64,000 nucleotides of DNA from an uncultured Candidatus Actinomarina sp. GTDB lineage: Bacteria > Actinomycetota > Acidimicrobiia > Actinomarinales > Actinomarinaceae. The number at the start of each line of letters is the position of its first letter. Position 1 is the first letter of the stretch. The notes beneath the pieces were generated by a model that worked only from the letters and a program-made list of their open reading frames with translations, searched no databases and was not told the origin of the DNA. Below are positions 1-64,000 of the stretch, piece by piece. A program made the translations under genes and the position numbers. The stretch covers positions 174,844-238,843 of the forward strand of contig CACAND010000001.1 of NCBI GenBank assembly GCA_902533795.1, read 5' to 3'.

Positions 1-812
1 TTAAAGGGAGGTGAGAAAACTCCAGAAAGTATCCTTAATGTATAAAACGTAATTATTGAAAAATTGATAACTTTTAGATTATGGGAATTACTGTTTGACT
101 TTTTGTTATAAATTATATTTGCAAAATAGATAATGATAAGTAGTCCAAAATACTCATTAAACATAAATAAAAAGTATATGAAGTAAAATGTTTGGACCAA
201 CTTATTTTCTAGCTTGCTCACTAAAAAAGAAATAAAAGAGACATTGTAGAAATAACCTGATAAAGCGAATATCTCTTGATCAAGTGGAAAAAATATTCTT
301 TCAAAATTTAATCCAGCTTCAAAAATAATATAAAAAATTATATAACCAATTGTATAAATAAAAATATTTGAACTTAAAGTATCTTTATTTGAAAAAACTA
401 AGAGTGAAATAATTAAAATAAAAAAAATAGTTTCTAGTAACAAATATAAATTTTGAGAAGATCCTATAAAAACCACTTTTCTATTTGAACTATCTATTGC
501 AATCTCTTCAACCATACCGATGCACTGGATATTTTCTATTTCAGGATATATAGCTAAGTTTCTTTTTTCGAAAATTAGATCTTCTTTGCTTGTGGAAGTA
601 AACTCAAACATTCTTAAATCCAACATTGAGAGTGAGCAGTTTTGATTATTAATTTGTTGAATGCTCTCAGTTGATAATTCTTTAAAATCAGTATCTGGTT
701 TTCTTAAATCATTGATGATTAATAAACTTAACAAGAAAATTAAAAAAAGAGCTATTGAAATTTTTATCAATTTTATTGATATTTTTTTCCCTGATTTATT
801 AATTAAATTCAT
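1..812 (-). CDS. Polytopic membrane protein, 3' end truncated by window edge; N-terminal TM plus two-Cys ectodomain
   Basis: Own minus-strand translation from ATG at 812: MNLINKSGKK..., hydrophobic segment, then NQNCSLSML...AIYPEIENIQCIGMVEEIAID...IGSS. Open wherever checked, including codons down to position 3. Confidence 0.75.
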   Translation of the reverse strand, partial: MNLINKSGKKISIKLIKISIALFLIFLLSLLIINDLRKPDTDFKELSTESIQQINNQNCSLSMLDLRMFEFTSTSKEDLIFEKRNLAIYPEIENIQCIGMVEEIAIDSSNRKVVFIGSSQNLYLLLETIFFILIISLLVFSNKDTLSSNIFIYTIGYIIFYIIFEAGLNFERIFFPLDQEIFALSGYFYNVSFISFLVSKLENKLVQTFYFIYFLFMFNEYFGLLIIIYFANIIYNKKSNSNSHNLKVINFSIITFYTLRILSGVFSPPF

Positions 813-817
813 AAGAA

Positions 818-1927
818 TCAAAATCTAAATTTTTTTAACTCTTTAACAACTCTTTCCTTTTCTTCTTTTTTCATAAATGCATAGAAAGGTATTGACATTA
901 TCTCTTTAGAAATCTTTTCTGTATTTGGTAGCTTTTCTGTTTTTATGGAAAGTTTTTTAATAACTGGCTGTTTATGTATAGGGTTCTCGTAATATATTGA
1001 AGATTTTATTCCTTTTGTGTTTAATTTATTCATCAATTGTGCTCTTTTATTTTTAGGTACCCTAATTGTAAAATAATTCATCACAATATTCTCACTTTCC
1101 ATAACTGGCTTTTTTATAGAGTCAATAGATTCAAAATTTTTACTATAAAAGTTGAATAAATCTAATCTACTTTTTCTTATTTTATTAAATCCTTTTAGCT
1201 TTTCATTTAATACAAATGCATTTAAAGAATCTAATCTAGAGTTAAAACCAACCCTGTAATGCTTATATTGAGTTTTTTGCCCGTGATTCTTAAGAGATTT
1301 AACTTCATCATATATTTTTTTATTATTTGTAATAAGAGATCCACCATCACCAATGCCGCCAAGAGTTTTACTGGGAAAAAATGAAAATGCGCTACAGTCA
1401 CCAAAAGTCCCAAGAAATTTTTTATCAGGATCCATACTTCCAAATGACTGGGCGCAATCTTCTAGTATTTTTAAATTATTTTTTTTTGCAAAAATAGAAA
1501 CTTCCTTGATATTTGCATTATTTCCAAATAAATGCACTGGGATAATTGCTTTTGTCTTCTTTGTGATTTTCTTAGCTGCATCATTTAGATTTATGCAATA
1601 GGTGTCTGGTTCAATATCTAAAAAAACAGGAATAGCATCTAATTGAAGAACGGTTTCTACTGTAGCAAAGTAAGTAAATGAAGGTAATAAAACTTCATCT
1701 CCTTTTTTTATATTTAAGGCTATTAAACCAAGCAATAGGGCATCGGTTCCTGAATTGAGAGTGGTTGCATATTTGACATTAAATAGACTAGCCAAATTTT
1801 TTTCAAATATTGATACTATCTCTCCATTAACATACTGGCCAGTTGAATATTGCTGATATAAATTTTTTTGATTAATTCCTAATTTTTGATTTTCGCGAAG
1901 TGGGTTTGCAACCTGTATCTCTATCAT
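818..1927 (-). CDS. DegT/DnrJ/EryC1/StrS family PLP-dependent sugar aminotransferase
   Basis: Motifs LNSGTDALLLGL, EDCAQSFGS and FSFFPSKTLGGIGDGGSLITN. Confidence 0.92.
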   Translation of the reverse strand: MIEIQVANPLRENQKLGINQKNLYQQYSTGQYVNGEIVSIFEKNLASLFNVKYATTLNSGTDALLLGLIALNIKKGDEVLLPSFTYFATVETVLQLDAIPVFLDIEPDTYCINLNDAAKKITKKTKAIIPVHLFGNNANIKEVSIFAKKNNLKILEDCAQSFGSMDPDKKFLGTFGDCSAFSFFPSKTLGGIGDGGSLITNNKKIYDEVKSLKNHGQKTQYKHYRVGFNSRLDSLNAFVLNEKLKGFNKIRKSRLDLFNFYSKNFESIDSIKKPVMESENIVMNYFTIRVPKNKRAQLMNKLNTKGIKSSIYYENPIHKQPVIKKLSIKTEKLPNTEKISKEIMSIPFYAFMKKEEKERVVKELKKFRF

Positions 1928-2087
1928 TTTATAAAATTTTTTATCATTAATTTAAATATGTTACTTTCTTGATGTTACTTGAATCTTAAGAAGTTAGAAA
2001 GCAATATAGTTTTCAATTTTTTTGATTAAGCAGATTTTTCTTTGGTACTTTAACAAAGACATAATATATCATTAATATTTAATCAGT

Positions 2088-3482
2088 TTGAAAAAAAATA
2101 TAAATTTACTTTTTGTGTACGAAATAATTATTTTCTTTACAGTTTCTGCATTAATAATATATGCGCTAATTTATAACTTACTACACTACAATCCAGCATG
2201 GGGTTATGATGGCGAAGCACATCATGCTTATGTACAAAATTTCCTAAATATTTTTGGCCCATATAAAACTGATCAACCTGCATCTAACTTTACATATGAA
2301 TTCTTTAGCCCCCCTTTGCCATATGTTTTTCCAGCTTTTATAAATGAAGCATGTAAATCTTTATCATCTGTAGTCAACATTTTAGAATTTTGTCAAAATT
2401 TATATGGTTTTGTTAACATTGGTTTTTTAAGTCTTCTTTACTTAAGTTTGCTTTTTATATATATGAAAATTGTAAATAAAGTACTAAAAAGTAAAAAAAC
2501 TCTCAGTTCAACAACACTATTAGTTTTAGGACTTTTTTCCATCAACTATAAAGCAATATCTATGATAAGGGCTGAGATGTATATTCTTTTTTTAAGTGCT
2601 TTTCTGATTTATAGACTATTAATTCTTATTGAAAAATCTTACACCTACACGACAATAGATATAATAATATTTGGTTCGACTATCGGACTCCTTGCATTAA
2701 GTAGGCAATGGGCCTTTTTATTATTTCCCGCATACTTTATTGTTTTCTTTTTTATTAACAAAAAAAGTAAAAAAAATTATTTACAATTTTTGATATTTTC
2801 ATTTATTTTAGGCTTTACAATCTCAAGTTGGTTTTATTTTAGACTTTATGTCGATTATGGTTCATTTACGAGTTTCAATATGGAGTCTTCAGGATTTAGT
2901 TTTAGTAACCAGACTCAATCTTTTTACTTACCATCAAAAGAAGCAGCGAGTTACTTCTTTTACAAACCTATAAGGCCATATTTTGAAAATTCATTCTTGC
3001 CTATACTTTATAGTGATTTATGGGGTGACTATTGGGGTTATTTTTCATTTACTAGCAGGTCTCTAGATACTGGGCGAAATCAATTATTGATTGGTGATTA
3101 TCTTGGGAGGGTAAACCTAGTATCGATTTTCCCATCATTACTCTTGATTTTAGGATTTAGAAATAGTCTAAAATCTACAAAATCTAAGAGGAAATCGACA
3201 TATGACTTTTTAAATATTTATATAACTTTCGGAGTAATTTTTAGTTTTTTTGGGTATTTATGGTTTTTGATTTCCTATCCACAAATCTCTGGAGATACAA
3301 TAAAGTCAACTTATATGATCCAACTTTTTCATCTCCTTGGATTAAGTTCTATAATTTATATTGAAAACTTAAAGGAAAAAAAGAAAAATTTTTATTATTT
3401 TATTCAAATATCACTTTTAATTGTTTTCATACATAATTTTCAAACTATGTTGAGTCATTTTCCAAAAATAAATTTATTTTAA
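2088..3482 (+). CDS. Polytopic membrane protein, GT39/GT83-like (lipid-linked sugar glycosyltransferase)
   Basis: Many TM segments; NPAWGYDGEAHHAYVQNFL near the first TM resembles ArnT/PMT-type first loop. Start is TTG. Confidence 0.6.
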   Translation: MKKNINLLFVYEIIIFFTVSALIIYALIYNLLHYNPAWGYDGEAHHAYVQNFLNIFGPYKTDQPASNFTYEFFSPPLPYVFPAFINEACKSLSSVVNILEFCQNLYGFVNIGFLSLLYLSLLFIYMKIVNKVLKSKKTLSSTTLLVLGLFSINYKAISMIRAEMYILFLSAFLIYRLLILIEKSYTYTTIDIIIFGSTIGLLALSRQWAFLLFPAYFIVFFFINKKSKKNYLQFLIFSFILGFTISSWFYFRLYVDYGSFTSFNMESSGFSFSNQTQSFYLPSKEAASYFFYKPIRPYFENSFLPILYSDLWGDYWGYFSFTSRSLDTGRNQLLIGDYLGRVNLVSIFPSLLLILGFRNSLKSTKSKRKSTYDFLNIYITFGVIFSFFGYLWFLISYPQISGDTIKSTYMIQLFHLLGLSSIIYIENLKEKKKNFYYFIQISLLIVFIHNFQTMLSHFPKINLF

Positions 3483-3500
3483 GACCTTATCAATTAAAGA

Positions 3501-4358
3501 TTAATAGTTAATTTTTTTAAAAAATTCTTTTAATGTGCTTGGGATCATCGAAGTTAGTTTGTAATATATTTTGCGATAGTAAGTTATATAAAAATATTTA
3601 AGATTAATTTTTTTAATTAGATTAAAGATAATTCTGTAATACCTAAGTTTCCTATTTATATTTTTATCGGATAAAATATTATGTGTTGCTTCAATGAAAT
3701 ACTTATCTAAAAATCTTGGGTATCCTGAAAGCTCCATTTTACATCTATAAGCAACATGGATTCTTTCTATATGACCAGTTAATATTTCTGAATCAACATG
3801 TTTTACTTCTTTGTTAACCAGATCAATTTTTATAGAGTGGAAAAGCTTCCCAAGCGCGGCATCATCAATGAGATTATGATCCCAATTATTTTGGTTTTCA
3901 AGAATTTTTAATACAGAAAAATTATTTAAAATAATACATGATCCATGTGCATAATTAAATAAATTTTCATATGATGTTTTTCTTCCAGAATAAAAAGGCT
4001 TTGATGATTTGTTACTAAAAAGATATTTCTTCATTTCTTTTACGTTTATGTATGTTGAACTGTTTGATCTTACTAAATAATCGAACGAGAAATTTTCAAC
4101 AAGCCAATCGAAAGCAGCTATTGTTTTATAACCAATATCTTTTAAACTGTCTCCAACCTCTAAAGTAAGATAATTTTTTTCAAAATTATGAGATTTCCCT
4201 CCTTTATAAAATATTGCAATTGAGTCTGAGCCTAAGTCGCTAACCCATGTCTTATGTTGAGTTTTTTCATTTAGAGATGAAGGATATTTTTCGGAACTTA
4301 GAATTAAAAAAATAAACTTAAAATGTTTTTTTGGTTTATTTTTATTTTTAAAACTCAC
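3501..4358 (-). CDS. Glycosyltransferase-like protein (GT31/galactosyltransferase-like)
   Basis: FDYLVRSNSSTYINVKEM and preceding KTIAAFDWLVEN resemble galactosyltransferase-type GT-A enzymes. Confidence 0.5.
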   Translation of the reverse strand: MSFKNKNKPKKHFKFIFLILSSEKYPSSLNEKTQHKTWVSDLGSDSIAIFYKGGKSHNFEKNYLTLEVGDSLKDIGYKTIAAFDWLVENFSFDYLVRSNSSTYINVKEMKKYLFSNKSSKPFYSGRKTSYENLFNYAHGSCIILNNFSVLKILENQNNWDHNLIDDAALGKLFHSIKIDLVNKEVKHVDSEILTGHIERIHVAYRCKMELSGYPRFLDKYFIEATHNILSDKNINRKLRYYRIIFNLIKKINLKYFYITYYRKIYYKLTSMIPSTLKEFFKKINY

Positions 4359-4465
4359 ATCGTAATATTAATACTTTGGAAAAAGATATATTCACGGTAA
4401 TTCTACTAATAATGATTAGAGTTAATAAAATATAGATATTTAAAATCGATCAGTATAATCTAGAT

Positions 4466-5470
4466 ATGAAAATTTTTGTCACAGGTATTGCTGGATTCTT
4501 AGGTGGGCATGTAGCAGAAAACTTACTTGCAGCCGGACATGAAGTTAGCGGTTGTGACAATTTAATTGGTGGATATCTTGATAATGTACCCGAAGATGCA
4601 GATTTTTATCAAGTAGATGCAATTTACCTTAATCAGATGAAAAAACTTACAAAGGGTTCTGATATTGTAATTCATACAGCTTGTACTGCTTATGAGGGTT
4701 TAAGTGTTTTCTCACCTTACCTAGTTGGACAAAATACTTATCAAATTTCTATGTCGGTTTTTACAGCTGTTGCCGATAACAAAATACCAAAATTGATTAA
4801 TTGTTCAAGTATGGCAAGATATGGTGAACAGGAAACTGTTCCTTTTACCGAAGATATGGTTCCTAAACCTCAAGATCCATACGGTATTGCAAAACTTGCA
4901 TCTGAGGAAAGCTTAAAAGTAATGAGTGAAGTTCATGATTTTGAATTTGTCAATCTTGTTCCTCACAACATTATTGGTCCAAAACAAAAATATGATGATC
5001 CATATAGAAATGTAGTTTCAATAATGATTAATAGAGTACTAAATGATCAACCTCCAATAATATATGGTGATGGCTCTCAACAAAGATGTTTTTCAGATAT
5101 AGATGATGTAGTAAATCCAATTACTAACTCTTTAACGAATCCAAATGCCGTATCTGAAACAATAAATATAGGTCCTGACGAGGATGTAATATCAATTCTT
5201 GAATTATCTGAAAGGGTTTTAAAAATATTGAATTCCGATTTGGAACCTATCTTTGTTGATCCAAGACCTCAAGAGGTATCGTTTGCTCATTGCTCAGCTG
5301 AGAAATCAAGGAACTTGCTTGATTACAAAACAACGGTTCCTTTAGACCAGTCAATTGAAAAAATTGCTAATTGGATTATTAAAATGGGTCCAAAAAAATT
5401 TAGATATCACTTGGATATAGAAATAATAAATGAAAATACACCAAAAACATGGAAAGATAAATTAATCTAA
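4466..5470 (+). CDS. NAD-dependent epimerase/dehydratase (extended SDR)
   Basis: N-terminal VTGIAGFLGGHVAENL Rossmann motif; YGIAK catalytic motif. Confidence 0.9.
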   Translation: MKIFVTGIAGFLGGHVAENLLAAGHEVSGCDNLIGGYLDNVPEDADFYQVDAIYLNQMKKLTKGSDIVIHTACTAYEGLSVFSPYLVGQNTYQISMSVFTAVADNKIPKLINCSSMARYGEQETVPFTEDMVPKPQDPYGIAKLASEESLKVMSEVHDFEFVNLVPHNIIGPKQKYDDPYRNVVSIMINRVLNDQPPIIYGDGSQQRCFSDIDDVVNPITNSLTNPNAVSETINIGPDEDVISILELSERVLKILNSDLEPIFVDPRPQEVSFAHCSAEKSRNLLDYKTTVPLDQSIEKIANWIIKMGPKKFRYHLDIEIINENTPKTWKDKLI

Positions 5471-5471
5471 T

Positions 5472-6200
5472 TTATCTTTTTTTAGCTTTTACAAAATAAC
5501 CAAAGTTTAAAAGCTCGTGACTTCCATTATCCTTTTTACTTAGACTGCCTAATAGAACTAAAACGATATAAATACCAACTTTATAAAATATATTTAAATT
5601 TTTTGAAGAATATTCGAAAGCCACATTTTTAATCCTTCTTACTTCCTGAGCTAAATATTCAAAATAGTTTCCATTTGGAATAATTTCTTCAATTTCAAAT
5701 CCTAAGTTTTCTAGGTGATGTTGATAATAATATCTATTAAAACCAGTTGAGTAATGATAGGGAGCATAATGAGTAAGGCTGTTAAAAGGTGCAGTTAATA
5801 TCAAATTTCCACCTTTTTTCAAAATTCGATGAATTTCTTTTAATGCCTCTAGTGGGTCTGGGACGTGTTCGATTACCTCTATGCATAAAACATTGTCAAA
5901 ATAATTCTCAGAAACCGGGATGTCTACAATGTCAGAAACAATATCAAGTTTTTCATAGTTTCTTTCATTAGTTTGAATACCTGTTCCATCTCCAGAACCA
6001 TCATATTCGGCAATATCTTGTGAAGTGTAGTTTAAGTGTTCACAAAATTTTTTATACTTTCCCTCTCCTGCACCTGCATCGAGAATTAAAGATCCTTTTT
6101 GTAAGTTGGATAATTTATTTTCAATCCAATCATCTCGGCTAATACCATTCTTAGTTCCAACTGTACCAGTTATGACTTGGTTTATTTTCCGTTTTAACAT
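5472..6200 (-). CDS. Class I SAM-dependent methyltransferase
   Basis: LILDAGAGEGKY, VLCIEVIEHVPDPLEALKEIHRILKKGGNLILTAP. Confidence 0.9.
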   Translation of the reverse strand: MLKRKINQVITGTVGTKNGISRDDWIENKLSNLQKGSLILDAGAGEGKYKKFCEHLNYTSQDIAEYDGSGDGTGIQTNERNYEKLDIVSDIVDIPVSENYFDNVLCIEVIEHVPDPLEALKEIHRILKKGGNLILTAPFNSLTHYAPYHYSTGFNRYYYQHHLENLGFEIEEIIPNGNYFEYLAQEVRRIKNVAFEYSSKNLNIFYKVGIYIVLVLLGSLSKKDNGSHELLNFGYFVKAKKR

Positions 6201-6245
6201 TTTAGATATAATTTTTGAATTTCGATCTTATAATTATATAATTAA

Positions 6246-8597
6246 ATGAAAATAAAATTAGAATCTTTAACCTTATTTGTAAAAAGGTACTCAAAAGTCT
6301 TTATAACTCTATTAATTCTCTTTTCGATGATGCCAATCCTATTAAATTTTTTACTTTTTAATGATCATAATGTAGGTATAAGAACTACTGATCATCAATG
6401 TTTTACTAAAAATTCAATTTTAAATAAATTTGATGATTCAAGCGACCTTGATATCTTTGAAACTGGAGAAGGAATCTATGTTATTCCTGAAATTAGTAAT
6501 TTAAAATGTGTTGGAAAAGTAGTTGATTATGTAGTTGATGAAGAAAGTCTTCTTTTATATATTGGAACAAATCCAAAAGCAACAAATCTAGTTTTTATAT
6601 TTTCCTTAATTATTTTTATTTTTTATTCGGCTATTTTCAGGTCGGTAAATTTCCAACTAATTAATGGGTTGTCTTTCATTTTATTTCTTATATCTTTTAT
6701 CTATTTTTATCTTCCATCTTTTCAGATAGTAAATTATTTTGTTTTTGGTTTTTTTGTTATTTCAATTTTGATCTATTCAAATCTTAGGAAAAATAATTTT
6801 GATTTGGTTGAAATAAGTATTTTCATAATTTTTCCAATATTTAGTTTATTGCAATTTAAAGAAAGATGGTTTAGCTGGATCATATTTTTATCGCTTATTT
6901 TATTATTAATCTTTTATTTGATTCAAGTTAAAATTCAAATAAATAATGAATTTAAATTTTTATCTCTTTTATTTTTTCAAAGTTTAATTCTGAATTTAGG
7001 TAGTTTTTTTCAACCACTAAGAGACGCTGAACATTGGAGACAAAATCAAAATGCCTTTGCTGCAAAAACTATTGGAAATGAAGGGATAAATTTTCTGAAT
7101 CCCCTCCCCGTCTTTGGATTAAATTCCAACGTTCCAATGGAGCTACCGATATTACAAAATTTAAGTGGTTTTTTACAGATCATGGGTGTAAGAGAAGATA
7201 TCACCCTAAGACCAATAGCATGGCTTATATATATTCTGTTCATATACTTTTCCTATAAATTCATACTGAACATTTCAAACGAAAAAATTGGAGAAATAGT
7301 TGCAATCTTTTTTGTTTTTACACCTATATTGTATAAATTCTCAAATTCTTATATGATCGAATTCTTACCACATCTTCTTGGTGTATTATCACTGAATCTA
7401 AATATAAATAATAAAAAAATAGCTCCAATAGTTTTAAGCTTGTCCCTTCTTTCAAAAATTACGACTGGCATAATTTACTTATTTTTATTTGCTTGTATTC
7501 AAATTTTTAAAAAGAAAGAAAAAATAACAAAAACTGCCTATGTTTTGAGTATTGCAATTATTCCAAATATAGTTTGGAATATTTACGCTGATTTTGTAAA
7601 GTCTCAAAACTCTTTAACTTCCTGGTTAACAAGTGAGAATCTATTCTCTCATAATTTTGGAACATTAGAACAATATCAGAACATCGAAATTTACAGAAAG
7701 ATTCTCATAATCTTATTGAACAATGTTTGGGGCCAATATTTAACTTTTATTGGTATTGTTTTGATAATTTACTCAATTTTTAGAAGACCAGAAATTATCT
7801 TTGTTTTGATAACTCCTTTTGTTTTCATCAATCTTTATAATGCACATGAATATTATTTTCTAAGTGTCATACCAATAATTTTGTACTACATAATTTATTC
7901 ATTACAACAAATAATAAAGAAAGACAAGATTTTTATAATTGCTTGTTTGTGTATTCTTGTAAATATAAATTTTGGAATTAATAAAAATAGTAAAGAAAAT
8001 TATAGAATAGCTTATAAAGTTAATGAAGAAATTGAACAAGCCGAGAGTTTGTCAATTAAACTTAAGTCTTACACTTACGAAAATACCTATTTATCTTCTG
8101 AAATTAATGATTGGAATCCTATTATTTTTTATGAATCAGACAAAAAAGGCATCATGTATTTAGAAAAATTTGAAATACGAGGAAAAACTAGCTGGGATTC
8201 AAGAAATATTGCAAATGAGAATATTGAGCTTTATGTTTTTGAACAAGGATTCTTAAATATTGACCATTTAAATGTTTACTTATCTAATCAATTTAAAAAT
8301 TATGAAAAAATTAAAATTGATTTATTTCTATATCGTCCAGAAGAAGGGTGGGCAAAAGGTAGAAAGGTGTTTTATTTCATTTTTAGTCCATATAAAGCTG
8401 GAGATTTATCTGATATCTTAATTTTAAATAACAGTGGCATGAACAAGGTTAGTCAAGGTTTGATTGATTGCTTTTACTCAGAAGAGGTGCTTTCCTCTGA
8501 AGCAAGGTCTGATTTAAACATCATACTTTCAAGTATTGGTAACTATCAATATGAAATTTTAAATAAAAGTTATAATTGTCTAGATGAAAGTGCCTAA
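6246..8597 (+). CDS. Large polytopic membrane protein (GT39-like) with N-terminal two-Cys ectodomain
   Basis: DHQCFTK...VIPEISNLKCVGKVVDY...LYIGTN followed by many TM segments; FFQPLRDAEHWRQNQNAFAAK loop. Confidence 0.7.
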   Translation: MKIKLESLTLFVKRYSKVFITLLILFSMMPILLNFLLFNDHNVGIRTTDHQCFTKNSILNKFDDSSDLDIFETGEGIYVIPEISNLKCVGKVVDYVVDEESLLLYIGTNPKATNLVFIFSLIIFIFYSAIFRSVNFQLINGLSFILFLISFIYFYLPSFQIVNYFVFGFFVISILIYSNLRKNNFDLVEISIFIIFPIFSLLQFKERWFSWIIFLSLILLLIFYLIQVKIQINNEFKFLSLLFFQSLILNLGSFFQPLRDAEHWRQNQNAFAAKTIGNEGINFLNPLPVFGLNSNVPMELPILQNLSGFLQIMGVREDITLRPIAWLIYILFIYFSYKFILNISNEKIGEIVAIFFVFTPILYKFSNSYMIEFLPHLLGVLSLNLNINNKKIAPIVLSLSLLSKITTGIIYLFLFACIQIFKKKEKITKTAYVLSIAIIPNIVWNIYADFVKSQNSLTSWLTSENLFSHNFGTLEQYQNIEIYRKILIILLNNVWGQYLTFIGIVLIIYSIFRRPEIIFVLITPFVFINLYNAHEYYFLSVIPIILYYIIYSLQQIIKKDKIFIIACLCILVNINFGINKNSKENYRIAYKVNEEIEQAESLSIKLKSYTYENTYLSSEINDWNPIIFYESDKKGIMYLEKFEIRGKTSWDSRNIANENIELYVFEQGFLNIDHLNVYLSNQFKNYEKIKIDLFLYRPEEGWAKGRKVFYFIFSPYKAGDLSDILILNNSGMNKVSQGLIDCFYSEEVLSSEARSDLNIILSSIGNYQYEILNKSYNCLDESA

Positions 8598-9747
8598 AAG
8601 TGATGTAAGTGTAGTAGGTGGTGCAGGACATATTGGTCTGCCATTAAGTTGCTATATTGCTTCAAAAGGCCATAAAGTCACAATTATCGATACTAATGAA
8701 GATGTACTTAAAAATTTAAAAAATGATAACCTTCCTTTCAGTGAAGTAAATCTTGAGGAATATTGGAAACTAGCAAAAAATAATAATATTGAATTATCAA
8801 ATAAAACTCAATCAATAGAGAATTCTGACTTTATTGTAATAACACTAGGAAGTTCATCAGAAATAGAAGATGTCAAGATTTTTGACAGTTTATTAAACGA
8901 TGTACTCCAAAATGCACGTCCTGAATCAAAAATAATTCTAAGATCAACTATCAATATTCAAACTATCGAAAATATTGAAACTAATAAATTATTTATTGAA
9001 AAAAATTTAAAACTTGCATATTGTCCTGAAAGAATAGCTGAGGGAATGAGTCTTGAAGAATTACCAGCAATGCCGCAAATAATTGGGGTAAAAAATGATG
9101 AAGACTTTCAAATATTCCATAATTTTTTTGATTCGATTAATATTTCAAGTAAAAAAACTACATTTAGAAATGCCGTTTTTTTAAAGCTTTTTACAAATAC
9201 ATATAGATATGCAGAGTTTTCATTAGTAAATGAATTTTATAATATAGCTAAAGAACAGTTAATTGATTTTGATGATATAGTCAGTCTCGCTAAAGATAAT
9301 TATCCTAGATTAAAAAATCTACCATCAAAAGGGTTCGTTGGAGGTCCTTGCTTGATTAAAGATACTAAAACATTCATAAAAGAATATGATAAAAGCAACC
9401 CACTTCTATCTTCAATACAAAATGTAAATGATAAATTTTTTGAAAATATTTTCAACGAATGTCTTGAAATGTTTGAAAACAAAACTTTGATTCAACTTGG
9501 ACTTTCTTTCAAACCTAATTCAGATGACTTAAGATCTTCATTGTCTTTAAGATTTTATTTTTATTTAATAGAAAATGGTTTTAAAGTTTATCCTGTTGAT
9601 AAATTTGTTAAAAGTGAGGAGATTAAATTTTATGAATTTGGAGAAGTGGAAAATTTAACAAACAATATATTAATCGCTACTTATCACGACTATTTTAAGA
9701 AACTCAACTTATCAAATAAGAAAGTAGTCACTGTTGGAAATAAATAA
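8584..9747 (+). CDS. UDP-glucose/GDP-mannose dehydrogenase family protein
   Basis: SVVGGAGHIGLPLSCYIASKGHKV; LAYCPERIAEG; GFVGGPCLIKDT (catalytic Cys context). Confidence 0.88.
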   Translation: MKVPKSDVSVVGGAGHIGLPLSCYIASKGHKVTIIDTNEDVLKNLKNDNLPFSEVNLEEYWKLAKNNNIELSNKTQSIENSDFIVITLGSSSEIEDVKIFDSLLNDVLQNARPESKIILRSTINIQTIENIETNKLFIEKNLKLAYCPERIAEGMSLEELPAMPQIIGVKNDEDFQIFHNFFDSINISSKKTTFRNAVFLKLFTNTYRYAEFSLVNEFYNIAKEQLIDFDDIVSLAKDNYPRLKNLPSKGFVGGPCLIKDTKTFIKEYDKSNPLLSSIQNVNDKFFENIFNECLEMFENKTLIQLGLSFKPNSDDLRSSLSLRFYFYLIENGFKVYPVDKFVKSEEIKFYEFGEVENLTNNILIATYHDYFKKLNLSNKKVVTVGNK

Positions 9748-10426
9748 ATCTTTAATAATACCAGTAAAGGAAGAAGGTATAGAAGTATTAGAAATACTTG
9801 CTAATTTTTTAGAGCATTTAAAAAATGATACAGAATTATTAGTTGTGATTGACTCAATTGAGGACAAGACTCACGAAATTATAAAAAATAGCGCTCTTGA
9901 TATAAAAATAGTTATAAATAATTTAGGTCCTGGTGTAAGTAATGCCATAAACTCTGCAATAAGCGAATGTAAAGGTAAACACATTTGTATCGCAATGGGA
10001 GATGGTAGCGATGACCCAAGACAGGTTGAAGATTTACTAATTTTAATTCAGAGAGGACTTTCTGTTGCTGTTGCTTCACGTTACTCAAGGGGTGGACAGT
10101 TTGTTGGTAATAAAAATTTAAAATACATTCTTAGCAAATATTCAGGTTTTTTTCTAAATTTATTATTTAGGGTCGGAACAAAAGATCCAACAAATATGTT
10201 TAAAGCTTACGATAAAAACTTTCTGCAGGAAGTAAAAATTGAAAGTGATGTAGGTTTTACCCTAGGTCTTGAAATGATAGTAAAAGCTAAACTATATAAA
10301 AGAATGGTTGGGGAGATCCCAACAATTTGGATTGATAGAGCTTTTGGTACATCAAAATTTAATTTTCAATCATTTCTTCCCAAATATTTATACTGGGTAG
10401 GAAGGTTAATGCTAAGAAAGAGATAA
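9734..10426 (+). CDS. GT2 family glycosyltransferase, dolichyl-phosphate-mannose synthase-like
   Basis: SLIIPVKEE...; CIAMGDGSDDPRQ; SRYSRGG; GFTLGLEMIVKA. Confidence 0.8.
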   Translation: MEINKSLIIPVKEEGIEVLEILANFLEHLKNDTELLVVIDSIEDKTHEIIKNSALDIKIVINNLGPGVSNAINSAISECKGKHICIAMGDGSDDPRQVEDLLILIQRGLSVAVASRYSRGGQFVGNKNLKYILSKYSGFFLNLLFRVGTKDPTNMFKAYDKNFLQEVKIESDVGFTLGLEMIVKAKLYKRMVGEIPTIWIDRAFGTSKFNFQSFLPKYLYWVGRLMLRKR

Positions 10427-11436
10427 TGAAAGTACTTGTAACAGGATCAGAAGGATTTATAGGTGGATACATCGTTAAAGAACTTATAAATAAAGGCTAT
10501 GAGGTTGTCGGAATTGATAACTTATCAAAATATGGAAAGCTTGTAAAAAGTTTTTCAGAAGACAAAAATTATAAATTTATACAAAATGATGTCAAAGATA
10601 GAGATTTATTACTTGAGGAAATGTCTGATTGTGAATACTTGATTGCCGGGGCAGCAATGATTGGAGGAATATCTTATTTTCATGATTATGCCTATGATTT
10701 ACTTTCCGAAAATGAAAAAATTATATCTACTACTACAGATATTGCAATTGAGTGCCAAAAAAATCATAAACTAAAAAGAACCGTTTTTCTAAGCTCATCG
10801 ATGGTTTTTGAATCAAGTGATGTATTCCCCACAAAAGAAGAAGATATAAATCATATACCTCCACCAATTAGTTCATACGGTTTTCAAAAGCTTGCTGTTG
10901 AATATTTTGCTAGAGCCGCCAAAGAACAATATGGACTTGAATATTCAATTGCAAGACCATTTAATTGCGTAGGTATTGGGGAAATAAAAGCAATCAATAG
11001 TGATGAAAATTCAAAAAAATTAACATTAAGTCACGTTGTTCCTGACTTGATACTTAAAACAATGATGGCCGATGACTCAATAGAAATTCTAGGTAATGGA
11101 AATCAAATACGTCACTATACATACGGTGAAGACCTTGCAAAGGGTATTGTGATGCTACTTGATCACGAAAATGCAAAGAATGATGACTTCAATTTATCTA
11201 CAAGTGAATCTACCTCTGTATTAGATTTAGCAGAAAAAATTTGGAAAAAATTGAAACCGGACAAAGAATTTAAATATATATCTACTGACCCATATGAATA
11301 TGACGTACAAAAAAGAATACCATCTACTGAAAAAGCAAAAAATTTATTGGGTTTTGAGGCAGATACAAGTCTTGATGAAATGTTAGATATTGTAATTCCA
11401 TGGATTAAAGATGCACATACAAAAGGTTTTTATTAA
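10426..11436 (+). CDS. NAD-dependent epimerase/dehydratase
   Basis: LVTGSEGFIGGYIVKEL; YGFQK catalytic motif. Confidence 0.9.
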   Translation: MKVLVTGSEGFIGGYIVKELINKGYEVVGIDNLSKYGKLVKSFSEDKNYKFIQNDVKDRDLLLEEMSDCEYLIAGAAMIGGISYFHDYAYDLLSENEKIISTTTDIAIECQKNHKLKRTVFLSSSMVFESSDVFPTKEEDINHIPPPISSYGFQKLAVEYFARAAKEQYGLEYSIARPFNCVGIGEIKAINSDENSKKLTLSHVVPDLILKTMMADDSIEILGNGNQIRHYTYGEDLAKGIVMLLDHENAKNDDFNLSTSESTSVLDLAEKIWKKLKPDKEFKYISTDPYEYDVQKRIPSTEKAKNLLGFEADTSLDEMLDIVIPWIKDAHTKGFY

Positions 11437-12425
11437 TTCCTTGATTTGAATAAATTTTTTAATATCACATTAGACCAGTAAATTGTTCTTTTTAATACAT
11501 AAATTATCCTTGTTAAAAGTAATGCATTAGGATAAATTTGCTTATCGTTTATTCCAAAATGTACAGCATATGAAATTCTGACATCTGTGTTGTATGTATT
11601 GTCATCATCATTAAAATCACTTAAATTAGTCAACTGGAATGTTTTAGCGTCGCTTCTAAAGTTTCTTTTTTTTGTATGAGTGGCATCATCACCCCAACCA
11701 ATATTTTTAATGAGGTTTAGTCTTGGAATGATCGATAAATATTTGTTTTTTATCATCGTTGAATACAACATATAATCCCAATTTTTTTCTTCTCTTGAAC
11801 TTACTCTGTTTAGCATCTTATATATTAAATAAGATTCAAATAGTGAGTATCCATCGAATAATTTCCTAATTTTCCTAAATGGTTGATTCCATAAACTAAG
11901 ATCTCCATCAAAATTTTCCCACCTATTTTTCCATGTTGCCCATCCCCATGTGAGTGGAACTTTTGTAAATAAATAACTGTTTTTATTAAAAAAATCTTTA
12001 TTAATTATAGGACCACCATTATCTCCAGATATCATAAACACTCTATCATCTTCAGAATATCTATCTAAAAGAACTGAACAATATTCGTAGAAAGAATCGT
12101 TTGGAATACAATCATCTTCTAAAATAATTCCAACTGTCTCATTCTCAAATAACCAATCAATAGCTTTTTTTGGGGCTATGTGACTTCCATAATTAATTGT
12201 ATTTTGCTGAATTTGAATATCACAACTCCAGTCAATATTCTCAATAATCTTTTTAATTTCATCTATATTTTGACTATCAATAATTTTTTGATTTTCCCGC
12301 GGTCCATCGAAATAAATATATATTTTTTTAGGCTGAGTTTTACTTAAAGAACTTATAAGTTGTTTTGAAATTTCGGGCCTATTGAAAAGAATTAGAAGCA
12401 CAGGAACGCTAATAGATTTTTTCAT
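11433..12425 (-). CDS. Glycosyltransferase, GNT-I/GT13-like hemolytic-type GT-A
   Basis: VPVLLILFNRPEISKQLISSL, GIILEDDCIPNDSFY, WGWATWKNRW. Confidence 0.7.
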   Translation of the reverse strand: MKKSISVPVLLILFNRPEISKQLISSLSKTQPKKIYIYFDGPRENQKIIDSQNIDEIKKIIENIDWSCDIQIQQNTINYGSHIAPKKAIDWLFENETVGIILEDDCIPNDSFYEYCSVLLDRYSEDDRVFMISGDNGGPIINKDFFNKNSYLFTKVPLTWGWATWKNRWENFDGDLSLWNQPFRKIRKLFDGYSLFESYLIYKMLNRVSSREEKNWDYMLYSTMIKNKYLSIIPRLNLIKNIGWGDDATHTKKRNFRSDAKTFQLTNLSDFNDDDNTYNTDVRISYAVHFGINDKQIYPNALLLTRIIYVLKRTIYWSNVILKNLFKSRN

Positions 12426-13381
12426 ATGTTTTTATTTCTATTTGATAAGAAGCGAATAATTCCAATTAAGAAAAAGAATGGAGATTCAATAAATTCTAAT
12501 TTCAAGTTTATTAAAATTTTAAAAAAATCTTTTATGGCAAATTTTTTCCTTGAGTTAGAGATATAGTATTTTTTATCATAAACTTCATTAAACATATCTT
12601 GGAAAATAAAAGAGCTGCTATGAGCAACGCCTCTTACGTGCCAAGGTTTGAATTTGCCAGAATAGTGAACAAGAGAAATATTATTTTGTTTTAAAATTTC
12701 TGTATAGTTTTTTTCGAAATAATTAACTTTGTAGTTTAAGTTTTCTGATATTTTTAAAAATTTATCATCATAATACTTATTCAAAATATCTTGATCCCAG
12801 AAAATCGCATCCTCTTTTATCTGTGAAAGAATATCAAGCACTTTTTTGGAAAAATTATTTTTTCTAGCTTTTTCAACATCCATCAACATTACACCTGCAT
12901 TAAAGTAAGAATTTCCTGTTAATTTAAGTCTTTTGAATGAAGTCTGATTAACATCATTTCTATTTGTTTCTTCCGAAAATCCAGCCTCAAGCCCACTAGA
13001 ATTTAAATTTTGGAATTCTTTTTTAATTTGTTCTAATGGATCAGATATGCAATAAACATCTCCATCTAAATAAATTATATTTTTAATATTTTCTGGAATA
13101 TATTTTAACAAAAATAATCTATAGAAAGTTGCCTCTGTCACATGAGCATCAAGAAGATTATAAAATTTTAAATCACTTTTATTAAATTTGTAAACATTGA
13201 TATTATTTAAATTTTCACTTTCTAATATTTTTTTAGGTAAAAATTCGGTGGTTTCTTCTGATTGGTGAATAATAAATATATTTATTTTTTCACTCACACT
13301 TTTCAACAAAGAATAAATAGAAACTATTGTTTGAATATTGTAATTTGAATCAAAGCAATATAAGAAATTTAACATTATCAA
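12422..13381 (-). CDS. GT8 family glycosyltransferase
   Basis: FYRLFLLKYIPENIKNIIYLDGDVYC; YFNAGVMLMDVEK; DQDILN; LVHYSGKFKPWH. Confidence 0.88.
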   Translation of the reverse strand: MIMLNFLYCFDSNYNIQTIVSIYSLLKSVSEKINIFIIHQSEETTEFLPKKILESENLNNINVYKFNKSDLKFYNLLDAHVTEATFYRLFLLKYIPENIKNIIYLDGDVYCISDPLEQIKKEFQNLNSSGLEAGFSEETNRNDVNQTSFKRLKLTGNSYFNAGVMLMDVEKARKNNFSKKVLDILSQIKEDAIFWDQDILNKYYDDKFLKISENLNYKVNYFEKNYTEILKQNNISLVHYSGKFKPWHVRGVAHSSSFIFQDMFNEVYDKKYYISNSRKKFAIKDFFKILINLKLEFIESPFFFLIGIIRFLSNRNKNI

Positions 13382-14241
13382 TAAATTGATGTGTATTTTA
13401 GAAGTGTATTCATTTTCTTTTTTGCCTTGCCTTGAAAATGAATATTCATTAGCTCAAGATATTCATTATTTACTTTGTCAAATATATAGTTTTTATTCTT
13501 TTTTTTATCTTTAAAAATTTTTATAAATTTTCCACTCATTTCATACTGGTCCTTGGAATAAAAGCCCTCTCCATTCCCATAGTTATTCATAAATACAACT
13601 CGAGATTCTCCTTTGTTTTTTGGAAAAATTAAATTATCAACATCAAGAAGATTCATTTTATCAAACAGATAGAAAAAGGTCATATCACATATTCCTCCAC
13701 CTCCATTTTTTTCATGAAAATCTATTTTGTGTTGGATTAATGGCAGCTTGCTTTTATTTATAAATACATCTTCATATAATTCAGAAAACAATTCGTAAAA
13801 CTCAATAGTTGTTCTTCCAGAATGGATACTTCCGGTCATATGAAACTCATCCCAGTCATTTAATATAAAATAAGAATTTTCCTTTTCATACTCAATTTCA
13901 TTAATGTTATCCAAAAGAATATTGTCAGAATCAATATGGAAAATTGATTTTTTGTGAGTTTGTTTCAAAAATTCTAAAATAGAAAATAATTTAAAATACC
14001 ATATCCATATAAAGTCTCCCTTTGTGTTGTAACTAACAAAATAGTCTTGATAATATTTCATTTTTTTAGTGTCTATAAAATCCCTATAGTCATAGAAATC
14101 AACGTTTTGGATTTTATCTAGTTTTTGACAGGAGCTGTCACCAAGAAAAATTACTTCATTATTTGCTGAAGTAATTTCACAATTAATTTTTAAATAATTT
14201 TCATAGTTGTTGTGAAATAATAAAACTGGAACATCTTCCAT
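13378..14241 (-). CDS. Putative glycosyltransferase of unassigned family
   Basis: HIDSDNILL DxD-like motif; IWIWYFKLFSILEFLK; located inside a GT gene run. Confidence 0.45.
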   Translation of the reverse strand: MEDVPVLLFHNNYENYLKINCEITSANNEVIFLGDSSCQKLDKIQNVDFYDYRDFIDTKKMKYYQDYFVSYNTKGDFIWIWYFKLFSILEFLKQTHKKSIFHIDSDNILLDNINEIEYEKENSYFILNDWDEFHMTGSIHSGRTTIEFYELFSELYEDVFINKSKLPLIQHKIDFHEKNGGGGICDMTFFYLFDKMNLLDVDNLIFPKNKGESRVVFMNNYGNGEGFYSKDQYEMSGKFIKIFKDKKKNKNYIFDKVNNEYLELMNIHFQGKAKKKMNTLLKYTSIY

Positions 14242-14285
14242 ATTGATATTATAACTTCCTATTAGTTTGTAAATTATTAATAAAT

Positions 14286-15155
14286 TTATATAATTTTTTT
14301 ATAATTTCTTAATTTTATTTTTTCTTTTTTAAAAATTTCATCAAAGTCTATATTTGTAATAAAACCATTTCTATGAAACTTTTCATTCTCTCCAACCCAT
14401 CCGTGTATATCAAAAGTCAAAAAACTTAAATTATTATATTGAATTTTAAGATCTTCAAAGATTTCAAGGGATGCGCTCATTAAATCTGGAAAATCAAGAT
14501 CATCAAAGTAAAGAACAAATGTATCAGATAAAGAATCCTTAATAATATTTCTATATTCGGCCATTACTCCTTTTTTAGTGTGTAAAGCATCTGAAAAAAT
14601 TAAATCAAATTTCTCATTTATACTTTTGAATTCATCTGTGTCTTTTTCATCAAGTAAATCTCCAATAAAATAAATCAGTTTATTTTCATTAAGTTCTGAA
14701 GTAAAGTAATTTGATTTAAGTTGTGTAAATTTATTAGAAAAGTTAGGATTTATTTCATTATTATCAAAACCAACAATTAATGAGTTGCTCAATTGATTTA
14801 CGATTTGTAAATAATTTTTCATTACAGATACTCCAATTTCTAAGTAATTAATTTTTACTTTATCCATATTTCTAGAAATAAAAACTAAAAGATCAGAGTA
14901 AGTTGGATATTCATTTATTTCGTTATCGATATGTTCAAATAGTTTTTTGGGAATGCCATAATCATTTGCTTTATACTGATCTTCTGTCAAGAAAGTTTCA
15001 ATACTAGACAAGTAAAGTCTGTTATCTCGAATAATATTGACAAATTCTTTATTCGTATTTTTATAAAACAAGATATGTATGGCTTGAATTTTTCGTTTTA
15101 TAAATAACGCAAATTTTGAATTGTAATACTTTAATTGTTCATTCATTTTTTTCAT
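14286..15155 (-). CDS. SAM-dependent methyltransferase-like protein
   Basis: INYLEIGVSVMKNYLQIV; FDLIFSDALHTKKGVMAEYRNI. Confidence 0.55.
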   Translation of the reverse strand: MKKMNEQLKYYNSKFALFIKRKIQAIHILFYKNTNKEFVNIIRDNRLYLSSIETFLTEDQYKANDYGIPKKLFEHIDNEINEYPTYSDLLVFISRNMDKVKINYLEIGVSVMKNYLQIVNQLSNSLIVGFDNNEINPNFSNKFTQLKSNYFTSELNENKLIYFIGDLLDEKDTDEFKSINEKFDLIFSDALHTKKGVMAEYRNIIKDSLSDTFVLYFDDLDFPDLMSASLEIFEDLKIQYNNLSFLTFDIHGWVGENEKFHRNGFITNIDFDEIFKKEKIKLRNYKKII

Positions 15156-16461
15156 TGATTTTTTGCTTTTTGTTTATAGACAAAAAATAATTGATCAAAT
15201 AAACCACAAAAATAATTATTGAAGCAATTATCCCAATATTGATATCAATTATACCCTCGTAGTTCCAATGATTTAAGAAAATCATAAACGAGAGAACACT
15301 TAATAAATGAAGTGTTTTTAAAAGTTTTTCTTTGTAATTTAGAAGTAAAAATACATTAAGTAAAATAATCAAATTACCAATTGAGTAATAACTAAATCTT
15401 ATAGGAGGATACCAACCAATTAATGAATAAAATAAATAGATTAATGCAGAAAATTTTATTAATTTTTCTAAACCCAAATTATTTCTATAAGCATTTAAGG
15501 GATTAGTAATAATCACAAAAAAGAAAGGGACAATAAGATAAAGAATTAGTTGAAAATTATCTACTAAATAGCAAGCAAGGAAATTGGGAATTTCCATACA
15601 ATGCCACCCCCCTTCAAACCTTCTTGAAGTAAAAAGATATAAAGGCAACCATATAAATTGGCCATAATGTGATGAATTTTCGTCATAAGGAATTTGATTC
15701 TCGAAAATAAAAATATACAAATTGTAGATAACAAAAGGAAGAATTGAAATTATTAGCATCTTAAAAATATGAGTAAGGTCTTTCATATTAAATTTCATAA
15801 TTTTCTCAATAAGCAAAATTAAAAAAACTAAAGTATATCCTACAAGAAATATTCTATGTATTAAGACAAGACAACCAACCAGTAAAGAAGTTTTATAATT
15901 TATATTGTCTTGCTTTGTTATCAAATAAGTATTAAAAGTAATGATCAATAATGTCCAAAGTTGGTTTGATGGATCAAAAATACCCCATTTATTTAATGGA
16001 CTTGAACATAAAACTAAAGAAATTAAAAAATATGTAAAAATATTATTAGATAGGTCTTTGTTTAAAATTTTTAAAAATAGAATAGATGAAAGTGTTATTA
16101 CGAAAATGTTTAATAATATGATTGAAATATGTATTGCTACATCAAAATCTGGAATGATATTAAAACTCATAAAATTAATAAAATTTGAAATTAAATTATT
16201 GATTGTAATAAACAAAGGTCTGCCTTGGTAAACATATCCTTCGGTAAATAAAGTTGGTAAATTTCTAATTGCAGAGTAATACGATTCTTGATCGCAACTT
16301 ATTGGATAAGAAATTTTAATATTAAAAAATTTGTAATCATTAATTGTGTTACAAATAAAATAATTTGGTTCGATAAATTTAAATACAAAATTTATAAGAA
16401 AAAGAAAAGACACATTAACAACATTAATTAGGTAAAACTTAATATAAGTCTTGGTATTCAC
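15139..16461 (-). CDS. Polytopic membrane protein, glycan-region (GT-C-like)
   Basis: About ten hydrophobic segments; first loop SCDQESYYSAIRNLP. Confidence 0.55.
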   Translation of the reverse strand: MNTKTYIKFYLINVVNVSFLFLINFVFKFIEPNYFICNTINDYKFFNIKISYPISCDQESYYSAIRNLPTLFTEGYVYQGRPLFITINNLISNFINFMSFNIIPDFDVAIHISIILLNIFVITLSSILFLKILNKDLSNNIFTYFLISLVLCSSPLNKWGIFDPSNQLWTLLIITFNTYLITKQDNINYKTSLLVGCLVLIHRIFLVGYTLVFLILLIEKIMKFNMKDLTHIFKMLIISILPFVIYNLYIFIFENQIPYDENSSHYGQFIWLPLYLFTSRRFEGGWHCMEIPNFLACYLVDNFQLILYLIVPFFFVIITNPLNAYRNNLGLEKLIKFSALIYLFYSLIGWYPPIRFSYYSIGNLIILLNVFLLLNYKEKLLKTLHLLSVLSFMIFLNHWNYEGIIDINIGIIASIIIFVVYLINYFLSINKKQKINEKNE

Positions 16462-17502
16462 TTAATTAAGATTGTTCAAATAATTACTAGCTTGATTCAT
16501 AGAAAAGTCTGGGGAAGTATCATTCAAATACTGCTTCTCCCACAATACTGTTTCATTTAACATTTCATCAATTGTCAATATTGGTTTCCAACCAAGTTTT
16601 TCTTTTGCTTTAGAAGAATTAATGATCAGTGTGTCAACTTCCTTAAATTCTTCGTTTTTTTCAATCTCTATAGAAATTTTTGAGTCCCATAATTCGATGA
16701 ATTTTTTTGATAAATATTCGGCATCATATTTATTGTTTATCTCTGAATTAAGATTATAAATTTCAGATTTTTCACTTAAATAATTTTCTTGAGCAACCAA
16801 CAGATAACCATATATTGAGTCAAATACATGCTGCCATGGACGTATAGATTTAGGTTTACGAAGGATAAAATCTTTATTTGCAATCAATGATTCTATCAAA
16901 TCTGTAGCTAAGCGCTTTTCCGCTCTATCTCCACCACCAATAACATTTCCTGATCGAACTACAGATGTTTTGAGTTCACTATCCAATCTTGAAAATGCCT
17001 CAATAACATTTTCTTGTCCAACCTTGCTAGAACTATAAAAATCTTTTCCCCCTAATGGAGAATCTTCAACATTGTCAAAATCAGAATTCTTATAAACCTT
17101 GTCAGTTGTAGATACAACTACAGACTTTGTGTCAGGACATTTTGATATTTCATTTAAAACATTAAACGTACCAATAATGTTTGAGTTCAATGTATCTAGA
17201 GGGTTTTTGTATCCCTGATAAACTAAACTTTGAGCTGCAAAATGAAATACAATATCTGGATTAATTTTTTCAATTTGTTGAAAATTTGAAGCATTGTCTG
17301 GACTTGATAAATCAAAAAATAACTCACCTTCATAAATATTTTTTAAATTTGCCATCTGATATAAGCCTTTTTTATCCTCTCTTGATATTCCGTAAATTTG
17401 AGAGTTTAAATTTTTTAGAAAGACACCTAACCAGGATCCTTTAAACCCTGTATGTCCAGTTATTAAAACTTTTTTATTTTTCCAGAAGTCATAATTTATC
17501 AA
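16462..17502 (-). CDS. rfbG: CDP-glucose 4,6-dehydratase
   Basis: WKNKKVLITGHTGFKGSWLGVFL; SSSKVGQENV; next to the rfbF-like gene. Confidence 0.9.
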   Translation of the reverse strand: MINYDFWKNKKVLITGHTGFKGSWLGVFLKNLNSQIYGISREDKKGLYQMANLKNIYEGELFFDLSSPDNASNFQQIEKINPDIVFHFAAQSLVYQGYKNPLDTLNSNIIGTFNVLNEISKCPDTKSVVVSTTDKVYKNSDFDNVEDSPLGGKDFYSSSKVGQENVIEAFSRLDSELKTSVVRSGNVIGGGDRAEKRLATDLIESLIANKDFILRKPKSIRPWQHVFDSIYGYLLVAQENYLSEKSEIYNLNSEINNKYDAEYLSKKFIELWDSKISIEIEKNEEFKEVDTLIINSSKAKEKLGWKPILTIDEMLNETVLWEKQYLNDTSPDFSMNQASNYLNNLN

Positions 17503-18233
17503 TTTACCAAACCACTTTCAATTGCTCTTTCTAATATTTCTAACTCTCTAATTGTGTCACAAGGTTGCCAGAATCCTTCATGTTTAAACGCCGATAACTG
17601 TTTTTGTTTTGCAAGCAACTCAAGAGGTTTTGTTTCTAAAATATCTTCTGAATCAGCTAAATAATCTAATATTTGTTTTTTAAAAACGAAAAAACCTCCG
17701 TTTATCCATCCACTCGAAGTATTATCTTTTTCTCCAAAGTTTGTTACGATATTGTTTTCAATTTCTAAACTTCCAAATCTAGCAGGAGGTCTGACAGCCG
17801 TAACAGTAGCAATTTTGTTTTCTTCAATAAAAAATTTTGTTAAATCTTCTAAATTAATATTTGCAATGCCATCTCCATAAGTTAAATAAAAATTTTCCTC
17901 ATTAAGGTACTCAGCTCCTAGCTTTAACCTTCCTCCTGTCATAGTTTCTAAGCCGGTATCTAAAACAGTAATTTTTGTATTTAGGTTATTCTCAAATATA
18001 TTTTCAGATTTTGATACTCGATTCAAACTTGATTCATAGTGTTCGACTATTTTTTCAATTTTGTATCCTGCAAGAACAACTATATTATTTATATTAAATT
18101 TAGAGTAAATAGATATTATGTGATCTAATAGTGGTTTTCCATTTGCCAATATCATTGGTTTTGGAATTTTATCAGTATATTCGGCAAATCTTGTACCTTT
18201 ACCTCCAGCCAATATCATTACAGAATTGAACAT
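17499..18233 (-). CDS. rfbF: Glucose-1-phosphate cytidylyltransferase
   Basis: MILAGGKGTRFAEYTDKIPKPM; GWINGGFFVFKKQ; EGFWQPCDTIREL. Confidence 0.9.
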   Translation of the reverse strand: MFNSVMILAGGKGTRFAEYTDKIPKPMILANGKPLLDHIISIYSKFNINNIVVLAGYKIEKIVEHYESSLNRVSKSENIFENNLNTKITVLDTGLETMTGGRLKLGAEYLNEENFYLTYGDGIANINLEDLTKFFIEENKIATVTAVRPPARFGSLEIENNIVTNFGEKDNTSSGWINGGFFVFKKQILDYLADSEDILETKPLELLAKQKQLSAFKHEGFWQPCDTIRELEILERAIESGLVN

Positions 18234-18296
18234 ATAAATAATATGTTAATTATATGAATTTAATAATGGAGATATTTAATATACAATAGTTATAAT

Positions 18297-19118
18297 TTGC
18301 AAAATATTCTTATAACAGGTGGTAGTAGCTATTTAGGTTCAAAAACTATTGACTACTTTAAAGATTTTACATTTTATGGATTAGAGCATAATTCAAAATT
18401 ATTAGAAAGAAAGAATTTATTTACATTTCAAGATACAAATTTTAAAGAAATAATTTCAAAATACAAAATTGATATCATAATTCATTTTGCGACAAACTCT
18501 GATAGAACAAATAAACAGAATAAAGAGGAAATTCATAAAACCAACGTTTTACTCGGGGAAGAACTATTAAACGCTTGTATTGATAGTAGAGTTAAACTCT
18601 TCATATCTGCAGGAAGTTATTCGCAAGATATATTTGAGAGACCACCCAATTTCTATGTTGAAACAAAAAATATTTTCGAAGATTCCCTAATTTCATACAG
18701 TAAAAAACATAGATTAAGAATTATAAATTACCTACTTGGAGATGTTTATGGAAAGGATGATTTTAGATCAAATAAGCTAATAAATTATTTAATTCAAAAT
18801 GAAGATAAGGAACAAATAAAATTTAATTCAAATGGACTTGGTGCATTTTCACCAGTTTATGTAAATGATATTTTATCAATAATGGAAGAAGATCTTAATT
18901 TGGCACATGATCAGAAATTTTACAGACGAAAAATAATTTCTTCTAATATCATAACTGTAAAAGAATTTGTCAAAATTTATAAAACGACAAGAGGAAAAAA
19001 ATTCAAAGAAATTTATAACAATATCGAGAATCCTTATAGTAATTTTAAAAAAATTAATTCAAAAGATTTATTATTCAAAACTTCTATAGAAGAAGGGCTT
19101 AAAAGCTTAGAGATTTAA
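18297..19118 (+). CDS. NAD-dependent epimerase/reductase, possibly acting on CDP-4-keto-6-deoxyglucose
   Basis: ILITGGSSYLGSKTIDYF; ATNSDR; TTG start; divergent from rfbFG. Confidence 0.75.
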   Translation: MQNILITGGSSYLGSKTIDYFKDFTFYGLEHNSKLLERKNLFTFQDTNFKEIISKYKIDIIIHFATNSDRTNKQNKEEIHKTNVLLGEELLNACIDSRVKLFISAGSYSQDIFERPPNFYVETKNIFEDSLISYSKKHRLRIINYLLGDVYGKDDFRSNKLINYLIQNEDKEQIKFNSNGLGAFSPVYVNDILSIMEEDLNLAHDQKFYRRKIISSNIITVKEFVKIYKTTRGKKFKEIYNNIENPYSNFKKINSKDLLFKTSIEEGLKSLEI

Positions 19119-20036
19119 AAATTTTTTTAAATATTTATAGGTCTCAGATAAAGACATGCTTGGATCAAAACCATTGACATCTTGTATAGATTTGTAATCT
19201 TTGTTAAATCTACCTCTAAATTTTGTTGCAAATACTCTGTGGGAAATTATATTCTTTTGATGTTTAGTAAGTGTGGTTGAGTTGTGTTCAATCATTAATG
19301 CAAGTGATCTCAAATAACAATGACTTAGAATTTTTGGATTATTTACTAAAGATATTGAGTCATCCCCACCATAAAAATTAAATAGAGTCTTATTTATATA
19401 ATATGTATCAAGCTCATTAAATACTCCAAAGAAATTCATTATTAAATCATTTCCCATCAACTTTTTTGTACAAATGTTATTACTTTGACCAAAAATTATT
19501 GCTTCCTCTATATATTTAGATTTCATAATAGAAGCTGTTGGTGAGACAGGAAAAACTGGTGCAAGTTGGAGGACATGATCTATTACATCTCCCGTTGTTA
19601 ATTTTTTTGTTTCATTTCTGTAGTAGTTTTTTAAAGGTTTCTGAAAACTGTCTTTGAGGTAGATATTGCAGTTATAAATCAAAGTATTTGGTTCATAGTT
19701 TTGAAGATCTATAAACATTGTTTCTAGCGCTTCTCTTTCCATCCAGTCATCATCCTGAAGCCATTTAGAATAATCTGTATCAATATATTTAAGAGTTTGC
19801 ATCCAATTGTCTATCGGTTCTAAACTTTCCTCATTATTTAAAAAAGTTAATATGAAATTTTTGTTTTTATTTTTCCAATTGGTAACAACATCTTTTGTGT
19901 TATCTGAAGAATTGTTATTAGAGATTATACAATGAATTTTTCCATCAAAAGTTTGCTCAGATACCGATTGTAGACATTTGTCTAAAAGTTCGGCTCTATT
20001 GTATGTAGGAATAAGAAGAGTTACTTCTTGCTGCAT
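19107..20036 (-). CDS. GT2 family glycosyltransferase
   Basis: VTLLIPTYNRAELLDKCLQSVSEQTF; WLQDDDWM. Confidence 0.88.
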   Translation of the reverse strand: MQQEVTLLIPTYNRAELLDKCLQSVSEQTFDGKIHCIISNNNSSDNTKDVVTNWKNKNKNFILTFLNNEESLEPIDNWMQTLKYIDTDYSKWLQDDDWMEREALETMFIDLQNYEPNTLIYNCNIYLKDSFQKPLKNYYRNETKKLTTGDVIDHVLQLAPVFPVSPTASIMKSKYIEEAIIFGQSNNICTKKLMGNDLIMNFFGVFNELDTYYINKTLFNFYGGDDSISLVNNPKILSHCYLRSLALMIEHNSTTLTKHQKNIISHRVFATKFRGRFNKDYKSIQDVNGFDPSMSLSETYKYLKKFLNL

Positions 20037-20856
20037 TTTTTACCATCAGTTTATATTCACCATAATATCTTTCTTTAAAGGCATTGTAGTAATCCTCTAT
20101 ACTTCTTTTCGTTGAATATTTTAAACCAAATAAATCATACCCAAATTGATCACTACTAAGATTGTTAATTAATGACTGAAAATATTTAGGGTGATCTTCG
20201 ACTTTTAGTTTAAATATATGCTTTTTATATCTCAACTCAATCATCTTAAACCAAGCTTTAAAAGCCAACTCTGGAGTTTCTCCCCCTCTATCTCCGTAAT
20301 CTTTAAAATAGTTGTACCATGCTCTTGCAAATCGAGCCCTATCTTCAGCAATTACATTCTTAGATTTGAAGGATGAGTCATAGTTCCAGAAGGGAATATT
20401 TACTACAGGAACATTTGTTGAATCAAGTAAGACTCCATTGAGTGTTGGATCACACATATCTCCACCGCCGTTAAGTTTTATGTTTGGGTATTTCTTTTTG
20501 TTTAAGATAAATGACATTCTTGATTTCAAGTGATATCTATCTGGGGTAAATATTTGATATTTTCTCAGAGAGATAGCAGGATAATCTTGATATTCATCGA
20601 GAGCTTTTTTGAGATTATAAAAATTATTTTCATGGAAAATTGTGTCAATGTCCATTTTTATAACCCAATCTCCTTTTGATTTATTGAAACCTTCTTGGAA
20701 AACTTTACCAATATATTCAAATGAAAATTCTTCTTCCCAGTCTTCTCCGACAACAACTACTTCATCTGCAAAGTCTTTATAACAGTCCAATGCTTCTTTC
20801 CATGGATCCATTCTTTTTTCTGGATCAGTATAAGAAGTAAAAATTGAAATATTCAT
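19996..20856 (-). CDS. Glycosyltransferase-like (GT2-related) protein
   Basis: SIFTSYTDPEKRMDPWKEAL; GDWVIKMDIDTIFHE. Confidence 0.65.
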   Translation of the reverse strand: MNISIFTSYTDPEKRMDPWKEALDCYKDFADEVVVVGEDWEEEFSFEYIGKVFQEGFNKSKGDWVIKMDIDTIFHENNFYNLKKALDEYQDYPAISLRKYQIFTPDRYHLKSRMSFILNKKKYPNIKLNGGGDMCDPTLNGVLLDSTNVPVVNIPFWNYDSSFKSKNVIAEDRARFARAWYNYFKDYGDRGGETPELAFKAWFKMIELRYKKHIFKLKVEDHPKYFQSLINNLSSDQFGYDLFGLKYSTKRSIEDYYNAFKERYYGEYKLMVKNAARSNSSYSYIQ

Positions 20857-20858
20857 TT

Positions 20859-22646
20859 CTAAGCCTTTGTAAATTCAGTAAAAATTATCAATTTGAGTAT
20901 TCTAATTGCATTTATTCTTGATTTGTTTTTAGAAAGTTTACTTAATATATTCAAATTATTTTCAAGATATTGATTATTTTCGACCATATAGTTTTTTATA
21001 TTATTTAAATTATTAAAAATAAAATTTTCAAGATTAAATACAAATCCCATTTTTTTTCTATTTATGAATTCATCATTAAAATCCTCACTTAAATATTCTT
21101 TTAATAATGACTTTTGATTATTTTTATCAAAATAATTTGTATCATGGCTCATAATATAATCAATTAACCTATGATCAACAAAAGGAGATCTAACTTCTAG
21201 AGAGTTTGCCATAGAAGTTCTGTCGACTTTAAGCATCATCATCTCTGGAAGATAAAATTGATAATCTGTTGCAAGCATTGATTTGTAATCATCTTGTAAA
21301 TTCACAAATATGTCATCCTGAAAATCACTGTACTCATTTATATCAAGCATCGACATAAATTTTCTATCTTCAAAAAAAGAGGCATATCTTTGAGAAATCT
21401 TTTTGCTGTTTCTCAAAAAATGATTTCCAGTTCCCAAATACGATGGATATAAAGGATATATTTTTGAATAAAATGCTTTTAATTTATTTGGTGCATCCAA
21501 CGATAAGGATGTTCTTAAATATCCCCCCAGCAACTCATCTCCTCCGTCGCCAGAGATAGCAACCTTATATTTTTTTGATATCAAACGACTTAACATATAA
21601 GAAGGAACAATTGATGGATCACAATAAGGTTCGTCAAAAATATTAATTACATCCAGTAAAGTGTTGAAGTCAAGTTCCAAATCTAGCTTTTCCTCAATAT
21701 GGTTTGTTTGATATTTTTCTTTAACACTTCCTATCCAAAAGCTTTCGTCATATTTTTTATCGCTATAAATTGCTGAAAAAGTATTTATATTTTTTTTATT
21801 ATCAGATAAATTTTTAATAATTGATGAAGAATCTAGTCCACCCGATAAAAAATTTGCAACTGGCACATCTGATTCAAGTCTGTAATTTACAGAACTTGAA
21901 AATAATTCATAAAATTCATTATCAATAAATTTTTTTTCATCTATTTCATCTATCGGAGACCAATATATATGGTTTTGAGGTTGGAGATTTTTTTCTAAAT
22001 TAAAAGAAATTATTTCACCTGGTTTAAGTTTATAAATATTTTTGTATATTGTATTTGGAGATTTTATGACACCATAATTAAAAAAATTACCAATTTCTTT
22101 ATCATTAATTTGTTTCTCACCTAATAAATCTGCAACAGAAATTAGGTTTGATCCAAAAACTAAACTTCTATCAGAGAGGTTGAAAAATAATGGTTTTTGT
22201 CCCACTCGATCTCTAATTAAATGTATATTTTTATTTTTAATGTCATAAAATACTATTGCAAACTGTCCAATAATATTTTTTACAAAATCGAGACCAAATA
22301 TAGACAATCCTTCTAATAGAACTTCTGTATCAGAATTTTTTGAGTTAAAAGTAATGCCCTTTCTCAAAAGAATTTGTTTTAATTCTTTATAGTTGTATAT
22401 CTCGCCATTAAACATCATTAAATTTTCTTTGTTATTTGAAACCATTGGTTGTGAGGCTGTATCAGTCAAATCAATTATTGAGAGCCTGTTGAAGACAAAA
22501 GAAAAAAATGTGTTGCATTGATTTAGGTTGTTCTGATTTAAAAATTTAGTTTCATCTGGACCTCTGCATATAATTCTTTTGTTTGCATTTATTAGATCTT
22601 CATCTGAGAAACTATCTAAAGAAATTTTGCCTAGAAAGCCACACAT
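20859..22646 (-). CDS. asnB: Asparagine synthase (glutamine-hydrolysing)-like amidotransferase
   Basis: MCGFLGKIS with Cys2 nucleophile; RGPDE; SGGLDSSSI PP-loop; SGDGGDELLGGY. Confidence 0.93.
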   Translation of the reverse strand: MCGFLGKISLDSFSDEDLINANKRIICRGPDETKFLNQNNLNQCNTFFSFVFNRLSIIDLTDTASQPMVSNNKENLMMFNGEIYNYKELKQILLRKGITFNSKNSDTEVLLEGLSIFGLDFVKNIIGQFAIVFYDIKNKNIHLIRDRVGQKPLFFNLSDRSLVFGSNLISVADLLGEKQINDKEIGNFFNYGVIKSPNTIYKNIYKLKPGEIISFNLEKNLQPQNHIYWSPIDEIDEKKFIDNEFYELFSSSVNYRLESDVPVANFLSGGLDSSSIIKNLSDNKKNINTFSAIYSDKKYDESFWIGSVKEKYQTNHIEEKLDLELDFNTLLDVINIFDEPYCDPSIVPSYMLSRLISKKYKVAISGDGGDELLGGYLRTSLSLDAPNKLKAFYSKIYPLYPSYLGTGNHFLRNSKKISQRYASFFEDRKFMSMLDINEYSDFQDDIFVNLQDDYKSMLATDYQFYLPEMMMLKVDRTSMANSLEVRSPFVDHRLIDYIMSHDTNYFDKNNQKSLLKEYLSEDFNDEFINRKKMGFVFNLENFIFNNLNNIKNYMVENNQYLENNLNILSKLSKNKSRINAIRILKLIIFTEFTKA

Positions 22647-22707
22647 GTTTTTATTGTATACCTTATAAAATACAATTTTTGAATTAAAGTATGTATTTGG
22701 AGATAAA

Positions 22708-23838
22708 ATGAAAAGCTCTGATATAACTTATGTATTTGGGACTGGAAGAATAGATAAATTAGAAAATAAAAATTTTACAGGAGAATTTTTCTATGGATAT
22801 AACTACTTCTCGTCAAAAAACTTAAATATTCAGATTATCGAATTAAATGAATCAAACAAAAAGAATAGACTTACATCAAAAATATTACTTTTTATAGACA
22901 GAGTATTAAATAAAATTTCAAAACTTCCTTTTTATATGAATGAAGTGATTACTTTTGAGAATATCAAAAAATTATCAAATTCCAAAAACATTGTATTTAC
23001 AAATGACAGGATAGGAATTTCTTTATTACCTGTAATGATTTTTCTAAAGTTATTTTACAAAATAAATTGTGTTGTAATTGTAATGGGTATGCTCAATAAT
23101 TCTGGAGAAAATGGATTAGTTAAGTTTTTGAGAAATTTGATTATCAAACTTTTTATTAAGTTAAATGATAAATTTATCTTCTTAGGTATTGGCGAATATG
23201 AGAAAGCCAAAGAAAATTTCAAACAAGAAAATAAGTTTGTTTTTTTTCCTTTTTGTGTTGACTCAGCTTTTTGGAAAAGTAAAGATAAATATAAGTCGTC
23301 AACAAGAAAGAAAATATTATTTATTGGAAACGACGGGAATAGAGAGTTCGATAAAGCCATTCAAATCGCAAAAATTATGAAAGATAAGGAATTTTTGTTT
23401 GTTACTTCCAATGAAGAAATAAATTCTATTGAAATGAAAAATGTAGAAGTTATTTCAGGAAACTGGAATAAATCATTATTAACTGATACTGAGGTAAGAG
23501 ATATTTATGAACAATCTAAAATAACAATATTACCACTCAAAAATACTCTCCAACCCTCAGGTCAAAGTGTTACTCTCCAATCGATGTCTTGTGGAGTCCC
23601 AGTTATTATTACAAATACGATAGGTTTTTGGGATTCTAGCAAATTTAAAAATGATCATCATTTAATTAAATTAGAAGACAATGAGCTTAATAATTGGGTA
23701 TCCAAAATTAATGAAATATTCAAAAATGAAGATTTATTAGATGAAATATCTAACAATGGAATCGAATTAATCAATAAAAATTATGATATTAAAAAATTTA
23801 ATGAGTACATTGAAAAAACAATCATAATAGATTATTAG
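22708..23838 (+). CDS. GT4-like glycosyltransferase
   Basis: C-terminal LPLKNTLQPSGQSVTLQSMSCGVPVIITNTIGF. Confidence 0.75.
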   Translation: MKSSDITYVFGTGRIDKLENKNFTGEFFYGYNYFSSKNLNIQIIELNESNKKNRLTSKILLFIDRVLNKISKLPFYMNEVITFENIKKLSNSKNIVFTNDRIGISLLPVMIFLKLFYKINCVVIVMGMLNNSGENGLVKFLRNLIIKLFIKLNDKFIFLGIGEYEKAKENFKQENKFVFFPFCVDSAFWKSKDKYKSSTRKKILFIGNDGNREFDKAIQIAKIMKDKEFLFVTSNEEINSIEMKNVEVISGNWNKSLLTDTEVRDIYEQSKITILPLKNTLQPSGQSVTLQSMSCGVPVIITNTIGFWDSSKFKNDHHLIKLEDNELNNWVSKINEIFKNEDLLDEISNNGIELINKNYDIKKFNEYIEKTIIIDY

Positions 23839-23845
23839 GAATTAA

Positions 23846-24781
23846 ATGAAAGTAATAGTATTTGGAAGTAAAGGACTGGTGGGGTCTTCAATCAGTAGAA
23901 TTCTGGAGGACTCAAACAAAGTAGATGAATTAATAAAAAGTAACAGATCTGAATTAAATTTATTTAACTCAAAGGATGTTAAAGAATTTGTAAAAAATCA
24001 TCAGCCAGATGTAATTATTAATGCAGCTGCAAAAGTTGGTGGTATACATGCCAATGATACAAAAAGAACAGAATTTATTTTAGAAAATTTAAAAATAAAT
24101 ATGAATGTTTTAGAAAGCTGTCTAGAGATACCATCGATAAAAATTATCAATTTAGGTAGCAGTTGTATCTACCCACTAAATGCTAAAAATCCAATAAACG
24201 AATCTGAGTTTATGAATGGTAAGCTTGAACCAACAAATTCTCCATATGCAATGGCAAAGCTTTCAGCTATTGAAATTGGAAGGAGTATGTCAAAACAATT
24301 TGGACATAGGGTTCTAAATTTAATGCCAACAAATTTATATGGCCCTAATGATTACTTTTCCGATTTGGATAGCCATGTAATTCCAGCATTAATTCATAGG
24401 ATGCAAAAAACAATTGAAGATGACGAGAACAAATTTACAGTTTGGGGTTCTGGTTCTCCGTTGAGAGAATTTCTTTATGTAGATGACTTGTCGAACTTTA
24501 TAAATTTTATTATTGATAAAGATGTTGAAAATGACTTAATTAATGTAGGAAGTGGTCACGAGATATCAATTAAGAATCTTGCATTACTTATTAAGGATTT
24601 AATGGGTTTCAAAGGAGATGTTGTTTTTGATTCAAGTAAACCTGATGGAAATCCGAGAAAACTATTAGATTCAAGCTTAATGAATGAATTAGGATGGAAC
24701 GATTTTACCGATCTTAGAAATGGTTTAAAAAATACTATTAAATGGTACAAATCAAATCAAGAGTCAAATAGAATTAATTAA
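23846..24781 (+). CDS. fcl: GDP-L-fucose synthase
   Basis: KVIVFGSKGLVGSSI; AAKVGGIHAN; GSSCIYP; YAMAK; NLYGPNDYF. Confidence 0.92.
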   Translation: MKVIVFGSKGLVGSSISRILEDSNKVDELIKSNRSELNLFNSKDVKEFVKNHQPDVIINAAAKVGGIHANDTKRTEFILENLKINMNVLESCLEIPSIKIINLGSSCIYPLNAKNPINESEFMNGKLEPTNSPYAMAKLSAIEIGRSMSKQFGHRVLNLMPTNLYGPNDYFSDLDSHVIPALIHRMQKTIEDDENKFTVWGSGSPLREFLYVDDLSNFINFIIDKDVENDLINVGSGHEISIKNLALLIKDLMGFKGDVVFDSSKPDGNPRKLLDSSLMNELGWNDFTDLRNGLKNTIKWYKSNQESNRIN

Positions 24782-25811
24782 CTACAGGATTTTCCCAAGT
24801 TGGCTTTATAAGCCCATTGTCCAATAACATTTTTTCTTTAGTTGCTATCTGAATATCACTTTCAACCATTAGTTTTATCAAATCGTCAAAACTAGTTGAG
24901 GATTTCCAATCTAATAATTTATTTGCTTTGGAAGGATCTCCAAGTAAATAATTTACTTCATTTGGCCTTATATATCTTTCAGAAGTTTCAACATAATCCT
25001 CATAATTTTTATCGATTAAATTAAATGCTTTTTTTGCAAAATTTTCAACTGAATGAGCGCTTCCAGTAGCAATGACCCAATCATCAGGTTCAGAATAATC
25101 TAAAATTTTGTACATTCCATCTACATAGTCTCCAGCAAATCCCCAATCTCTTTTTGCATTAAGATTTCCAAGAGTAAGTTTTGATTGCAATCCCATATGA
25201 ATTCTTCCTACTGCTCGAGAAATTTTTCGAGTTACAAAAGTCTCACCCCTGTAAGGAGATTCATGATTAAATAAAATTCCGCTCGAACAAAACATGCCAT
25301 AAGATTCTCTATAAACTTTAGTTATATCGTGAGAAAATACTTTTGCAGCAGCATAAGGACTTTTTGGGTCAAATCTTGAATCCTCATTTAATTTTTCTTC
25401 GAATTTTCCACCATACATTTCAGATGATGAGGCTTGATAAAATTTTATATCCTTATTTATATTTTTTATAGCTTCAAGAATATTTAATGTTCCAATAGTT
25501 CCAACTTTGATTGTGAACTCTGGAATCTTAAAAGATACAGCAACGTGGGATTGAGCTGCCAAATTAAATATTTTTTCTGGTTCTAAGGTTGATATCAGAT
25601 TGTTTAAAGATGAAGAATCTAATAAATCTGAATAATGAAGATTGAATTGACCAGATGATTTATATTCAGATAGAAAACCATCAATTCTTTCTGTGTTAAT
25701 TGATGAAGATCTTCTTACTGTTCCATGAACTTCGTAACCTTTATCAAGCAGTAACTTTGAAAGATAATATCCATCTTGGCCCGTAATTCCAGTTATTAAT
25801 ATTTTTTTCAT
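24774..25811 (-). CDS. gmd: GDP-mannose 4,6-dehydratase
   Basis: ILITGITGQDGYYLSKLLLDKGYEVHGTVRRSSS; YAAAKVF; NHESPYRGETFVTRKI. Confidence 0.95.
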   Translation of the reverse strand: MKKILITGITGQDGYYLSKLLLDKGYEVHGTVRRSSSINTERIDGFLSEYKSSGQFNLHYSDLLDSSSLNNLISTLEPEKIFNLAAQSHVAVSFKIPEFTIKVGTIGTLNILEAIKNINKDIKFYQASSSEMYGGKFEEKLNEDSRFDPKSPYAAAKVFSHDITKVYRESYGMFCSSGILFNHESPYRGETFVTRKISRAVGRIHMGLQSKLTLGNLNAKRDWGFAGDYVDGMYKILDYSEPDDWVIATGSAHSVENFAKKAFNLIDKNYEDYVETSERYIRPNEVNYLLGDPSKANKLLDWKSSTSFDDLIKLMVESDIQIATKEKMLLDNGLIKPTWENPVVN

Positions 25812-25836
25812 TTAACCTTTAATAATTATAAGTACT

Positions 25837-27156
25837 TTACTGTAAATAAATAGAGTCTTCATTGAAAAAATATCCAAGGAATGAATAGTATAAAAAAGGA
25901 AATCTTACCGATTCCATACTTGTATCAAAAAAAGATACCAAGAAAATTGGTATCATATATTTTAAAATTTTGAAATTCTTAAATTTTCTAAAATAATAAA
26001 AAACTATAAAGACATGAAAACTCATGAATAAGATTATTTGTAAAAGCCCTCCTCTTGCAAAGATGTTGAAAAAGTAATTGTGAACATTTTCATTTTTTCC
26101 ATCGGACCCTCTTCTCTCTTTATCGTCCATGGCAGGAATTATTTTGTTATAACCATATCCAAACATAATATTGTCTGATTCATCAAGATCTTGAATAATA
26201 TCCTGCCATATTTGTAATCTCCAGTTAGCGGTTACGTCAGCAGAATATAATCTTCCATCTTGAACATAAAAAGAGAAAAAAGCTTCTGTACTATTGCGTT
26301 CATCAACTATTGCTGAAAGACTCTCTACTATATCCAAATTGTCTACTAGTTCTATTGATTCTCCCGGTATTTTTTCAAAAATAAAGTTCCCGTAAATGTA
26401 AAACGTTGAGGAAAAAAATAAAATTATTGAACCTGCGATTATGAATATATTTTTTAAAGTAAATTTCATAAAAATACTTTTAATTGAATTAAGTTGCAAT
26501 AATAAAAATATTATTGCAGCAAGAAAAGCTCCTTTGCTAGCATATAAAAAATAAGGTAAAAATATTGAAAATGTGAATAAGAAAAATGTTTTAAATTTTA
26601 GTGAATTATTTAAAGTGTTTTGCATTACTAACAAAGTTAATACAAAAATAAGAAGTACATCTCCAGCTTTTAAAAATTCAAATTTATCAGAAAAATTTTC
26701 AAAAAATATTTTAATAAATTCTGGAAAAAATGTTGTTTGAAAGATAAATATGATTGGTAAAAAAACAAAGAAAGAATTAAAAAAATTATATTCATAATTA
26801 ATTTTTGAAAAAACAAAGTTACCTACATATAAAGAAATAATTATCCAAATATACGAACTTGCTTTGAAGATATATGTACTTCTATTTACTGGAAAATTAA
26901 GAGCTAGTTCTAAAAAAAACGAAAATATAATTAATTTATGTATTATATTTAGCTGTCTTCCAATTAAATACTCTTCGTATCTTTTATAACCCAAGAAAAG
27001 AAAAATAATAGAAAGAAGTAAACACAAAGCAGTAGTCCACTCACCTATTCTGTAACTTAAAATTGATATGCCTGAAAAAGATCTACCAAATAAAATAAAG
27101 AACGAAATTACTATAAAGTAAATTAACTTAGTTTTTAAAAATATTTCTTTAATCAT
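25837..27156 (-). CDS. O-antigen ligase/polymerase-like (WaaL/Wzy) membrane protein
   Basis: Polytopic; large loop with MFGYGYNK...NVHNYFFNIFARGGLLQIILF. Confidence 0.7.
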   Translation of the reverse strand: MIKEIFLKTKLIYFIVISFFILFGRSFSGISILSYRIGEWTTALCLLLSIIFLFLGYKRYEEYLIGRQLNIIHKLIIFSFFLELALNFPVNRSTYIFKASSYIWIIISLYVGNFVFSKINYEYNFFNSFFVFLPIIFIFQTTFFPEFIKIFFENFSDKFEFLKAGDVLLIFVLTLLVMQNTLNNSLKFKTFFLFTFSIFLPYFLYASKGAFLAAIIFLLLQLNSIKSIFMKFTLKNIFIIAGSIILFFSSTFYIYGNFIFEKIPGESIELVDNLDIVESLSAIVDERNSTEAFFSFYVQDGRLYSADVTANWRLQIWQDIIQDLDESDNIMFGYGYNKIIPAMDDKERRGSDGKNENVHNYFFNIFARGGLLQIILFMSFHVFIVFYYFRKFKNFKILKYMIPIFLVSFFDTSMESVRFPFLYYSFLGYFFNEDSIYLQ

Positions 27157-28202
27157 TTAAAATAACTTCTAAATTTTAATTTTAATTTTAAATACAACTT
27201 TTTTACAATATTAATCTCTTCTAAAGGTCGATTATCAATTATTTCTTTTTTTGATTCAATATAGAAGTTAAATAGGTCTAAAAACTCATTTGACATAACT
27301 TTTGAATCATTTGGGTAAGTTTTCATCTTTTCATAATATTGGGATGAATTCTCCATAAATAAAATTATCTTTTCCTCAAGATTATCTATTGAATAGGGAA
27401 TACCAAATCTATCACAATATTCTGACGTCCCGCCGCTTTTAATATATAGAATTGGTAACCCACATTGTCCAGCTTCAATATGATGATTTCCTGATGGTTC
27501 GAATAGAGAACCAGTTATATACAAATGGTTTTTCTTTAGTTCGTCCCCAAGCTCATTCCCATAAAGAGGTGTAATAATATTTGAATTAGTTAAATCATAA
27601 TTTTTAGGTAAGTTCCCAATGAAAGTAAACTCAATTCTATCTTTCCAAAAATTTGTCGATATTAATTTGTCAATGTATTCATAGACTTTATACCCTTTGT
27701 TTTTATTTGTACCCCAATGATGTGTTACTATTTTTAATTTTTCATTTTTATTCCATAATTTCAAATTTTCAGGATTAAAAAATTCTCTATTTGCACCTGC
27801 CATAATTGTATGTAAATTTTCTTTCCTGATGCCTTCCTCTACATAAAGATCTTTTAACCATTCACTTACAAAAATAGTTACATCTGCAACACTATTTGAT
27901 TTAATTAAATATTCATTAATATAATTTGTGGCTTTTCTTTGATCACATTCATTTATCCTATGAAAAACAATGGAATTATTATTTACAACATTAAGATATT
28001 CTTTTATGTCTTTGTGATTAAAGCTCGAAGTTTCAGACAATTTTCTAGGTTCTGTTAAAAGAATAATATCAATATCTTTATCAACCAGTTTATAAACAAC
28101 TTCATGTCCAGATTCAATCAAAAATGAAGATAAGTTTTTCGCAAAAGCATTACCTCCACCCCACGGGCCATCTTTAATGTTTGTTCCAATTGCTATTTTC
28201 AC
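27153..28202 (-). CDS. GT4-like glycosyltransferase
   Basis: KIVTHHWGTNKNKGYKVYEYI; GSLFEPSGNHHIEAGQCGLPILY. Confidence 0.75.
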   Translation of the reverse strand: MKIAIGTNIKDGPWGGGNAFAKNLSSFLIESGHEVVYKLVDKDIDIILLTEPRKLSETSSFNHKDIKEYLNVVNNNSIVFHRINECDQRKATNYINEYLIKSNSVADVTIFVSEWLKDLYVEEGIRKENLHTIMAGANREFFNPENLKLWNKNEKLKIVTHHWGTNKNKGYKVYEYIDKLISTNFWKDRIEFTFIGNLPKNYDLTNSNIITPLYGNELGDELKKNHLYITGSLFEPSGNHHIEAGQCGLPILYIKSGGTSEYCDRFGIPYSIDNLEEKIILFMENSSQYYEKMKTYPNDSKVMSNEFLDLFNFYIESKKEIIDNRPLEEINIVKKLYLKLKLKFRSYFK

Positions 28203-29113
28203 GAAATATCTTTAAACATTTTGTTGAATTCATCAAAACCTTTTGGAATATCGAAAATTAAAGAATTTTCATAAGCAAATTCTACATTTGGCTTAGCATT
28301 TTCAAAATTTTCCATATCGAATATTGATTCTATTGCTAGAACTTTATTTGCGATTCCAACATTTGTTGAAATGATTGGTGTTTTTGAAAGCCCACATTCA
28401 AAAATAGACTGTGGTCCTCCCTCAACTCTTGAACTTACAATATATAAATCTAGACAATTATAAAGTTCATTTAGTTCTTCAAAGGATACTTTTTCATAAT
28501 AAATGTATTCAATTTTATATTTTTCAAGTAATTTAATTATGTATTGCCTTCTGTAGCCTGAAAGTAATACAAAAATTTTTTTATTTTTTGCCATTTTTCT
28601 TACTATTTCAATGAACCTATCTGGTCCTTTTGAAAGTTTTGGAGAAACTTTATCTTTGCCTTCAGTGTCTCTTTGAAATGATCCTAAAATAAATCTATCT
28701 TCTGGAATTTTATATTTTATTTTTAGACTTCTTGTTTCTGGAATATCAAACCATAATTTACTATTTACCCAAAATGGAAAATTAAAAATTTTTTTGGATG
28801 TTAATGAAACCAGCTGTTCAAATGACTTATCTGATATAGTGTGGTAGCAGTCTACAAATTTATCTAATTTATAAAAATTTCTTTTTTCTTTTCCAATAAA
28901 TTTATCAAAATCTATATGATGAACGGTACATAAAACCTTTTTCTCTTTCAAGTATTTTTTTGATACATTTTTCCAGGACCATGGTGATATAATCCATATA
29001 ATATCTGCATCTTTAGCTTCATTTGTAAATAATTTTGGATTGTACTCAGAAAATTCTTTTTTAAGTCTGTCAACAATCCAGTCTTCTTTTGCATCATTTA
29101 TGAATATTTTCAT
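28199..29113 (-). CDS. GT4-like glycosyltransferase
   Basis: ILGSFQRDTEGKD; YIVSSRVEGGPQSIFECGLSKTPIISTNVGIA. Confidence 0.8.
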   Translation of the reverse strand: MKIFINDAKEDWIVDRLKKEFSEYNPKLFTNEAKDADIIWIISPWSWKNVSKKYLKEKKVLCTVHHIDFDKFIGKEKRNFYKLDKFVDCYHTISDKSFEQLVSLTSKKIFNFPFWVNSKLWFDIPETRSLKIKYKIPEDRFILGSFQRDTEGKDKVSPKLSKGPDRFIEIVRKMAKNKKIFVLLSGYRRQYIIKLLEKYKIEYIYYEKVSFEELNELYNCLDLYIVSSRVEGGPQSIFECGLSKTPIISTNVGIANKVLAIESIFDMENFENAKPNVEFAYENSLIFDIPKGFDEFNKMFKDIS

Positions 29114-29114
29114 A

Positions 29115-29804
29115 TTATTGATTTGGTCTTAATCCTTTTCTTACGCAATTAGCATAATATTCTTGTTCCTTTTTTTTGTTTGTTGAAATATTGTTAATAA
29201 AATTTGAGTTATATAGAACATTTTTCATTATTTTTAACTTAAATCCCGAATTTACTAAATCATAAGCTAATTTGTAATCTTGACTATAAATAAATTCTTC
29301 ATCGTAGCCACCGACCTTTTCGATAATGTTTTTTTTAGCAAACATTGTGCCATGTATAAGCGGATTTTTAAATCTTAAAACAAAGTTAAGAGGAAGATAG
29401 TAAGAAAACCTTGGAAAAATATTCTGCGTATCATTTCTTACTGATCTTGCAAAAACCACATCAATATTTTCTTCATTTAAAAATTTAAGTTGTTTTTCAA
29501 GCCTTGTGTCTTCACTCCAATCATCTGAATCTTGTCTTGCTAAATATTTCCCGTTGCTTTCTTTTATCAGTAGGTTTAAGGATTTTGTCAATCCTAAATT
29601 GTTAGGATTTTTGAATACCTTAACCCTATTATCTTGCTCAGATATATTCATACATATTTGATAAGATCTATCAGTTGAACCATCATCAATAATTAGTAAT
29701 TCAAAATTTTTATGGCTTTGATTCAAAATACTTAGTACAGCTTTATGAATGTCTTCTTCTCCATTAAATACGGGTAATAAGACGCTTATTAAATTTTTAT
29801 TCAT
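29115..29804 (-). CDS. GT2 family glycosyltransferase
   Basis: LISVLLPVFNGEEDIHKAVLSILNQSHKNFELLIIDDGSTD; ARQDSDDWS. Confidence 0.93.
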   Translation of the reverse strand: MNKNLISVLLPVFNGEEDIHKAVLSILNQSHKNFELLIIDDGSTDRSYQICMNISEQDNRVKVFKNPNNLGLTKSLNLLIKESNGKYLARQDSDDWSEDTRLEKQLKFLNEENIDVVFARSVRNDTQNIFPRFSYYLPLNFVLRFKNPLIHGTMFAKKNIIEKVGGYDEEFIYSQDYKLAYDLVNSGFKLKIMKNVLYNSNFINNISTNKKKEQEYYANCVRKGLRPNQ

Positions 29805-29810
29805 AGCATG

Positions 29811-30974
29811 TTAATTTGAAACAATTTTTTTGAATTTTATGTATAAAGTTTCCTCTTTTAATAATCCTAAAATATAATCTTTATTATCTAAACCAATATC
29901 TAACAAGTTTTCATTATTATTTAGCTCAATCAATTTTTTCTTAAAATCAGATTTATTTCCCTGTTGGAATACATATGGATAATTTTTAGGGAAAAAACTT
30001 GAAATAGAACCCGAATCCGGAACAACTGAAGGAATAGATAGCATAGATGCTTCGCATAGAACTGTTGGTTGTCCTTCATACATTTTGGTAAATGTTAAGA
30101 CGCCTTTTGAATTTCTTATAATTTTTAGCGTATCCTCACGATTTTTTGATCCTAAGAAGTAGATATTCGGTAAATCATAATAACTTTGAAGATCATTTAA
30201 TTGAGGCCCGTCTCCAACAATATAAAGTTTCAAGTTTTCAAATTTACACTCAAGAAAAACTTCAATTAATTCTTTAACACCTTTCTCAGCAGATACTCTT
30301 CCTGCGTATACGAAATAATCAACTTTATTAGTTTCTTTCTCTATGGTTTGCTCTTTGATGTAATTATGAAAAATATAAATATTATTTAGATCTAGACCAA
30401 CTTTACTAAGTTCATTTTTTTGAAATTGACCTAGTGCTAAAACTGTAGTTTCATACAGAATCAAATATGATAATAATTTTTTAGTATGTCGAACAACGAG
30501 AAACGACTTTAAGTATGAATCGCTAAACGTCTTGTTAAATAATTGATAATTCGATCTTGTTTGTCCACAACCATTACAAAATTCTCCTTTATCAATATGA
30601 TTCTTAACAAGATATGAATTACAACAGTTTAATCTTGAGTTATGAACTTTAATAATTGTCTTTATGCCTTTTTTGTGTAAAAATCGAATTATCCCAGTTG
30701 AGCCCTCAAACCATGTATTGTGTACGTAACAAATATCAGGTTTATAGGTATTAATTTTATTGTTAAGTTTTCTAATAGAATAAAAGTTGTAATTCAATAT
30801 TAAAAATAAAGATTGAATAATTTTCTTTTCGAATTTATTCGAAAAGAAAAGAGTATCTACATTAAAAAATTTACTTAAAAACTTAACCTCCTCACCCACA
30901 GCTATGTCTTCACCGCCTTTTTCTCGATAATGTGTGTGAATGACTAATATTTTTTTAGATTTATTTTTGTTCAT
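29811..30974 (-). CDS. GT4 family glycosyltransferase
   Basis: YAGRVSAEKGVKELIEVF; IVGDGPQLNDLQ; EGQPTVLCEASMLSIPSVVPD. Confidence 0.92.
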   Translation of the reverse strand: MNKNKSKKILVIHTHYREKGGEDIAVGEEVKFLSKFFNVDTLFFSNKFEKKIIQSLFLILNYNFYSIRKLNNKINTYKPDICYVHNTWFEGSTGIIRFLHKKGIKTIIKVHNSRLNCCNSYLVKNHIDKGEFCNGCGQTRSNYQLFNKTFSDSYLKSFLVVRHTKKLLSYLILYETTVLALGQFQKNELSKVGLDLNNIYIFHNYIKEQTIEKETNKVDYFVYAGRVSAEKGVKELIEVFLECKFENLKLYIVGDGPQLNDLQSYYDLPNIYFLGSKNREDTLKIIRNSKGVLTFTKMYEGQPTVLCEASMLSIPSVVPDSGSISSFFPKNYPYVFQQGNKSDFKKKLIELNNNENLLDIGLDNKDYILGLLKEETLYIKFKKIVSN

Positions 30975-31019
30975 CTATTTACAGTTTATTATCCAAATAT
31001 TTAAGTTATCATAATTTTT

Positions 31020-32144
31020 ATGCATGTTGTAATATTCTTCACTTACGACTATTCCTTAAATATATGGAGTGATTCGGGAATATTAGATAGGGAGCTTATT
31101 TATTACAAGAAATTGCTGAATAAAAATAGTGATTTGGAAATTACTTTCGTAACTTATGGTGACAAAAGTGATTTAGATCACCTTGTGAATATGGATAGAG
31201 TTAATATTATTCCCATATATTCAATTATTAATAAAAATAAATCTAAAATTTTAAATTACATAAAGTCATTCTCTATTCCTTTTTTATTAAAAAAAAGAAT
31301 TAAAGATGTTGATTTAATTAAACAGTATCAGCTTCAAGGAGCATGGGTTTCGATATTCTACAAGTATTTAATAAAAAGACCATTGATCGTAAGGACTGGT
31401 TTTGATATGTATTCATTTAGCATTAAAGAAAAAAAGAAAGCTGTGAAGAGATATCTTTATAGATCCTTAACAAGTTTAAGCCTTAAAATTTCTGACTTAT
31501 ATACAGTTTCTAGCCAAACTGATGAAAAATTTCTTAACAAAAATTTTAAATTTGACGAATCGAAATTAAAAATTAGACCAAATTGGGTTTATGAAATAGA
31601 CACGTCCCCAATAGAAAAAAGACCAATGAATAAAATTTTGTCGATAGGAAGACTAGAAGAACAAAAAAATTTCTACGAGCTAATTAATAGCTTTGCTGAT
31701 TCTTCTTTTGAAATTGATATTTATGGAAAGGGTTCTGAAAAAGAAAAATTAGAAATATTAGCAAAAGAAAATAATGTCAATGTAAATTTTAAAGGAATGA
31801 TTGAATACAGTAATTTACAAAAAATCTATAAAAATTATGCCTTTTATGTAAGTGCCTCAAAATATGAAGGAAATCCTAAGACAATTCTTGAAGCCCAGAA
31901 TTCAGGATGTATCGTAATTGTTCTGAATGAAGAAAATTCTAAAGATATTATTGATACCAACATTGATGGAATAATTGTAAACGATGTAAAAGAAATGCAA
32001 AAAGAAATTAAAAATCTTGTTTCTAATCATGAAAAAATGAAAACACTTTCGAAAAATGCAGTCCAACGAACAAAAGAAAATAATGAATTAGAATTATTGA
32101 TTGATTTAGATTTGAAAGATTTTGATTTTTTAGTTTCGGTATGA
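31020..32144 (+). CDS. GT4 family glycosyltransferase
   Basis: LSIGRLEEQKNFYELINSF; IYGKGSEKEKLE; EGNPKTILEAQNSGCIVI. Confidence 0.9.
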   Translation: MHVVIFFTYDYSLNIWSDSGILDRELIYYKKLLNKNSDLEITFVTYGDKSDLDHLVNMDRVNIIPIYSIINKNKSKILNYIKSFSIPFLLKKRIKDVDLIKQYQLQGAWVSIFYKYLIKRPLIVRTGFDMYSFSIKEKKKAVKRYLYRSLTSLSLKISDLYTVSSQTDEKFLNKNFKFDESKLKIRPNWVYEIDTSPIEKRPMNKILSIGRLEEQKNFYELINSFADSSFEIDIYGKGSEKEKLEILAKENNVNVNFKGMIEYSNLQKIYKNYAFYVSASKYEGNPKTILEAQNSGCIVIVLNEENSKDIIDTNIDGIIVNDVKEMQKEIKNLVSNHEKMKTLSKNAVQRTKENNELELLIDLDLKDFDFLVSV

Positions 32145-33746
32145 AACTATTCTTTTTTCATTCTCTAATTCTATTTTGATATGTTGATCGATGTTTTCAT
32201 AATCATCAATATTGTGAGTAATATTTATTATCGTAATATTTAGATTATCTAAAACCTTTAAAATTGTTTCTTTACTTTTTTTATCTACATTTGATAGTGA
32301 TTCGTCAAGTAACAAAATATCAATATCTTTTAGAAGAGCTCTTATAAAAGATATTTTTTGCATTTGTCCGGTTGATAATGATTTATTACTTACCTTTGTA
32401 TCGAGTGATCCTTCATTTTCATTATTAAAAACTTCAAATTTTTCAATATATTCTTTAAGTTGATTGTCGTCTTTCTGAAATGAATTTCCATAAAGTAAAT
32501 TATCTCTTAGAGAAGCATTTAAAATCATAGGTATTGCTCCTACAAAGCCAAAATTATTTGAATAAGATATTACCTCACCTTTGGTTGCATAAAAAATACC
32601 AGAAAACAATCCAAGTAGTGTGCTTTTTCCGGATCCATTTGAACCTGTAATTACAGTATGTTTGTTTTTACTAATTGAAAAGTTAAGATTTTCAAATATA
32701 TTTACTTCAGAATTAAAATATTTAAAATCTAAGTTATTTACTTTTATAGCGATTGAATCATCGATATTTTTATCAATAACAAAATTAGTTGTTTGGACAA
32801 TTTCTTTATTTTTCTCAAGTAAAAATAACTTTTCAAGATAGACATGATAAGCAGAAACTAGATGTAAATTACTATTTAATACACCTAGGGCTTGAAATAA
32901 TCTTAAAGCAACCCCGATAAAATCTAAAGTTATATATTTTACAACGTCTAAGAAAACAATTGCTAAGCTCAATCCAAAAAAAGTTAAGAAATTTGGAATA
33001 ATTGCACTTATTGATCCCAATTTTATATTGACTAATGTTGAGTCGTAGTAATCCTTTAAACTCTTTCTAAAATTTTTGAGTTCTTCATGAGCTAAATTAA
33101 GTATTTTGATTAAATAAAGATTATCAACTATTTTTTCAATTTTTTCACTAATTTCTTGACTCGTAAGATATGTTTTATGAGATGTTTTTCTACCTTGTTT
33201 AATTATATAAATTGTCGGAAAATACAAAACAGCTATGCCGGCAGATAAGATAATTAATGAATTAAAGTCAGTAATTATTAAATAAACAGTATATGCAAAA
33301 ACTTGAAGGACACTTCCAATGAAAGTTGCGAGAGTACTATAGAAACCTGAAACCTGTCCTGCAATTGTGTTTATATAAAAATATGCATCAGATGACGAAT
33401 AATTACCCTGACTAAATATTTCTTTAATTAATTGATCTCTTAAATTTTCTTCAACTTCTAATCTTAATTTAGTTATATTTATCTTTTCGTAGTAGATGCA
33501 TGCAAATCTAAATATTACTAATAGTGGTAAAAGGTAAATATTATCAAACAAAAATATTGTTATAAAATTATCTATTGAAATGTCATCTGAAAATACGTTT
33601 GTAAAAGATAGTATTATTAAAATGTCTAGAAGAACAATAAGGTTAGAGATAATTCCCGTTATGAAAATTCTGATTTTTTTATTTTTTGTTTTTGTGAGTT
33701 TCGAGACTTTGATTAAATCATTTACAAATACTTTGAATTGACTCAT
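32130..33746 (-). CDS. ABC transporter, fused permease/ATPase (MsbA/Wzk-like flippase type)
   Basis: N-terminal TM domain; Walker A GSNGSGKSTLL; signature LSTGQMQKISF; Walker B DILLLDE. Confidence 0.9.
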   Translation of the reverse strand: MSQFKVFVNDLIKVSKLTKTKNKKIRIFITGIISNLIVLLDILIILSFTNVFSDDISIDNFITIFLFDNIYLLPLLVIFRFACIYYEKINITKLRLEVEENLRDQLIKEIFSQGNYSSSDAYFYINTIAGQVSGFYSTLATFIGSVLQVFAYTVYLIITDFNSLIILSAGIAVLYFPTIYIIKQGRKTSHKTYLTSQEISEKIEKIVDNLYLIKILNLAHEELKNFRKSLKDYYDSTLVNIKLGSISAIIPNFLTFFGLSLAIVFLDVVKYITLDFIGVALRLFQALGVLNSNLHLVSAYHVYLEKLFLLEKNKEIVQTTNFVIDKNIDDSIAIKVNNLDFKYFNSEVNIFENLNFSISKNKHTVITGSNGSGKSTLLGLFSGIFYATKGEVISYSNNFGFVGAIPMILNASLRDNLLYGNSFQKDDNQLKEYIEKFEVFNNENEGSLDTKVSNKSLSTGQMQKISFIRALLKDIDILLLDESLSNVDKKSKETILKVLDNLNITIINITHNIDDYENIDQHIKIELENEKRIVSYRN

Positions 33747-33836
33747 ATTAGTATTCTATTAAATTATAAATCTTTTATGAATCCTAAAAAGAAAGAATAT
33801 TTTTATTATTACTTGGAACAAAAAGCAATTTGTTCC

Positions 33837-34913
33837 TTAATTTTGCAAAATTGACATAAAAATACTCAATAAATATTCTAAATTGTTCAATACAAAATTT
33901 TCTTGAAAATGTACCAAAGGTTTACAACAGTGTTCAATTCGAAAAACAAAAGGATAAAACAGAAATATAAACAAAATATTATTATTAATTAAATCTTTTT
34001 CTGATATTAAATAAACTACAAGAAAACAAATTAGGACAATGTATATCCATCTGCCCCAATCATAACCAATTAAAAACAAAGGGATAAAAGATATTCCTAT
34101 AAAGAAATAATATTGGAATTTCTTGAAAAATACTTTATCAAACAGAAATGGAATCATTGATAACAAAAATAAAAATATATAAAAATAAGATGAGTTTCTG
34201 TTCTCATTAATGATAATATTTTGGGTTATTAAATATGCGGCATTAAAATCCCAAACAAGAAATTCGAAGGAACCATAGCCACACAAGTTAGATAGTCCAA
34301 AATTTTCTAAGTCCTCGCACATTAAATTTCGTTTTCTATATAAATCTTGCTCACTATTTGAAAAAATAAAATAAAATAAAATATTTAAAAAAGTTGGTCC
34401 AATAAAAAAAAGATAGTGGCTCAGATTTTTTGATTCTATTTTATAAAATAAAATAAAAATTAAAGTTGTTAAAAAAAATAAATTTACAGAATGGGAGAAT
34501 ATAGCAATTGTATAAATTACTCCACTTAAGTAAATTTTATAACTTTTCTTATCTTTAATATTTGAAGCAAGGATAACCAAAGCTAAAATTCCCAATATTT
34601 CCTTTCGAAATGAGCCTTGTGAATCATAAATATTAAATAAGAATGTTGCTGGAGAGAAAATTAGTATTAGTGAAATAAAGTTTTGTTTTGATTGATTAAA
34701 AATTTTGGTGATAAAGTAAAAAATTAATATATAAATAGCTATTAATAAAAAGGAAAGAAAATCTAACATCGATTCTTGATGATTGAATGAATTTATTAAA
34801 AAAGTTCCAATAAGTCCTCTACTAATAAAACCATGGTTGTAATTTATTAACCAATCTGCAGTCATGAATGTATGACCCTTATTATTATTTAAGTCAATGT
34901 AATACCTAAACAA
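33837..34913 (-). CDS. Polytopic membrane protein; annotated start (TTG) probably truncates the first TM segment
   Basis: Many TM segments; upstream in-frame sequence NKIFFFLLILYIPLFRYY is hydrophobic but has no ATG/GTG/TTG before the upstream stop. Confidence 0.55.
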   Translation of the reverse strand: MFRYYIDLNNNKGHTFMTADWLINYNHGFISRGLIGTFLINSFNHQESMLDFLSFLLIAIYILIFYFITKIFNQSKQNFISLILIFSPATFLFNIYDSQGSFRKEILGILALVILASNIKDKKSYKIYLSGVIYTIAIFSHSVNLFFLTTLIFILFYKIESKNLSHYLFFIGPTFLNILFYFIFSNSEQDLYRKRNLMCEDLENFGLSNLCGYGSFEFLVWDFNAAYLITQNIIINENRNSSYFYIFLFLLSMIPFLFDKVFFKKFQYYFFIGISFIPLFLIGYDWGRWIYIVLICFLVVYLISEKDLINNNILFIFLFYPFVFRIEHCCKPLVHFQENFVLNNLEYLLSIFMSILQN

Positions 34914-35127
34914 TGGAATATAAAGAATAAGAAGAAAAAAAAATATTTTATTTTTTGATATTTGATTAATTAATATTTTTATTTGAGGTCCTTATCTAAG
35001 TTATCTTACTATCGTAGTTAACAGAATTATATTACTGTCATTCATTACCCAATAAAAATATAATTTCAATATTTTCATAGATTGTTTATAAATACAGAAA
35101 GTTTCTTTAGTACTAATTAATAAACTT

Positions 35128-35721
35128 TTAATCAACTGATTTCCAAAGATGGAGAGAAGCTATAGTCCTATAGGGAGACCATTTTTTTGCGTACTCATCA
35201 TATTTATTCCAATCACTATCAGATTTAATCATTTTATAATTATTCATTGCTGATCTTAGTCCAGCATCTTTTGAAGAAAATATGTCAAGATTGCCTGAGC
35301 AAAATATTTCAAACATATTTACGGACCAGGGGCCAATACCAAAAACTGAAAGTAATTTTTCATTCATTTCGTGATGGTCTAGTTTTGTTAAGTCATAAAA
35401 ATTTTTATCTAAAAAAATTTCTGATAATTCTTTGATTGTTCTTGCTTTGTTTTGACTTAAACCAAATTTTTTAATTTGATTAATTTTAAGATTCTGAAAA
35501 TCTTTTGCACTTAGGTACTTGGTATTGAAAAAGTCTTTAATATTTTCATATATAGTATTTGCTGCAGATGTTGAGATAAATTGTGCTATTACAATTGCTG
35601 TAAGGGAATCAAATTGGTTTTTTTTATTTGGTTTAAAAACGATATGACCATTTACGTCAATTAATTTTTTTAATTTTTTATCTAAGCGACGTAAATATTC
35701 TTCTTCTTTTGAAAATTTCAT
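35128..35721 (-). CDS. HhH-GPD DNA glycosylase (AlkA/3-methyladenine glycosylase II-like)
   Basis: VIAQFISTSAANTIYENI; LLSVFGIGPWSVNMFEIF; DAGLRSAMN; WSPYRTIASLHLW. Confidence 0.85.
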   Translation of the reverse strand: MKFSKEEEYLRRLDKKLKKLIDVNGHIVFKPNKKNQFDSLTAIVIAQFISTSAANTIYENIKDFFNTKYLSAKDFQNLKINQIKKFGLSQNKARTIKELSEIFLDKNFYDLTKLDHHEMNEKLLSVFGIGPWSVNMFEIFCSGNLDIFSSKDAGLRSAMNNYKMIKSDSDWNKYDEYAKKWSPYRTIASLHLWKSVD

Positions 35722-35845
35722 AAAGTGGTTATTTATAGATCTAAATTATTTTAGAAATCTTGGGTACGCTAAATATAATTGCTACTCTCCATACTTAAAT
35801 TATATAAATTTCATAAATATTTTTTTCAGAGTTTTAAAAAATAAA

Positions 35846-36325
35846 TTAATTTCTATCTTTTATCACTCTAGCTGGATTTCCATAAGCTAATTTATTTTTT
35901 GGTATATCTTTTGTCACAACGCTGCCAGCACCAATCAGGCAATTTTTCATTAATGTAACACCACAAATAATTGTGCTATTCGCACCAATCGAGACAAAAT
36001 CTTCCACAACAGTTTTAGTTAATCTTTCTTCACTCCAATCCTTAACTTTTGGATATAAATCATTTGTGAAAACTACAGAAGGACCAACAAATACTTCATT
36101 TCCAATTACAACACCTTTATAGACTGAAACATTATTCTGAATTTTACAATTATCACCTATTATTACGCCCTCATCTATATAAACATTTTGTCCGATCGTA
36201 ACATTTTTTCCTATCATCACATTCTCTCTAATGTGTGAAAAGTGCCAAATTTTAGTATCTTTTCCAATAGTAGATCTGTCGCTAACGATAGAGGTTTCAT
36301 GCTGTGTAAAGTTATTATTTTCCAT
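35846..36325 (-). CDS. Left-handed beta-helix acyltransferase (WlbB/WbbJ-like N-acetyltransferase)
   Basis: Hexapeptide repeats IGKNVTIGQNVYIDEGVIIGDNCKIQNNVSVYKGVVIGN. Confidence 0.9.
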   Translation of the reverse strand: MENNNFTQHETSIVSDRSTIGKDTKIWHFSHIRENVMIGKNVTIGQNVYIDEGVIIGDNCKIQNNVSVYKGVVIGNEVFVGPSVVFTNDLYPKVKDWSEERLTKTVVEDFVSIGANSTIICGVTLMKNCLIGAGSVVTKDIPKNKLAYGNPARVIKDRN

Positions 36326-36327
36326 TT

Positions 36328-36429
36328 TGTGGCCAGAGGCAGAATCGAACTGCCTAACCCTTATTTTTTATATAATGGCAGACCACTTGACCTTATCTTA
36401 TTGTAACTTATTCATCATTAGTTTTCGCT
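36328..36429 (-). pseudogene. tRNA-Phe 3'-half fossil (att-like remnant 1)
   Basis: tgtggccagaggcagaatcgaactgcc (36328-36354) is identical to 40335-40361 in and beside tRNA-Phe; the 5' half is not tRNA-Phe but matches the flank of the 38.76 kb fossil, up to ttttcgct. Confidence 0.8.
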
Positions 36430-36586
36430 CATTAGGTTTAGCTTGTATTCGGAAATGAGCAGTAAAATAAATCACAATAAAGAAATTTTTTTAGAACATT
36501 TCTGGCACAGTTTTTAATTAATATTTTTGTAGAATATCAACTAATCCTAAGAGGGTTCATAAATTGGGAAATTGCAGATTAATTTT

Positions 36587-37519
36587 CTATCCATATTGAG
36601 AAATAAAAGTTTTTACCTCATATCCATAACTAATTAGTTGCTTTAACCTATTTTCAAAAATATTTAATTTATACTCAACATCTATATTTATTCTCTCGAG
36701 ATTTGGGGTTTTTTCAAGATTATTAAAATCGTTATTGTCAAGAAAGTCTGCTGGATGAATAAGCAAGTAAAATTGTTCAGATCTAGTTGCAACTAGCTTA
36801 AATATAAAATTAACTAAAAATTTTGGAAACACATACTCTAATGTCATCCAATAAGACAATTTATATTTTGTGGGCAAAGGAATTACCCATATTTTTTTAT
36901 CTTTACTTTTAAAATATGAGTTTTTAACTGGATAGGGTTTTTGTTTCCCAAAAAACATCCTTGCGTAATCCTTTCTTGAAAATAAATCTTTTATATTATA
37001 AGTATGGGCTACTTTTTTCTTTGAAAAATAGTTAAATACATAATTTAATAACATTTTTAACATCGCCAGAAACATTAAAGGTGAAGGAGCTAAGGAGTGG
37101 TCATATGAATAATTTAAATCTACTAATTTCTTAATTGTAAAGCTATTAGAGTTCCAACCTGGAGCAATGAATCCTTTCGAGTCATAATTGAGCTTTTTTT
37201 TAATCAAATTATGTGTATCTTCTATTTCACGCGACTGAACATCATCCTTTAAAAATGCAAAATTTTGATAATGAGAATAACTATGATTTCCGATTTCGTG
37301 CCCTCTTTCAATTAATTTTTTTAAAACATCTATGTTGGAATCATCTTCTAAATCTTTTCCAATGACAAATGCTGACATCTTCGCATTATATTTATCTAAA
37401 ATTTTTTCTATTCGTGGAATTGCAATCTTAAATGCAGGATCATTTTTCATTGGATAAGAATTTGTTGCATAACCAATAGAATCCACATTAAGACTTATGA
37501 ATGCTATTTTTTTATTCAC
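36587..37519 (-). CDS. Polysaccharide deacetylase family protein
   Basis: RIEKILDKYNAKMSAFVIGKDLED; RGHEIGNHSYSHYQN; FIAPGWNSN. Confidence 0.85.
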   Translation of the reverse strand: MNKKIAFISLNVDSIGYATNSYPMKNDPAFKIAIPRIEKILDKYNAKMSAFVIGKDLEDDSNIDVLKKLIERGHEIGNHSYSHYQNFAFLKDDVQSREIEDTHNLIKKKLNYDSKGFIAPGWNSNSFTIKKLVDLNYSYDHSLAPSPLMFLAMLKMLLNYVFNYFSKKKVAHTYNIKDLFSRKDYARMFFGKQKPYPVKNSYFKSKDKKIWVIPLPTKYKLSYWMTLEYVFPKFLVNFIFKLVATRSEQFYLLIHPADFLDNNDFNNLEKTPNLERINIDVEYKLNIFENRLKQLISYGYEVKTFISQYG

Positions 37520-38264
37520 TAAAAATATCTTTCATGGTGATAATTTTGCCACCAGCTTTGTAAAACTTTTTTAAAATATTTTTGTCAGGATAAGAGTAAT
37601 ATGACCCTGGTTCGTATTGTTTTTCTCTTACATTTCTTTTTAAATTTTTATAAAATTCCATAAAATATTTATCAAAATTATCATATATTTCCTTGTAAAA
37701 ATCCACCATAGTCCTCTTTAAATTAATTCTTTCAAAATATACTATATCCCCGGTGTCGATAGATTCTAAAACATAATGAAAAGAGATACCTTGCTCAAAA
37801 CCATTAATTTTATTGTATATATAGGGAAAGACTCCTTTTCCATGAGGTAGTAAAGATGCGTGCTTATTAAACCAAGAAATGTTCTCATTAACTTTTAATA
37901 ATTCTTTGGGAATTATGTAACTGCATGTGATAAAAACCATATCTGGTTTGAAATCTATTATTTTGTTTCGAATTGCGTCTATATCAAAAAAATTTAAATT
38001 CAATGATATTTCTTTATTGAAAGTTTTTTTATTTGTTCTATAGAATTTAATATTTCTTACAATAGAAAAAATCGCTAAAGATAAAAAATTTTTTAATCCA
38101 AAACTTCTAAAATAATATACTGCAGGGTTCATATTTTTTATTTTTTTATCTGGCAATGTAATCAGATTAAATTCAAATTGTTTATATTCAGAGTTTATTA
38201 CCTTGGCCCACGCAGGCTTAAGCCAAACACTATCGTTATTGGTTATTACCAGAATTTTTTTCAC
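37512..38264 (-). CDS. Formyltransferase-family protein (sugar N-formyltransferase-like)
   Basis: NKHASLLPHGKGVFPYIYNKINGFEQGISFHYVLESIDTGDIV matches the formyltransferase N-H-SLLP...D-G-I pattern. Confidence 0.8.
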   Translation of the reverse strand: MKKILVITNNDSVWLKPAWAKVINSEYKQFEFNLITLPDKKIKNMNPAVYYFRSFGLKNFLSLAIFSIVRNIKFYRTNKKTFNKEISLNLNFFDIDAIRNKIIDFKPDMVFITCSYIIPKELLKVNENISWFNKHASLLPHGKGVFPYIYNKINGFEQGISFHYVLESIDTGDIVYFERINLKRTMVDFYKEIYDNFDKYFMEFYKNLKRNVREKQYEPGSYYSYPDKNILKKFYKAGGKIITMKDIFSE

Positions 38265-38423
38265 TTTTAGGGATTATAACCTACTTGACAAAACTTTTTA
38301 ATATAAAGATTTAAACGATCTTTGGTTCTTTTATCGCAAATTTCTAGTGATGAATAGATCCAAGGTGTTTACTCGAAACGGCAAAGGTCTCATACGTTCC
38401 CTTAAATATCCTGCAATGTAAAT

Positions 38424-38675
38424 TTATAAAATCTTAAAATATTTTACGGCGCGAATGGCGAAATAAATAATTAAAAAAAATAAAACTAAAGCAGAAGCAA
38501 TTTCTACAACACTAAGTTCAGGTGGAATATACATAATAAAGCTGGATATCCCACATACACTCCAGAATATTACCTGGTAAAATATTTTTTTTCTTTCTTT
38601 AAAATCATCTGCTTCTCGCAAACTGTCAAGTTTTCTTCCTATGAAGTCAGCTAATAATGAAAAGAACAATCGCAT
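38424..38675 (-). CDS. Small two-TM membrane protein
   Basis: 83 aa with two hydrophobic helices. Confidence 0.5.
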   Translation of the reverse strand: MRLFFSLLADFIGRKLDSLREADDFKERKKIFYQVIFWSVCGISSFIMYIPPELSVVEIASALVLFFLIIYFAIRAVKYFKIL

Positions 38676-38759
38676 CTCCTTTTAATAATTAAATTTTATC
38701 CTATTTTAATTGTTTTAAATATTTTCATTGTTTTATAAATGATCGATATATAACTCTTT

Positions 38760-38857
38760 GACCAGATACAGAATTGAACTGCCGACCCCTGTTTTTTAGA
38801 TATGGGCTAGCTTTTTGACCTTGGTTTATTTTACATTAATTTGTTTTAATTTTCGCT
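38760..38857 (-). pseudogene. tRNA-Phe 3'-half fossil (att-like remnant 2)
   Basis: gaccagatacagaattgaactgccgacccctgttttttaga aligns with tRNA-Phe 40338 onward with a few mismatches and one gap; the following gacctt...ttttcgct flank aligns with fossil 1. Confidence 0.75.
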
Positions 38858-38905
38858 AGTTTTCGGCCTAGAAAAAATCTCTACTAATTTGATTAATTCT
38901 CTTTT

Positions 38906-40228
38906 ATGTATCAAAATTATTTTATGAATATTACTTTCCTTAACCATGCATCATATATATTAGAATCTGAAAATACCAAAATATTGTTTGATCCTTATCT
39001 TTATGGAACAGCATTTAATAATTCATGGAAACTTTTTAATGAAGAAAAGCATGACTTAACCGATATTAACTATATATTTTTCTCTCACGAACACCCAGAT
39101 CACTTCTCAGTTGATTTCATTAAAAATCATTTCAATGAGAAAAGAGATGAAATTACTATTTTATATCAAGAGACTTATGACAAAAGGATAAAAAACTTCT
39201 GTTCAAAATTAGGTTATAATTTTCTAGAATTGCCAAATTATAAAGAGGTCTTATTAGAAAATGACTTAAAAATCACACTAGGCAAGGTTCCGTTCTATGA
39301 CTCATGGGTTATGGTTTCCAATTCTGATCACAACATATTAAATGTAAATGATTGTGTTTTAGAAGATCCGTCATTAGTTCATACAATAAAAAAGATTTCG
39401 GGTGACTCTAAAATTGATGTGTTATTAACACAATTTTCTTATGCCGGTTTTGCTGAGTATGAACAAAGATCAATAAATGCCAAAAGTCAACTAGAGACTA
39501 TCAAGTTGCAAGATACTATCTTAAAACCAAAAAACATAATTCCTTTTGCTAGTTTTATATATTTTGCCCATAAAGAAAGCTTCTATATGAATGACTTCAT
39601 TAACACTCCAGAAATTACTGAAAACTTTTTAAAAAATAACATTAGTGGGAATACAGTATGGTTAAAACCAAATGAAAAATGGAAAGTTAACGAAAAAAAA
39701 GAAAACCATACTTCTATTGATTATTGGATGGAGTTTTATAATAATATAAATTCTTTACCCAAAGTAGACTCTGGTGAATCAGTAGAGATTTCAGAATTAG
39801 AAAATAAGTATCAAAAATATATTTCAAGAATTAAAAGTAAAAATAATAGATTTTTATTAAACATATATAACATTGTATTAGGTAAATATGTAACTATGCA
39901 CTTGTATGATATTGATACTTTTATAAAAATTAATCTGCTGAAAGGTATCATAACTCTTCAAAACAAACCAGAAAATTTTATAAAGCTTCATTCAGAAACC
40001 CTCGCATTTGTTTTTGATTTTGATTTTGGTATAGATACTTTTTCAGTTAGTGCAAGGTTTGAATCTGATGCAGAATTGTTTAATAGGTTTTGTCAGTCCT
40101 TTGCTATAGGCGAGTTAAATAATACAGGAAAATATTTAAAATTTAGTAACTTCTATAAATTTTTTCAACAAGGTGTTTTAAAAAGGTTAATTAACTTTAT
40201 TACTATTGGGCCTGGAAATAAAAAATAA
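38906..40228 (+). CDS. MBL-fold metal-dependent hydrolase (UlaG/CMAH-like)
   Basis: NITFLNHASYILESENTKILFDPYLYGTAF; FFSHEHPDHFS. Confidence 0.8.
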   Translation: MYQNYFMNITFLNHASYILESENTKILFDPYLYGTAFNNSWKLFNEEKHDLTDINYIFFSHEHPDHFSVDFIKNHFNEKRDEITILYQETYDKRIKNFCSKLGYNFLELPNYKEVLLENDLKITLGKVPFYDSWVMVSNSDHNILNVNDCVLEDPSLVHTIKKISGDSKIDVLLTQFSYAGFAEYEQRSINAKSQLETIKLQDTILKPKNIIPFASFIYFAHKESFYMNDFINTPEITENFLKNNISGNTVWLKPNEKWKVNEKKENHTSIDYWMEFYNNINSLPKVDSGESVEISELENKYQKYISRIKSKNNRFLLNIYNIVLGKYVTMHLYDIDTFIKINLLKGIITLQNKPENFIKLHSETLAFVFDFDFGIDTFSVSARFESDAELFNRFCQSFAIGELNNTGKYLKFSNFYKFFQQGVLKRLINFITIGPGNKK

Positions 40229-40336
40229 TCTTTAATGCTCAGTACTTATCAGTTAAGTAGTTTCTAATAATCATATTGCTTAAACTAGCTATAAAAATTT
40301 GAAAAGAGTTTTAGTTTTTATTAAGTAAAAACCCTG

Positions 40337-40409
40337 TGGCCAGAGGCAGAATCGAACTGCCGACCCCTTGTTTTTCAGACAAGTGCTCTACCGACTGAGC
40401 TATCTGGCC
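40337..40409 (-). tRNA. tRNA-Phe (GAA)
   Basis: Reverse complement GGCCAGATAGCTCAGTCGGTAGAGCACTTGTCTGAAAAACAAGGGGTCGGCAGTTCGATTCTGCCTCTGGCCA folds as a cloverleaf, loop CTGAAAA. Confidence 0.97.
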
Positions 40410-40415
40410 TTAAAG

Positions 40416-40490
40416 CGGGGACGACGGGATTCGAACCCGCGACCTCCTGCGTGACAGGCAGGCGTAAACTCCAGACTTTACCACGCCCCC
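40416..40490 (-). tRNA. tRNA-Asp (GTC)
   Basis: Reverse complement GGGGGCGTGGTAAAGTC...CCTGCCTGTCACGCAGG...GTTCGAATCCCGTCGTCCCCG, loop CTGTCAC. Confidence 0.95.
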
Positions 40491-40558
40491 AATGTTTTAA
40501 GAGTATAATATAAAAAAATAAAATTAGAATAAAAATTTTACTATTAAAGTTATACAGG

Positions 40559-41998
40559 ATGACAATAATAAGTAGAATAAAATATTTCTTGAGATTTATT
40601 TTTCTTCAAATATCCTTATCTTCTTTTACAATTTTTTACTTTGATAGATTCTTAATCGGAAATTATGTGGATGGATTTAATATTATCGTTCGAAACCTAT
40701 TAGAAGATAGAGATAGGTTTTTTCCGTTTGTAACAAATTATTTTATAAAAATTGATATTTTTCTCACAGTATTTGTTTTTTTATTTTTGATTATGTTGTA
40801 CACTTCAAAATTTTATAGCTTAGTAAATGAATTATCATTTACAGTCGATAAAGGATTGTTTGATGAATTTATTCCAATATATTTATTGTGGTCAGCTTCT
40901 TTATTGTCTTTTCTGCAAATTTTTAGATTTACTGCTGTTTCGAGAGGGTATCTATTATTATTTACAATAATTATTCCATTATTTCTTGTTTTGTTCAGAA
41001 ACAGTGAGTTTATTTCAAAGCTTCTAGGTAGAAACGTAACTGATGAAAATTTTATATCGTTTAACCTGGAGGAAGATTCAGTATTTAACGAGTTGAGGCT
41101 TTTAAAGTTTAGAACAAGCTTAAAAAACTTTAATATAGAAAATATTGAAAATTTTAAATCAATTGAAAAAGAAATTGAGGAAACAAATAAAAAAGAAAGA
41201 GTTAACCTCGTTGTAGTAAATTTAAATAGAGTTACGAATTTAAATAGATCTTTTGAAAAATACTTACTTGATTTAAATAAAAAAGTGTTGTTAATTTCAT
41301 CAGAAAATTTAACGTTTAATTTAAAATTTTATTTTCGTACAACAAGTTTAAATAACAAGAATTTATATTATATTAATAATGATGTTCAATATGGAAGTAG
41401 ATACATAATAAAAAGAGTTATTGATTTATCTATATCTGTTTTCTGCTTGTTAGTTTTCACACCAATATTAATTTTTACTTACTTATTTATTTTTTTTAAA
41501 GATGGAAGTCCAATTCTATATAAACAAACAAGAGTTGGTTTACATGGTAATAATTTTCAAATGTTTAAGTTTCGTACAATGAAAAAAAATTCACATAAGC
41601 AAAGAGAGGACTTGGAAGAAATAAATAATAAGTCAGGTCCTTTATTCAAAATAGAAAATGACCCAAGACTAATTGATGGTATCGGTTTTATTAGAAAGTT
41701 TAGTATCGACGAAATACCACAATTTTTAAATGTTTTAAAAGGTGAAATGTCTATCGTAGGACCCCGGCCATTGTTTCCAGAAGACAATAAATATTATGAT
41801 CAGCACTACATAAGACGATTAAATGTTTTGCCGGGAATAACAGGATTACTTCAAATTAATGAAAGAAATACAGATGATTTTGATATTTGGTTCAAATACG
41901 ACATCGAATATATAGACAATTGGAGCATTTATTTAGATTTTAAAATAATGATAAGTACGCCAAAGGCAATTTTTAAAAATAAAACTAAGGGCTATTAA
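40559..41998 (+). CDS. Polyprenyl-phosphate sugar phosphotransferase (bacterial sugar transferase family)
   Basis: KRVIDLSISVFCLLVFTPI; GSPILYKQTRVGLHGNNFQMFKFRTM; GFIRKFSIDEIPQFLNVLKGEMSIVGPRP. Confidence 0.95.
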   Translation: MTIISRIKYFLRFIFLQISLSSFTIFYFDRFLIGNYVDGFNIIVRNLLEDRDRFFPFVTNYFIKIDIFLTVFVFLFLIMLYTSKFYSLVNELSFTVDKGLFDEFIPIYLLWSASLLSFLQIFRFTAVSRGYLLLFTIIIPLFLVLFRNSEFISKLLGRNVTDENFISFNLEEDSVFNELRLLKFRTSLKNFNIENIENFKSIEKEIEETNKKERVNLVVVNLNRVTNLNRSFEKYLLDLNKKVLLISSENLTFNLKFYFRTTSLNNKNLYYINNDVQYGSRYIIKRVIDLSISVFCLLVFTPILIFTYLFIFFKDGSPILYKQTRVGLHGNNFQMFKFRTMKKNSHKQREDLEEINNKSGPLFKIENDPRLIDGIGFIRKFSIDEIPQFLNVLKGEMSIVGPRPLFPEDNKYYDQHYIRRLNVLPGITGLLQINERNTDDFDIWFKYDIEYIDNWSIYLDFKIMISTPKAIFKNKTKGY

Positions 41999-41999
41999 G

Positions 42000-42072
42000 T
42001 GGGTCGGGTGGGAATCGAACCCACGACCTTGAGCTTAAAAGGCTCCTGCTCTGCCGATTGAGCTACCGACCC
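42000..42072 (-). tRNA. tRNA-Lys (TTT)
   Basis: Reverse complement GGGTCGGTAGCTCAATCGGCAGAGCAGGAGCCTTTTAAGCTCAAGGTCGTGGGTTCGATTCCCACCCGACCCA, loop CTTTTAA. Confidence 0.95.
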
Positions 42073-42111
42073 TGATAAATAATGATACATCAAATATTGA
42101 TATACAAATAT

Positions 42112-42309
42112 TTATTCTTCTTCTAAATTATCGTATAATTTAATTTCCCTAATCTTGATTAATGTATTGTTGATGACTTCTTTAATTTCTTCAATACTTT
42201 CTTTATCAAGTTTTTCACTTTCAGATTCTATGAGGTTTTCAAGGACAGATTCTATTTCATTTATATTCTTTTTAAACTCTGAATTTAATTCGTTTTTATT
42301 AATTTTCAT
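42112..42309 (-). CDS. Small acidic helical protein, unknown
   Basis: 65 aa, charged and helix-like; intergenic position, no family recognised. Confidence 0.4.
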   Translation of the reverse strand: MKINKNELNSEFKKNINEIESVLENLIESESEKLDKESIEEIKEVINNTLIKIREIKLYDNLEEE

Positions 42310-42342
42310 ATCAATAGCTATTAAGTTTATAAATCGTTTAAC

Positions 42343-43185
42343 TTATATATTAGCTTTATCGCTGAATTTTAAATCTGGTTTGCTTCTTAATCTTTGTTTT
42401 GCCCACCTAGCAGGAGGGATTAACCGAAAAAAAGGTGGTAGAAAAGGTCTAGTAAATTTCAATAATTTTAAATTAATAATAAGTATTAATTCTTTTATTT
42501 TCGTTGAATTGATTCCATATAAATCTTTAAACTCTTTAGGAAGTGTGTGAAAAGCTGTAAATGAAATAAAAGGCCATATTGGTTTTATATGTTTTGGAAC
42601 AGGACCTCCTGCAATGATATCCTGAACATCTTTTGCTACATCAGTGAGAATTAAATAATTTTTTTCTTTACTTTTATTAATTACCCAATCTTTTAATTCA
42701 TTGTGTGTTTTAGGAGCTTTCATATCATCAATAAGTACAAGTTTTGCTGCAAGCATGTTTTCTTGGTGATATTGGTTCTTTTCATTATCTGAAAGCTTGG
42801 AAACTGTTTTTTCATAAAAGTAGATTGAAGATAATTGTAAACAAGCATGTACCCAAAGAAGCTGATCATGATCCAGAGCATCATATGTTTGTCCTGACAC
42901 CTCATCTTTTCCTTTAATAACCTCATGTAGTCTGTTAATTCTTATAGCACTATCATTGGCCTCTTCTTTAGTTCCAAAGGTCACAGAGTTTTGTAGTGAT
43001 AAGGTTCTTATTAGCCTTTTCCAAGGGTCTCTTTGATAAAATGAAGTTTGTCTTGCTCCTGCAGCGATTAGTGGATGAGCTGCATGCATCAATAATGCTC
43101 TAGCACCGCCAAACAAAACAGTAATTTCTTTATTAACTTTCCACATCATTGAGTTTGGCCCAAAGTATCCTGGATCAGGTTTCAT
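42343..43185 (-). CDS. MpaB/DUF2236 family oxygenase-like protein
   Basis: LFGGARALLMHAAHPLIAAGARQTSFYQRDPWKRLIRTL. Confidence 0.85.
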   Translation of the reverse strand: MKPDPGYFGPNSMMWKVNKEITVLFGGARALLMHAAHPLIAAGARQTSFYQRDPWKRLIRTLSLQNSVTFGTKEEANDSAIRINRLHEVIKGKDEVSGQTYDALDHDQLLWVHACLQLSSIYFYEKTVSKLSDNEKNQYHQENMLAAKLVLIDDMKAPKTHNELKDWVINKSKEKNYLILTDVAKDVQDIIAGGPVPKHIKPIWPFISFTAFHTLPKEFKDLYGINSTKIKELILIINLKLLKFTRPFLPPFFRLIPPARWAKQRLRSKPDLKFSDKANI

Positions 43186-43282
43186 AGATTTTATTTTATC
43201 TAAAGTAAAATTTAAATAAATATCAAAAAGTTTACTTTAGAAAATAAATTTGAATTTATAATCAGCAAGGGTATGTAAAAAT

Positions 43283-43600
43283 ATGAACCTAGACATTTAT
43301 AATATTTGTGGAGAATCAGATGACAAATTTGATTTATCATCAATTGCAAATGATCCAAACTTTGTTTTTGAGAATGATCCAAATTTTGAAACTCTACTAC
43401 TTTACAATTCAGAAGGAGATGTAATTTCTGTTAATTCTTGGATAGAATGTGCAAATTATGTTTCTGGAGGCTGGTCATCTAATTTAATTTATTTTACAAA
43501 TCATGATGAATTATTCTTTTATTTTTTGTCATCAATACTTCTAGGCTACTTTCTTATAAAAAGGTACTTTTTTAAAAAAAAGGAGAACCCATCACTTTAA
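43283..43600 (+). CDS. Small single-TM protein, probable solo two-Cys ectodomain protein
   Basis: YNICGES...SWIECANYVSGGWSSNLIYFTNHDELFFYFLSSILLGYFL; directly upstream of the larger protein carrying the same pattern. Confidence 0.6.
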   Translation: MNLDIYNICGESDDKFDLSSIANDPNFVFENDPNFETLLLYNSEGDVISVNSWIECANYVSGGWSSNLIYFTNHDELFFYFLSSILLGYFLIKRYFFKKKENPSL

Positions 43601-43608
43601 ATTATAAA

Positions 43609-45591
43609 TTGTTAACTGTTTTTATAACTGTAATTGTTTTTGTAATTGCGCCCTGGATAAATTTTCAACTTGATGACAATGTTATGCCTGAATATGTTGA
43701 TAAAACTACAGTTGATTTTTATCAGTCAAATACTTGTAAATTAAGCTTTGTTGAGATTCAAAAAATAAATTTTTTTAATAAAAATATTGAACTTCTTCCA
43801 GATAAATTCTCAAGCATAAAATGTTTTGGGAAAATTAATGGTGTAGATTTCTTTCAAGATGGAATAAAAGTATATATAGGTACGAATTTATCAATTGATT
43901 TTTTTATACAATCTTTTTTTTGGTTGTTTTTTATATTTCTTATTCCCAAAAAAGACCAAATTTCAAAACAAAATATAAAACCGATTGTATTCTTAATAAT
44001 GTCTTTAATAATTTACTTACATTTTTTGGGTGAAAAAAATTATTATCTTTCTATTTATCCAGAGTTTCAAACAAATTTATTATTTTCAAATTTTAGATTT
44101 AATTCTATAATGATAACTTTCTTACTATTGCTTTTCATTTTCAAAGATTTAATGATTGGGAGATTAGAAAATTTTATAAACTATTTCCCATATATGTTTT
44201 TACTTGTGGGAACTTATAATACTTTCAATATAAACTTTTTCTACATTTTGATTGTCTTTATTGGAGTTTTTTCATTCATAAATGCTAAAAAAAATTATTA
44301 TCTTATTTCTTCATACTTATTATTAAGTATTTTATATTTTTACAATCTAGAAAATGTACATACAAATTTTGATGTTGATAAAATAAAAGGTTTCGTGAAC
44401 TCTTCACAGTCGGCTTCATCATTAATGTACTGGGTAATTTCGTTTTATTTTTTTATTTATGGAATTATGTACCTAATTAATTCTTCAAAAAGCTCTTTTG
44501 ATTTTATATTATTTAGAAAAAATTTAATCTGGTCTGGATCACTTATAGTAATTATTGGAGTTTTGTCTTCACTGAATCGGGTTTTGAACTTTTATTTTTA
44601 CTACTATCTCGGACTAAATAAATTTGGAATGAATACTTTTGAAAGTATCCAAGGAAATACTTGGAGGGGATTAAGTTCAAGTGCTGAAGCAGTTGGTGAA
44701 TATTTTATTTTTATTCTTCTTTTTATATTTTTATCACTTTTTAAAAAATATAATAGACTTAACATTTTTGAATTAATTGGATTATTAATTATTTCTTATG
44801 GAGTTTTTAGAGCTAATAACAAAGCTTCTTTGATTTCAGGAATAATCCTTATACTAATCTTTTTTCTTTTAACAAAGATTGATAGCTTAAAAATTAAAAT
44901 ATTTGGATTTTTACTATTGAGCTCATGTCTATTTATTGTTTTTCAACAAGTAAATGATTACCCATTTGGATATTACAGCAAGGGTATGCTTTATCATGCT
45001 ACTTTGGCTTCAAATATTGAATCTACACTTTCAGTAAATCAGTGGGGGCTATCAGCTGTTGATGACATGAATCTTGGACAAATAATTATTGATAATGAAA
45101 ATTCTCAATCCTTATCGAAAGCATCTGAACTTATATTGAAGGAATATACCTTAAGAAATAATCCAAGTATTTTACCAAGTTGGATATCTGTAATAAGCTC
45201 CATATCTGTACTGATAAATAGATCAGAAAAATGGGGTATTTTTCTCGCTAAATATAACCCGGATATGTCAGAATTTATATTTGGCTATGGTCCAGGCCAA
45301 ATAAGTGAATACTATCTTGGACATTCTACAAAATATGATGGTGGGTTGGTTCTTCCACATTCATCGATTCTATTATGTTTGATATTTTTTGGATTAATTG
45401 GTTTATTAATAGGAATCGTACTTTTATTTAAGACTATAAAAAAGAACTATAAAAATTCAATTTTTACGATCTTGATAACATACTTTTTAATTAACCTTTT
45501 GAAGAGTGACTCATTGCTTTATTTAAATTCTTTTGTTTTATTTGTGTTTATTTTAAATTATTACAAATTTGAAGATATCAAACATGAATAA
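43609..45591 (+). CDS. O-antigen ligase/polymerase-like membrane protein with N-terminal two-Cys ectodomain
   Basis: SNTCKLSF...LLPDKFSSIKCFGKIN...VYIGTN; C-terminal FGYGPGQISEYYLGHS...LPHSSILLCLIFFGLIGLLIG. Start as given in track (TTG). Confidence 0.75.
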   Translation: MLTVFITVIVFVIAPWINFQLDDNVMPEYVDKTTVDFYQSNTCKLSFVEIQKINFFNKNIELLPDKFSSIKCFGKINGVDFFQDGIKVYIGTNLSIDFFIQSFFWLFFIFLIPKKDQISKQNIKPIVFLIMSLIIYLHFLGEKNYYLSIYPEFQTNLLFSNFRFNSIMITFLLLLFIFKDLMIGRLENFINYFPYMFLLVGTYNTFNINFFYILIVFIGVFSFINAKKNYYLISSYLLLSILYFYNLENVHTNFDVDKIKGFVNSSQSASSLMYWVISFYFFIYGIMYLINSSKSSFDFILFRKNLIWSGSLIVIIGVLSSLNRVLNFYFYYYLGLNKFGMNTFESIQGNTWRGLSSSAEAVGEYFIFILLFIFLSLFKKYNRLNIFELIGLLIISYGVFRANNKASLISGIILILIFFLLTKIDSLKIKIFGFLLLSSCLFIVFQQVNDYPFGYYSKGMLYHATLASNIESTLSVNQWGLSAVDDMNLGQIIIDNENSQSLSKASELILKEYTLRNNPSILPSWISVISSISVLINRSEKWGIFLAKYNPDMSEFIFGYGPGQISEYYLGHSTKYDGGLVLPHSSILLCLIFFGLIGLLIGIVLLFKTIKKNYKNSIFTILITYFLINLLKSDSLLYLNSFVLFVFILNYYKFEDIKHE

Positions 45592-46720
45592 TACAAATAA
45601 ATTAAATTATATAACTTATCAAACTTTTCCGGCAGAAACAGCAAATTCTCTTCAAAGTATGACAATGATTAAATATTTTATTAAGAATGGATTTAATATA
45701 AAACTAATATTTCCAAATAGAAATAAAAATTCTGATGGAAATTTGGCAGTTTTAAAAAACTTCTATTCTATAAGTGATAATTTTGAAGTTAAAATGACAA
45801 AGCATTTATTACCTTTTGGAAAATTTAATTTTTTAAAAGGTATTTTTTTTCACATTAGTCATTTCTTGTGGAGTTTTTACGTAACTAGAAAAATAACTGA
45901 AAAAGAAGAATTATATTTTACAAGATCAGACTGGGTTTATTATTTTTTGAACAAAAGAAATTTTAAGATTATTTTTGAAATCCATCAATACTCTAAACTA
46001 AGACAATTCGTTTTAAAAAATTCAAAAGATAATAATTCAATGCACATTTTTACTACCAAACTTCTTCAAAATTCTTTTTCTATGGATAAAAAAATAATAG
46101 ATAGATCCATAGTATTACATAATGGTTTTGATGAAGAACTCTTTAATGAAAATATAGAAAAAGAAGATAAAAGATTAGTCTTTGTTGGCAATCTTTTACG
46201 TTTTAATAAAGAAAGAGGCATTAGCTTCCTAATTGAGTCTTTTAAATCTGAAAAATTAAAAGATTTTAGTTTATATATAGTTGGCGGTCCAGAAAGTATA
46301 GTTTCGAAATATAAAGACATATTGAAAAAGAATCAGATTAAGAATGTTTATTTCTTAGGTTTTCAAAATAGAAAAGATACAATATTAGAAATAAAAAAGT
46401 CTGAATTTGGAATTTTGTACAACGAAAACAATATTCATGCCATAAATCATACGTCACCACTCAAATATTTCGAGTATATTGGTGCTGATCTGAAAATAAT
46501 TAGTGTTGATTATCTTGCTCATAGGGAACTTCCTGGTTCTGATAATTTATACTATTTTGATAAAGATGATTCGGATGCGTTTATTGAACAAATATTAACC
46601 GCTAATAAGGATAGAGCTTTTAATAACTATAAAAAAAATATTTATAGTGTTGACCAGCGCGTAAAGAAATTAATAAAGTTTATTGCACGCCTGGAGGGAT
46701 TTGAACCCCCAACCCCCTGA
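45569..46720 (+). CDS. GT4-like glycosyltransferase; C-terminus reads antisense into tRNA-Arg
   Basis: LVFVGNLLRFNKERGISFLIESF; YIVGGPES; FLGFQNRKDTILEIKKSEFGILYNENN; ends ...ARLEGFEPPTP. Confidence 0.8.
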   Translation: MKISNMNNTNKLNYITYQTFPAETANSLQSMTMIKYFIKNGFNIKLIFPNRNKNSDGNLAVLKNFYSISDNFEVKMTKHLLPFGKFNFLKGIFFHISHFLWSFYVTRKITEKEELYFTRSDWVYYFLNKRNFKIIFEIHQYSKLRQFVLKNSKDNNSMHIFTTKLLQNSFSMDKKIIDRSIVLHNGFDEELFNENIEKEDKRLVFVGNLLRFNKERGISFLIESFKSEKLKDFSLYIVGGPESIVSKYKDILKKNQIKNVYFLGFQNRKDTILEIKKSEFGILYNENNIHAINHTSPLKYFEYIGADLKIISVDYLAHRELPGSDNLYYFDKDDSDAFIEQILTANKDRAFNNYKKNIYSVDQRVKKLIKFIARLEGFEPPTP

Positions 46721-46759
46721 TCCGAAGTCAGGTGCTCTATCCAGTTGAGCTACAGGCGC
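46686..46759 (-). tRNA. tRNA-Arg (TCG)
   Basis: Reverse complement GCGCCTGTAGCTCAACTGGATAGAGCACCTGACTTCGGATCAGGGGGTTGGGGGTTCAAATCCCTCCAGGCGTG, loop CTTCGGA. Confidence 0.95.
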
Positions 46760-46804
46760 AAAAATACTAATTAAATATATATTTATTTATATAATAGTTT
46801 CATT

Positions 46805-47539
46805 ATGAAAAGTGTAACTATATTAAAAACAGAAATATCTGTAACCAGCGTTGATGAAGTTAGTAAATTATTAACTGAAAAAAAAGGGTTGTTAGTTGCA
46901 GTATGTAATGTTAATACATTAGTTAGTTGCTATAAAAATAAAGGGTTGAATAAAATAATTAATTCTTTTGATATCAGATGCTCAGATGGTTTTCCTGTTG
47001 CTAAGTCTTCAAAACTTTTATACAAAAATCAACAAAATAGAGTTGATGGATATAATCTCTTCTATGAAACAATAAAAAAAGGATTGGAAAAAAACAAATC
47101 TCATTACTTTTTTGGAAATACGGACAAAGTAACAAATAAAATGATCTCCAAATTAAAAATAGAATTTCCAAACATAAATATATTAGGATACACTTGTCCA
47201 CCTGTTTTAAATGCTGAAAATTTATCGAAGGATAATTACATTAATGATCTAAAATCAAAAAATCCTGATATTGTTTGGGTATCTTTGGGTTTTCCTAAAC
47301 AAGAACAATTTATAAATAAAATAAAAGATGAGATTAATTTAGACTCTAATTTAATTGGAATTGGAGCCGTTTTTGAGTGGGTAGCTGAAACTAAAATAAA
47401 AGCTCCTGAAATTCTTGCAAATATTGGATTAGAGTGGATTTTTAGATTGATACAAGAGCCAAAAAGATTGTTCAGACGCTATTTGATTGATAACTTTTTA
47501 TTTATAATTTATTTCATAAAACAATATTTAAGTAAATAA
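46805..47539 (+). CDS. WecG/TagA/CpsF family glycosyltransferase
   Basis: AVCNVNTLVSCYKN; CSDGFPVAK; RVDGYNLF; PDIVWVSLGFPKQEQFI; GIGAVFEWVAETKIKAPEILANIGLEWIFRLIQEPKRLFRRY. Confidence 0.95.
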   Translation: MKSVTILKTEISVTSVDEVSKLLTEKKGLLVAVCNVNTLVSCYKNKGLNKIINSFDIRCSDGFPVAKSSKLLYKNQQNRVDGYNLFYETIKKGLEKNKSHYFFGNTDKVTNKMISKLKIEFPNINILGYTCPPVLNAENLSKDNYINDLKSKNPDIVWVSLGFPKQEQFINKIKDEINLDSNLIGIGAVFEWVAETKIKAPEILANIGLEWIFRLIQEPKRLFRRYLIDNFLFIIYFIKQYLSK

Positions 47540-49183
47540 ATGTATCAGTTATTAAATTTGATTAACAATTTAGAGAATGTTTTAGGAAAAACAGTTGGAG
47601 TTGAATCAATTTCGTTGAGAATTTCAAATAACCCAAAGTTTGATTTCCAAATAAATAACTTGGTAAAATTGCAAAATCATAAGCATATAAAAGATATCGA
47701 AAGTTCTTTTAGTGAAATTATCGATAACGAGGCTTTGATAAAAAGTTTTGAAATTACTGACACTTATTTTATAAATCTGGAGATTGATATTGAAAAATTT
47801 AGTAACAGCTTTGACAAAATAAAAAAATATATAAAAGTTCGACATCCTAAAACAGTGCTTATTGATTATGGAGGGCCTAATATTGGTAAGCCTCTACACG
47901 TTGGACACTTAAGATCTTTAAATATTGGTAAAAGTTTATACCGTATATACAGCTTGGCAGGACACAGTGTCATAAGTGATATACATATGGGTGATTGGGG
48001 AATGCCAATTGCACAGATAATTACTTATATTGAAGAAAAGCAAATAGATATTGAAAATATAAATATTGATGATCTTGAAAAAATCTATCCTGAAGCTTCA
48101 AAGCTTTATCTTAAAGATGATGAGTTTAAAGACTTAGCTCAAGCAAATAACAAAAGGCTTAATGAAAATAATTCAAAAATTTTAAAAAAGTGGAAAAAAT
48201 TAAAGAATATCTCTATCAAGTCAATTAAAGAGACACTGGATGCACTTAATCATAGGTTTGATCTTTGGATGGGTGAAAGTGACGTTAATCACCTTATACC
48301 AGAGATGATACAAAAGCTTGAAAGTGAAGGAAAAATATCACTTGATGATGGAGCATATATTTCGAATTTGGTTTCTGAGCCTAAAATATTGATAACAAAA
48401 TCAGACGGATCTTATCTGTACTTGACTACAGACTTAGCAACTGTCTTAAATAGATTAAAGCAAAATAAAATTGATAAAACTCTATATATAGTTGATAAAA
48501 GGCAAAATTTACATTTTGAACAACTAATTAAATCTTTAAATTATTTTGACTTTGGTGATGAAGAATATCATCACATTGCATTTGGAACAATTAACGACTC
48601 CAATGGAAATCCTTATAAAACAAGAGAAGGGGATGCTAAAAAGTTAATAAACCTTTTTAAAGAGACTTCATTACAAATAAAAAAAATAAACAGTGATCTA
48701 GATGATGGTACAAATAAATTACTCGCAAATACTGTTTTAACTTTTAGTGATCTCAAAACAAATAGAATGACTGATTATAAATTTGATTTAAATAAATTTA
48801 CAAATACTAGTGGAAAAACTGGTATATATGTTCAATATGCTTTTGTAAGAGCAAAAAAATTATTAAATGGTTCTTCAATAAATACAAGTAAGATTAATCT
48901 AAATATCGCAGACTTAGATGAAAGCGACTTAAGTCTTATAAGAGGAATGATAAAGTTTGAATATTATTTCAACTTGGCATTAGAAAATAACGAGCCACAT
49001 CATTTAGCTGACTATCTATATGAATTATCAAATTTATTCAATTCAATGTACCAAAATCAGAATATATTAGAAAATAAAAAAGAAACAGTAAAATTTAACA
49101 AATTAAAAATTTCAGAGTTTTTTATTTCTTATTCAGCTTTGCTAATGGAATGTTTAGGCATAGAGCCCGTAGAAAAAATGTAA
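47540..49183 (+). CDS. argS: Arginyl-tRNA synthetase
   Basis: IDYGGPNIGKPLHVGHLRSLNIG (HIGH-type motif); DIHMGDWGMP; YGTR-like KTREGDAKKL; DALALA-type C-terminal domain. Confidence 0.95.
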   Translation: MYQLLNLINNLENVLGKTVGVESISLRISNNPKFDFQINNLVKLQNHKHIKDIESSFSEIIDNEALIKSFEITDTYFINLEIDIEKFSNSFDKIKKYIKVRHPKTVLIDYGGPNIGKPLHVGHLRSLNIGKSLYRIYSLAGHSVISDIHMGDWGMPIAQIITYIEEKQIDIENINIDDLEKIYPEASKLYLKDDEFKDLAQANNKRLNENNSKILKKWKKLKNISIKSIKETLDALNHRFDLWMGESDVNHLIPEMIQKLESEGKISLDDGAYISNLVSEPKILITKSDGSYLYLTTDLATVLNRLKQNKIDKTLYIVDKRQNLHFEQLIKSLNYFDFGDEEYHHIAFGTINDSNGNPYKTREGDAKKLINLFKETSLQIKKINSDLDDGTNKLLANTVLTFSDLKTNRMTDYKFDLNKFTNTSGKTGIYVQYAFVRAKKLLNGSSINTSKINLNIADLDESDLSLIRGMIKFEYYFNLALENNEPHHLADYLYELSNLFNSMYQNQNILENKKETVKFNKLKISEFFISYSALLMECLGIEPVEKM

Positions 49184-49185
49184 TC

Positions 49186-49728
49186 TTATAGAAATAACTG
49201 TGTAGATAAAACCCAAAGAAAATAAGTGAAAGAGTATGACAAGTTATCTGAAAAACCAATTGTTCTCTTAAAGTTATGTTGTAAAAATAAAATTAGTGGG
49301 ATTGCAATAAAGCCCGAGAAAGAAACTGCTTTCCCTATGTCAACAATGTCATTTAATATTAAATTTGATGGTTTCAAAAAAAACTGAAAAAATACAAGTG
49401 AAATCAATGAGGTAAATATTACCAAAATTATGTTCACTATTAAATCTTTAAAAGTTAGATTATAGATTTTAAATATATTCAGAAATTCAATAGGTATAAA
49501 TAAAATAAATAAAGATAAACAGAAAAGAATAAGAAACCAAAAAAGACCCTGGGCATTCCACGTAGTTACCGTTTTTGTAACTAACCCTAGTGACTCCAAG
49601 AGTAAATATATAGAATAACCTAGTATCGTTGTCCCTACTGAAAACAAATACAAACCAAAAATACTAAATAAATACTTTTTTTGAAAACTTATCCCAGAGA
49701 TTTCTTTATTAAAGTTTTGATAATTCAT
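49186..49728 (-). CDS. Multi-TM membrane protein, unknown
   Basis: 180 aa, about five hydrophobic segments. Confidence 0.6.
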   Translation of the reverse strand: MNYQNFNKEISGISFQKKYLFSIFGLYLFSVGTTILGYSIYLLLESLGLVTKTVTTWNAQGLFWFLILFCLSLFILFIPIEFLNIFKIYNLTFKDLIVNIILVIFTSLISLVFFQFFLKPSNLILNDIVDIGKAVSFSGFIAIPLILFLQHNFKRTIGFSDNLSYSFTYFLWVLSTQLFL

Positions 49729-49772
49729 ACTGTCATATATTAATAATATTTATATTAAAATAAATCTTAATT

Positions 49773-49976
49773 ATGAAATTAATTGATACGCCAAATCCAA
49801 ATGCAAAAAAAATATTATTTGATCAAAAAAATGAAGATATATCCAAATCACTAAAGAAAGTACAAGGCGTTTCTTCAGTTTTTGTTGGACCTGGTTTTAT
49901 AACAATTACAAAAAATGACAATTTTGAATGGGAAGTAATAACTGAAGATATTGTTAACATCTTTGATAAACTGTAA
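49773..49976 (+). CDS. Nfu/NifU N-terminal domain-like protein
   Basis: DTPNPNAKKILF...VQGVSSVFVGPGFITITKND. Confidence 0.85.
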   Translation: MKLIDTPNPNAKKILFDQKNEDISKSLKKVQGVSSVFVGPGFITITKNDNFEWEVITEDIVNIFDKL

Positions 49977-49978
49977 AC

Positions 49979-50590
49979 ATGGATACATTTAACGAAGACC
50001 CTAAACCAGGAAGATTAGTTTTACCATTAGTCCTTATTGGTATGATTGCCACAACATATACATTCATTAACAGAGTTGCAACAAATAACAACTTAGAGAT
50101 TGAACCTTCTGTTGAGCAGGTAACTGATGAACCAGACCAAGTACCAGTTACTGAAGACACAACAACTACAACTACAACTACATTGCCTGGAGAAGTTGTT
50201 ACATATCTTGAAGAAATTTCATCAGAAAAAATTCAATCAATTGATCTTGCTACAAAAGTTTTAGAAGCAAATGATAATTGGGACAATGGAGACATCACCT
50301 ACCAAGAAGCCAAAGATGAGTTTGCAAATTTTATTGAAGATGCTCAACAATTTGTTGAAACTGTATCTGAGCCAGGACCGCCCTCAACTTTCGCAGGTCT
50401 CATCAAAAGTCATGAAGAATTAAAATCATTAGCAGATCTGATATATGCCGACACAGAAGAGCTTTTGGAGGGCCTAACTTCTTCTGATACTGGTGAGAGA
50501 AGGTCGGCTGCTCTAGATTCTTTCAACAACAATATCAATCTTTTTCAAGATAAGGTTGATGAGATTGTTGCTATAAATACTTCAGGCTAG
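49979..50590 (+). CDS. Membrane-anchored protein with Thr-rich linker, unknown
   Basis: N-terminal TM LVLPLVLIGMIATTYTFI; TEDTTTTTTTTLPGEV linker; helical ectodomain. Confidence 0.65.
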   Translation: MDTFNEDPKPGRLVLPLVLIGMIATTYTFINRVATNNNLEIEPSVEQVTDEPDQVPVTEDTTTTTTTTLPGEVVTYLEEISSEKIQSIDLATKVLEANDNWDNGDITYQEAKDEFANFIEDAQQFVETVSEPGPPSTFAGLIKSHEELKSLADLIYADTEELLEGLTSSDTGERRSAALDSFNNNINLFQDKVDEIVAINTSG

Positions 50591-51615
50591 GCTGACGCGG
50601 CAGAACAAATCGTATCTATCATTACAGTGGCAATTACGTATGGATCAGCATTCGCGTTTGGCCTTCTGTCCTCTAGATAACCTTTTTGATCTTTTTCAAC
50701 TTGCCATGGAATTCTAATAGATGCTCCTCTGTCGCTAACTCCATACGAAAAAGTGTCAAATTTTTGTGTTTCATGGGCTCCAGTTAAACGATCTTCAATT
50801 CCATCTCCATAATTTTGTACATGAAATTCTGCATTTTTTTCTAATGCTTCGCAACCTGCAATTACTGCTGAGTATCCTCCATCTTCTCTCATTTGTTTTG
50901 TTGAGAAGTTAGTATGCATACCAGCTCCATTCCAATCACCTTTCACAGGTTTAGGTGTAAGAGTTGCAGAAATATTATAATCTTCAGCAATTCTATAAAG
51001 TAACCATCTTGCAATCCAGATTTCATCTCCAATATTTGGAGCACCAACAGGTCCAATTTGGAATTCCCATTGTCCAGGCATAACTTCTGCATTTGTTCCG
51101 GAAATATTAAGACCCGCTTCCATGCAAGCAGTAGCATGATCTTCAGATATCGATCTTCCATATACTTCATCTGAGCCAACACCACAGTAATATCCTCCTT
51201 GAGGAGCGGGGTAGCCTGATGGTGGAAAGCCTAAAGGTTGACCATATTTTAGCGAATCATATGATTGCTCATAAAAGGTGTACTCCTGTTCTAATCCAAA
51301 CATTGGTTCAAATTCAGAAAAATTTTCTGCAGATGCGGCACAAGCTGCTCTTGTATTTGAAGCATGCGGAGTCATATCAACATTAAGTACTTCACACATT
51401 ACAAGAATGTTATCTCCACCTCTAATAGGGTCTGGATATTGCGATACGGGCTTTAAAACGCAGTCAGACTGATCTCCTGTTGCTTGTTCTGTACTTGAGC
51501 CATCAAAACCCCAAATAGGTGGCTCAGTACCCATATCCATAATTTTTGTTTTACTCCTTAATTTTGCAGTTGGAGTTTTTCCATCAATCCATATGTATTC
51601 TGCTTTAATTTTCAT
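50587..51615 (-). CDS. glnII: Glutamine synthetase type II (eukaryotic/GlnII-like)
   Basis: AEYIWIDGKTPTAKLRSKTKI; WGFDGSSTEQATGDQSDCVLKP; GDWNGAGMHTNFSTKQMR; RLTGAHET. Confidence 0.95.
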   Translation of the reverse strand: MKIKAEYIWIDGKTPTAKLRSKTKIMDMGTEPPIWGFDGSSTEQATGDQSDCVLKPVSQYPDPIRGGDNILVMCEVLNVDMTPHASNTRAACAASAENFSEFEPMFGLEQEYTFYEQSYDSLKYGQPLGFPPSGYPAPQGGYYCGVGSDEVYGRSISEDHATACMEAGLNISGTNAEVMPGQWEFQIGPVGAPNIGDEIWIARWLLYRIAEDYNISATLTPKPVKGDWNGAGMHTNFSTKQMREDGGYSAVIAGCEALEKNAEFHVQNYGDGIEDRLTGAHETQKFDTFSYGVSDRGASIRIPWQVEKDQKGYLEDRRPNANADPYVIATVMIDTICSAASA

Positions 51616-51706
51616 TATTTTTACCCCTTTTAATATCTTCGTTAATAATGTAGTATTTATTTAAAATATTGGATAATCAGAATTATTAAATATTTGTTTC
51701 AAGAAA

Positions 51707-52336
51707 ATGATAAAAGCATATATAAACATTGAAAAAGGCCATGAAAAATTGATTTCCTGCCTAAATTCGTATGATTTAGATTCTGTAAATCTAGATAAAA
51801 TAGTCTCTCAAAGTGAAGTTAATTTAGTTTGTACATCATTTTCTTTATATGGAAAGACAAAAAAGGATTTGTCAGATATTGAGTCTGCATCAAAACCTAT
51901 TCCAGAATTAATAGTTGCTAACGAAGATGAATTTAAACAAAGTATTGATTTAATAAAAAATCCAAAAATAGAAGTAATTTCTAGTAACAGCGACAAAGAG
52001 GAAGTTATAGCAAGGTTTCAATCTTTACTTGGAGATAGTTCATCAGAGAAAATAGAATTTAATGATCTTATTATCAATTTAAAAACTTACGAAGCAAAAA
52101 TTGAAAATCAATTATTAGATTTAACATTTATGGAGTATGAGCTTTTAAAGTTTTTTGTAGAAAACCAAGACAATGTCTGGTCTAGAGAAGAATTGTTAGA
52201 AAAAGTCTGGGGATATGACTATTTTGGCGGAGCTAGAACAGTTGATGTTCATGTTAGGAGATTAAGATCGAAGCTTGGTGAAAAAAGATCTGACTGGATA
52301 AAAACAGTTCATTCAGTTGGATACAAATTTAACTAA
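51707..52336 (+). CDS. OmpR-type winged-helix regulator with atypical receiver domain, GlnR-like
   Basis: C-terminal LTFMEYELLKFFVENQDNVWSREELLEKVWGYDYFGGARTVDVHVRRLRSKLG; receiver region lacks a normal phosphoacceptor context. Confidence 0.85.
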   Translation: MIKAYINIEKGHEKLISCLNSYDLDSVNLDKIVSQSEVNLVCTSFSLYGKTKKDLSDIESASKPIPELIVANEDEFKQSIDLIKNPKIEVISSNSDKEEVIARFQSLLGDSSSEKIEFNDLIINLKTYEAKIENQLLDLTFMEYELLKFFVENQDNVWSREELLEKVWGYDYFGGARTVDVHVRRLRSKLGEKRSDWIKTVHSVGYKFN

Positions 52337-52341
52337 AGATT

Positions 52342-52689
52342 TTAGCTAAAACTATCACCACATCCACAAGTTCTTGTTGCATTGGGATTATCAATTGAAA
52401 AGCCTGTTTCCATTAAGCCTTCTTTATAATCTAACGTTGAACCTTTTATATGTTGAAGACTTTGAGAATCGAGTCCGATTTCAACACCTTGGTAGGATTC
52501 AAAAATATCACTGTCTGATCTTTCTGTGTCAAAAAACATTTCATAAGATAGGCCTGAACAGCCTCCTGGTTTGACGCCCATTCTTAAGAAGCTATTTTCT
52601 CCAGGTTCAGCAGCTTTTAACTCTATGAGTTTTTTTACAGCACTGTCTGTTGCTATTACTGCTCTTGATGATTTTATTTGTAAATCCAT
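52342..52689 (-). CDS. A-type iron-sulfur carrier (IscA/ErpA/HesB family)
   Basis: LRMGVKPGGCSGLSYEMFF; C-terminal TRTCGCGDSFS. Confidence 0.95.
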   Translation of the reverse strand: MDLQIKSSRAVIATDSAVKKLIELKAAEPGENSFLRMGVKPGGCSGLSYEMFFDTERSDSDIFESYQGVEIGLDSQSLQHIKGSTLDYKEGLMETGFSIDNPNATRTCGCGDSFS

Positions 52690-52797
52690 AAGTTTATTAT
52701 ACCAAAGTTGTAATTATTCAAAAAATTTATTATTACATGATTATTTTTCTCTTTAATATATATACATGAGCCAGAAACCTAAAACAATCTATCAATA

Positions 52798-54093
52798 ATG
52801 GAAAAAATATCGATTAACGACCTTGTAAATGAGGTAATTTCTGATTTACCCAGAGAGATTTTAATATATATTGCTCAAAACCTTAAAGTTGACACTTTAG
52901 ATAAAGATGAAATTATTGAATATTTTAAAAATGAAGTGTCCCATTATTCGGCAAAAGTTCAAAAAAAAGTTATAAATTGCACTGGGACATTATTGCATAC
53001 AAATCTTGGAAGATCCCAAATAGATACAAATTATTCTGGAGAAAGTACAAATATAGAATTTGATCTTTTTAATCAAAAAAGAGGTGTTCGAAATGAATTT
53101 TTGAATGAATTTATGAGCCTACTTTTAAATTCTGAGGATGTTTGTTTTGTTAATAACAATGCATCTTCTTTGTATATAACGTTAAAAACACTTAAGAACG
53201 AATTTGAAATAAACACAGTAATTATTTCGCGTGGGGAAATAATTGAAATAGGTGGTTCCTATAGGCTTCCAGAAATAATAGAAGAAACTGGATTGAATAT
53301 GATAGAAATAGGCACTACTAATAAGACTCGGTTAAAAGATTATCAAAAGGCATTAGAAAAAAACGAGAATAGTTTGATACTTAAAGTACATAGATCAAAC
53401 TATTCAATAGAAGGTTTTACAGAAGATGTCGATATACAAGAGCTTAGATCTCTTGCGGACAAAAACGATGCTTTGTTGTTACATGATATTGGTAGCGGAT
53501 TAGTAATCTCGAGAAAATTTTTGGAAAAAGAAAATATATCAATATTTGATACTGAGCCTACGATCCAAGAATCTTTGGAAGACGGCGCCGATTTGGTTAT
53601 GTTTTCTGGTGATAAACTATTTGGTTCTATCCAGTCAGGTATTATTGCTGGAAATCAAAAAATTATAAAAGAAATTAAGGATAGTCCTTTGTTTAGAACC
53701 TATCGTTGTTCTCCGTTTACTCTTTACGAACTACAAGAAACCACCAAAAAATACATTTCGAAGAGAGAGCTTGAAATCCCTGTATGGAAAATGATATCAC
53801 TTAAATATGAAGACTTATATAAAAGGGTTGAAGAAATTTCTAAAGTTATTAAATTTGAACACTCTATTGACGATGATTATTCAATAATGGGCGGTGGAAC
53901 AATGCCTAATAAAAAAATACTCTCTCCAGTTCTAAAAATTGATATGTTGAACAGTAAACATTTACTAAAAAACTTAATTTCAAACTCAACACCAATTATT
54001 CCAAGAACCCACAAAGAAAAAATAGTTATTGATATAAGAAGTACAGATGCAAAAAATGACGACATAATTAAAGATTTTTTCTTGTCACAATGA
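52798..54093 (+). CDS. selA: L-seryl-tRNA(Sec) selenium transferase
   Basis: VINCTGTLLHTNLGRS; IEIGTTNKT; LKVHRSNYSIEGFTE; MFSGDKLFGSIQSGIIAG. Confidence 0.94.
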   Translation: MEKISINDLVNEVISDLPREILIYIAQNLKVDTLDKDEIIEYFKNEVSHYSAKVQKKVINCTGTLLHTNLGRSQIDTNYSGESTNIEFDLFNQKRGVRNEFLNEFMSLLLNSEDVCFVNNNASSLYITLKTLKNEFEINTVIISRGEIIEIGGSYRLPEIIEETGLNMIEIGTTNKTRLKDYQKALEKNENSLILKVHRSNYSIEGFTEDVDIQELRSLADKNDALLLHDIGSGLVISRKFLEKENISIFDTEPTIQESLEDGADLVMFSGDKLFGSIQSGIIAGNQKIIKEIKDSPLFRTYRCSPFTLYELQETTKKYISKRELEIPVWKMISLKYEDLYKRVEEISKVIKFEHSIDDDYSIMGGGTMPNKKILSPVLKIDMLNSKHLLKNLISNSTPIIPRTHKEKIVIDIRSTDAKNDDIIKDFFLSQ

Positions 54094-55769
54094 CAGTAAT
54101 AGCTACAGCTGGACATGTAGATCATGGAAAATCTACATTTGTAAATTTTTTGACAAAACAAGAAACAGATCGACTTCCAGAAGAAAAAAAACGTGGATTA
54201 ACAATAAATTTAGGCTACACCTACTTCACATATGAAAATAAAACTTACTCTATAGTCGATGTACCTGGACATAAAGATTATTTTAAAAATACTGTATCTG
54301 GATTTTCAAACGCAGATGTCATATTTTTTATTATTGATTCGAGAGAAAATTGGTCTGAACAATCTGAGGAGCATTTCCAAGCTTTGATTGCCCTAAAAAA
54401 AAGAAACTTTTTATTTATTTATACAAAGACTGATTTACTCAAAGATGAAATAGATAAGAAAATTTTACTCAGTAAAATTGAAACTTTGCAAGATATAAAT
54501 TATGAAATTCTTGAGTTCAATAAAATTGAATCAAATAATGAAGATTTTTCAAAAGTAATTCACAAATTTATCGAATCTTGTAACTTCGATAAAAAAATTC
54601 CTTCAATGTGGGTGGATAGAGCATTTACCATCGATGGAACAGGAAAGGTAGTCACAGGCACAGCATCGAAGTATTTTGATTACAAAAATATTATTTTCAA
54701 TTTACATAATGAAAAATTGCAGATCAAAGAAATTCAAAGCAGGGATGCGGTTAATCAAGAAAATAATGAAACAAAGAGGATTGCTATTTCTCTAAAAAAG
54801 ACAAATGATTCGTTTCCTAAAAGAGGAGATTTGTTAACAAATAAAGAGATAATTTTTACAGATATGCTATTTATAAAATTGAATTCTGAATACAACGATT
54901 ATCTTTTTTCAAAAGGTACATCAAGAATATTTTTTGGCACAGATAATGCAAATATAAAGAAAATAAACTTTATAAAGATAAAAAAAAATACTTACATTAA
55001 TTTAACTATTTCAAAAGCTGTCCCACTTCCAGAATTCGAAAATGTCGTCATTCAGAATATTGATAAAAATCAAATTGTTGGTGGAGAATTTTTGTTTTTT
55101 TTAAGTGATATACAAAATCAGAAAATCAATAAGAAGATTAAAAATTCAGAGGAGGTCGAAAATTTGTTAGAAATTTTTAATTCTCTTAATGTTAAATATT
55201 TTAAAGAAAACACAAAATTTTCTCGCATAAATGATGAGTACATAAATGAATCAACTCTCAATGAAATTTATGAGATTCTAGAAAATGACTTTTCAGAGAT
55301 TAATAAAGCTGGTGTTGAAAGATACTTCAATGATAAATATCAAATAAAAGTTGAAATTATCAAAGAAATTTTAAAGAATTATGAAGATATTGAGATTTCA
55401 AATAATCAGTTATTAAAAATAAATAACGATCAAGATATTTTAATTTTGGAATATAAAAAAATATATAAACTTCTTGGTGACGGGTTAGACGTAAATTCTA
55501 TTGACGTAAAATCTTTTGATGGGAAGTATCTTAAAGAGCTATTTTTGATTAATAAAATTTATAGAGTTAACTCTAAGCTCATAATTTCTGACAAGCATTT
55601 AGAAAAATTGATATCAATTGTAAAAAAACTACCTAAAAATTTTTCTGTTACTGATTTTAAAGAAGAATCTAATCTCTCAAGAAAATATTCTATTCCGTAC
55701 CTTGAACTTTTAGATAAATTAAAAATTACAACAAAAATTGATAAATCAGGAATAAGAAAGTTATCTTAA
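54090..55769 (+). CDS. selB: Selenocysteine-specific elongation factor
   Basis: ATAGHVDHGKSTFVNFLT; EEKKRGLTINLGYTYF; DVPGHKDYFKNTVSG; 4-bp overlap with selA. Confidence 0.93.
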   Translation: MTVIATAGHVDHGKSTFVNFLTKQETDRLPEEKKRGLTINLGYTYFTYENKTYSIVDVPGHKDYFKNTVSGFSNADVIFFIIDSRENWSEQSEEHFQALIALKKRNFLFIYTKTDLLKDEIDKKILLSKIETLQDINYEILEFNKIESNNEDFSKVIHKFIESCNFDKKIPSMWVDRAFTIDGTGKVVTGTASKYFDYKNIIFNLHNEKLQIKEIQSRDAVNQENNETKRIAISLKKTNDSFPKRGDLLTNKEIIFTDMLFIKLNSEYNDYLFSKGTSRIFFGTDNANIKKINFIKIKKNTYINLTISKAVPLPEFENVVIQNIDKNQIVGGEFLFFLSDIQNQKINKKIKNSEEVENLLEIFNSLNVKYFKENTKFSRINDEYINESTLNEIYEILENDFSEINKAGVERYFNDKYQIKVEIIKEILKNYEDIEISNNQLLKINNDQDILILEYKKIYKLLGDGLDVNSIDVKSFDGKYLKELFLINKIYRVNSKLIISDKHLEKLISIVKKLPKNFSVTDFKEESNLSRKYSIPYLELLDKLKITTKIDKSGIRKLS

Positions 55770-56020
55770 GAAAAAATAAAGTTTCTCTTTCTTTCAACTT
55801 CATTTAAGCCTCCCCAAATTCCAAAAGGTTCTTCAATTTCTTTGGCTTCCTCTAAACAATTGAGTTTCACAGGACAACCATTACATACTGCCTTTGCTTT
55901 TAATTCTCTTTTTTCTCTATCTTCTTTTTTCTCAAATGTGGCAGGTGGGAAAAATAAATTTGTACTGTGCTGTCTACAGAGAGCGTTGTATTGCCAAGTT
56001 GAAATTTTTATTTCTAACAT
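55766..56020 (-). CDS. WhiB family iron-sulfur transcription factor
   Basis: ALCRQ...AVCNGCPVKLNCLEEA; FGIWGGLNEVERK. Confidence 0.95.
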   Translation of the reverse strand: MLEIKISTWQYNALCRQHSTNLFFPPATFEKKEDREKRELKAKAVCNGCPVKLNCLEEAKEIEEPFGIWGGLNEVERKRNFIFS

Positions 56021-56087
56021 ATTGGAACATTATTTCAATAAAATTAAATGGCAAAAGGTTTTTTTCGCGAAGTTTTACTGATATTTC

Positions 56088-57206
56088 TTAAATATATAAG
56101 TTTCCGTCTTTTTCATTAAAAATATAAGAACTTTCTTCTTTATAAGATTTACTAAGATCAAGATTTACTCTTAATTTCAGATTTTTATAACTTACAATTG
56201 CAACATCAGATTCAAGTATTTGTATAAGTTTACATTCTTTATCAACAAGTGAAGTTGCTCCGCTTGTATCCGTTGTAAGTCTTGATCTTATGACAGTTGG
56301 TATTGCGACAAAATAAAATAAAGCTAAAGCAATAGATACTGCTAGCAATAATAATCTATTGACACTAACTTCATAATTACTAAACATAATTTGGGAAGAT
56401 GCAGATAAAACTAAGAATGCTACTACACCTAAATAAGAAAAATACCCTCTCGATAAAATTTTTAAATAAATTACAAAAGAAATTAAAAATACAACAATGC
56501 CCAAATAATTTATTCCAAACTCATTAAAAGGTAAGCTAGATGAAATTACTAAAAGTGATCCCACCACTGCCATCAATCCAGGTCCAATTGCGAAAAGTTC
56601 TAAACCGATCAATGCAAAACCTAATACAAAAAACATATATGTAAATATTGGGTTAGAGATAGCAATGTAAAACCTTTCTAATAAAGAAGGTTTGAAAAAT
56701 TCTATGGATTGGTCTGATTTCTCAAAATCAATATTCTCAATAAATGACCCTAATGTTCCAACTATAAGGTAACCATCATAAATGCCTTCTTCATCAGAAA
56801 TAATAATTTTTCTTTCCGTAAAATTACACATGTTGATTTGACAAAACTTATCTTCTATTGCCTGGTCAAAATTTACATTATAAATTTCAATTCCAGGAGA
56901 TAATCCTATATATTTAAAATTCTTTAATAAATTAAAATTAATAGAAATTTCAAATGGTCCAAACCAAATAGCAACAGGAAAATCATATTTTGTAAGCAGG
57001 TCATTAAGCTTCAAATCACTTTCACTGCTTCCCTCTTTTGAGCTATATTGAAGAATTAATAAATCGTCATCATCATAATCTTGATCGATTATGTGTTCCT
57101 CTAGAGCATTCAAATGAGCACTGGAAAAAATACCTTCTATTTCAAAGATATTTAATTGGGAGGACCCAACAACAGCAAAAATTAAAGTAGAAATTAAATA
57201 TGTCAT
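56088..57206 (-). CDS. NfeD/ClpP-class membrane serine protease-like protein
   Basis: ClpP-like N-terminal region, then TM cluster and C-terminal OB-like domain. Confidence 0.75.
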   Translation of the reverse strand: MTYLISTLIFAVVGSSQLNIFEIEGIFSSAHLNALEEHIIDQDYDDDDLLILQYSSKEGSSESDLKLNDLLTKYDFPVAIWFGPFEISINFNLLKNFKYIGLSPGIEIYNVNFDQAIEDKFCQINMCNFTERKIIISDEEGIYDGYLIVGTLGSFIENIDFEKSDQSIEFFKPSLLERFYIAISNPIFTYMFFVLGFALIGLELFAIGPGLMAVVGSLLVISSSLPFNEFGINYLGIVVFLISFVIYLKILSRGYFSYLGVVAFLVLSASSQIMFSNYEVSVNRLLLLAVSIALALFYFVAIPTVIRSRLTTDTSGATSLVDKECKLIQILESDVAIVSYKNLKLRVNLDLSKSYKEESSYIFNEKDGNLYI

Positions 57207-57244
57207 TATTGTTTAAAATTACAGAATAGTAGGCTTTTAAAACT

Positions 57245-57574
57245 GTGAAAATTTTAATTTATAGCGATAATGAATGGGTTATAGAATCAATAGAAAAATA
57301 CATAGATTTTGAATATGATCTCATGAAAAATATTGACTTTGAAGATTTAAATGACCGTGTTGATTTTATATTAGTTGATATGCAGGTAAAAAATAATGGT
57401 GGTCCGTCAATAATTAGAGAGTTAAAAAGGCAAAAAATAACAAAAAATATACCAGTTGCCTTAATTGCTGATAGAGAAGCTGATGAATTCCAGGCAAATA
57501 GAGTGGGTGCTGATTTTTTTGCAGTAAAACCCTTGTCCAAAACTAAATTAAATAATTTCTTTAATAAAGAATAA
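57245..57574 (+). CDS. Stand-alone response-regulator receiver domain protein
   Basis: ILIYSDNEWV; FILVDMQVKNNGG; ADFFAVKPLSKTKL. GTG start. Confidence 0.85.
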   Translation: MKILIYSDNEWVIESIEKYIDFEYDLMKNIDFEDLNDRVDFILVDMQVKNNGGPSIIRELKRQKITKNIPVALIADREADEFQANRVGADFFAVKPLSKTKLNNFFNKE

Positions 57575-57600
57575 AAATCCTCTACAATCATATATACAAA

Positions 57601-58848
57601 TTGAGTATTAATTTTGACTTCGTTTTATACATAGTATTTTTTCTTTGTTTAATACTATCTGGCATGTTGTCTGGTTCTGAAACAGCTATAACTTCAATAC
57701 CCAAACAAAAAGTTCATCAATTAGATGACACAAGAAAAAACAATAGAATAAAGCGAGCAAAAGAAAATATTGAAAAGACTATTGGTGGAATTCTTGTTGG
57801 AAATAATTTTGTAAATATCTTAATGGCTTCTGTTGCGACTTTAATTTTTGTCAGAAGATTTGGAGAAAGTGCTGGAAGTGCAATAGCAACTATATTTACA
57901 ACAGTAATTGTTTTGATATTCGGCGACATAACTCCTAAGACCTTGGCAACAAAACTTCCAATAGTGTTTTTATCTAGGACTACATTTTTAGTAGAGCTGC
58001 TCTCAAGAGTTTTTGCACCCTTTACTGAAGCTATAACAAAAATAATAATGAAATTTGTTAGAACTTCTGATGAAGATGATGCAGAGGTAACTGAAGCTGA
58101 CATACAAGCATTGACTGCTCTTGGAGAAATTGAAGGTCAGATATTACCTGCTGAACGAGAAATCATTGACTCATTACTTGACTTCTCAGACAGACCAATA
58201 AAAGAAATAATGACTCCAAGAGTAGATGTTTTATTTTTGTCGCTTCCAATAAACATTGTTGACGTAAAAGCATTAGTTAATGATAAAAGAATATCAAGAA
58301 TGCCAGTCTCTAAGTCAGAGTCTTTGGATGATACATTTGGCATTGTATATGTAAAAGATTTATTTAATTTAAAAGCAAATTCAGACTCAGTTGAGATTGA
58401 AAATCTTGTTAAAGATGTCATTTATTTACCAGAATATACCACTGTTCTTTCAGCATTAAATATTCTGCGAGAAAACAAATCTAGCTTTGCTTGTGTTATT
58501 GATGAAAATGGTGGAATTGAAGGTGTAATAACAATTAAAGACGTGCTGTCCGAGTTTGTGGGAGATCTTCCAGATGAACATGATCAACGTTTTTTGGGAA
58601 TTAATAGGCTTGGACCAGGTCAATGGACAATTGAAGGCAAAACAGACATCGATGATTTTGAAGAATTTTTTGGTTTGGAACCTAACGATAAAGATGTTGC
58701 AACAGTTGGGGGATTGTTCTTAAGTCATTCAGAACAGTTACCGTCTGAGGGTGAAAAAATTACTATTGATGGTCTTGAAATAACAATTACTGAAATGGAC
58801 AATCGAAGAATTGAAAGTGTAACCGTAAAAAAAATATCAAGAAAGTAA
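57601..58848 (+). CDS. CNNM/CorC (HlyC) family transporter with CBS pair
   Basis: LSGMLSGSETAITSIPKQKV; FGDITPKTLA; IMTPRVDV; CorC C-terminal domain. TTG start. Confidence 0.93.
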   Translation: MSINFDFVLYIVFFLCLILSGMLSGSETAITSIPKQKVHQLDDTRKNNRIKRAKENIEKTIGGILVGNNFVNILMASVATLIFVRRFGESAGSAIATIFTTVIVLIFGDITPKTLATKLPIVFLSRTTFLVELLSRVFAPFTEAITKIIMKFVRTSDEDDAEVTEADIQALTALGEIEGQILPAEREIIDSLLDFSDRPIKEIMTPRVDVLFLSLPINIVDVKALVNDKRISRMPVSKSESLDDTFGIVYVKDLFNLKANSDSVEIENLVKDVIYLPEYTTVLSALNILRENKSSFACVIDENGGIEGVITIKDVLSEFVGDLPDEHDQRFLGINRLGPGQWTIEGKTDIDDFEEFFGLEPNDKDVATVGGLFLSHSEQLPSEGEKITIDGLEITITEMDNRRIESVTVKKISRK

Positions 58849-58851
58849 TTA

Positions 58852-59133
58852 ATGGGAACAATTTGGGCCGTTATCTCTTTGTTGGCTGTTTGGCTAATTT
58901 ATGGTTTATTTGCCTCATTATTCGTTAAAGGTATTGGTAGCAGAGATGCTATTCCCTTACTTCTATCTGGGATGATAGGTGGGGCTACTGGGGGTCAATT
59001 ATCTCAGCTTATGGAAATACCTACTTACTTATGGTGGATGAGTGAACTAATGAAATTTTTATTAACTATCTTGTCGCTATATATTATTAGTATCTACTGG
59101 AAAAAAAGAAAAAGTAAAAAAAATAATAATTAG
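58852..59133 (+). CDS. Small membrane protein
   Basis: 93 aa, three hydrophobic segments, Gly-rich middle. Confidence 0.6.
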   Translation: MGTIWAVISLLAVWLIYGLFASLFVKGIGSRDAIPLLLSGMIGGATGGQLSQLMEIPTYLWWMSELMKFLLTILSLYIISIYWKKRKSKKNNN

Positions 59134-59408
59134 TTTTTAGGAACTCTGGCAGCTTTTAAAAGATTTCCACTTTCATCAATAAGACCACATCTTTTTGAAA
59201 GCAGCTTGTTGTTGAAAAAAAATAAATCCTTACGATAGATAGCAATATATCCATATCCTCCTACTTTTTCAAGTTTATCTAATGCAGCCTGTAGGTTAGT
59301 AACGTCAGAAACAATTAAAACAGGGCGTTCTTGATATAGAGCATCCCATTCGCTTGAAGGAGTAATCTTTGAAGACTTTTGAAGTTGATTTAATATTTTT
59401 TCATTCAT
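59130..59408 (-). CDS. Small soluble protein in the mannitol PTS operon, unknown
   Basis: 92 aa; 8-bp overlap with the HPr-like gene. Confidence 0.6.
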   Translation of the reverse strand: MNEKILNQLQKSSKITPSSEWDALYQERPVLIVSDVTNLQAALDKLEKVGGYGYIAIYRKDLFFFNNKLLSKRCGLIDESGNLLKAARVPKN

Positions 59409-59739
59409 TATCTGATATTACCTCAAAAGCCTTGAGTGTCTCTTCAACAACTTGATCATTGTCAAAATCTTCTTTATTTTTATAAGCTTCTGTTTCCCAT
59501 AATTCTAATTTGTTCATTAGTTCTATTTCATCATCACCTTCGATAAAAATTTCTATCTCAGAAAACTGTTTAGGCTCAATCTTAAATAAGCTAAGTAAAC
59601 TTTTTCCATTTGCAGTTTTATCATCGACATTTATTGTTACTGAACTTTGATAGCTTTGACATAATTTAACAAACTCGCTGCCAGGACGGGCATGAAGCCC
59701 AGGATAAATTAATATCTTAAATTTTTTATTTACTGGCAT
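59401..59739 (-). CDS. ptsH: HPr-like phosphocarrier protein
   Basis: YPGLHARPGSEFVKL active-site His; NGKSLLSLFKIEP regulatory Ser region. Confidence 0.9.
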   Translation of the reverse strand: MPVNKKFKILIYPGLHARPGSEFVKLCQSYQSSVTINVDDKTANGKSLLSLFKIEPKQFSEIEIFIEGDDEIELMNKLELWETEAYKNKEDFDNDQVVEETLKAFEVISDNE

Positions 59740-59740
59740 T

Positions 59741-60820
59741 TTAAAATCCTAAACTTTCAGAATATAAATCGACATTAGTCTCTTGATTCCAATAAGACTT
59801 ATACATATTTGTTTTTCCTAAGTTTAGTACTTTGTTTTTAAATTCACTAAACCCATCGACTAATGAAAAGTCATAATCAAATAAAACTTCTAGCAACTGT
59901 GAAAAACCATCTACTGATCTATTATTTTTGAGCAATAAATCGATAGGCCCATGAAATCTTTCATTTTTAGAGAATTTGAAGAATGGGTTTCTTGCAACCC
60001 TGATTAATTCATCATTTATCTCAGTATTTGAAAATCTATCAATAATAGTATCTTTATAATTTTCAATTTTATTTGTTTCTTCATGACCTAATAAAGAGAT
60101 ACTCTCTAGATAATTCATTGAAATAGTTTCTGTGAATTCCCTTGTCTCACTATTTGTAAAAAGCTCATGAATATATTTTAAATTTTTTGATAAGCCAAAA
60201 TAAGCAAGACATACATGAAAACCGTTTAACATCCATAATTTCTTTTTAAATTCATATTCATAGTTTCCATAAGTCACCACATCTGATTCAATTAAGGGTG
60301 AATTATGATCTTCATCTAAAATTATTGATCCATATTCTTCTACTTTGACATCAAGAAGTTCTGAGTCCTGTATTGGAATAATTTTATCAACAACAGCGTC
60401 TATAAAATATATATTTTTTTCATCTACTTTACATTCTGATTTTGTTGTCGTAGAACATCTGTATTTATTTTCAAATGCTATGAAACTTAGATTATTTCCT
60501 GAATTATTATCTACTAAAGTATTAACTACATCTTTGACATAATTTGGCCCAACAGACGTTGTTACTAGTTTGCACTCCTCTACTAATGTCTTCAAGTTTT
60601 CTGTATCGCTTAAACTGATTCCTTCAATATTTTTAATTGTTTTGGTTTCTTTTTCGGAGTTTATATATCTAATATCATATTTTTTTTCTTTATTTATTTT
60701 ATTTATAAGTTTCTCATCAATATCAACGAAAATGACTCGAAAATTGTTTTCTTGTAATACTGGAGCTATAAATCCTCTTCCTATATTTCCAGCTCCAAAA
60801 TGTAAAGCTAATTTTTCCAT
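59741..60820 (-). CDS. mtlD: Mannitol-1-phosphate 5-dehydrogenase
   Basis: LHFGAGNIGRGFIAPVLQENNFRVIFVDID; IAFENKYR; KKLWMLNGFHVCLAYFG. Confidence 0.94.
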   Translation of the reverse strand: MEKLALHFGAGNIGRGFIAPVLQENNFRVIFVDIDEKLINKINKEKKYDIRYINSEKETKTIKNIEGISLSDTENLKTLVEECKLVTTSVGPNYVKDVVNTLVDNNSGNNLSFIAFENKYRCSTTTKSECKVDEKNIYFIDAVVDKIIPIQDSELLDVKVEEYGSIILDEDHNSPLIESDVVTYGNYEYEFKKKLWMLNGFHVCLAYFGLSKNLKYIHELFTNSETREFTETISMNYLESISLLGHEETNKIENYKDTIIDRFSNTEINDELIRVARNPFFKFSKNERFHGPIDLLLKNNRSVDGFSQLLEVLFDYDFSLVDGFSEFKNKVLNLGKTNMYKSYWNQETNVDLYSESLGF

Positions 60821-60822
60821 AT

Positions 60823-61263
60823 TTATTGGCTTAAAAGATTGTAAATTTCTTCAATTGAGTTGGTTTCCCAAAGTTTTTTTGCGTCTTCTTCTGACTCTAA
60901 AGCATCTCCCAAAGAAGCTAAAACATTCATATGTTCTTCGCTATTCGCAGCAATAGCGATTACTACATATACTTTTTCTCCTAGCCAATCTACTCCCCTT
61001 GGAATTTGCAAAATACTTATCCCCGTTTGCTTTATAAACTTAAAGCCTTCGGACATTCCATGAGGTATTGCAACTCCTGCCCCAGGCAAATAGGTAGTGT
61101 ATGGATGTTTTTCGATTTTTTCCTTCATTGATTCAATATATTCAGGTTCAATATATTGATTATCAACCAATAGCTTGCCAGAAATCTCTAAACATTCATC
61201 GATTGTTTCAATTTTTTGATCAACCAAAATTGCCTCTTTTATGAGTACAGGTTTTGATTTCAT
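60823..61263 (-). CDS. mtlF: PTS mannitol-type EIIA component
   Basis: TYLPGAGVAIPHGMSEG active-site His region. Confidence 0.92.
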   Translation of the reverse strand: MKSKPVLIKEAILVDQKIETIDECLEISGKLLVDNQYIEPEYIESMKEKIEKHPYTTYLPGAGVAIPHGMSEGFKFIKQTGISILQIPRGVDWLGEKVYVVIAIAANSEEHMNVLASLGDALESEEDAKKLWETNSIEEIYNLLSQ

Positions 61264-61580
61264 GAAGAGGTTATTGTATTTCCCTCTGATAAATCTTTTA
61301 TTAACTTGTTTAAAGAAGGATCATTCATAAACATCACATACTGAATTAAGACGGAGTTTTCGGGAGCTGCATTTTTTGCTACCCCTGCTAAACCTTGGTG
61401 AGTAACAACAATATCAGCATCTGCTGGTATTTGAGTTGCTGGTGAGTGAACTATCTCAACATCTATGCCTGCTTTTTTTGCTTTTTTAATTAGACTATTT
61501 TTTACCATTAAACTTGAACCTGCCCCTGCTTCGCAAGCTAAACATATTTTTTTAACATCATCTGCTTCAATTGAACTCAT
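61260..61580 (-). CDS. PTS mannitol-type EIIB component
   Basis: KICLACEAGAGSSLMVKNSLIKKAKKAGIDVEIVHSP with the P-loop Cys. Confidence 0.88.
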   Translation of the reverse strand: MSSIEADDVKKICLACEAGAGSSLMVKNSLIKKAKKAGIDVEIVHSPATQIPADADIVVTHQGLAGVAKNAAPENSVLIQYVMFMNDPSLNKLIKDLSEGNTITSS

Positions 61581-61593
61581 ATATTTCCTTTCA

Positions 61594-61631
61594 AAAAAAA
61601 ATTGACTTGGGAGTTTCCTCCCAAGTCAATT
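61594..61631 (-). terminator. Strong intrinsic terminator between EIIC and EIIB genes
   Basis: Perfect 14-bp stem AATTGACTTGGGAG/CTCCCAAGTCAATT with GAAA loop on the minus strand, followed by a T tract. Confidence 0.9.
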
Positions 61632-61652
61632 ATAACTAATTTTTATTAGTTC

Positions 61653-62720
61653 TTATAAGTCAACTCCTGGAATTGAAGCATCAATTGCGTCTTCTACTCC
61701 AGCATCGGTTTCCTTAATTGGTCGTACTCTAAGTAGCAACGTACCAACAACTGCCGAGGCAATTGCTCCTATTGCGATACCACCTAGTACTGCACCTGTG
61801 CCACCTCTTGGTGTCATCGACAAGAAAGCAAATATACTTCCTGGCGACGCAGGACCTACTAGTCCAGCATCAGTAGCAACGAACCAAAGGTCTGCTGAGA
61901 CTCCACCAGCCCACATAGCAATAATCATAATTGGATGTGCTAATACATATGGGAAATAGATCTCATGAATTCCACCAAAGAAATGGATAATTATCGATCC
62001 TGGTGCGGAAGCTTTCCACATTCCAGAACCAGCAAACCAATATGCAAGTAGCAATCCTAGTCCAGGACCAGGGTTAGCTTCTAGCATGAAATAAATTGAT
62101 TTACCCACTTCAGCTGATTCAGCTGCACCTAATGGTGTCAAAACACCATGGTTAACAGCATTATTTAAGAACAACACTTTGGCGACTTCAATAGGAATAT
62201 CTGCAAGTGGTACTAAACCACTGTCAACAAGACTTGCTGCAGCATTACCTAATCCATCAGAAATTGCTACCAAGATAGGTGAAAGACCTATATTGGTTAC
62301 AACACTTGTTCCAAGTCCTAAGATACCCAAAGAAAAGTTGTCATAAAGCATTTCAAAACCTTCTGGAACACTGTCTTGTAATGCTCCATCAACTTTCTTG
62401 AGTAGCCAAGCTGAACCTGGACCTACTAACATAGCGCCAAAGAATTGGATTGAACCTGTTCCAGTTATTGCGGCAAAAGTAGTAACTGCACCAATTACGC
62501 CACCTCTATGACCATAAACCATTTTTCCACCTGTATAGCCGATTAGGCATGGTAGAAGATAGGTAATCATAGGGCCAACCATTGATGAAAGTTCCTCATT
62601 TGGCAACCAACCTGGTCCAATAAAGAGAGCTGTAATTAGCCCCCAAGCGACGAAGGCACCAATGTTAGGAATAACCATTCCTGACGCAGCACCACCAACG
62701 CGTTGTATGAATTCTTTCAT
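61653..62720 (-). CDS. mtlA: PTS mannitol-type EIIC component
   Basis: VGGAASGMVIPNIGAFVAWGLITALFIGPGWLPNEEL; FGGIHEIYFPYVL. Confidence 0.93.
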   Translation of the reverse strand: MKEFIQRVGGAASGMVIPNIGAFVAWGLITALFIGPGWLPNEELSSMVGPMITYLLPCLIGYTGGKMVYGHRGGVIGAVTTFAAITGTGSIQFFGAMLVGPGSAWLLKKVDGALQDSVPEGFEMLYDNFSLGILGLGTSVVTNIGLSPILVAISDGLGNAAASLVDSGLVPLADIPIEVAKVLFLNNAVNHGVLTPLGAAESAEVGKSIYFMLEANPGPGLGLLLAYWFAGSGMWKASAPGSIIIHFFGGIHEIYFPYVLAHPIMIIAMWAGGVSADLWFVATDAGLVGPASPGSIFAFLSMTPRGGTGAVLGGIAIGAIASAVVGTLLLRVRPIKETDAGVEDAIDASIPGVDL

Positions 62721-62740
62721 ATCTTTTCAATCCCCCTTTA

Positions 62741-62752
62741 GATTGATCAATC
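62741..62752. promoter_or_regulatory. 12-bp perfect palindrome in the EIIC 5' leader
   Basis: GATTGATCAATC, about 20 bp upstream of the EIIC start. Confidence 0.4.
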
Positions 62753-62771
62753 TGTCACTTTTTGTAACAAA

Positions 62772-62796
62772 TATGTGATATTGGTAATATCACATA
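62772..62796. promoter_or_regulatory. Candidate operator upstream of the mannitol PTS operon
   Basis: TATGTGATATT-GGT-AATATCACATA, perfect 11-bp arms with 3-bp spacer. Confidence 0.65.
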
Positions 62797-62931
62797 GTCT
62801 AATTATAAAAAATAAAAGCACACCTTTCACTTGTCTTCAAAGAAATCTTCATATAAATTTGTAACTTTGAGAATTCATGGCAGTCATATAACCCCTATCT
62901 TGCTTATAATTCAATGTAATAGGAGATTTTT

Positions 62932-63525
62932 ATGGACGTAGAGTCAACAATGTTACCGCTAGGTACAAAAATGCCTAAATTTAATCTTTTAGGTATTGAT
63001 GAAGAGATTTATACAAATGAAATGTTTAATGGAAAAGTGGGGTCTCTTGTAATGTTTATTTGTAATCACTGTCCTTTTGTAAAACACGTTAATGATGAGA
63101 TAGTGAAATTATCAAATGAAATAATGGAGAAGAATATTGCCGTTATAGGAATTAATTCAAACGATAGTTCTCAAGAAAAATATGCAGAAGACAGTATTGA
63201 AAAAATGAGAGAATATGCAACTAATCTTGGGTATAACTTTCCTTATGTTGTTGATGAAGATCAATCAGCAGCAAAAAATTTTACCGCTCAATGTACGCCC
63301 GACTTTTTTCTATTTGATAGTGAAAGTGCTCTTGTTTATCGTGGTCAATTAGATGGTTCTCGGCCTGGTAACGATATTCCAACTGACGGAGTAAGTTTAA
63401 GAAGTGCAATTGATGCTTTACTAAATAGTGAAGATCCAGTTTCTGAACAGCTTCCAAGTATGGGTTGTAATATTAAGTGGAAAATCGGAGAAGAACCAGA
63501 TTATTTTTTAAGTCTGAAAAACTAA
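62932..63525 (+). CDS. Thioredoxin-fold (AhpC/TSA-like) redox protein
   Basis: SLVMFICNHCPFVKHV; DEDQSAAKNFTAQCTPDFFLFD. Confidence 0.85.
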   Translation: MDVESTMLPLGTKMPKFNLLGIDEEIYTNEMFNGKVGSLVMFICNHCPFVKHVNDEIVKLSNEIMEKNIAVIGINSNDSSQEKYAEDSIEKMREYATNLGYNFPYVVDEDQSAAKNFTAQCTPDFFLFDSESALVYRGQLDGSRPGNDIPTDGVSLRSAIDALLNSEDPVSEQLPSMGCNIKWKIGEEPDYFLSLKN

Positions 63526-63989
63526 TTTATATCTTGGATTTGAACAAAAAGTCTTCTAGAGCGAGCACAATCTAACTCTACAAAAAATAATCTTTGCCAC
63601 CTGCCAAGAATAATTTCTGAATCTACAACTGGCAATGTTACGGATGTAGATCCTATGATTGAGCCTCTTACATGTGATCTTCCATTAACATTTTCATCCT
63701 CTTGCATATTTTCTGTTCTAAGATCCCAATCATCATGTTCAAAGTACTCATCAGATGGTACAAGTTCTTCTAATTTTCTTTTGAAGTCATTAATGTAACC
63801 CGTTTCTGATTCGTTGATAATTATTGCTGTTGTTGTGTGTGGAGTTGAGATCGTAACTGAACCATGAGCAACACTTGAATTGGATACTAAAAGTTGAATT
63901 TTTTCTGTGAAGTCACAGAATTGATTTGTGTCTTGTGTATCAAAATGTAATGCGTATGTAGCAGATTTGTTAGATGTTGATTTGTACAA
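63522..63989 (-). CDS. YjbQ/UPF0047 family protein
   Basis: GSVTISTPHTTTAIIINESE; SHVRGSIIGSTSVTLPVVDSEIILGRWQRLFFVELD. Confidence 0.9.
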   Translation of the reverse strand: MYKSTSNKSATYALHFDTQDTNQFCDFTEKIQLLVSNSSVAHGSVTISTPHTTTAIIINESETGYINDFKRKLEELVPSDEYFEHDDWDLRTENMQEDENVNGRSHVRGSIIGSTSVTLPVVDSEIILGRWQRLFFVELDCARSRRLFVQIQDIN

Positions 63990-64000
63990 ATCTACTAATT

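Follow-up and report, generated by a model that had tools for sequence, protein, structure and literature searches.

A probable accretion array of small integrase-less cassettes at tRNA-Phe in Candidatus Actinomarina

Two partial tRNA-Phe copies in the window are joined to a conserved arm

What left two partial copies of a tRNA gene strung out beyond the 3′ end of the intact gene? We addressed this question for a 64-kb stretch of DNA (the window) from a Candidatus Actinomarina genome of 0.98 Mb in 13 contigs. The answer that we favor, with a probability of about 0.85, is site-specific accretion, which would make the locus an array of small, integrase-less cassettes at tRNA-Phe. Features of the locus are listed in Table 1.

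Table 1. Features at and around the tRNA-Phe locus of the window
Feature	Position	Strand	Family or method
HhH-GPD protein (c6), outer flank	35128..35721	minus	
Hexapeptide acetyltransferase, first gene past the outer site	35846..36325	minus	PF00132
Outer attR-like site: arm (36377-36432) + tRNA-Phe core (36328-36376)	36328..36432	minus	
Block A polysaccharide deacetylase	36587..37519	minus	PF01522
Block A formyltransferase-like protein	37512..38264	minus	PF00551
Block A 83-aa hydrophobic protein (c5 family)	38424..38675	minus	no family match
Inner attR-like site: arm (38804-38860) + tRNA-Phe core (38757-38803)	38757..38860	minus	
Block B MBL-fold protein, 440 aa	38906..40228	plus	PF13483
Block B tRNA-proximal end (P′ arm), CAGGGTTTTTACTTA...	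40297..40336	minus	
tRNA-Phe(GAA), intact, putative integration target	40336/40337-40409	minus	ARAGORN, Rfam
Putative crossover region in tRNA-Phe: anticodon loop CTGAAAA, flanked by CACTTGT / ACAAGGG	40372-40378	minus	
tRNA-Asp, conserved neighbor 5′ of tRNA-Phe	40415..40490	minus	
Bacterial sugar transferase (c1), conserved upstream flank	40559..41998	plus	

The tRNA-Phe, tRNA-Asp, tRNA-Lys, and tRNA-Arg genes of the window all lie on the minus strand. An initial annotation had placed two direct-orientation copies of the tRNA-Phe 3′ half 3′ of the intact gene; both were located, and their orientation and position were right. The outer copy matches tRNA-Phe positions 28 to 74 at 36329-36375 (87% over 47 nt; E value of 3e-11), and the inner copy matches positions 23 to 73 at 38759-38808 (82% over 51 nt; E value of 2e-8), while the same comparison across the 64-kb window yielded no comparable partial copies of the other three tRNAs. 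The 27-nt identity claimed for the outer copy is exact (36328-36354 equals 40335-40361, 27/27 nt), but the sequence that follows it, originally described as degenerate, turned out to be a conserved non-tRNA arm, found by a model built without the window.

Both window cores are joined, on the tRNA 5′ side, to this arm of ~56 nt, which reads approximately ATGAGCGAAAATTCAAAATGAATAAGTTAAAATGAAATAAGGTCAAATGGTTTGCCC. With the window rows left out, an arm-only model, whose first seeds were picked for carrying the core and whose alignment rows are partly kin (e.g., G005 and G036), recovered the outer arm at an E value of 2.7e-8 and the inner arm at 1.3e-6; it found nothing credible elsewhere in the 64-kb window, the next matches having E values of >6. 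The full arm-plus-core model, again without window rows, matched the two sites at 1.2e-22 and 5e-19.

Our survey set comprised 42 genomes of a single genus, most of them incomplete; the family and order tiers added none. The arm-plus-core model had matches in 35 of the 42, many of these being the intact tRNA only, and was matched over essentially its whole length in at least 15, where it stands beside unrelated cargo. The tRNA-like copies in relatives start at tRNA position 20 to 38 and mostly end at position 73. Because the conserved arm and core recur together across the genus, the window copies are, judging from sequence, element ends (attR) and not decayed tRNAs. Tandem duplication of the tRNA-Phe gene followed by decay would fit the superficial resemblance of arm plus core to a full-length tRNA missing part of the D arm. 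We rejected it as extremely improbable, since what would be the 5′ part is a non-tRNA arm conserved in other genomes, where it accompanies unrelated cargo and also occupies a second locus; copies keeping the tRNA 5′ half were not seen in these comparisons.

The window blocks are probably old and immobile

Block A lies between the two attR-like sites, and block B lies between the inner site and tRNA-Phe. Their gene content agreed with the initial annotation, which had also reported that they hold no integrase; neither open reading frames nor Pfam searches gave a recombinase in either block. The c5 family of block A has matches in 23 of the 42 genomes and stands beside tRNA-Phe in G006, G024, and G033 and beside panB in G031 and G032. 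Many relatives carry the c6 protein of the outer flank in their tRNA-Phe island, at distances that vary. For the MBL-fold protein of block B, no relatives were found in the genome-contig collection, and full-length homologues of its gene were found in none of the 41 other genus genomes. Conservation of the blocks in all relatives, named at the outset as an observation that would speak against repeated integration, was thus not seen for block B.

In G006 and G028, the CAGGGTTTTTACTTA motif of the block B P′ arm likewise comes after tRNA-Phe or a fossil core, and related motifs occur elsewhere; the arm-type direct repeats of other cassettes are absent from this arm. From its two bounding sites, we infer that block A arrived as one insertion. 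Both blocks are without integration or transfer genes and keep two bounding att sites, a combination expected of a CIME. The window cores carry mutations, and no repeats are present in the proximal arm of block B, so the blocks are probably old and immobile, two older insertions inside a polysaccharide (glycotype) island.

Cassettes accrete at tRNA-Phe and are displaced by later arrivals

In the window, the intact tRNA-Phe gene has direct-orientation 3′ fragments downstream, and among relatives the segments that such fragments bound are variably present. Cassettes span ~0.26 kb to a few kb and carry one to three genes. Measured from the tRNA end, the first site lies at 260 bp in G024, 665 bp in G005 and G036, 798 bp in G028, 851 bp in G025, 867 bp in G035, 992 bp in G027, 1,647 bp in G021, and 2.2 to 2.6 kb in G040 and G016. 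Additional outer sites are present in G028, G016, and the window, with weaker ones in G034. These relatives bear out the initial proposal that integration recurred and drove old 3′ ends outward: variable cassettes end in the same arm and core, one cassette is found both adjacent to the tRNA and displaced from it, and unlike cassettes occupy collinear flanks. The last case is seen in G003 and G011, which have near-identical flanks and unlike cassettes beside tRNA-Phe, followed by 16.5 kb collinear at 96.5%.

The cassette found in both positions, c59, is 665 bp long, has both ends, and carries no integrase. Its copies in G005 and G036 are 99.5% identical; the two loci align at 99.3% from −156 to +665, homology stops at the core end, past which the stretch compared shows unrelated flanks. 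The G027 copy is 98.8% identical to that of G005 over 585 bp, and its 127-aa product is identical. There, c59 is placed behind a different, newer cassette of 992 bp, and its distal arm breaks off after ~25 nt, an arrangement showing that a newer insertion has pushed an older cassette outward. Among the three genomes, identity over ~490 bp each is 67 to 69% for xerD (69% between G005 and G036) and 66 to 71% for xerC. Since c59 is ~99% identical and integrase-less in three species this far apart in their xer genes, it was apparently transferred in the integrase-less state, and it appears to have spread recently, nearly unchanged, between distantly related species. Where the initial annotation had offered mobilization in trans or decay, c59 thus supports the former for the family, and degraded cores and missing arm repeats support the latter for the window copies.

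In the same xer comparisons, the xerD fragments of G000 (L139) and G025 (L141) were identical over 492 bp and their tRNA-Phe loci strongly different, reflecting either recent recombination or close kinship.

The same cassettes occur at a second site upstream of panB

A tRNA-Phe 3′ segment lies directly upstream of panB (PF02548) at nine loci with a conserved neighborhood. The panB core is absent from the window genome and several relatives, and others keep only a short TGAAAAACAAG trace. Three cassettes are common to the tRNA-Phe and panB sites: c87 (G038/G023; 95%), c88 (G007/G026; 86%), and c94 (G011/G022; 85%). These pairs show that the cassettes also use a second site. In G016, the panB-site cassette is bounded at both ends (core at L097:8392, arm plus core at 9286-9365), and the start of its gene resembles HlyIII in a by-eye reading. 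A further arm-plus-core match in this genome (G016:C31; L066 9866-9961) is at neither tRNA-Phe nor panB but has as neighbors genes that relatives carry downstream of panB; it may mark a third site or a rearrangement.

Island segments might also be swapped without any integrase, by homologous recombination anchored on the tRNA-Asp/tRNA-Phe pair and the repeated core. The pair is near-identical in all genus genomes, and published work (PMC7771536) emphasizes homologous recombination for core genes of this order. Such exchange is nevertheless unlikely here: the distal breakpoint is the end of a ~45-bp core with unrelated flank past it, the conserved arm travels with the core, and the same cassettes occur upstream of panB, where the tRNA pair is missing.

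Integrase relics and arm repeats suggest a tyrosine integrase that may act in trans

The genome search called for in the initial annotation recovered two PF00589 loci in the window genome, both XerC/XerD type and both on another contig; no integron integrase was found there. In nearly all 42 genomes, PF00589 matches are of XerC/XerD type; the exceptions, described below, are in G016, G007, and G014. Serine recombinases were found in 0 of 42 genomes by a search that was positive in 10 of 14 control genomes. As the sole tyrosine recombinases in nearly all genomes, the host XerC/XerD proteins could be proposed to integrate the cassettes, as in an IMEX-like element. We consider this quite improbable, because arm-type repeats and phage-type integrase relics indicate another enzyme. 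The core halves are also unlike the dif half-sites known to us, although the dif of this genus may differ.

The relic P0001 of G016 is a 145-aa C-terminal integrase remnant that has an att site on either side and belongs, by its matches, with phage integrases. In G012, a stretch of 24 residues ~650 bp from tRNA-Phe matches this relic, and G014 has a weak 75-aa integrase-like fragment. No transfer genes were seen. Viral contigs contained neither the P0001 relic nor the exact arm and core patterns; phages gave only distant matches to the relic (<60% identity) and none to c59.

Two neighboring observations concern individual genomes. In G007 (L103, G007:C1:219000-238500, 6844-11882), a tRNA-Leu gene and a full-length tyrosine integrase (339-aa frame) lie between two identical copies of tRNA-Ile that are ~4.9 kb apart, an apparent integrase-bearing island at tRNA-Ile. 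In G012 (L073 1-790), repeated ATATCAATATA-like motifs, possibly iterons, stand beside tRNA-Phe ahead of the integrase relic.

Direct repeats were detected at 16 of 41 junctions at a P value of <0.05 (~2 expected), with a prominent period of 11 to 12. The tRNA-proximal arms often carry two motif copies 11 to 12 bp apart, the motif sequence differing by cassette; these repeats are candidate arm-binding sites of an integrase.

The relics also bear on CIME-type decay, in which the blocks would be remnants of larger islands that lost their integrase in place and kept attL and attR, with no movement in trans. This explanation fits the decay of arms and cores, seen both in the window and outside it, as well as the relic between att sites in G016 and the shorter one in G012; tandem accretion is also known to yield CIMEs (PMC5704250). 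Decay in place would, however, require implausible independent and identical deletions to produce the integrase-less c59 copies, and we regard it as possible but doubtful.

In the accretion that we favor, cassettes would integrate at tRNA-Phe by recombination of the tyrosine recombinase type in the anticodon loop, one of the standard tRNA subsites for crossover (PMC4383910). The predicted partners are CCCTTAT-CTGAAAA-ACAAGGG of the element and CACTTGT-CTGAAAA-ACAAGGG of the tRNA. Every arriving cassette would bring its own 3′ half to complete the gene; the tRNA would thereby stay whole, and the previous 3′ half would be pushed outward, ending up joined to the distal arm of the element (attR). 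The recombinase may be a phage- or satellite-type tyrosine integrase acting in trans, with relics in G016 and probably G012. Because no full-length tRNA-Phe-specific integrase was found among the 42 mostly incomplete genomes, we can only infer this enzyme and its supply in trans.

Tentatively, and at somewhat less than even odds, we suggest a broader cassette economy: minimal cassettes with shared att ends would circulate among Actinomarina species and between the tRNA-Phe and panB docking sites, with a resident recombinase absent in most hosts and a rare phage or satellite integrase serving in trans, in a role like that of integron cassettes. The array suggests how an ocean bacterium with a streamlined genome, in which hardly any mobile elements are recognizable, could still swap envelope-related genes via hitchhiking cassettes. 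Island finders that require an integrase (e.g., Islander) would miss such cassettes; their shared ends offer a searchable signature and a testable question about the helper.

Comparison with known systems

Small tRNA-targeted cassettes with direct repeats have already been published for fGI1 of Ca. Actinomarinales, with single-copy Asp, Ile, and Phe tRNA genes among the targets (PMC7771536). The present cassettes share with these the order, the envelope-polysaccharide island, and part-tRNA direct repeats at cassette ends. In the passages of that paper that were examined, we found no mention of att arms, arm repeats, integrase relics, the panB site, or any integrase-less cassette nearly identical between distant species, and the word "integrase" is absent from its main text.

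We consider the array a genuine variant of the CIME and tandem-island kind and not a tycheposon. Tycheposons, as described in PMC10872708, are likewise marine and tRNA bounded with variable cargo; however, they have a tyrosine recombinase and measure 4 to 200 kb, whereas the window blocks have none and measure ~1.6 and 2.4 kb, and the likeness drawn in the initial annotation is not supported past this general logic. Like CIMEs (PMC5704250), the blocks keep att sites, lack integration and transfer genes, and stack at a target gene, but CIMEs are described as decayed ICEs or IMEs, whereas here single-gene units apparently moved between species without an integrase. The Dehalococcoides ssrA islands, 15 of which are without an integration module, are also tandem, with repeats of an RNA-gene 3′ end and a conserved motif beside the repeat (PMC3146451). 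Those islands involve a serine recombinase and T-loop crossover; here, we find tyrosine-type relics, a predicted anticodon-loop crossover, and far smaller units. Integron arrays and CALINs (PMC11389934) offer a further parallel, in that their integrase-less cassettes also form an anchored array and rely on an enzyme that comes from another source, with the difference that here a tRNA gene provides the anchor and its 3′ half the core.
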